From a virus, in the IMG/VR virus record IMGVR_UViG_3300037674_000236, positions 1-28,156 of that record: 28,156 nucleotides of DNA; one strand, given 5' to 3'. The notes below the pieces were generated by a model. The model saw nothing but the letters and a program-made list of their open reading frames with translations. It was not told the DNA's origin and did not search any database. Position numbers and translations under genes: made by a program. Position 1 is the first letter of the stretch. Every line of letters starts with the position of its first letter. Shown here in pieces: positions 1-28,156 of this stretch.

Positions 1-16
1 AATAATACTGATCCAC
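1..16 (-). CDS. Start of a further minus-strand gene (truncated by window edge)
   Basis: A TTAGGAG ribosome-binding site lies just upstream of a GTG at position 16, opening a frame that begins M-D-Q-Y-Y and runs off the window. A second GTG at 18 in another frame is possible but sits closer to the ribosome-binding site. It follows two connector-like genes and a promoter-like motif at 70-86, so a further head-tail or tail gene is expected. Nothing can be said about its function. Confidence 0.35.
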
Positions 17-69
17 ACGTTCTCCTAACGTATTCTGGGCAACTGAGAGACACTAACGCTCGTTAGAAT

Positions 70-86
70 CTAGTACTATGATACAC
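70..86 (-). promoter_or_regulatory. Putative promoter motif, copy A
   Basis: On the minus strand this reads GTGTATCATAGTACTAG. It matches two other intergenic 17-mers (7334-7350 and 7639-7655) at 12 fixed positions, with consensus GTGTAT[AC]AT[AGT][AG]TAC[CT][AT]G. The TATCAT core resembles a sigma70 -10 box; no clear -35 is visible. It lies in the gap before the gene that starts near position 16. Confidence 0.4.
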
Positions 87-89
87 CAA

Positions 90-626
90 TTAGGAGGGTA
101 GAGTTGTGGGCCAAGCGTAGTCGTTAGTGGTTACACGCGTAGGACCGGGGTCAAATGATAACTCCTGATCTACATATTTCTCAATACCCTCAAAGGTAAG
201 AATGATATCGTCCTTGGCCCTTCCTCTAACACGATAACCTGTGACAGAGTAGTACCTACCGTCATAGAAGAACATGTCATTTAAGTGTGTTCTATATTCT
301 GATACGTTACTAATGCCAGCATCTCGGAAGTCTTTAATAGAACTAACTCCAGTAATGGTTTGGACCACTAATCGACCATCGGCCTGTGCACGCTTAGTAT
401 CCTCAACCTCATTTATCTGTAGTACTGGGACAACAATACCGTCTTGGTAGCGTAACCCCCCAGTAGATGACAAGCCCTCGTCATAAACGTCGTCGTACAA
501 ACTATCTGTAGACGCTGTTGCTCCAAAAGGTTGTAGCTCATACCAAACTACAGTTTCACCAGTGTCTCTAGCGTATCGTCTGTAGTTTTCCCAGACGTGC
601 TCTGCTTCTCGTCGCACGTCTACCAT
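90..626 (-). CDS. Putative head-tail connector or tail-completion protein
   Basis: A 178-residue protein that I cannot assign to a named family with certainty. The N-terminus is helical and charged. The C-terminal half is rich in short beta-type segments with aromatic residues (FFYDGRYYSV, then DIILTFEGIEKYV), as in small phage head-closure or tail-completion proteins. It starts at ATG 626, which overlaps the stop of the 265-residue gene by one base, so translation is probably coupled. Its place two genes after the fibre and downstream of portal and capsid supports a structural joining role. No catalytic motif or signal peptide is seen. Confidence 0.5.
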   Translation of the reverse strand: MVDVRREAEHVWENYRRYARDTGETVVWYELQPFGATASTDSLYDDVYDEGLSSTGGLRYQDGIVVPVLQINEVEDTKRAQADGRLVVQTITGVSSIKDFRDAGISNVSEYRTHLNDMFFYDGRYYSVTGYRVRGRAKDDIILTFEGIEKYVDQELSFDPGPTRVTTNDYAWPTTLPS

Positions 627-1423
627 TACAAGTACCTAACGCCCGATACATACCCTTCAGGCGGATCGCCGTCTATAAATACATCCGTACGTAGCTCATC
701 TTGCTCTTCTGCAATGGTGATTGAGCCATCGTCGATAGGTGAGTATATTCTTTCGATAGGTCCGTATTCTCCAAGCTCCCTTGACTTCTGTATTGGAACC
801 AATCGGTTGGTGGTGCGTGAAGTGCGGCGAAGATTGAACACCTCAATACGATCTAGACCAATGTTTAGTGCCCTAGCTTTCTTTGCGTACTCATCAGTCC
901 AGTAAGTGAGCAGTTGCTGTATCATCCGAAAACGCTGAGATGCTGGGATGTGTACGGCTTCGGATGTTGTAACGTCAATGTCTCTGCTGTACTCAGTCAT
1001 CAATCCCCATAGGGCTTCTATCATTGCGTCAATACCTATGACATCCTTAACAACACCGGATAGTTGTTCCTTATCCATATCCAAAGTGTGTAGGTGTTGG
1101 TTCAGTGCCAACTTTGAGTAGAAAGTTAAATCGGCAGGAAGCAACCATTCGTAGTAATAACCCTCAACAAGTAGCTTAGTTCCAGAGCTTTGTGTAGCCG
1201 CCAATCTAATAAGTCCATTGCGTTCATCAATGGAGTACTGACTAGTAGTGAGTTCTGTTGTGGTTCCACTGGTGTATGTTGCTACCCACAGTTTGGTTGC
1301 ATCTATGTTTAAGTGACCTAAGTCAAAAGTGCGCCCAGTGGCATCGAAATCTAATTGAAAGAACTTAGGGAAGTCCCTAAGGTAATTCCTAGCTGTAGTT
1401 TCAATATCCGTTTGGGCAGCCAT
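626..1423 (-). CDS. Putative head-tail adaptor or neck protein
   Basis: A 265-residue protein without a recognised named domain. The N-terminal third (residues about 1-90) has short strands ending in a GYYYEWLLP segment. The middle is helical, with a long stretch of charged helices around residues 100-190, and the C-terminus is loop-rich with many Asp and Glu. This mix, and its position between the capsid/fibre block and a second connector-like gene, suit an adaptor or neck protein. ATG 1423 follows GAGAC, a weak ribosome-binding site. The neighbouring 27-residue reading frame ends 15 bases upstream. The assignment is by context only. Confidence 0.45.
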   Translation of the reverse strand: MAAQTDIETTARNYLRDFPKFFQLDFDATGRTFDLGHLNIDATKLWVATYTSGTTTELTTSQYSIDERNGLIRLAATQSSGTKLLVEGYYYEWLLPADLTFYSKLALNQHLHTLDMDKEQLSGVVKDVIGIDAMIEALWGLMTEYSRDIDVTTSEAVHIPASQRFRMIQQLLTYWTDEYAKKARALNIGLDRIEVFNLRRTSRTTNRLVPIQKSRELGEYGPIERIYSPIDDGSITIAEEQDELRTDVFIDGDPPEGYVSGVRYL

Positions 1424-1438
1424 GTCTCTATTGTACTA

Positions 1439-1522
1439 CTAACTGGCTGAGTCTGTTCCGGGTACTGTGTCCTGTCCGGGTTGGTTTATAGCTGGAAACT
1501 GGTGGTTCTGACGACACGGCAT
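1439..1522 (-). CDS. Possible 27-residue microprotein
   Basis: The 157-base gap between the fibre and adaptor genes contains an ATG at 1522 preceded by TTAGGAGAG. It opens a 27-codon frame (begins MPCRQNHQF, ends PGTDSAS) that stops 15 bases before the next gene. It is Pro-, Gln- and Asn-rich with no membrane segment. The strong ribosome-binding site and tight fit argue for translation. It may also simply be a leader that couples translation to the next gene. Confidence 0.35.
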   Translation of the reverse strand: MPCRQNHQFPAINQPGQDTVPGTDSAS

Positions 1523-1580
1523 GACTCTCCTAACTAACCGAACATGTATATCTGAGTATGACGTGTCTGGTTTAGGGAGA

Positions 1581-3200
1581 TCAGCCACTAGCTGCGGCCT
1601 CTAATGCTGCTACCCGTGTCTTTAAGTCAGCGATATCCGCACGGTCTTGGTCTACTTGAGGCTGTTTGGCAAGTTGTTTAGCATCAAAATCATCTATGTA
1701 ATCCACAGCAGATTGTGACTGGGTTTTACTTCCAGCTATCTGCTCTTCTAGATTTGAAACTGTTAGACCTTCAGACACCTGAACGTTGCTTATTCTTACA
1801 TCCAACTCTTGCACGGCATTAACTACCGGAGCAAGTAGCGCCATGTAATTCAAGTACTTAGTTCCATCATCTACAGTGTCCACAAGGATCTCAGAGGTCA
1901 GTGAGTGTGTGCCACACAGAGCCTCAACGTCCTGTGCTACGAAGCCCCAAGAGTCCCCTAGATCAGGGTCCTTCCAAGTAAAGGACAAAGGCGCAAGCCC
2001 CCTAACAAAGGCCAAACCGGGTGCAGACCCGAAGTTCTTCTTCAAGTTACGGTCAGACCAACCACTAAACGAGGAAGCGTAGGATGTGTTATGCACCCAT
2101 GAGTAGTTCCACTTATATGAACTGTTGCCACACTCATGAGTGTTATTAACCATCGGGTTAAGATCAGCAACCTGTAGTCGTGTATATATAAACTGACCCG
2201 TTCCAGATGGGCCGCCAAAGCCGGGACTGGTTTGACCCCATGGGTCTGAGTAGATGTAGTGGGCAGGCTTAGTATTACCCAGTGTGTTATGAGTCATGGT
2301 TCTAATGCGAGGCCACGCGTCGTTAATCGTGATAGTTCCGTTACTATGCGAAATAGAAACTTCAGCGTCACTGCTGACATTAACTGCCATGGTTTCATTG
2401 TTACCGATATTCTCAGTACTACCAGCCGCTGTTAAATTCCAAGACAATGCGGTAACAGTTAAGTCTATAGCCCCATCGCCAGCGTCGTCATAGGCGGCGG
2501 TTATGCCATTGTGTGATCCGTTCGTCACTAGCTGTGCGCCAACTATATCTTGAACATCTTCGCTGTTGACTGAACCACCACTAGCATCACCTAAGTTGGT
2601 CCATGTGGTTGCATCTGTCTTTACATAGATACGTGATTGCCCACTAGAAGGTGTCATGCTTGAGTCAATCCGTATTTCCCCAATGTTACCGTCTGACGAT
2701 GTCGGTGTGGACGTTACGGTGGTTGGGTTAGCTTGTGGCATAACCATAACCCGCTTGTCCACAAGCGACGTAGCTGAGATATCAGTGGCAGAAACATTCA
2801 TGTAAATTGCTGCCAGCAAAACCTCAGTAGCTGGATCAAAAGTATCGGGATAACGAGTATTTGTGGTGCTCTCTCCAGTATTACCACTGGTGCCTTCAAT
2901 CGCCTCAATACCGTACGACCCACCGGAGTATCTAACTACGATGAGTATGAACTTAGATGCGCTTGTGCTAGGAGCAGAAAAGCTTTTAGTTGCAGCAGAA
3001 GCCGTAAAGAAATTACCGTTTAACCATCCTTTGGTTTCGGTTATTGATACTTCACGAACGTTACTTCGTGTGACAGCACCACCAGACAAAATACCTGATT
3101 TTTGATAGCCAAGAGCTTGAAAGTCACCCTTGTCTGGTTCTGTTTGGTCTGCTGAGTAGCCAGTATCTGGCCTATTTGGAATTAGAAAGCCGTCGGCCAT
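1581..3200 (-). CDS. Fibre or spike protein with C-terminal S74 intramolecular chaperone domain
   Basis: A 539-residue fibre-type protein. Residues 1-150 resemble a virion-anchoring region with repeated Ser/Thr/Ala-rich strands. The centre (about 150-370) is Gly/Ser/Thr/Asn-rich and beta-prone. Near residue 380, SDRNLKKNF begins a peptidase S74 domain, which also contains GDSWGFVAQDVEALCG. In this family the domain assists trimerisation and cleaves itself off at a Ser, helped by a Lys. The last 70 residues form a coiled coil (VRISNVQVSEG to VAALEAA). The gene lies between the capsid block and connector candidates rather than in a tail module, so it could be a head fibre. ATG at 3200 follows GAGGTAGGTA; the S74 call is firm. 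Confidence 0.85.
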   Translation of the reverse strand: MADGFLIPNRPDTGYSADQTEPDKGDFQALGYQKSGILSGGAVTRSNVREVSITETKGWLNGNFFTASAATKSFSAPSTSASKFILIVVRYSGGSYGIEAIEGTSGNTGESTTNTRYPDTFDPATEVLLAAIYMNVSATDISATSLVDKRVMVMPQANPTTVTSTPTSSDGNIGEIRIDSSMTPSSGQSRIYVKTDATTWTNLGDASGGSVNSEDVQDIVGAQLVTNGSHNGITAAYDDAGDGAIDLTVTALSWNLTAAGSTENIGNNETMAVNVSSDAEVSISHSNGTITINDAWPRIRTMTHNTLGNTKPAHYIYSDPWGQTSPGFGGPSGTGQFIYTRLQVADLNPMVNNTHECGNSSYKWNYSWVHNTSYASSFSGWSDRNLKKNFGSAPGLAFVRGLAPLSFTWKDPDLGDSWGFVAQDVEALCGTHSLTSEILVDTVDDGTKYLNYMALLAPVVNAVQELDVRISNVQVSEGLTVSNLEEQIAGSKTQSQSAVDYIDDFDAKQLAKQPQVDQDRADIADLKTRVAALEAAASG

Positions 3201-3208
3201 TACCTACC

Positions 3209-3526
3209 TCATGCCATGGTGTCGTAGATGTTCCCACTCCCACGAAGGTATCCGTAAAGGTCAAGAGGTAACTCGTAGTACTCTCCATCTGTAAAGTCCC
3301 AAGGCTGTCCGTTAAAATACATACGCCATGTGCCCTTAACTCGGACACGTTTGGTCTCTGGAGCCACAGTAATGGTTTCTTCCACTACTTCGGCTTCCTC
3401 TACGACCTCCTCAACTGCTGTGGTTTCTTCCACAACTGCGGGAGCTTTCTTCTTTGGTGTAGCCTTCTTTTTTGCCGGAGCCTTAGCGGCCGGAGCCTCT
3501 TCGACTGTAGTTTCTTCGTCTGACAT
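3209..3526 (-). CDS. Small Lys/Ala/Glu-rich capsid-associated protein
   Basis: A 105-residue protein in two parts. Residues 1-60 are low complexity, with AAKAPAKKKATPKKKAP followed by acidic Val/Glu runs, as in flexible nucleic-acid- or capsid-binding tails. Residues 60-105 look folded (RVRVKGTWRMYFNGQPW, then DLYGYLRGSGNIYDTMA). It lies directly after the major capsid gene, separated by a strong hairpin, and before the fibre gene. Head decoration or minor capsid function is plausible by context. ATG 3526 has AAGGGGA upstream. I do not recognise a named family. Confidence 0.55.
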   Translation of the reverse strand: MSDEETTVEEAPAAKAPAKKKATPKKKAPAVVEETTAVEEVVEEAEVVEETITVAPETKRVRVKGTWRMYFNGQPWDFTDGEYYELPLDLYGYLRGSGNIYDTMA

Positions 3527-3552
3527 ATTAAATCCCCTTAAGGTTAATTGTG

Positions 3553-3588
3553 GTGGGGGGGCAGGGCACGAAGGCCCTAGCCCCCCAC
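3553..3588 (-). terminator. Strong GC-rich stem-loop after the major capsid gene
   Basis: On the minus strand, GTGGGGGGCTAGGGC pairs with GCCCTGCCCCCCCAC across a six-base CTTCGT loop: about 14 pairs, with one C-C mismatch and one T-G wobble. No T-tract follows, so it may be a partial terminator, an RNA-processing site or a 3'-stabilising hairpin. Such an element would let capsid mRNA outnumber that of the genes downstream. A TATAAT hexamer at 3592-3597 on the same strand lies just upstream. Confidence 0.5.
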
Positions 3589-3610
3589 AACATTATAGTG
3601 TAGCAAAAGC

Positions 3611-4720
3611 CTAGGCTATTGCGCCACCAAGTGTATTGATGATAACGCGTGACTCGTTTGTGATCACACCGAATCCCCAGATGGCGTACCATGCGAGGCC
3701 GTGCTCACGACCGAAGTCAATTACGCCACCGTCACGCAACTCAACCGGAAGAGCAATAGCTTGTCCGAATGCGTTGTCACCGATCATGATGGCGTTGTAT
3801 GCGTTGGCATTTTCCTGAAGTCCAGCAGTGCCGGCATCAGTATCAACACCTGCAAGGTCTGCAAGTGCTGATCCAGCGGCAGTTCCATCAAGACCCTTTG
3901 TGACTTGAGTGGTTTCAATGAAGACCACGTCATAAAGGCGGCCGATTTCACCGAGCATGAAGTTACCGGGTGCGGCGTACTTCGTTACTTCGATAAATTC
4001 TGGCCAGTCACGTAGAGAACGGCTCTGGCTTGGGTGAACGAAACAGACGTATGTGTCGCCTAGTCTCGGAATGTTCTCCGCAGCTAGAGTTTCAACCGCA
4101 TCTTTGATGGTAGTTGGTGAAAGATATCCGGGAGCAGCAGCAGTACCAATGGTTCCACCATCGTATGGTGAAACTGTGGTGCGAGCGCCACTCTGCTTGG
4201 TGCGACCAAAAGTGATCGACGGAGCGGTTGCAGAACCGCCACCAAATGGAATACCTGACTTGTACAGGGTGTTACGAGCTTCAATGTCCATTGACTGAGC
4301 CATATGACGGCCTAGAAGTCGTGACGAAGATGCCATAACATCATCGAAAGACGCATTGAGTAGCAATTCAGTAACTGATATTGCCTGCCCACGCTCAGAA
4401 ACAGTAATCTGAATCTGGCTGGCAGATAGTGCTGTTGGTTCCATACGAGTACCTTCAGTAAGTGTTGCACCAGAATCCTGATCCACACTTAAGTTGGTAT
4501 AGCGCATGAAATTAACAGTGAGACCCGGCATAACGCCGAGTTCTGTTTTCTTGACGGCAAACTGTTCAAACCGCAAAACAGGCATAGCTTGGAACAAGAT
4601 TTCCTTGCTCCAAATAGTCTGTATCGCGGGAGTCAGTGCCGTATCTGACGAGTAACCCGTTAGCGACGACTGGTCCGCAGCCGTAGTTATCGAGCCACCC
4701 GAAGGTGCTGGCAGGGCCAT
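3611..4720 (-). CDS. Major capsid protein, N4-gp56-like family
   Basis: A 369-residue HK97-fold-type capsid protein. Features expected of the N4-gp56 family are visible: an early KEILFQAMPVLRFEQFA helix, the GLTVNFMRYTNLS strand, the acidic LTEGTRMEPTALS loop, a long central helix (VTELLLNASFDDVM) with HMAQSMDIEARNTLY, and a C-terminal strand pair (GREHGLAWYAIWGFGV, then NESRVIINT). No N-terminal prohead propeptide is obvious. ATG 4720 lies downstream of an AACGGAGGAAATTAACC ribosome-binding site, consistent with high expression. It follows the scaffold gene and precedes a strong hairpin, the usual capsid-module order. Confidence 0.88.
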   Translation of the reverse strand: MALPAPSGGSITTAADQSSLTGYSSDTALTPAIQTIWSKEILFQAMPVLRFEQFAVKKTELGVMPGLTVNFMRYTNLSVDQDSGATLTEGTRMEPTALSASQIQITVSERGQAISVTELLLNASFDDVMASSSRLLGRHMAQSMDIEARNTLYKSGIPFGGGSATAPSITFGRTKQSGARTTVSPYDGGTIGTAAAPGYLSPTTIKDAVETLAAENIPRLGDTYVCFVHPSQSRSLRDWPEFIEVTKYAAPGNFMLGEIGRLYDVVFIETTQVTKGLDGTAAGSALADLAGVDTDAGTAGLQENANAYNAIMIGDNAFGQAIALPVELRDGGVIDFGREHGLAWYAIWGFGVITNESRVIINTLGGAIA

Positions 4721-4768
4721 AGGTTAATTTCCTCCGTTAGTTTGTAAACTATAGGTTTATGTTGTTAT

Positions 4769-5593
4769 TTAAAAACGACCTTGTGAGGGTCGCGCTTTCA
4801 AGAGCCTGTCTCTCATTTGCATGTACTGTTCCATCGGCATATCGCGGATGTCCTCCGCGGATAACGTTTGCTGCGACTCCTGAGTTTCCATTGGCCCAAC
4901 CGGGGGAGCCGTTACCGGCGACCCCCGCAACCCACTCGGTTGAGTAGATTGCTGGATTGATTCCAGTATAGCACTACTGCGATCTTTAAGTATCCCAATA
5001 GATTGTTCTATCTCATCTTCTGACGATCCAGAGATAAGATCTCGAAGTTCAGGAATAATAAATTCCTCTTCTTCTGTTGAACGGCGTTGAAGGTAAACCT
5101 CCAATTCGCGCACTCTCCGTTCTTTTTCCAACATCTCGTCTTGAAGAGCACGCTCTTCCTCGATCTTGGCAATGCGCTGTTCCCACTCAGTTTCAACGTG
5201 TTTGAGCTTTGAGTCAAACTCTGTTTCTCTCTTAGTGAGCAGTTCTTTTGCGCTGAGTTCTTCTTCTTCACGCTTGCGTAAAGCATCAGATTCAGCTTTA
5301 GCGAGCCTTGCGGCTTCGGCTTTAGTCTCTTCACTTTCGTTATTTAGTACAGACAGTTGTTCTTCAAGTGTTTTTACTCGACCATCAGAATCTTCAAGAC
5401 GTTTGTATAGCTTGTCTTTTTCTTGCTGTCTAATCTTCTCTACGTCACCTTCAGAAAACGTGCGTGCTTGTGCGGCCTCTTCAGTACCCACTGCAAACGC
5501 TGTCTCTGTGACTTCAGAGTTATCGGTAACCTCCTGAGAAGGAGGCAATACTACGGTTTCGGACGGAGCAGTCTCCGCCTGTGTTTCTGCCAT
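4769..5593 (-). CDS. Scaffold (prohead assembly) protein
   Basis: A 274-residue, highly charged protein. After an unstructured N-terminus (residues 1-45), residues about 45-170 form a near-continuous Glu/Lys/Arg-rich coiled coil. The tail is Gln/Pro-rich and ends in a short helix, DMPMEQYMQMRDRLLKA. Phage scaffolds generally have this build, with the C-terminal helix contacting the capsid protein. The position between portal and capsid fits. ATG 5593 is preferred over a TTG one codon earlier because AAGGA stands at correct spacing. No serine protease domain is seen in it or its neighbours, so scaffold removal may not need a phage protease. Confidence 0.8.
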   Translation of the reverse strand: MAETQAETAPSETVVLPPSQEVTDNSEVTETAFAVGTEEAAQARTFSEGDVEKIRQQEKDKLYKRLEDSDGRVKTLEEQLSVLNNESEETKAEAARLAKAESDALRKREEEELSAKELLTKRETEFDSKLKHVETEWEQRIAKIEEERALQDEMLEKERRVRELEVYLQRRSTEEEEFIIPELRDLISGSSEDEIEQSIGILKDRSSAILESIQQSTQPSGLRGSPVTAPPVGPMETQESQQTLSAEDIRDMPMEQYMQMRDRLLKARPSQGRF

Positions 5594-5647
5594 CAATATT
5601 TCCTTATCTAATTTTGCTAATAATGACTATGGTAATACTACGTTTAT

Positions 5648-7306
5648 TTAATCTTCTGAAGGAACACGGCGCTGGGCGAACCTAGCTCCGTATGCCCGTT
5701 GTATCAATTTATCTAACATTGCGTCGTCAACTGGGGGAGTAGTGCCCGGAAGGACACCCCCTTCCCCACCTGACTCACCGCTGGCTGGATTAGCTCCCTC
5801 TGGGGGTAGCATTCCAGTAGCTGCGAAAATTGCTTGCTGCATTTGTGCATTAAACATCTCAAGTGACCCTGTATCTAGAGCATCATCCATCATCTCTTCA
5901 AATACTTCGGCCATCTTCTCATTCGGGAACTCCTCACCAAGAATCTGGAGGGCACCACGTTTGGACTCTAAGCCAAGAGCTAACTTGGCCTGAATCTCAT
6001 TAAGTTTAATTAGTACGTCTACTGGTAATGGATCTGGCCAGTGAACCGTAGTTTGGTATGTAAGTGGGTCGGCTGGATCTAACTCAATAGCATTATCTTT
6101 TTCAGGCATCTCTGCCACAGCGGCGTTGTAAACCAACAACTGCGGTTCAAATACAGCCGCTGTCCGTATAATTACTTCGTTTATCCTCTCCAAGCCTCTT
6201 GAGAAGTGTACCTTTTTCATGGTGTAGCGGTTCATCATTGGTTGATATTGTATAGCCAAAGCAACACCGCTAGTGTTTGAAATAGGCTGGGTCTGCCCAA
6301 GGGCGGTTTCCGGTACGCCTGTTACCTCGTGCATGGTGCGTTTGATATGTTGAATATATTCAAGGGCACCAGCCATTTCTCCTCGAGATTCAAGGTTAAA
6401 GACGTTGCTGTCTTTAGGCAGCCCAGCCCACACCTTTTTAGGACCACGCTCTAATTGGCTGGCCTTTGCGCCAGTAATGATTGTTACTGGTGCGGCATGG
6501 TAGTTTATGATGTCTGAAACTTCAGCCATCTTTTCATTGAGTTCCCTATTCAAGGGAATGATGTCCCAGATGTCACTCTGTCCCCATGGCGACGAAGATA
6601 TCGTCGTATTGGGGATGTGGACAACTGGAATATGACCGATGGCATTGGGGTAGGAGTCCACCAACTCGTCGTTGATGTACTGCTCCACAGTGTCATCGGT
6701 AATTATCTCAGTGAAAGTATAAACCTGACGGGTGCCTTCAGAGGCAGTACCCCAGAACCTGTACTTCAACTTAAAACGTAGAAGTCTAGACCTGTCGTGT
6801 GGGTGGTACTCAGGGAAACAGTGAGCAGGATTAAGTGGTAGAACACGAATCTTTCCTGCGATAGGTATGCCAATAGGATCAACATATGGCTCTTCGTAAG
6901 CGATCTTAACAAAGCAATCGCCCGTTACTGAAGCTAATTGACCCATCTCCCACAACGTGTGTTCTTTATTATTATGTTGTTCCCAAACTTTATTAAGTAG
7001 GTGAGGGATGATGGCGTTGTTCTGCTCTGGGGTGCGGAATTGTACGCTTTTACCAAAGCAAAAGTTCGTAATGTAGTCTGACATTGTACGAACATAGTTC
7101 AAGTAGAATTGGGACTCGCCAAACTCTCGGCGGTATGCCCAATGGTGTCCAAGGTACCACGCCCACGCTGCTGAATATCTATTCAGACGTGGACCGTGGA
7201 CCTCAAATTCCTCGTCGGCTAGTTCAACTAGACCAAGTGGCGATATAGCAACAGTAAGGTCACTGGCTGAAGCCCTGTAAGAGGGAGACCAGAAATCAAC
7301 TGCCAT
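5648..7306 (-). CDS. Portal protein (SPP1 gp6-like)
   Basis: A 552-residue protein of normal portal length. The N-terminus carries an aromatic segment (WAWYLGHHWAYRR). It is followed by NYVRTMSDYITNFCFGK and ASVTGDCFVKIAY, typical of the portal wing and stem in the SPP1 gp6 group. Also seen are a conserved-looking FTEIITDDTVEQYI segment, and a helical stem around IQHIKRTMHEVTGVPETALG. The C-terminus is Gly/Pro-rich and acidic. As the dodecameric portal it would form the DNA gate and nucleate the procapsid. It stands upstream of scaffold and capsid, with its own promoter-like motif at 7334-7350. Confidence 0.85.
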   Translation of the reverse strand: MAVDFWSPSYRASASDLTVAISPLGLVELADEEFEVHGPRLNRYSAAWAWYLGHHWAYRREFGESQFYLNYVRTMSDYITNFCFGKSVQFRTPEQNNAIIPHLLNKVWEQHNNKEHTLWEMGQLASVTGDCFVKIAYEEPYVDPIGIPIAGKIRVLPLNPAHCFPEYHPHDRSRLLRFKLKYRFWGTASEGTRQVYTFTEIITDDTVEQYINDELVDSYPNAIGHIPVVHIPNTTISSSPWGQSDIWDIIPLNRELNEKMAEVSDIINYHAAPVTIITGAKASQLERGPKKVWAGLPKDSNVFNLESRGEMAGALEYIQHIKRTMHEVTGVPETALGQTQPISNTSGVALAIQYQPMMNRYTMKKVHFSRGLERINEVIIRTAAVFEPQLLVYNAAVAEMPEKDNAIELDPADPLTYQTTVHWPDPLPVDVLIKLNEIQAKLALGLESKRGALQILGEEFPNEKMAEVFEEMMDDALDTGSLEMFNAQMQQAIFAATGMLPPEGANPASGESGGEGGVLPGTTPPVDDAMLDKLIQRAYGARFAQRRVPSED

Positions 7307-7333
7307 AAATCACACCCGAGTTTAGACTACGAA

Positions 7334-7350
7334 CAGGTATAATTATACAC
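7334..7350 (-). promoter_or_regulatory. Putative promoter motif, copy B (portal)
   Basis: On the minus strand this reads GTGTATAATTATACCTG, 28 bases before the portal start. It contains a perfect TATAAT and a 12-base palindrome (7337-7348). It aligns with the copies at 70-86 and 7639-7655. No convincing -35 hexamer is seen 16-18 bases upstream. It probably starts the portal-scaffold-capsid transcript. Confidence 0.45.
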
Positions 7351-7380
7351 CAACCGAAGTCTTCGTGTGGCCGATAATAG

Positions 7381-7587
7381 TTAGTCGGCTAGTGAAGCGG
7401 TACCTTTAGTACCAACCTTTGATGCAAGGGCACCTTTCAATACGCTGAGTGCCGCAGCAACTCCGGCTGAAAGTACCATCTTCCATTGGTCAACGCCTAG
7501 ATCCAACATTGAGTTGGTACCTACAGCGCCTATTGCAGCCTGCCCGAAGGTAGAAGCTACTCTTTCAAATAAGTCCTTATTGAACAT
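7381..7587 (-). CDS. Holin, r1t-like
   Basis: A 68-residue protein. The order of features matches the phage r1t holin family: an N-terminal amphipathic segment (DLFERVASTFGQAAIGAVG), then a hydrophobic, Ala/Val/Leu-rich segment (WKMVLSAGVAAALSVLKGAL), then a short charged tail. Such holins open the cytoplasmic membrane at lysis. ATG 7587 follows AAAGGATATTCATAT. A promoter-like motif and a small hairpin (7620-7641) lie upstream, so the gene may have its own transcript. No endolysin is visible next to it. Confidence 0.65.
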   Translation of the reverse strand: MFNKDLFERVASTFGQAAIGAVGTNSMLDLGVDQWKMVLSAGVAAALSVLKGALASKVGTKGTASLAD

Positions 7588-7619
7588 ATATATGAATATC
7601 CTTTAATAGGGAATAGTGT

Positions 7620-7641
7620 TTGCTATCCGATTGGACAGCAA
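7620..7641 (-). other. Small hairpin in the holin leader
   Basis: TTGCT (7620-7624) pairs with AGCAA (7637-7641), and TCC with GGA inside it, leaving a GATT loop and one A-C mismatch. It lies between the promoter-like motif at 7639-7655 and the holin start. It could affect holin translation or bind a regulator in the gap shared with the plus-strand gene at 7683. Stability is modest. Confidence 0.25.
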
Positions 7642-7655
7642 GTACCATTATACAC
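7639..7655 (-). promoter_or_regulatory. Putative promoter motif, copy C (holin)
   Basis: On the minus strand this reads GTGTATAATGGTACTTG, with a perfect TATAAT, 52 bases before the holin start. It lies in the divergent gap between the holin and the plus-strand gene at 7683. It matches the other two copies at 12 of 17 positions. Confidence 0.45.
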
Positions 7656-7682
7656 ACTTACAAAACTAAGGAAGGTATTTAA

Positions 7683-7940
7683 ATGATCAAAAGTAACGAC
7701 AAAGCTTACGACGTAGCTAACTTCAAAAATAGCGACTGGGAACTGCTTCAAGAAATAGAAGACGAACTAACAAACTTGTACTGCTTCGGAACCCTTGAAA
7801 AATGGTTAGAAGATGATTTAGAAGAAACCGTTCAAGGACTAGTATCTAGAGGAGATGCTACCCGTGAAAGGATTGCTAGGGTACTGGCTTTTAACACTAT
7901 TAATTGGTTAGTTAAAAACAACAAAATGGTTATAAGTTAG
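7683..7940 (+). CDS. Small acidic unknown protein, moron-like
   Basis: An 85-residue protein on the plus strand inside an otherwise minus-strand block. It is acidic and helical (EIEDELTNLY, KWLEDDLEET), ends with a hydrophobic IARVLAFNTINWLV helix, and has no recognised domain. ATG 7683 follows AAGGAAGGTATTTAA, a very good ribosome-binding site. Codons are more A-rich than in neighbouring genes. It is divergent from the holin and its stop overlaps the 3' end of the phosphoesterase gene by four bases. An independently transcribed lone gene fits a moron, such as a host-takeover or anti-defence protein, but function is unknown. Confidence 0.7.
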   Translation: MIKSNDKAYDVANFKNSDWELLQEIEDELTNLYCFGTLEKWLEDDLEETVQGLVSRGDATRERIARVLAFNTINWLVKNNKMVIS

Positions 7941-9082
7941 CAGTACTCTTGACCTCGGTAGATAGCCCAGTTATCTCTTATTGTAACCATCTCTATGTTG
8001 AACTTACCATCGCCTTCTTCATACTGGACTACACATAAACCCTGTTGCCAGTTTTCATGACGACTAAGAGGACGACCATCTAGGTCGGTGCCCCCCTTAA
8101 CAGACGGTACTGCGCCATCAATACGAGCAAGGCATCCGGGTGATGCGGCTACGACTGTTCGGGGTCCATCATAATCTTCCCTTGTCATCTCCGCCCATTC
8201 ACGTCTATGTATATGCCCGTATAGGACTGACACCTTCTCCCTGTTTAAGTAGGCATGTGCTGTACTTCCACCAGACCTAACTAAGTCACCATGTATAACC
8301 TTTATGTGCTCGTTTATCCAAACACACGAGGCGGGGTATCCAGCTAGATATTCAATATCAAAATCATCTAATCTACATAGACTGGGTACACTAAGCACAG
8401 GCCAACTCTCTGGCCGTGTGCCCACTCGTATACCGAACGCCGCAGTTGCATTATCTAACATAAAGTTAGTAAGCCTCTCCTCATGATTACCAGCGAGCCA
8501 CTTAATCTCAGCGTTAGGTGCGGCCTCTCTTAAAGCGGCACATATCTCAGTTGCTCTATCTATAGAGGCTTGGGTGGTTTGTTGGAAAGCCGGAGTAACC
8601 CTATACTTGCCAAGCTCTGGTAAGTCTAGGTTATCCCCCACAAGTACTACCAACTCTGGGTTGATATCCCTAACCATGGATAGCGACAGACAGATAGCGG
8701 ATTCATCATGTGTAGGTTCTAGATCGCCGTCCTTTGTGCGAAAGTACCCAATCTGCATGTCAGGAAGAACAACACAATCCTTTAACTTCGATTTCTTCTT
8801 GGCGGTAGTACTCTTGGGAAGTTTGATTGTGGGGCCGGGTTCGATGACCGGCCATTGCGGTCCCGCTTCCCACGCCGGAGATATTTGTATACCCACAAGG
8901 TCATGTATTTGTGCATCGCCCTCAGCGTCCTTTGTTAGTGACTGGTATAAAGAAACCTTCTTGATTTCTCCAATGTCTTCTATCTCTATACCCTGACGTT
9001 CAAGTAACTCCGATAGTTTTCCCAGTGCTTGCTTTGGTGGTCCCTTATCTAAATGCTTAGATAATTTACTTTCATTCGTCAT
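7937..9082 (-). CDS. Calcineurin-like metallophosphoesterase
   Basis: A 381-residue enzyme with the full metallophosphoesterase motif series from ATG 9082: PDMQIG (D108, Q110), VLVGDNLD (D150, D153), AGNHEE (N199, H200), VIHGDLV and YGHIHRREW. Two metal ions in such sites hydrolyse phosphoesters or cyclic nucleotides. The first motif has Gln where many family members have His. Residues 1-90 form an N-terminal extension with charged helices and no recognised domain. ATG 9082 sits inside the end of the upstream gene and is better placed than a start 42 bases earlier. The substrate is unknown; DNA repair, nucleotide scavenging or signalling are possible. Confidence 0.8.
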   Translation of the reverse strand: MTNESKLSKHLDKGPPKQALGKLSELLERQGIEIEDIGEIKKVSLYQSLTKDAEGDAQIHDLVGIQISPAWEAGPQWPVIEPGPTIKLPKSTTAKKKSKLKDCVVLPDMQIGYFRTKDGDLEPTHDESAICLSLSMVRDINPELVVLVGDNLDLPELGKYRVTPAFQQTTQASIDRATEICAALREAAPNAEIKWLAGNHEERLTNFMLDNATAAFGIRVGTRPESWPVLSVPSLCRLDDFDIEYLAGYPASCVWINEHIKVIHGDLVRSGGSTAHAYLNREKVSVLYGHIHRREWAEMTREDYDGPRTVVAASPGCLARIDGAVPSVKGGTDLDGRPLSRHENWQQGLCVVQYEEGDGKFNIEMVTIRDNWAIYRGQEYC

Positions 9083-9380
9083 CCGCCGTCTTTCCGGTGT
9101 GGCAATTACACACCTGTCGTACATGTCGTTGAATAGTTGCAGCAGATATGGGATAACCTTGCATGGTCAAAACACTAGATAACCAGCCTGTGGAATAAAC
9201 TTTACGTTGACCATTGTTATTGTCAGAACGCACTTTCTCCAATGCTCTGTCTAGCGCCTGCTGTTCCTCTTTGGATAACTCACCACGAACACGGGAATAT
9301 AAGCATTCCTTTGGCCTTGGGTCACGAAGTGGTGTAGCAAGTGCTTCAACTAATGTGACTGGGGTCTGTTCTTTTCCCAC
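9072..9380 (-). CDS. Small helix-turn-helix-like protein
   Basis: About 102 residues from a GTG at 9380 that has GAAGGAG eight bases upstream; a GTG at 9425 would add 15 residues but has a poorer site. The centre is a charged helix (ELSKEEQQALDRALEKV). The C-terminal half (STGWLSSVLTMQG, then ISAATIQRHVRQVC) has the look of a helix-turn-helix with a recognition helix. Two Cys close the domain in VCNC. It could be a transcription factor or a small DNA-binding packaging protein. The 3' end overlaps the phosphoesterase start by 11 bases. Confidence 0.5.
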   Translation of the reverse strand: MGKEQTPVTLVEALATPLRDPRPKECLYSRVRGELSKEEQQALDRALEKVRSDNNNGQRKVYSTGWLSSVLTMQGYPISAATIQRHVRQVCNCHTGKTADDE

Positions 9381-9440
9381 CGCAAGTACTCCTTCTGCTA
9401 CTACATATCTTACACGACACAGCACCTTCAGGTGTGTGTC

Positions 9441-9704
9441 TCACTTTTTAGTCGTTGACTTCTTCCCTGTTTTCTTTTTAGGCTTAGTGTCATCGTGCCA
9501 CTTTAAGTGGTCAGTGAGTTTCTCACCATTCTGGTTAACAGTCATCTTAACACCTTGCACCATGTGCTTTATGTCATTTAACTTTTCAGACACAACAGCA
9601 TGATCTCTGCGGTTTTCTGCCCTAAATCTATTTAGAAACATACCCAGTAGTCCAAAGACTCCAGTTACGGATGCGGCTATTACGATTGCCCATGCTTCTG
9701 TCAT
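9441..9704 (-). CDS. Small membrane protein, possible second holin or spanin-type protein
   Basis: An 87-residue protein from ATG 9704. That ATG overlaps the upstream stop as ATGA and has GGGAG before it. There is one N-terminal membrane segment (AWAIVIAASVTGVFGLLGMF), then a helical region with possible coiled coil (AVVSEKLNDIKHMVQGV). It ends in a very basic Lys-rich tail (PKKKTGKKSTTKK). This plan is common among phage holin-like proteins. With the r1t-like holin at 7381 it would give two lysis-type membrane proteins. Function is inferred from topology only. Confidence 0.5.
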   Translation of the reverse strand: MTEAWAIVIAASVTGVFGLLGMFLNRFRAENRRDHAVVSEKLNDIKHMVQGVKMTVNQNGEKLTDHLKWHDDTKPKKKTGKKSTTKK

Positions 9705-10567
9705 GCTTTCTCCCAAAATCTTGAATCACGTTTTAAAGGTTTACCACCGGGGGTGACGTACGGTTGACCTACTCTAGCTTCTCCAACTTTTCGCTGACCA
9801 CCACTCTTAGTTGGTTGCGACCTTTCTACACCTCTACCCCCCACCCACAGTACAGCTTGTACATCTTTAGGTGTCACACCAGTGAACCTTGTGTCCTGTT
9901 GACTCAGTTCCGAAGTGGTGGATTGGTAGGCACGCTCATGCCTCTCGTACCTGCTTTCTTTACCGGAGACTAGATTAGCCGTACTTATACCACGGTCATC
10001 TTTCCATCCCCTTCGCTGGTTAGCAACAATATCAGCGGCTCTACCATCAATAGTTACTGAGGTGGAGGTGGGGTCTTCTATGTTTTCAGCAAACTTATGA
10101 GTTTTAGGAGAGGTACTTATTGGTATAACTTCTCTCCATGGTTGTCCACCTAGTATCCTTTCAGCCCTCAAAAGACTAGTGTCATAGGCTGATACTAATG
10201 AAGGAGCTACTTCAGAGAGCATGGCGCTAGTCTCTGGTAGTCGTCGCTGGATGCTTCGACCGTCAGGTGCCTTAACTTTACCAGCCCGCACCATATCCCA
10301 ACCTTCAGCAGGTATATTTTGTATTTCGTCAAGAGCTTTTATATTACGAGCTTCAAAGTCCATGTTTGGCGATACAGCGGCGACAATACCAGCGCCTTGA
10401 GATGGCGTTATACCTATGTTTGATGCCTGTTTTTTAACGGCCTCATGTACTGACGGAAACCAGTTAATACCCTCCTCCACTGTTGAGTCAGGTAAATGCA
10501 ACCCCATCGTAGTCATACGATTGGAAACTGCTCTAAATTGTTGACCGCTAGTTATGTCGTACGGCAC
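9701..10567 (-). CDS. Conserved unknown protein, actinophage type (possibly DUF7178-like)
   Basis: A 288-residue protein whose pattern recalls a family common in actinobacterial phages, which I remember as DUF7178-like but cannot verify. Visible pieces are GAGIVAAVSPNMDFEARN, then KTHKFAENI, a SVTIDGRAADI strand with an Asp, YERHERAYQ, and PKDVQAVLWVGGR near the end. The alternation of these segments suggests a compact helical enzyme or nucleic-acid-binding fold, somewhat like a glycosylase layout, but no catalytic claim is safe. The last 40 residues are basic and Gly-rich. It overlaps the small membrane protein gene by four bases. Confidence 0.5.
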   Translation of the reverse strand: MPYDITSGQQFRAVSNRMTTMGLHLPDSTVEEGINWFPSVHEAVKKQASNIGITPSQGAGIVAAVSPNMDFEARNIKALDEIQNIPAEGWDMVRAGKVKAPDGRSIQRRLPETSAMLSEVAPSLVSAYDTSLLRAERILGGQPWREVIPISTSPKTHKFAENIEDPTSTSVTIDGRAADIVANQRRGWKDDRGISTANLVSGKESRYERHERAYQSTTSELSQQDTRFTGVTPKDVQAVLWVGGRGVERSQPTKSGGQRKVGEARVGQPYVTPGGKPLKRDSRFWEKA

Positions 10568-10593
10568 GGCCGAACCTAACTAAATAGGTCGGA

Positions 10594-11025
10594 CTAGTCG
10601 TTTACGCGAACGGCGCTTGGACGATTCATGTGTGCACCAGAGTTAAAGGAGCGCTCAAATTGAGGCATCCCATCACCTGCAACAACACCCTGAACAAACT
10701 CTCCAAGTACAGACGGTGCCTCGATCCATGAAGCAGACCCAACGTGGGCTCGCTCTTGCATCGTGACTTCGGCTGGTTTGTATACCATGTCTGGATTGTT
10801 GTGATTAGGGCGACCCGGAGCGGATGAAGTGTCAGAGTACGCTCCGATTGCGAAATCGTTTGGTACGTCAGTGTCGGTAGCAACACCCTCTTCAAACCGC
10901 AGCGGTCCACGCTGCATAGGTACATCTGGCCCAAGCGTCCTCTCAAACCCGTGGCTGCCCACCTCTGGGCCGCGTTCCGGGAACTGAGGGGCCGGGGCAA
11001 CAGTTGGATTCATTACATTAGCCAT
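10594..11025 (-). CDS. Unknown Pro-rich protein, probably structural
   Basis: A 143-residue, Pro/Gly/Asn-rich protein with little predicted secondary structure (APAPQFPERGPEVG, SSAPGRPNHNNPD) and a short more ordered stretch (SWIEAPSVLGEFVQGVV). No enzyme motif is present. ATG 11025 has CGGAGGATCTA before it, one of the best ribosome-binding sites in the window, so it is probably made in quantity. It directly follows the terminase gene. Minor virion or packaging accessory protein is a guess from context. Confidence 0.5.
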   Translation of the reverse strand: MANVMNPTVAPAPQFPERGPEVGSHGFERTLGPDVPMQRGPLRFEEGVATDTDVPNDFAIGAYSDTSSAPGRPNHNNPDMVYKPAEVTMQERAHVGSASWIEAPSVLGEFVQGVVAGDGMPQFERSFNSGAHMNRPSAVRVND

Positions 11026-11073
11026 TAGATCCTCCGAAGGATAACTTATAAGTATCTCTCGTATATTCTACCA

Positions 11074-12651
11074 CTAATCAAAGAAGGGATTTTCAGCAAC
11101 TGAGATAGTTGGCATAATATCGTGAACTGTCAAGTGACAGGCTAAAGCCAAGCTGTCTGGGTAGTCATCAAATGCACCCCTCTCATCAGGAGCCTCTGCT
11201 AATAGATATGGTCCACGGTTAACACGCTCTAAGTCAACCATCTGCTGATTAAACTTCTTCCAACGACGTGTTCGCTTCGCTTTTGAGTGCCCCGGTATTA
11301 TAAGCTGATCTCGCTGAATCAACTCTGTCAAATGTACCCACCTCTCATTCTGGGCTTTGGCATCTGACGATAAAGGTAGAACCTCCATGTCTGGAAGTAG
11401 GAGTGCTAGACGTTCCGCTACTGCTCCACCTACTCCTTGAGCATCAATACCTACACGTAATACATCATAATTCCTTACAAAATCAACGATCTTAAAGTAC
11501 TGGGATTCCCAGTCAGTATCGTGTAACTCCATCCAATTCAGTACACGATGCTCAAAGAAACCAAGCCCATCAGGATGATCCCAGTCAACCCATACGGCTG
11601 TAGCCACAGTTGAGTCATTTGAGCGGGCAACATCAATACCAATAACAATAGGGGTACGCCACCACTCTGTAACCAGTGGCATAGACGAGTCATAGAGTCT
11701 GTCTAGGCGCTCCTCCGTAACGAACATACCCTTTTCAAGAATCCAGTGATTAAGGTATGACATACGAAACTCATCGGAATCCTCTCCAATTCGCACTTTT
11801 TCTTTAGATATAAACTTGCCGTAATTGGTATTATATTTGGCAGCAGTACGCCAGTCGTACTCAAAATGTGACTGTCTCTGTCCTCGTTTCTTTGCAATGT
11901 CACGACGTTTATTAAACTGAATCATCTTGTAGAAGTACGACTTGTTACGCGTAGCAGTACCCGTCATTACTATTGATCCGTTATTAAACGCAAGCATAGG
12001 CTTTATAGACTTAGTGACAACAAACTCATCAGCTTCTTGGGCTTCATCTACAACCGCCAAATGGTAGGTCTTTGACTCTATCTTTGCCTTTGGGTTGCAG
12101 GTTTGCATACGGCAAATAGATCCCGAGTTCTTGAGGGACAGTATTTTACCCTTACCTCTAGCGCCACCTGAAGACGCTCGGTCGTCAATCTCTGGATCTA
12201 GTAGAAACTCCATGGCGTGGTCACTAGTTAACCTACTGACTATCCGACTAAAAACTGTGTCAGCCTGATCCTCGGTTGGTGCAAACACCCCGCACCAGAA
12301 ACCTTTATCAAATTTACTCAGCCATACGGGGTAAATCTTTGACAACTTTGGAAGTATCACCATCATGGATGCAATGACGTTTGACAGTACCTCAGACTTA
12401 CCACTCTGTCTAGTGGCTATAAGCGTTAGCTCTTCACCATCTCCTACAACAATGGACTCTATAAAGCGGTAGGCGATAGGAACTTGATAAGGGAATAACG
12501 CGACATCGCAAAACTCCTCAGTAAAAATAACCAACTTGTTACACAACTCAGAAACAAACTCTGCTGAAGCCTCGTCTAGCTCCTCGTCGATATCAGCAAC
12601 GGCATCAAACTCGTCTTCTACTTCCTCGGTGTCTAGAAGTTCAGTGCTCAT
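11074..12651 (-). CDS. terL: Terminase large subunit
   Basis: A 525-residue protein with both TerL domains. ATPase: TRQSGKS Walker A (residues 80-86, K85), LAVVDEAQ Walker B (198-205, D202/E203) and the MTGTATRNKS coupling motif. Nuclease, RNase H-like: VIGIDVARS (D340), VGIDAQGVGG (D403) and DDYPDSLAL (D499) supply three acidic metal ligands. It packages DNA into the procapsid through the portal and cuts the concatemer. An acidic N-terminal extension (residues 1-30) is unusual but not unique. The start overlaps the preceding 78-residue gene by four bases. All key residues are present, so it looks active. Confidence 0.95.
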   Translation of the reverse strand: MSTELLDTEEVEDEFDAVADIDEELDEASAEFVSELCNKLVIFTEEFCDVALFPYQVPIAYRFIESIVVGDGEELTLIATRQSGKSEVLSNVIASMMVILPKLSKIYPVWLSKFDKGFWCGVFAPTEDQADTVFSRIVSRLTSDHAMEFLLDPEIDDRASSGGARGKGKILSLKNSGSICRMQTCNPKAKIESKTYHLAVVDEAQEADEFVVTKSIKPMLAFNNGSIVMTGTATRNKSYFYKMIQFNKRRDIAKKRGQRQSHFEYDWRTAAKYNTNYGKFISKEKVRIGEDSDEFRMSYLNHWILEKGMFVTEERLDRLYDSSMPLVTEWWRTPIVIGIDVARSNDSTVATAVWVDWDHPDGLGFFEHRVLNWMELHDTDWESQYFKIVDFVRNYDVLRVGIDAQGVGGAVAERLALLLPDMEVLPLSSDAKAQNERWVHLTELIQRDQLIIPGHSKAKRTRRWKKFNQQMVDLERVNRGPYLLAEAPDERGAFDDYPDSLALACHLTVHDIMPTISVAENPFFD

Positions 12652-12884
12652 TCTTTTCTTTCAGACAACTCATCCCACATAGTGGCAAGAGTATCTAACC
12701 TATTATTTACCTCATCTGCACCATTGTTATGAAACCTCCATTGATCAAAGGCTTGACCTAGTTGCATTATTTCTAAATCCATCCAGTCGAGTAAGTCCTT
12801 AGTGGACATTTTGGTCACACGGGAAGGACGCTCTAACGTGCGTACTGGATGCTCTTTTTCACCTTGCCAAAACTTCATTACCAT
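12648..12884 (-). CDS. Small protein upstream of TerL, candidate small terminase partner
   Basis: A 78-residue, mostly helical, charged protein (KDLLDWMDLEIMQLGQAF, then NNRLDTLATMWDELSERKE). It overlaps the preceding stop and the terminase start, so all three genes are translationally coupled. Position suggests a small terminase subunit or packaging cofactor. However, it is short for that role and no helix-turn-helix is evident. ATG 12884 is preferred for its GAGGAG ribosome-binding site at eight bases; ATG 12878 is an alternative. Confidence 0.5.
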   Translation of the reverse strand: MVMKFWQGEKEHPVRTLERPSRVTKMSTKDLLDWMDLEIMQLGQAFDQWRFHNNGADEVNNRLDTLATMWDELSERKE

Positions 12885-13288
12885 TCGCCAATCTCCTCTG
12901 GATCTTCAGGTAGAGGCCGACCAACAAGTGAATGTAGGAGACCGGACTCAACCGTGTAATGCTCTGATGGTTTACAAATACCTATTTGGAATGTTCGGAA
13001 TGGAACCACAAACTGTAGTCCATTACCAGTTCGCCATGGATAATCTGTCTCCCTCATAAACGACTTCTGAACACCCACTTTCTTGATGGTGGTCTGACGT
13101 GTAAGCCAATAAATCGGCCCCACCCCCTGAACTAAATCCAGTGTATTTCGCAATACTAGCCACCAACAAATGATACCAGTTATAGAAAAGCCTAGTAAAA
13201 ACCAGCCCCGCATAAAAGGGAGTACTGGTAACAGAAGTAAACCTACAACTAAAGGGCTGTACCCAATAACTTTATTTATAGTAGTCAT
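12878..13288 (-). CDS. Membrane protein of unknown function
   Basis: A 136-residue protein with two adjacent membrane segments at the N-terminus (SPLVVGLLLLPVLPFM and WFLLGFSITGIICWWLVL). A soluble, probably cytoplasmic domain of about 80 residues follows, ending in acidic EDPEEIGEW. No named family is recognised. It begins within the end of a 26-residue membrane peptide gene and overlaps the next gene, so it is embedded in a tightly coupled operon leading to the terminase. It may help in membrane-linked steps such as superinfection control or lysis timing, but this is speculation. Confidence 0.6.
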   Translation of the reverse strand: MTTINKVIGYSPLVVGLLLLPVLPFMRGWFLLGFSITGIICWWLVLRNTLDLVQGVGPIYWLTRQTTIKKVGVQKSFMRETDYPWRTGNGLQFVVPFRTFQIGICKPSEHYTVESGLLHSLVGRPLPEDPEEIGEW

Positions 13289-13352
13289 ACCATGTATACA
13301 GTATCATTACTCCAAAGACAATCAATACCCCTACAGTTAACCAGTACCACAT
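13272..13352 (-). CDS. 26-residue single-pass membrane microprotein
   Basis: ATG 13352 sits one base after the stop of the KTSC gene. It opens a 27-codon frame whose product is almost all hydrophobic (begins MWYWLTVGVLIVFG) and ends in an aromatic, Lys-terminated tail (YTWYDYYK). Its last 17 bases overlap the start of the next membrane protein. Location in an otherwise unexplained gap, ideal membrane-helix composition and overlap with both neighbours support real coding. It may pair with the two-segment membrane protein encoded next. Confidence 0.55.
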   Translation of the reverse strand: MWYWLTVGVLIVFGVMILYTWYDYYK

Positions 13353-13353
13353 A

Positions 13354-13755
13354 CTACATCCCGGCGAAATAATCGCTTACTTCTGATTCTGAAGCCCTGT
13401 TGTAGTTATAGGAGTTCATCTGAGCGTTAATATAGCGACCAACTGAAGATGCTGTTACAAACTCGTTGTATATGCTAAAAGGCACATCGTAGTAGGCCCA
13501 CGGGTCGTCGTACTTATGAAACCTTACAAAAACGGTACCAACACCAGACTCAGCGTCATTCGGATCGTATGGGACATACCGTATAGCTGCTACTCTAGAA
13601 CTATCTACATACACAGGCTCAAAGTATCCCGGTCCCGGCTCTTCCCCAGCGGCTACTTTTCTCTGATCTTCTCTTTCTCGTTCCTTAGTGAACGTGAAAT
13701 CAGTTGAACCAGCGGTGCCTTTAGCCTCGCCTTTATCAGGTCTCGCTGTTGCCAT
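13354..13755 (-). CDS. KTSC-domain protein
   Basis: A 133-residue protein. Residues about 50-125 match the KTSC domain pattern: DSSRVAAIRYVPYD, a VFVRFHKYDDPWAYYDVP beta pair, then the YNEFVTASSVGRYIN segment. These small domains occur widely in phage and bacterial proteins, alone or fused to larger ones; a nucleic-acid or lysyl-tRNA-synthetase-related role has been suggested but not settled. The N-terminal 45 residues are charged and disordered. The start overlaps the end of the small coiled-coil gene by 20 bases. Confidence 0.75.
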   Translation of the reverse strand: MATARPDKGEAKGTAGSTDFTFTKEREREDQRKVAAGEEPGPGYFEPVYVDSSRVAAIRYVPYDPNDAESGVGTVFVRFHKYDDPWAYYDVPFSIYNEFVTASSVGRYINAQMNSYNYNRASESEVSDYFAGM

Positions 13756-13915
13756 CCTCTGTAGACTCCTCTGAGATTAATTCCTCAACACGAGCCTTAA
13801 GTTCTGTCACCATTGCAGAAAGTACGATGTTTTCTCCCTGCAACCCATTTACACGGGTCTGAAGTTCATTAATGATCGTTTGAGGATTGATGCTTATTTC
13901 TGGTTCGTTATCCAC
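13736..13915 (-). CDS. 59-residue coiled-coil protein
   Basis: GTG 13915, five bases after AAGGAG, opens a 59-residue frame in a gap that otherwise looks empty. Residues 13-50 show heptad spacing of Ile, Leu and Val (IINELQTRVNGLQ, then LKARVEELISEE), a leucine-zipper-like helix able to dimerise. The tail is acidic (ESTEDGNSE). It overlaps the KTSC gene start by 20 bases. It may be an assembly chaperone or a partner of the KTSC protein; no family is recognised. Confidence 0.6.
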   Translation of the reverse strand: MDNEPEISINPQTIINELQTRVNGLQGENIVLSAMVTELKARVEELISEESTEDGNSET

Positions 13916-13969
13916 TTTTACTCCTTAAAGTATCCAAATTAAGTACGTATACAGTCTAGCACTACGGAA

Positions 13970-14239
13970 TTATAATACTTCAATAAAAATACACTCACCG
14001 GGACACTCGTCTGCCGCCTCTATGGCTGCTTCAACATCTGAGCCGGGAACTGTTGCCAAGCCATCTGCCATCTGTAGTATTGGTTCTTCATAGACGTTGG
14101 TTCCATCGTTGTACACCGTAGGCCAATTCTCTTCTTTGACATAGGCAAGACCATCCGTTCCCATAGCAAAAACCGATGGGCAGATTTCTTCACATAGTCC
14201 GTCCCCTGTACAAAGATCTTGGTCGATCCAAACTTTCAT
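13970..14239 (-). CDS. Ferredoxin, Pyrococcus/actinobacterial single-cluster type
   Basis: An 89-residue small iron-sulfur protein. From ATG 14239 it begins MKVWIDQDLC and shows C-x2-D-x2-C-x3-C-P (C10, D13, C16, C20), then a late CPGEC (C79, C83). Pyrococcus furiosus ferredoxin has the same spacing with Asp as a cluster ligand, so a [3Fe-4S] or [4Fe-4S] cluster is expected. An insertion of about 25 residues lengthens the middle. ATG 14239 has GAGG at correct spacing and gives a normal ferredoxin N-terminus; ATG 14260 overlaps the lipoprotein stop and adds seven residues. It may feed electrons to redox enzymes during infection. Confidence 0.8.
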   Translation of the reverse strand: MKVWIDQDLCTGDGLCEEICPSVFAMGTDGLAYVKEENWPTVYNDGTNVYEEPILQMADGLATVPGSDVEAAIEAADECPGECIFIEVL

Positions 14240-14256
14240 TTTTACATCCTCATGTT

Positions 14257-17200
14257 TCATGGGTAGGTCACATCCGCATCTCTAATTGTCAAGCGATACC
14301 ATCCGCTATTAGCATTATTATACACCGAAGCACGAACCACATAATCGCCTGCTGATAGCTCTCTTGTTATACGAGAGTCCCAAGAGTCAGACACATTATC
14401 AATAACTGGCTCACCGTTAGCGAGTGTTACGTTAGGTGTTTCATCTGGGTCTGTGGCGGTGCTAGGTGGGTTGTTACAAGTGCTACCACAGTCTCTACCG
14501 CTGTCATCGTTTGCTTGAATCTGATTGCCAACTGTTATCTCATCCATGTCTCCTGAATGGTCGCCATCGTCTGGATCTGTGTCGTGATTCAGAAAGATGT
14601 AAGGATCAGCGTGTTCGTTATTAGAGCCGAACTGCGCTTGTGTCAGATTTGATTCTGCATCAATGCGAATGTCCATAAGCCCATCACCATCTTCACAATC
14701 ACAGGCAATATTTTCTTCAGCGGCAGTAGGAACCGAGAAAGCAACATGGTCGTAATCGTTTCGACTACTGGAATCAACTATGCACCAGTCACCCAAGCCA
14801 GTCCAACCACCTTGCGAACAAGAAGCTGGAACAACTGTTGCCGCTGTAGTCACCGCTACAGTCTCAACGCTTGTTTCATCACCCCAAGTGGTGCCTGATG
14901 AGGCACAAGCATTATCTACACAACCGAACTGTTGAGTCCCATTAGTAGTGTAAGTCGTGGTTGTGACAGTCGTTTCAGTTGTGTGTGTCTCATACCAATG
15001 CCCATCCTCACCCCTAGCTAACACTGTCGTGACTGTTGACTCAGTAGTGTCATTAAACCGGCTAGTGATTAAAGGATCAGAGTAAGTCCAGTAGACAGGA
15101 ACGTAAACTGGTGGTGGTGGTGGTGGCGGCACATAATCAGGATCGCCAACTTCAGGAGCTACATAATTAGGATTATTAGCTGACTCCCATTGCGCCCAAG
15201 TGTCGAAACCTCCCGGTGCATCAGCACAAGCGGCTGTGCCTATGCAATCTGCGTAAGGGTTGTCCCACTCTGGTTCAGGCTCAGGCTCAGGTTCAGGCTC
15301 AGGTTCAGGCTCAGGTTCAGGCTCTGGCCACTCTTGGTCTGTTTCTTCTTCTATCCAATCTTCTATCCAATCATCCTCTATCTCGGAATCCTCGAACCAA
15401 AACTCATCTTCCCATTCCTCCCATTCCTCTTCCGTATTAAGGAAAGGATCAAGCTCCCAGACTTCTAATTCTTCTTCCTCTGGTGGAACTTCTTCTAAGA
15501 AAGATTCTAAGAGTTCAAACTCCTCGTCTGTCCATTCGAGCATGTCCTCAGGGATAGGCCCTAGTTCTTCTTCATCCCAATCGTCCATCCATGTAGTGGT
15601 TGGCGGTACTTCCTCTACTAACCACTCTTCCTCAAGCCACTCCTCTTCTAACCATTCATCGCCTTCCAACGTTTCCGGTTGCTCATCCCACCAGTCCTCC
15701 TCTTCAAAGAGTTCCTCTTCAATAATTTCTGGAGTTTCTTCCCAGTCGTCAAATGTCTCCCAATCGGACCACTCATCTTCTTCTTCCCATTCCCAGTATT
15801 CCTCCATATCAATGTTGTCTACGAACTCAAACACTTCTTCGAGTTCAATCTCTTCATTAAATAGTTCTAGAAGTTCTAATTCTTGCTCCTCGAACCACTC
15901 CTCATCATAATCTATTTCTTCCCACTGTTCGTCCTCCCAGTATTCTTCATCGACATTGAGTATTACCTCAGTTAAGTCGAAGCCATCTTCCTCGAACAGA
16001 GGTTCCCATTCTTCAATTTCCTCAAACTCCTCAACCCAAGAGTCTCCCAGTACCTCGTCCAGTCTGTCCTCAGCTACCGCTAGAAAGTACTCCGCATCGG
16101 ATGCTACCCATTGCCCTATTTCCTCTTCCTCTTGTATAACCTCGTTTAATACTTCGTCGTAAGTAATCTCAATTTGAACAGGCTGAGGTGTAGGTTCGGG
16201 GATGGGGCTATCATTATCAACATCTTGTGGAGGCGCATCGACAGCATATAGGGATACGTCAACTTCAATCTCAGCCAGTACCTCGCCCTCGCTACTCTGT
16301 ATCTCCAAGTCCAGCATCTCTGGGGCTGGGTCGTCTACATTTACTGGCTCGGGAGCAAACTCAATAGCTATCTGCTGACCTTCATCTAACTCGACTTCAA
16401 TCTCCAGAGCATCAATAGCTATGGCTACCGTAGCCTCCTCGATCTCAGCAATGTTTAGTGACTCTTCCGAGAAAGCAATAAGTGACTGCACCTCTACGAC
16501 CTCACCGACTTCTGGCTCTGGTTCAGGCTCTGCAACTGTTGCTTCAATTTGAACAGACTTTTCTTCATTCAATAGTAGTAATGAGAACTTTTGTGGAGTA
16601 CTATCTTCTTGTTCCTGCTCCGGCAGTATTACCTCCGGCGCTTCGGTGTCTTGGTTTTCTATATAGATATCTGGAGCAGGAACATCTATCTCTTCTACGT
16701 CAGCACTAAAGGTCTCAACGTCTGGTGGCAAGAAAACCATTACAGGGTCAGACGTGGATGGACCAGAAATCAAATAACGGTAGGTGGCTCCGGGTATCTC
16801 ATTAACAAACCCTTCGTCGTAGTACCCAAGACGTTGTCCACTCTCAGTTACTATCTTTAAACTCATCTGCTTACTTCCAGATGCGGCAACTGTTAGTAGT
16901 GTTCCTGATTTGGTAGAGCCTTCCTGAGGGCAAAAACCACAAGTAAACGGCCCATTTCTAATACTCATAGGTGTCAGTTCCATGGTGCCTGTGCCACCGC
17001 CCCATGCCTCAGCCTCTTCAGTTGGGTTAGTTGCGGCTAGGGCGTATACCCAACCATCGTCGTCTACGTCAATCCATCTCTCGGCGTTAGGCCAGTTGCT
17101 GTCGTATACGTATATTCGATAACCACCCCCAACCTGTTCCACCTTGTATGGCGTAATGGCGTGACCGCCGTGCTCTGAATAGATGCCCATAGTGAAACCT

Positions 17201-17868
17201 GTGTGGTTTCTTCCAGCCTCGGATTCTGAGAAGTCATACAACAGAACCTCGGCTAATTCCTTGGGTGACATATCAAGGTAGGCGGCGGCCTCCTGTTGTA
17301 CCTCGATTGCAAACTGGGTTACATACCAATAGGCAATCTCAGACAGTAGTGCTGGGTCTTCCTTAATCAACTGGGCGACAGTGTCGGTGCCTTGATATGA
17401 CGTTAATGTTTCTAAGTCACCAGCTAGTCGCATACTCAGTACTGCTAATCCCTCACAAAGTCCACCCCTCATCGACTTGTTTGCCTGTGACATCAACTGA
17501 AGGATCACTGGGTAAGGCGTACACTTACTGTCAGTAACATCTGAACAAACCTGTGCGTCACCATATAAACGGCGAGCCATATTAACCGTTAAATCGGCAG
17601 GGGCTTCACCCCCACCAAAGTTTTCAAAAGAGAATGAATCCTCATCAGGTGTAAATGACAATGCGTGCCCCACTGGGGCAGGCGTGGGCGTGTCCGTGGG
17701 TGTGTCTTGGTCTGGGGCTATCGTTACATCTGGGACTACCGTCACATCTGGAGTTAAAGTCGTGGATGTTACTACTGTAGTAGTACTATTTTCTTCTGTG
17801 TCGTCGCCACTAGCACACCCTGCAAAGAGGAGTGCTCCGGCGATAACAACCGCCGCGAGCCTCTTCAC
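14257..17868 (-). CDS. Giant lipoprotein: papain-like domain, Glu/Trp-rich region, C-terminal PPC-like domain
   Basis: 1203 residues, by far the largest gene here. A lipoprotein signal with LFAGC (C18) is followed by a Thr/Pro-rich linker (about 25-65). Residues 95-275 look like a papain-fold cysteine peptidase: RGGLCEGLA (C138), HGGHAITPY (H236) and VYDSNWPN (D256/N258). Residues 575-865 are extraordinarily rich in Glu, Asp and Trp, ending in nine Glu-Pro pairs. After a Pro- and Thr-rich stretch (about 865-1000), the last 160 residues contain Asp-rich turns and a pre-peptidase C-terminal-like unit (ITRELSAGDYVVRASVYNN). It should sit on the outside of the cell membrane or be released. The start overlaps the upstream stop by four bases. 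It may be host-derived. Confidence 0.75.
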   Translation of the reverse strand: MKRLAAVVIAGALLFAGCASGDDTEENSTTTVVTSTTLTPDVTVVPDVTIAPDQDTPTDTPTPAPVGHALSFTPDEDSFSFENFGGGEAPADLTVNMARRLYGDAQVCSDVTDSKCTPYPVILQLMSQANKSMRGGLCEGLAVLSMRLAGDLETLTSYQGTDTVAQLIKEDPALLSEIAYWYVTQFAIEVQQEAAAYLDMSPKELAEVLLYDFSESEAGRNHTGFTMGIYSEHGGHAITPYKVEQVGGGYRIYVYDSNWPNAERWIDVDDDGWVYALAATNPTEEAEAWGGGTGTMELTPMSIRNGPFTCGFCPQEGSTKSGTLLTVAASGSKQMSLKIVTESGQRLGYYDEGFVNEIPGATYRYLISGPSTSDPVMVFLPPDVETFSADVEEIDVPAPDIYIENQDTEAPEVILPEQEQEDSTPQKFSLLLLNEEKSVQIEATVAEPEPEPEVGEVVEVQSLIAFSEESLNIAEIEEATVAIAIDALEIEVELDEGQQIAIEFAPEPVNVDDPAPEMLDLEIQSSEGEVLAEIEVDVSLYAVDAPPQDVDNDSPIPEPTPQPVQIEITYDEVLNEVIQEEEEIGQWVASDAEYFLAVAEDRLDEVLGDSWVEEFEEIEEWEPLFEEDGFDLTEVILNVDEEYWEDEQWEEIDYDEEWFEEQELELLELFNEEIELEEVFEFVDNIDMEEYWEWEEEDEWSDWETFDDWEETPEIIEEELFEEEDWWDEQPETLEGDEWLEEEWLEEEWLVEEVPPTTTWMDDWDEEELGPIPEDMLEWTDEEFELLESFLEEVPPEEEELEVWELDPFLNTEEEWEEWEDEFWFEDSEIEDDWIEDWIEEETDQEWPEPEPEPEPEPEPEPEPEPEWDNPYADCIGTAACADAPGGFDTWAQWESANNPNYVAPEVGDPDYVPPPPPPPVYVPVYWTYSDPLITSRFNDTTESTVTTVLARGEDGHWYETHTTETTVTTTTYTTNGTQQFGCVDNACASSGTTWGDETSVETVAVTTAATVVPASCSQGGWTGLGDWCIVDSSSRNDYDHVAFSVPTAAEENIACDCEDGDGLMDIRIDAESNLTQAQFGSNNEHADPYIFLNHDTDPDDGDHSGDMDEITVGNQIQANDDSGRDCGSTCNNPPSTATDPDETPNVTLANGEPVIDNVSDSWDSRITRELSAGDYVVRASVYNNANSGWYRLTIRDADVTYP
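15272..15325. repeat. Hexanucleotide tandem repeat encoding Glu-Pro pairs
   Basis: Nine copies of GG[TC]TCA (the last is GGCTCT) run head to tail. On the coding minus strand they give nine Glu-Pro pairs in the lipoprotein at about residues 848-866. Such a stiff, extended, charged linker could vary in copy number by slippage. Confidence 0.9.
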
Positions 17869-18302
17869 TGTCTGTTTTTACGCCTGTTCTGATACCAGAA
17901 GAGCAGTATTAGTAGTACTACTATTAGTCCAGCTACTAGAATTACCGTTAGAGACCCACCGGGGGCATCTGCTGGATTGAGAGACCAGTTCTTGGTACCC
18001 CCTCCCAGAAGATCATTCTCGGCCTTTAAATCGGCTACGGCAGTCTCTAACTGATCCACTTGATATTGCAAGGCGGCTTCGTCTGAAGATGAATCCCACA
18101 AGAAGCCAAAGGCTCCAGTAATCGCTGCGGGTAGACCCAGAACGTAAGCGATGTTGTCTTTGGCTTTGTCTATTAAAGACTGTGCAGACTTTATTTGATT
18201 TTTAACTGCTCTGGTTGAAGCCTCAGGTGTTGTTACATCTAGGTCTTTAAAGACCTTATCTATCTTTTGTTTAGCGACTTGTAGGGAATCTTGGTCGCCC
18301 AC
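17865..18302 (-). CDS. Membrane-anchored coiled-coil protein
   Basis: About 145 residues from GTG 18302, which has AGGGG at proper spacing; GTG 18308 adds two residues but overlaps that site. Residues 1-60 are charged helices and about 60-75 form a short hydrophobic segment (VLGLPAAITGAFGFLW). Residues 80-105 form a coiled coil (QVDQLETAVADLKAENDLL). The C-terminus has a membrane helix (LTVILVAGLIVVLLILLFW) and a basic RRKNRQ end. Its stop overlaps the start of the giant lipoprotein. The two may act together at the membrane, for example in surface exclusion. No family is recognised. Confidence 0.6.
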   Translation of the reverse strand: MGDQDSLQVAKQKIDKVFKDLDVTTPEASTRAVKNQIKSAQSLIDKAKDNIAYVLGLPAAITGAFGFLWDSSSDEAALQYQVDQLETAVADLKAENDLLGGGTKNWSLNPADAPGGSLTVILVAGLIVVLLILLFWYQNRRKNRQ

Positions 18303-18308
18303 AGGCAC

Positions 18309-18392
18309 CCCCTAAACGCTAATATGTCATTTATATCGTACCACGCTATGGTATTCTTTATATCAGGAACTAATTCTTAGAGGACACAATTA
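18309..18392. promoter_or_regulatory. Divergent intergenic region, likely promoters for both strands
   Basis: This 84-base AT-rich gap separates the minus-strand lipoprotein operon from the plus-strand operon, so at least the plus-strand genes must have a promoter here. TATGGT and TTATAT are possible -10 boxes, but no -35 is convincing. A short inverted repeat, TACCA-CGCTA-TGGTA, lies in its middle and could be an operator. The minus-strand motif found elsewhere is not clearly present. Confidence 0.4.
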
Positions 18393-18647
18393 ATGGACTT
18401 TTCTAAACCAATTCCAGATGCAACCAAGAAGACGATACTAACAAAAGTCATTGGTGAAATGGAACAAGAGATTTATGAAGTATGCCTTAGACAAGGCGTA
18501 GACGCTAACACATTACCAGCGGATTACACAGCACCAGCAGAACCAGCAGACAGCGACACAGGTAAAATATATGAGCCAGAGAGGCGTATACAATCCCTGA
18601 ACGAACGCATTATTAAATGCAAATCTGACTTAACTGCGTTAGGATAA
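18393..18647 (+). CDS. Small unknown protein A of the plus-strand operon
   Basis: An 84-residue helical protein with no recognised family. The core (EIYEVCLRQGVDANTL, then ADYTAP) is shared with the next gene's product, and both end with ALG, so the two are homologous. The C-terminal helix is charged (RRIQSLNERIIKCKSDLTALG). ATG 18393 follows TAGAGGACACAATTA. It is the first gene of the operon that leads to the methyltransferase-like protein and two oxygenases. Small size and helical build suit an adaptor or structural part. Confidence 0.65.
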   Translation: MDFSKPIPDATKKTILTKVIGEMEQEIYEVCLRQGVDANTLPADYTAPAEPADSDTGKIYEPERRIQSLNERIIKCKSDLTALG

Positions 18648-18651
18648 CCTC

Positions 18652-18861
18652 ATGGCGTTAACAGAAGCTCAAGTTACGGCAGCTAAAGCAGAAGCTAAGG
18701 AATACTTAGAATATTCTACTCAAGTATTATGCCTGTCGTTAGGTGTAGATCCATCCACAGTCACATCCTCGTATACCAATCCAGTGGCTGAAGGTACGGA
18801 ATTTTACGCTGCACATGAATGTCTTAAAAATCAACTAGCCGCCCTTGGCGCACTTTCTTAA
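18652..18861 (+). CDS. Small unknown protein B, homologue of protein A
   Basis: A 69-residue protein starting four bases after the previous stop (AGGATAACCTC before ATG). Alignment by eye with protein A shows a shared VLCLSLGVDPSTV core, a following SSYTNP turn (YTAP in A), and a shared end, LKNQLAALG. It is shorter because the linker between core and end is reduced. The pair looks like a tandem duplication. Function unknown. Confidence 0.65.
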   Translation: MALTEAQVTAAKAEAKEYLEYSTQVLCLSLGVDPSTVTSSYTNPVAEGTEFYAAHECLKNQLAALGALS

Positions 18862-18864
18862 ATC

Positions 18865-19119
18865 ATGGCTGACAAGACTCAGCATGACCTTGCTGTAGAA
18901 GCAGGTAAAACTTTACTTACCGACGCTCTAATGTACACAGGACCACAGCTAGGTACCGACGCTAACTCTCCCGTAGGTCCTTGGCGAGACAACGAGCCAA
19001 TCAAGTGGAACAAAGAGTTGGCAGGATGGGAGTACGAATCAGACGCTGCAATGTTATTTTGCAGTCGCCTAGATCCAACTTCTAATTTAACCGAGCATAT
19101 TTCTAGAGAGAGTACGTAA
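18865..19119 (+). CDS. Small unknown protein C of the plus-strand operon
   Basis: An 84-residue protein with an N-terminal helix (DLAVEAGKTLLTDALMY) and a Trp-rich, Pro-containing middle (VGPWRDNEPIKWNKELAGW). The start is three bases after the previous stop, and its own stop overlaps the next start by one base. It has a Gly-Thr-Asp in a place similar to the Gly-Val-Asp of proteins A and B, but this is too little to claim homology. No family is recognised. Confidence 0.6.
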   Translation: MADKTQHDLAVEAGKTLLTDALMYTGPQLGTDANSPVGPWRDNEPIKWNKELAGWEYESDAAMLFCSRLDPTSNLTEHISREST

Positions 19120-19427
19120 TGGCTTCACGTAGTACTCCGGGAAATTCGTACTCAGCATCTAGTGACCTGTCTCAAATAGAGTATGAACTGGCTAAAGTTC
19201 TATTTTCTGTCGGTTTAGATTGGGCAAACATAGCATCTCTGTCTATTGATGACATCCTTGACAAAATAAATGAATGCAACACCATAAACCCAATGAACAT
19301 CACCAATGGTGCCGCCTACGCATCCACTTTGGCATCTGAAGACTACCTTAAAACTCAAAACACGGTATTAACCATAATGGTTAGACGCTTGTGGTACTGG
19401 CGACAATTAGCTACTGGGGTACTGTAA
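19119..19427 (+). CDS. Small unknown protein D of the plus-strand operon
   Basis: A 102-residue protein. An N-terminal Ser-rich segment is followed by a helix with VLFSVGLDWANI, loosely like the Gly-Val-Asp core of proteins A and B. Next comes an Asn-rich stretch (ECNTINPMNITNG) and a C-terminal helix rich in Trp and Arg (MVRRLWYWRQLA). The gene overlaps both neighbours by one base (TAATG), so the operon is translated as a coupled unit. Function unknown. Confidence 0.6.
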   Translation: MASRSTPGNSYSASSDLSQIEYELAKVLFSVGLDWANIASLSIDDILDKINECNTINPMNITNGAAYASTLASEDYLKTQNTVLTIMVRRLWYWRQLATGVL

Positions 19428-20176
19428 TGACACACGCTTGGATGGAAACAAACCTAATTTCCAAATCGCTTTCTAAACTAAGTTCTAATCACGACCAGAT
19501 GTGGAATAGTACAGTAGCCGACTATGTAGCAGCTATGACCACACACCATACTGCCATGAATGTAGATAGGCGAGCCACAGTTATAGGCAATGACGCAGAA
19601 CTACATTGGTGGACCATGATTGAAACGTCTGTTCCCGGTTGGGAAGCTAACGTGTGGTCTGCTGAAATGAGAGCGATCCTTTTTGAAGAGTGTATTAAAG
19701 CAACAAACTACCTGTGGGTTATTGGTGTTCCTGAATCTTGGATGATGGAGCAGATGAATGACAGTTCTAAGAACGTCACGTTAGTAAACGATTGTAACCT
19801 ATACGCATTTGAAAAGTTCTACCTAACTCAGACAGAAGTATCGACTAAATACACCGATACAGAATATTCAACTTTAGATGTTCAGGACATACTGGCAGGA
19901 ACCAACGTTGGTACTTACGACTATGTACATGTCCGCATGAAGGACTTGGTGTCATTGAATAGTAATCTTGTAGACGCTTATATGAACATGCTGTCAGTGG
20001 GGGGTGTAATGCACATCGAAGACACTGGGGCTTACGGATCGTTTTACAGTAGCCACTCCGCTTTGCATAAGCACTACATGACTAAGACTAACCGCAGCTT
20101 TTTAACCAAAGACGGATTCATGGTATTCCACCTAGCTACCGATGACGGTACTACCATTATTAAAAGAACGTCTTAA
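19427..20176 (+). CDS. Methyltransferase-like Rossmann protein (divergent)
   Basis: A 249-residue protein from ATG 19427, which overlaps the preceding TAA. The N-terminal half is helical with many His and Trp. The second half has alternating strands and helices like a class I methyltransferase: YLWVIGVPES (place of motif I), NVTLVNDCN, YDYVHVRMKDL (place of motif IV) and MLSVGGVMHIEDT (motif V-like turn). The Gly-x-Gly of motif I is missing, so SAM binding is doubtful and the protein may be a degenerate or novel transferase. It lies directly before two 2OG oxygenases and may act on the same substrate. Confidence 0.4.
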   Translation: MTHAWMETNLISKSLSKLSSNHDQMWNSTVADYVAAMTTHHTAMNVDRRATVIGNDAELHWWTMIETSVPGWEANVWSAEMRAILFEECIKATNYLWVIGVPESWMMEQMNDSSKNVTLVNDCNLYAFEKFYLTQTEVSTKYTDTEYSTLDVQDILAGTNVGTYDYVHVRMKDLVSLNSNLVDAYMNMLSVGGVMHIEDTGAYGSFYSSHSALHKHYMTKTNRSFLTKDGFMVFHLATDDGTTIIKRTS

Positions 20177-20194
20177 CCCTGATAGGCTCCTATT

Positions 20195-21220
20195 GTGGCC
20201 TTGACTAGAGATTACCCCGGATGTAGAACCCCAATCCCTTATTTATCAGAAGAGGATTGCGAACTAGTAAACAACCTAGAGTTTCATGATTATGGGGCAG
20301 GGGTTACTGTCTTTAAGAACGTTATAGACGTAGATCAGCCAAGATTGTTTGAATACATAGACAAGTACGCCATTCACTCAACTCCGGGTGTGTTTCTTAA
20401 AGAGGAGAACGGTGAAACATGGTGTGAAGATTTAGCAGGAAAAAGACATCCTGTCAGCACTTACTACCGCAACCCATACCGGCTTGGTGGTTTTGGAAAT
20501 AGCAAACCAGTCATGCGGGAAACCCCTGAAGACATAGCCGAGTTCTTTTATGAAAATGAAAATCAAATCTATCTATGTCTGATGAAGTATATAGACATCT
20601 ATACACATGTCCTAAACTCTTTGTGGTGGCGCTTCAGGGGCAATGTTCTCAAGTATTACCCCAATGGGGCAATCGGGATGCACAGTGACAACGACACAAG
20701 CAGAAAGACAATAGATGGTCAAAGGTATGAAACCGATAGACCAGAAGCCATCTTCCAAGTTCTGTCTACAATCACGTATTACAACGACTGCGTGGATACT
20801 GAAGAAGAACTAGATGGTACTAATTTTACAGGCGGGGAAATGTGGTTTCCGTTTTTGAACAACCTTACTTATAAACCTAGAACCGGAGACATACTGTTTT
20901 TCCCAGCTAACTACATAGGCTCCCACGGAGTGAACACTATAAAAGCTGGTATCAGATATAACTACCAGTCGGTGTTTGGACAAGGTGTGCACAACAATGA
21001 GCCATCGCCGTTAGTACCAATTTATGAAGCAGATAATGGACATTGGTGCCAAGCGACATACCTGCCTTGGTTACATCAAGACTGGCAACGGTTTTCAGAG
21101 TCACCTTATTCTAGGTGGGCTACCCTTGATGGTAGTCCCCCTAATGGTGAGATAAACCCACTAGTAAGACCAGTTGAGTCTGAGCCAGAAGGGCCGTACA
21201 TGCCTTATGAATATCTTTGA
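20195..21220 (+). CDS. 2-Oxoglutarate/Fe(II)-dependent oxygenase 1 (P4H-like)
   Basis: A 341-residue member of the prolyl-4-hydroxylase-like oxygenases, which use oxygen and 2-oxoglutarate to hydroxylate a substrate. The Fe site is H163-S-D165 (GMHSDND) with H244 (GSHGVNT), and R254 (AGIRYNY) would hold 2-oxoglutarate. GTG 20195 follows ATAGGCTCCTATT. Residues 30-60 (GAGVTVFKN) and 135-155 (SLWWRFRGNVLKYYP) also occur in three other oxygenases nearby. A C-terminal extension of about 70 residues, rich in Pro and Trp, may bind substrate. The DLDGTNFTGGE-type segment is intact, so the enzyme looks active. Confidence 0.88.
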   Translation: MALTRDYPGCRTPIPYLSEEDCELVNNLEFHDYGAGVTVFKNVIDVDQPRLFEYIDKYAIHSTPGVFLKEENGETWCEDLAGKRHPVSTYYRNPYRLGGFGNSKPVMRETPEDIAEFFYENENQIYLCLMKYIDIYTHVLNSLWWRFRGNVLKYYPNGAIGMHSDNDTSRKTIDGQRYETDRPEAIFQVLSTITYYNDCVDTEEELDGTNFTGGEMWFPFLNNLTYKPRTGDILFFPANYIGSHGVNTIKAGIRYNYQSVFGQGVHNNEPSPLVPIYEADNGHWCQATYLPWLHQDWQRFSESPYSRWATLDGSPPNGEINPLVRPVESEPEGPYMPYEYL

Positions 21221-22235
21221 TGCTGGCACACCACTAATAACAGAAGACGTAATTAACGAAATACAACGGATAGAAACAGAACACTTAGGTGGGGGAGTTG
21301 TTAGATTCAAAAACACTTGCACTGTTGACCCACAGTTGCTGTCTTGGGTAGACGAAAACTCATCTGAAGCATTTGAACAAAACTGGACTTACGACACAGA
21401 TGAAGACGGCAATGTGTACGCACTGAACAGCGACAAAAACAAGTTCACAATGGAACAAGTAAAGACGGTACCTACTCGGTTATTACAACCTGTAGACCAC
21501 AGCACCCCAACGTGGGTGGTTGAGACTTTTCACAATTATGAATCAGTTATATACCAGTGCTTAATTAGATATGTAGACATGTTCCCTCTAATACTAGGTA
21601 CTCTATGGTGGAGGTCAAGAGGACATGTACTTCATTATGCGCCGGGGAGTTTTCTTGGTGTGCATAACGACAATGATTCTAACTACCGAGTACTACAGGG
21701 AGAGAGGTACGTACCTAGTGGGCAAGGTGGCTCTAGGCAAGTAATAGCGATAATCCTTTATTTAAATGACGGAGTAAACAAGCCTGAAGACTTAGATGGA
21801 ACTAACTACACTGGTGGAGAAATTACATTTCCGTATTTAGACATTGAGCACCAAGGTAAGGCTGGAGATGTCCTTATATTTCCAGCTAATTACATGGGAT
21901 CACATGGTGTTAATACTGTGCTTGAAGGCACTCGTTACTCTTACTTAGAGTTCATGTCTCATGGAAGCCCAGCGCCAGAAGTACTGGTAGAAGTGTTTGA
22001 ACCAGAGGAAGTTAAAGCATGGTGTGAACCACACTGGCTAATGAGTATTTATGAAGACTACGAAAAATATGCTCTCCATGTTCAACGCAACAGTAATGAT
22101 CGAAACATCACGGATGCACCTAACCCTGTATTTCAGAACAGGTCTTTAGAGGGAGAAGTTGGTCTTAAAAAAGCCTATTACCATGAAGACGTGATAACTA
22201 AGAATTTAGAGAGGGGACACCTGAGCCGAGATTAG
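21207..22235 (+). CDS. 2-Oxoglutarate/Fe(II)-dependent oxygenase 2 (P4H-like)
   Basis: A 342-residue close paralogue of the preceding gene, with HLGGGVVRFKN near the N-terminus. Its active site is H153-N-D155 (GVHNDND), H233 (GSHGVNT) and R243 (GTRYSYL). ATG 21207, with GAAGGG upstream, is preferred to a TTG at 21174. The gene overlaps its upstream partner by 14 bases. At its 3' end it overlaps the convergent minus-strand oxygenase by 30 bases. An acidic C-terminal extension follows the catalytic core, as in oxygenase 1. All key residues are present. The substrate is unknown; peptide, protein or sugar hydroxylation is possible. Confidence 0.88.
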   Translation: MNIFDAGTPLITEDVINEIQRIETEHLGGGVVRFKNTCTVDPQLLSWVDENSSEAFEQNWTYDTDEDGNVYALNSDKNKFTMEQVKTVPTRLLQPVDHSTPTWVVETFHNYESVIYQCLIRYVDMFPLILGTLWWRSRGHVLHYAPGSFLGVHNDNDSNYRVLQGERYVPSGQGGSRQVIAIILYLNDGVNKPEDLDGTNYTGGEITFPYLDIEHQGKAGDVLIFPANYMGSHGVNTVLEGTRYSYLEFMSHGSPAPEVLVEVFEPEEVKAWCEPHWLMSIYEDYEKYALHVQRNSNDRNITDAPNPVFQNRSLEGEVGLKKAYYHEDVITKNLERGHLSRD

Positions 22236-23021
22236 TGGCGGTACCCACTTGCCATCTTTGTTGTACCACGAGTCAACATGTGTCTCCTGCTGTCCTTCTA
22301 TTGGGGTGCCGTGGCAGTAAAACTGAAGATATGAAACCCTGCTACCTTTGGTTATGGTTAACACTTGATGTGACCCTACATAACTTGCTGGGTAAAACAC
22401 TGCCGTGCCTGTCGCTGCCTTTTCTGTTACCCCAGCGTGTGCAAACTTCAACTCACCGCCCTCTTCACAATCTCTCAGAACGATAGAAGCCGTTACTACT
22501 GTTCGAGTAGGAAACTCATTTACTGGCTTTGAATCTTGGTCGGCATTTCCCAAGCCCCAATACTTGCTGTTACTACCTCTACGTTCTACTGCTTGATCTG
22601 AGTGTGGACCAATCTCCTGACCCTCAGTGTAAACCGCAGCATGACTTGGCGTTCTGTACCAGATTGATGTTTTAACTTCTGGGTATATACGGATGTACTC
22701 TTCTAGACATTTTGCCATTACGCCATCAAGATAATTAACAAAAGCAGTATCTTCAGGAGTGGCATCATACAGTAGCCCAACAAGGCGTAGTGGTGTGGTC
22801 TTGAACTGTTCTGGTGTGAACTTATAACCACCTCGGTTTACATAATTACCGTCTTCATCTATTGTGTAATCCTCAATGGTTTTCAACCGTCGGTCAGTTT
22901 TACCAGTCAAACCTGCCGTTATTTCACTCCGTCTTTCGATCCACCCGTCTAAGAAGTCCTGATCTATTTCTGCCGCACCATCAAAGATGACTAGTCCTGA
23001 AGGGTGTTTACTTATTTGCAT
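22206..23021 (-). CDS. 2-Oxoglutarate/Fe(II)-dependent oxygenase 3 (P4H-like)
   Basis: A 271-residue oxygenase, last of the minus-strand operon. The Fe ligands are H140-S-D142 (GPHSDQ) and H218 (GSHQV), and R228 (KGSRVSY) is the likely 2-oxoglutarate anchor. It shares with oxygenases 1, 2 and 4 the opening SGLVIFDGAAEID segment, a YTIDEDGNY-type turn and the SIWYRTPSHAAVY strand, but lacks the long C-terminal extension. ATG 23021 overlaps the end of the dehydrogenase gene. The 3' end overlaps a plus-strand paralogue, a convergent arrangement that could make antisense RNA. Confidence 0.87.
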   Translation of the reverse strand: MQISKHPSGLVIFDGAAEIDQDFLDGWIERRSEITAGLTGKTDRRLKTIEDYTIDEDGNYVNRGGYKFTPEQFKTTPLRLVGLLYDATPEDTAFVNYLDGVMAKCLEEYIRIYPEVKTSIWYRTPSHAAVYTEGQEIGPHSDQAVERRGSNSKYWGLGNADQDSKPVNEFPTRTVVTASIVLRDCEEGGELKFAHAGVTEKAATGTAVFYPASYVGSHQVLTITKGSRVSYLQFYCHGTPIEGQQETHVDSWYNKDGKWVPPLISAQVSPL

Positions 23022-23664
23022 CTATCCAGCTTTCGTCAGTTCGTGAGTAACTCTCTGGATCAGGAGGAACATTGTCAATAATAAGCTGACGCTTATGCTC
23101 TTTAGCGTCACACGGGGATACTTTAGCATATAAAAAGTTACGATCATCCTTAGGCAATAAAGAGACTATAGCCTCCGCTCTGTCACCCGACACAAACATG
23201 ATACGTCCATCTTGATTAGGATAGCCGTAGACGGAAGCTGATACATATGAGGCACCACTACTGTTTACATAGTCAGCTAATGAGTGCTCCCACCTTGATT
23301 GTTCAGGATCGGAAATAATGGAATTAGCGTCTACGTACACTCCCTTAAACCCAGCATGTATCACCGCTTCAGCAACAGGATAGTTAACTATTTCATTAGG
23401 AGTATCCAGACCATATACAGCGAATACGCCTGCACCACCGACTATGGACACAATTACATCAACCTCACTAACCATTTCTTCGATGGTACCTAAGTCAATA
23501 AAGTCAGACTTATCTGCCCTGTCTACAGTATCTTGGGATCGTCCCGCAGTTGCAGTAAACACAGGACATCCGTTTTTCTGAAACTGCTTACCTATAACCT
23601 CCCCAAGTACTCCGGGGTGTAGTAACCCTATGTTAGCTGGGCGGGAAATCAAGACTATAACCAC
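23008..23664 (-). CDS. NAD(P)-binding dehydrogenase-like protein, N-terminal domain only
   Basis: A 218-residue protein. NIGLLHPGVLGEVIGKQF matches the glycine-rich start of 6-phosphogluconate/3-hydroxyisobutyrate dehydrogenase-type Rossmann domains, and FKGVYVDANSIISD matches the YVDANAISP-type strand and loop of the DUF1932-linked group. The usual all-helical C-terminal substrate domain is missing, as such enzymes are normally near 280-300 residues. It may be a truncated enzyme, a cofactor-binding partner, or an oxidase of an alcohol made by the neighbouring oxygenases. GTG 23664 overlaps the previous gene by 32 bases; a TTG at 23652 has a better-placed ribosome-binding site. Confidence 0.6.
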   Translation of the reverse strand: MVIVLISRPANIGLLHPGVLGEVIGKQFQKNGCPVFTATAGRSQDTVDRADKSDFIDLGTIEEMVSEVDVIVSIVGGAGVFAVYGLDTPNEIVNYPVAEAVIHAGFKGVYVDANSIISDPEQSRWEHSLADYVNSSGASYVSASVYGYPNQDGRIMFVSGDRAEAIVSLLPKDDRNFLYAKVSPCDAKEHKRQLIIDNVPPDPESYSRTDESWIDANK

Positions 23665-24484
23665 CTTCCATAAATACGTTGGTTGCTATTCTAGCACCTT
23701 CTGGGTCTATTGCTGGATCAACAACACTTTCACCTACCTCTGGGTTTGGTGTGCCCTGACAGTACCAACCTACATGGCTGTACCTGTCACCGCCACCTAC
23801 CAAAGAAACAGCATGGGAAGCCATGTAGTTAGAGGGGAATATTAGTAGATCACCCTTACATGGCTTATATTCAATATCGAGATACCCGAAATGTACAACC
23901 CCTCCTGTAAAGTTAGTGCCGTCTAGCTCATCTTCATTCTCTACATGGTCGTTGAAAAAAGCTAATGTTGACACAACAGTTCTAGTGGCTATCTGATCGG
24001 ATGGAGTTGGTGCGCCGTAGGCGTAGTCAGTACTGGTGTCGGCGTGCATCCCTAGGTATGACCCTTCTGGATACACAAGGATGTGGCTCTTTATCTTCCA
24101 CCATATGGAGTTGCCTGCAATGGGAAATAGATGCAGGTAATCCCAAAGGCATTCATCTTTGGCATCTTCAAACCTTTTTAGTATCTGCCGTATCTCAGGG
24201 CGCATGTCAGCTTGCACATAAGCGCAATGTTGTGGCATTAGGTGTACTGAATCTGTAGGAAAGAAATAACCGTTACGATTGATATAACCATCTTCACCGC
24301 TGATCGGATCTTTACCGGGAACGTACATTGTATCCCGTTCTTTTATAGCCGATTCCTTAGAGAATGACCTAAGAAGATCCCAGTCCACCGAAACTTCACC
24401 ACGGTATAAGACTACCCCTCCTCCTAAATGCTCTCCTCTACCACCGTTCGGTTCCCACGAATCTCCGAACCCCAGTTCTGTCAT
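23633..24484 (-). CDS. 2-Oxoglutarate/Fe(II)-dependent oxygenase 4 (P4H-like)
   Basis: A 283-residue paralogue of oxygenases 1-3, starting HLGGGVVLYRG near residue 19. The Fe ligands are H147-A-D149 (GMHADTS) and H224 (ASHAVSL), with R234 (GGDRYSH) as 2-oxoglutarate anchor. The SIWWKIKSHILVYPEGS strand and DELDGTNFTGG segment are nearly the same as in oxygenases 1 and 2 of the plus strand. ATG 24484 is preferred over a TTG one codon upstream and overlaps the preceding TGA. It is followed within the operon by the dehydrogenase-like gene, suggesting successive oxidation steps. Confidence 0.88.
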   Translation of the reverse strand: MTELGFGDSWEPNGGRGEHLGGGVVLYRGEVSVDWDLLRSFSKESAIKERDTMYVPGKDPISGEDGYINRNGYFFPTDSVHLMPQHCAYVQADMRPEIRQILKRFEDAKDECLWDYLHLFPIAGNSIWWKIKSHILVYPEGSYLGMHADTSTDYAYGAPTPSDQIATRTVVSTLAFFNDHVENEDELDGTNFTGGVVHFGYLDIEYKPCKGDLLIFPSNYMASHAVSLVGGGDRYSHVGWYCQGTPNPEVGESVVDPAIDPEGARIATNVFMEGGYSLDFPPS

Positions 24485-25143
24485 CAATCATCCCAATACC
24501 GGGTATGCGACCTGCGGTCATACAGTGTCTGAAGACTCTCCAGAGTTTCCGTCATAAACAATTCTCTAGCCTCGTCATCCATGTCAAACATTGCGGCAGA
24601 CACACAGTCCAATATTGCTTGCAACAAAACTTCCCTGTTAGGTGGGTGTTCATCAGTAAACTGGCTTCCCATGTACAAGTGAGCCCAAGTTAATGGTCTA
24701 TTGTCTACAGCTTCTTGAAAGCGCCAGTCTGGGTAGTGAAACTCATTACCAACATGTCTAAGTTCTGCATCTAGTGTAATCATCCGCTCTATGTCTTCTT
24801 TTTTATCGTTAGGATCTTGACCTTCAAAGAATACAAATCCAAGTGATCCGTTTCTGTTAAACACCAACGCTTGAGCGTTTGGGTAGCGTTTCATGTAAGG
24901 ATTTAACTTGTTGTACTCAACAGACATCCACGGGGCAATTTTAAATGAAAAACCTTTACCTATACCCGCAAGTGACTCGCAAAAACTAATGTACTCATTT
25001 GGCAACATATGAAATCCGGGACGACGTGCTGGACCCAAATACACCAATAACACATCACCTTCAAAACGCTCAAAATCTGGATCGCCATAGATGCCTCTGG
25101 TGTATACCCATGGTATGTGGTCTCCATCTTTCCAATATTTCAT
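24484..25143 (-). CDS. Unknown protein of the oxygenase operon
   Basis: A 219-residue protein that I do not recognise. The N-terminal half is beta-rich (GDVLLVYLGPARRPGFHM, then FSFKIAPWMSVEYNKLNP and ALVFNRNGSLGFVFFEG). The C-terminal half is helical and acidic (FDMDDEARELFMTETLESL), with a WAHLYMGSQF motif between. No HxD or nucleotide-binding motif is visible. The ATG overlaps the DUF6065-like gene's stop (ATGA), and its own stop overlaps oxygenase 4, so it is made in step with the enzymes. An accessory or substrate-presenting role is possible. Confidence 0.55.
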   Translation of the reverse strand: MKYWKDGDHIPWVYTRGIYGDPDFERFEGDVLLVYLGPARRPGFHMLPNEYISFCESLAGIGKGFSFKIAPWMSVEYNKLNPYMKRYPNAQALVFNRNGSLGFVFFEGQDPNDKKEDIERMITLDAELRHVGNEFHYPDWRFQEAVDNRPLTWAHLYMGSQFTDEHPPNREVLLQAILDCVSAAMFDMDDEARELFMTETLESLQTLYDRRSHTRYWDD

Positions 25144-25862
25144 GTTGGTTCCTCTAGCATTGGATGTCCCTCGTATGCAGGACCTATACGCTCACCCTTT
25201 TCGTCCACACCTGTGCGTATACCTCCCAGCCAAACCCATGGTTCGTCTATTTCCTTTTGGGCTTTAGCATTGCCGTATGCCTTGCGTGCTTCCATTAACT
25301 CAGGATTGTCCCATGAGTTTGTTTTTGAAAACTCAACTGAGGGCAGTAACCCTTCATGGTAGAACTGAAAAAACATAAAAGGCATACCTTTAGGGAAATG
25401 TACTGGAGTGTTTAACTTAGTTATCTTCCAATTCATATTCCACGGATCAGGCCACCAACTAGTGGGTATGGAGGCTGTTAGTGGAACAGCCCCGTCAACA
25501 AAATAGTTAGGGGTGCCTGTGATCCACGTACTGACTCCTTCTGGAGTTTGCATGGCCCACCCAGTGTCAAACGACACTATCCCGATAATACTCTGAGATG
25601 CTACAGGACGCTCATACTTTGAACCATCGGTGGTGTGGGTAATCTTCTCGCCACTTAAAACTCTAGGTACTGACGTTGGACTGTCTAACTGAACCACCAC
25701 ATCTTGTTGTAAAACTAACTCCCACCCGTGTGTGTTGGCGGATGTCATAGGCAAGCATTTATACGCATGTTTTTTATAAGTGTCGTCCATCCAGTCTCGT
25801 CTAGGTCGAGCTTGCCTAATGGTTGGTGGGTTCTGATGAGTTTGGGTTAATGTGACTTTCAT
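25140..25862 (-). CDS. DUF6065-like protein
   Basis: A 240-residue protein matching what I recall of the DUF6065 pattern: AYKCLPMTSANTHGWELVL, then IIGIVSFDTGWAMQTPEG, ITGTPNYFVDGAVPL, WWPDPWNMNWKITKLNT and FPKGMPFMFFQFY. The strand-rich order and closing FP-x-G-x-P turn suggest a cupin-like beta-helix fold, though no metal ligands of the classic cupin kind are evident. Such proteins are often found close to 2OG oxygenases in bacteria and phages. It follows oxygenase 5 with no gap. The 251-residue gene at the other end of the operon seems to share its layout. Function is not known. Confidence 0.65.
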   Translation of the reverse strand: MKVTLTQTHQNPPTIRQARPRRDWMDDTYKKHAYKCLPMTSANTHGWELVLQQDVVVQLDSPTSVPRVLSGEKITHTTDGSKYERPVASQSIIGIVSFDTGWAMQTPEGVSTWITGTPNYFVDGAVPLTASIPTSWWPDPWNMNWKITKLNTPVHFPKGMPFMFFQFYHEGLLPSVEFSKTNSWDNPELMEARKAYGNAKAQKEIDEPWVWLGGIRTGVDEKGERIGPAYEGHPMLEEPT

Positions 25863-26555
25863 TTACACAAGTTTTGGAAGGGTTATCTTATCTGGAATAT
25901 AAACCTGATCAGTAGGGGCTACTGTAGGTTCTGAACTCTGGTGATTACGGTCGTTGTAATCATACATGGTCACTGCCGAGTACTTAACACCACTTTTAAC
26001 GGGAAATGAGGCATGGGCGTAAACAAAGTCTGAAGGGTGTACAATCACATCTCCAAACTCGGGCAAGAAGTTAAGGTTTTGGTAAGGCATGTGATACTCT
26101 CCGCCCTCATAGCCGTCGTTAATGTAGCCAATGGTAGATACCGCACATGAATATGAAAAACCACTGTCAGGATGTACTGAGAAATGTTGACCTTCCTCGT
26201 ACCTTACAAAGTTAGTGGCTTCTTCAAAATCCAACTGTAAGTTGTAACGCTTAGAGTAGTCACCAACACACTCTCTAACACCACCAATAACTTCTTGGTA
26301 AACCTTAGAAGCCTCCTCAAATTCATCAGGACAATTTTCAATGTCTGACTCTCGCATCTTAAAGTCTGAGCAATCCCTGTAATCGGGCATCTCTTCTTGA
26401 TCGCCTACTAGTGCTTTCTTCCATGAATAATATTCATGGGTACTGTTTTTTATGCAGCCTTCCAGTCTCTCAACGAAGTTGGATTCCTCCGGCCAAACTG
26501 ACTTGTATAAAGCTATTCCTGATGCTGGGTGCCCAACATAACCTGCGTATTCCAT
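25863..26555 (-). CDS. 2-Oxoglutarate/Fe(II)-dependent oxygenase 5 (short P4H type)
   Basis: A 230-residue oxygenase more distant from oxygenases 1-4 and nearer to the short P4H-like enzymes of aquatic phages. The Fe ligands are H128-P-D130 (FSVHPDSG) and H181 (YAHASFPV). The 2-oxoglutarate anchor appears to be K191 (SGVKYSA) instead of Arg; Lys is also used in collagen prolyl 4-hydroxylase. GYEGGEYHMPYQNL and FGDVIVHPSDF are typical. ATG 26555 has GGAGATTAA upstream, directly after the stop of oxygenase 6. Confidence 0.87.
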   Translation of the reverse strand: MEYAGYVGHPASGIALYKSVWPEESNFVERLEGCIKNSTHEYYSWKKALVGDQEEMPDYRDCSDFKMRESDIENCPDEFEEASKVYQEVIGGVRECVGDYSKRYNLQLDFEEATNFVRYEEGQHFSVHPDSGFSYSCAVSTIGYINDGYEGGEYHMPYQNLNFLPEFGDVIVHPSDFVYAHASFPVKSGVKYSAVTMYDYNDRNHQSSEPTVAPTDQVYIPDKITLPKLV

Positions 26556-27215
26556 TTAATCTCCAAATGTGTAGTGTCCGTAAGTGTTTAACGACGTGAT
26601 TGTATAAAACGATGGTGTTGTCCACCTTACACCAGAAACTACTGGCTTAACGCCGTGTAGATAGTTAATATCCCCCGGATGAACCACAGCCATGCCTGCT
26701 TCTATCTCTAGCTCAATACCGTGCTCTGGGTAGTAAAACTGACCACCTTCAAAATCGTCATTCCAATATATGATGGAGTTTATATCGTATGTGGGAAAAG
26801 GGTTAGGAGAACCATCGTTTAACTGCTTATCAGCATGTGGCTCTTGTACACATTCTGGTAGCCACCTAACTAACACGGGATCTCTAGTGTAAACCGAGAC
26901 TCCGAATTTATCCTCTATTACATGGGCCATCTTTTTTGTGTAGTTAGCTACCATGTCGTACACAAAGGGATTCACACGGTGCAAGGTGTCTCCCTCGCAA
27001 ACACGATCCCACCAGTACGACGCATCATAGATACAGACACCATCTTCGTTGTACTCTGTCTCTTTTGGGTTGTCCCACTGCTTTAGGTGGGGTAAAAAGG
27101 CCGCCATGTGTTCTAAATCTAAAGGAGAGACAAAATCTTTAATTATAATTATATTGTCAGTTGAATCACCAAAATGACCCGGCTCTATTAAAGATTCTTC
27201 CACTTTATTCTCCAT
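26556..27215 (-). CDS. 2-Oxoglutarate/Fe(II)-dependent oxygenase 6 (short P4H type)
   Basis: A 219-residue oxygenase. The Fe ligands are H127-A-D129 (EPHADKQ) and H187 (NYLHGVKP), with R197 (SGVRWTT) for 2-oxoglutarate. WNDDFEGGQFYYPEHG and AGMAVVHPGD are diagnostic of phage P4H-like enzymes. ATG 27215 is chosen because AAAGG stands seven bases upstream; a TTG at 27266 would add 17 residues with no good site. It overlaps the previous gene by 11 bases and is the first oxygenase of the operon. The pair 5 and 6 may have come separately from the 1-4 family. Confidence 0.87.
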   Translation of the reverse strand: MENKVEESLIEPGHFGDSTDNIIIIKDFVSPLDLEHMAAFLPHLKQWDNPKETEYNEDGVCIYDASYWWDRVCEGDTLHRVNPFVYDMVANYTKKMAHVIEDKFGVSVYTRDPVLVRWLPECVQEPHADKQLNDGSPNPFPTYDINSIIYWNDDFEGGQFYYPEHGIELEIEAGMAVVHPGDINYLHGVKPVVSGVRWTTPSFYTITSLNTYGHYTFGD

Positions 27216-27960
27216 CAGATTGCCTTTGATGTTGTCTATATAACCTCTTACGCCTGAAGGTTTCAAACCCTCCCCAACCTATGCCTCTGTTCTTTAACAT
27301 CGGAAACATTCTAGAATCTCCCATTATGACCTTTTTTACTTTTGATCCACCCTTACGTTTAAATGGTATCAGGTGATATACCGGGGTTCCAGCAGGGATA
27401 ATAAACTCCTCGTCAGTCAACACCCTAAATATCAGATTTACTCTGTGGAAATAGTCGGTATTCACAACGGATGGTAACACTTGGTATCTAGTGTCTGGCT
27501 CGTACAATATGGGCAATGCTAGAAGTGAATACCCGGGTGCGGTTTTATACAGAAAAGGAGACCTTAAATCTGGACACCCTGCGTGAGGCATGGGAACATC
27601 ATCCATAATTGGACAACCTTCTACAGACGATTTAGGAAACTGTGTAGTAGTAAAGAAAGGGTCAGCCATAGCCGCCGACACCCCACCCTCTGTAGGCTGT
27701 ACCCTAACGTCCCCCCAAAGCGGTACTGTTATACCCAGTGACAGGTAATCCTGTATGCCCTTACAGTTTTGAATTGTTAATTCGTCTATCTCTATCTTTG
27801 GCGCATTCTTGAACCACTCAGGGTAGCCAGTTGAATTGCGAAATGGTGGAAACTCTAAAAGACGGTCATCTTTTGGAATGACCAGAATCTCATTGGGTTT
27901 GACCTTAGGCCAGTCCCCATAGAATCTCATTTTGTCCACTCGGGCCACTCTTTTGTCCAT
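27205..27960 (-). CDS. Conserved unknown protein, layout similar to the DUF6065-like gene
   Basis: A 251-residue protein. It has EWFKNAP, then TIQNCKGIQDYLSLGITVPLW, TAPGYSLLALPILYEPDT and FIIPAGTPVYHLIPFKRK. The order (Cys/Pro strand, central Pro-Gly strand, closing P-x-G-x-P turn) resembles the DUF6065-like protein at 25140, suggesting distant common descent. I recall similar proteins in marine phages, without a known role. The C-terminus is basic. ATG 27960 has GGGGG very close; ATG 27930 is another possible start. It directly follows the Pro-rich repeat gene, 11 bases away. Confidence 0.55.
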   Translation of the reverse strand: MDKRVARVDKMRFYGDWPKVKPNEILVIPKDDRLLEFPPFRNSTGYPEWFKNAPKIEIDELTIQNCKGIQDYLSLGITVPLWGDVRVQPTEGGVSAAMADPFFTTTQFPKSSVEGCPIMDDVPMPHAGCPDLRSPFLYKTAPGYSLLALPILYEPDTRYQVLPSVVNTDYFHRVNLIFRVLTDEEFIIPAGTPVYHLIPFKRKGGSKVKKVIMGDSRMFPMLKNRGIGWGGFETFRRKRLYRQHQRQSDGE

Positions 27961-27971
27961 GACCCCCTAGT

Positions 27972-28145
27972 CTACTCAAAATGTGGCGGAAAGTGTGGTG
28001 GGAAGTGTGGTGGGAAAAACGGTGGGAAGAACGGTGGGAAGAACGGTGGGAAGAACGGTGGGAAATGTGGCGGAAAGTGAGGCGGGAAGTGTGGTGGGAA
28101 GTGTGGTGGGAAGTACGGGCTGTAGTAAGTATAGTCAATGGCCAT
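27972..28145 (-). CDS. 57-residue PPHF/PPFF tandem-repeat protein
   Basis: ATG 28145, with TTGGGA just upstream at the window edge, opens MAIDYTYYSPYF followed by eleven four-residue units: PPHF four times, PPFF four times and PPHF three times, ending in a single Glu. Third codon positions vary (CCA/CCG/CCT, CAC/CAT, TTC/TTT) while amino acids stay fixed, which points to selection on the protein. About 40 percent of residues are proline, many in Pro-Pro pairs, with seven His. It may bind metal or form a stiff rod. Its lead position in an operon rich in prolyl-hydroxylase-like enzymes makes it a candidate substrate. Other frames across this DNA are by-products of the repeat. Confidence 0.65.
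   Translation of the reverse strand: MAIDYTYYSPYFPPHFPPHFPPHFPPHFPPFFPPFFPPFFPPFFPPHFPPHFPPHFE
27978..28109. repeat. Eleven 12-bp tandem repeats
   Basis: On the minus strand each unit reads like CC-n-CC-n-[CT][AT][CT]-TT[CT], coding Pro-Pro-His/Phe-Phe. Three neighbouring PPFF units are identical, suggesting recent duplication, while the outer PPHF units differ at silent positions. Copy number could change by slippage or recombination. Confidence 0.9.
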
Positions 28146-28156
28146 TCCCAATGGGT

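Follow-up and report, generated by a model that had tools for sequence, protein, structure and literature searches.

Hydroxyproline-rich proteins are mostly known from animals, plants and algae. Among viruses, the Chlorella virus PBCV-1 reportedly pairs one P4H enzyme with (PAPK)n peptides. According to PMC7019647, that enzyme was characterised with peptide substrates, which was taken as evidence that viral proteins contain hydroxyproline (Eriksson et al. 1999, cited there); an unpublished analysis also cited there found no hydroxyproline in the virions. Our literature search for the PBCV-1 P4H together with "proline-rich" found nothing that links the two. PBCV-1 is a eukaryotic virus, unlike the phage considered here. 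Plant P4H with extensin and algal P4H with (Ser-Pro)n (3gze) have the same P4H fold and take tandem proline repeats as their type of substrate. These systems differ from ours in belonging to the eukaryotic secretory pathway and in having other repeat units with no known repeat homology.

In phages a high oxygenase copy number is already known, since cyanophage S-SCSM1 has 24 2OG-Fe(II) oxygenase genes (PMC9602691) and S-CREM1 has 10 (PMC9964418). The function suggested for both sets is in host metabolism (PMC9602691, PMC9964418). Phage P4HA auxiliary genes are abundant in Baltic Sea water, according to a study that mentions collagen in tail fibres and calls the use of these genes cryptic (PMC9301287). 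That is a single-gene view in which a substrate repeat is not named.

The stretch of DNA analysed here, which we call the window, is an IMG/VR virus record of 28,156 nucleotides from an uncultivated phage. Like the window, T4-like cyanophages have many diverged PF13640/PF13759/PF05721 enzymes in one phage, and in S-SCSM1 seven of the oxygenases lie around tail-fibre genes. Unlike the phage group of the window they have neither DUF6065 nor (PPxF)n repeats, and we found none of these repeats in cyanophages with 8-13 PF13640 matches. Outside the oxygenase block the window codes for an S74-type fibre and for a portal, a major capsid protein and a terminase. Streptomyces phages of about 115 kb have a terminase 45-47% identical to this one, which makes an actinobacterial host plausible. 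Two cultured terminase relatives, the Streptomyces phages BRock and LuckySocke, had neither the oxygenases nor the repeat, and no cultured phage among those checked had both. We argue that the block is rather probably a module for hydroxylating virion proteins, with the proline repeats of a fibre as its putative substrate.

The oxygenases and the genes between them

A profile search of the window gives six PF13640 matches, exactly on ORFs A-F (E 6e-12 to 2e-6). This bears out the initial annotation, which had seen six 2OG-Fe(II) oxygenases in the region 20195-27215; the ORFs span 20195-27266. In per-protein scans four of the six pass the Pfam curated cut-off; A and F fall slightly under it, all with E < 0.001. 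Every one of them also matches phrog_61, "2OG-Fe(II) oxygenase". A (20195-21220) and B (21174-22235) are on the plus strand. C (22206-23021), D (23633-24487), E (25863-26555) and F (26556-27266) are on the minus strand. The iron site and basic 2OG anchor claimed for each copy are intact in the alignment. The HxD motif reads HSD, HND, HSD, HAD, HPD and HAD from A to F, the distal His is in every copy, and the anchor is Arg in A, B, C, D and F and Lys in E. A-D are diverged paralogues with pairwise identities of about 27-37%; E and F are more distant.

Structure prediction was carried out for E alone among the six. Its AlphaFold2 model (pLDDT 87) has a double-stranded beta-helix fold, and the best Foldseek match is the algal P4H with a bound (Ser-Pro)5 peptide (3gze, E 4e-9; VIA Z 17.9, 2.5 A over 171 residues). 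Prolyl hydroxylases of the HIF, P. putida, algal and PBCV-1 (5c5t) types all match the model with Z 16-19, those of the HIF and P. putida types with 18-19. When a profile of 20 E orthologues, in which the Lys anchor and HxD...H triad are invariant, is compared with solved structures, the first match is the Bacillus anthracis P4H (3itq, 5hv0; E 2.5e-7). PiuC, collagen lysyl hydroxylase and prolyl 3-hydroxylase follow. E is thus predicted to have a peptidyl-prolyl hydroxylase fold, and its nearest solved relatives are peptidyl-prolyl hydroxylases. Since PiuC-type enzymes and lysyl hydroxylases match as well, the fold alone leaves proline as the target unproven.

Some names given to the intervening genes held up better than others. 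The DUF6065-like protein (25140-25862, minus) was rightly named (PF19541, E 8e-41), and the gene called a related unknown (27205-27960, minus), our U2, is indeed related to DUF6065 (phrog_7084, E 1e-21) and is kept in close relatives. The supposed dehydrogenase (23008-23664, minus) comes down to a sub-threshold NAD_binding_2 match (E 0.014), so it is at best a possible NAD-binding protein; its position is kept in relatives. The other unknown, U1 (24484-25143, minus), groups with proteins that, in relatives, either carry a fused TauD-type 2OG oxygenase domain or lie beside one. The gene called methyltransferase-like (19391-20176, plus) has no Pfam match and no other family match, and is syntenic in relatives. 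Before it lie four small proteins of 84, 69, 84 and 102 aa (18393-19427, plus), and similar small proteins are found beside the cluster in relatives.

DUF6065 is uncharacterised in Pfam and our literature search found nothing on it. It is highly conserved (48-78% identity). Its model (pLDDT 76) points to a dUTPase-like jelly roll, a prediction at the level of fold only (Foldseek E 3e-5; VIA Z 11.2, rmsd 5.5 A over 121 residues). We considered DNA hypermodification because of this dUTPase-like fold, and set it aside, having recognised no genes for it in the block. DUF6065 occurs in about 23 of 398 bacterial genomes. Within 1.5 kb of it there was no prolyl-hydroxylase gene in any of these except on one phage-like contig (G094:C74), so the bacterial context gives no hint of function. 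Two other "bacterial" DUF6065 contigs (L106 and L107) look like phage contigs that were binned into MAGs.

Conservation of the block in relatives

Relatives were gathered from IMG/VR by scans with DUF6065 and with oxygenase B. Among the matches listed, about 90 contigs have the same set, at identities from identical down to about 50%. Orthologues of F, E, DUF6065, D, C and B/A come in the same order in them. A tree of 115 family members places the oxygenases of the window in separate clades, each common to distant phages. Support is good for the C, D and A groups (1.0 for D) and weaker for the others. A set that is co-linear and whose members belong to separate clades shared by distant phages is an old co-inherited module and not a chance pile-up. 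The enzymes are therefore one co-conserved block, as first proposed, and not scattered auxiliary genes; the genes of this set were not found singly in unrelated contexts. What does not survive is the view that so many in one block is unusual. Each of the 17 large relatives (72-174 kb) has 6-11 PF13640 matches, mostly clustered, which makes such numbers normal for this phage group, and the published cyanophage counts reach beyond them.

Host reprogramming, where the enzymes consume 2OG or otherwise shift the nitrogen or carbon status of the host, has been proposed for cyanophages (PMC3037559, PMC9602691). It is a very improbable explanation here. A drain on 2OG needs no six diverged enzymes in a fixed order beside a fibre gene, and no regulatory genes are seen in the block.

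The initial annotation had also spoken of a pathway. One can imagine iterative 2OG oxidation that, with NAD-, SAM- and glycosyltransferase-like helpers, tailors a small molecule or glycan to give a metabolite or surface glycan. The extra genes of relatives seem to fit this, as they include PF13759, PhyH, TauD and Asp-hydroxylase-type oxygenases, glutathione-peroxidase-like and AurF-like proteins and PF11397 glycosyltransferases. However, no scaffold-building enzymes were seen in the block, the enzymes matched by E are peptidyl hydroxylases, and tailoring does not predict the linkage to proline repeats described below. PF11397 is in only 4 of 13 records of relatives. We consider such tailoring improbable. 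A pathway in the small-molecule sense is not supported, and the tight association with proline-repeat fibre proteins suggests that proteins are being modified. Glycosylation linked to hydroxyproline by the PF11397 enzymes is a side note that we set aside on the same count.

Proline repeats and oxygenases

The block was first taken to end at 27215. It should reach 28154, since a proline-repeat gene had been missed (27972-28154, minus). Only the 3' end of this gene is in the window, as it is cut by the contig end. The window's last 180 bases code for the C-terminus PLGMAIDYTYYSPYFPPHFPPHFPPHFPPHFPPFFPPFFPPFFPPFFPPHFPPHFPPHFE, followed by a stop codon at 27972-27974. The repeat DNA pattern, read as (PP[HF]F)n, has 9 overlapping matches at 27985-28109 on the minus strand. 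The gene is 11 bp upstream of the oxygenase operon and on the same strand as the next gene, and its product is the candidate substrate. Full-length homologues are found in close relatives (L008:11-364 and L011:5538-6035). Both have a PASTA-type N-terminus (PF03793, E 1.8e-8 in L011), and the 1200-aa neighbour of the L011 gene has an Mtd_N domain. The repeat proteins of other relatives have fn3 or Peptidase_S74 domains. Judging by these domains, the protein whose truncated copy is in the window is probably of a fibre or adhesion type.

When the proteins around the cluster were scanned for proline repeats, about 35 contigs had genes with (PP[HFY]F)n arms next to it. The repeat DNA pattern is present in all 17 large relatives (2-23 matches each, against 0-2 for a reversed-pattern control). 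The search expression itself forces part of the codon-position variation in the arrays, and for this reason the third positions of Pro codons alone were used. From one unit to the next they differ in 38-56%, which means that the arrays are not the product of recent DNA slippage.

To guard against circularity we reversed the question and picked contigs by (PP[HFY]F)3PP DNA alone. The sample was 50 longer contigs, new to the collected set, from the matches listed. PF13640 is found in 45 of them, with at least 4 matches in 37, and has no match in the other 5. It is found in 2 of 26 contigs picked by a random 15-mer (one match each) and in 9 of 50 picked by collagen-like (GPT)4 DNA (at least 2 matches in 3). 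Fisher p-values for the repeat-picked contigs against these controls are 8e-13 and 1.5e-13, but shared ancestry inflates them and they overstate the evidence. DUF6065 is in 36 of the 50, and the 14 without it still have PF13640 in 9 (p 3e-4).

Position tells the same story. Among the matches listed there were 120 repeat loci, with the repeat in an open frame at 115. An oxygenase is in the same stretch at 87, at a median gap of 296 bp, and at 84 of these 87 the nearest oxygenase is downstream of the repeat gene. These nearest oxygenases form 14 groups at 50% identity. L201 and L225 each have a fibre gene with (PPFF)n and a Hint-like end whose stop is overlapped by the sole oxygenase found. An fn3-(PPYF)4 protein in L221 is followed, 22 bp on, by the start of an E-type oxygenase. 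Not all loci are this tight, as the oxygenase is 4.5 kb from the repeat in L143 and L150. The association between repeat and oxygenase, which includes the copy in the window, is strong, two-way and position-biased. It must be added that the cyanophages have many oxygenases without (PPxF)n, so that having the repeat is a far stronger sign of having the enzymes than the reverse.

It is worth considering whether the oxygenases have other targets among phage or host proteins, such as collagen-like fibres or the small proteins at 18393-19427, with (PPxF)n linked to the enzymes only through a shared, exchangeable tail-fibre module. The cluster adjoins fibre genes in most relatives, some relatives do have collagen-like fibres, and the small proteins are conserved too. 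Cyanophage oxygenases flank fibre genes that have no PPxF, and E has a close fold match in the P. putida P4H, whose structure was determined together with EF-Tu. Against this, the association is much weaker for collagen-like fibres, which we reject as a general substrate; the gap between the collagen-like and repeat-picked samples means that nearness to fibre genes is not sufficient. Nor does an exchangeable module sit well with the one-enzyme contigs, where the oxygenase overlaps the repeat gene or starts 22 bp from it. On balance we regard this explanation as unlikely, if the least so of the alternatives.

Hydroxylation of fibre arms as a proposed function

Since repeats and enzymes co-occur so consistently across phages, the enzymes probably act on the repeats. 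We argue for the following route. The phage would make a fibre-type protein that carries a long arm of (Pro-Pro-[His/Phe/Tyr]-Phe)n repeats. P4H-like enzymes, with 2OG, Fe(II) and O2, would hydroxylate the arm, most likely on its prolines, and this would happen in the host cell before assembly. The paralogues may share the work by taking different prolines, by 3- versus 4-hydroxylation, or by acting on other residues. The product may be stiff, sticky or resistant to proteases, much like the hydroxyproline-rich repeat proteins collagen, plant extensin and mussel adhesive, and the hydroxylated arm on the virion would serve adsorption. E is the one enzyme modelled, and A-D could act on something else. 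Other substrates do exist, as the cyanophages without (PPxF)n imply.

Taken more broadly, this could be a widespread and unnamed phage system in which one to about eleven P4H-like enzymes are dedicated to (PP[HFY]F)n arms of adhesion fibres, the aromatics perhaps being oxidised too and the arm being adhesive or rigid. We would put the case for this wider system as evenly balanced. Whatever its extent, contigs picked independently of the oxygenases link these enzymes to a defined neighbouring repeat protein. Candidate enzyme-substrate pairs can be named, including the minimal one-enzyme pairs in L201, L221 and L225. If the proposal is true, bacteriophages make hydroxyproline-rich fibres.

In the literature the string PPFFPP is mostly that of PR-39-type peptides, among the matches listed.

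Fibre and small proteins beside the oxygenases

Fibre proteins of three contigs carry (PPFF)n, a version of the proline-repeat arm that is the candidate substrate of the oxygenases, followed by a C-terminal Hint-like region (L201:3040-5565, L188:2128-3861 and L225:3560-6481, the last with a PF13403 match below the cut-off at E 0.0025). Because of the Hint-like region, the sequences suggest that these fibres self-process. In some relatives, genes for collagen-like (GPT)n fibre proteins adjoin the oxygenase cluster that is found in the window (L031, L033, L034, L038, L062).

Four small proteins are encoded in the window at 18393-19427 (+), and three of them have an 'LGxDP'-like motif in common, as judged by eye. 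Comparable small proteins again adjoin the cluster in distant phages, at low sequence identity to those of the window. It is possible that the small proteins of the window are second substrates or virion components.

Other neighbours of the cluster

A glutathione-peroxidase-like protein (c3 family, about 60 loci) regularly adjoins the cluster in relatives, as at L011:6045-6899 and L063:18125-18775. PF11397, a GlcNAc transferase family that has the Skp1 hydroxyproline enzyme among its members, is found in 4 of 13 large relatives (records G004-G007; L085:7716-8690), and in one its gene adjoins oxygenase E. Possibly these proteins glycosylate hydroxylated residues.

The DUF6065 protein (PF19541 family; window 25140-25862) is predicted by modelling to be a jelly roll resembling dUTPase/dCTP-deaminase. 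Our search of bacterial genomes found DUF6065 in Proteobacteria too, and cluster-type oxygenases do not adjoin these genes in the bacterial gene neighbourhoods.

Probably mis-binned contigs and remaining genes

Two contigs in genome_contigs (L106, L107) carry the phage cassette under the MAG labels Gammaproteobacteria and Verrucomicrobiales. They are probably phage contigs mis-binned into MAGs.

The window also encodes a phage 4Fe-4S ferredoxin (13970-14260, -; PF13459, E 1e-17) and a 1203-aa protein (14257-17868, -). The latter has a signal of the lipobox type, and its middle part is very acidic and rich in Trp and Glu. A Pfam search returned no match for it; close relatives encode a homologue.
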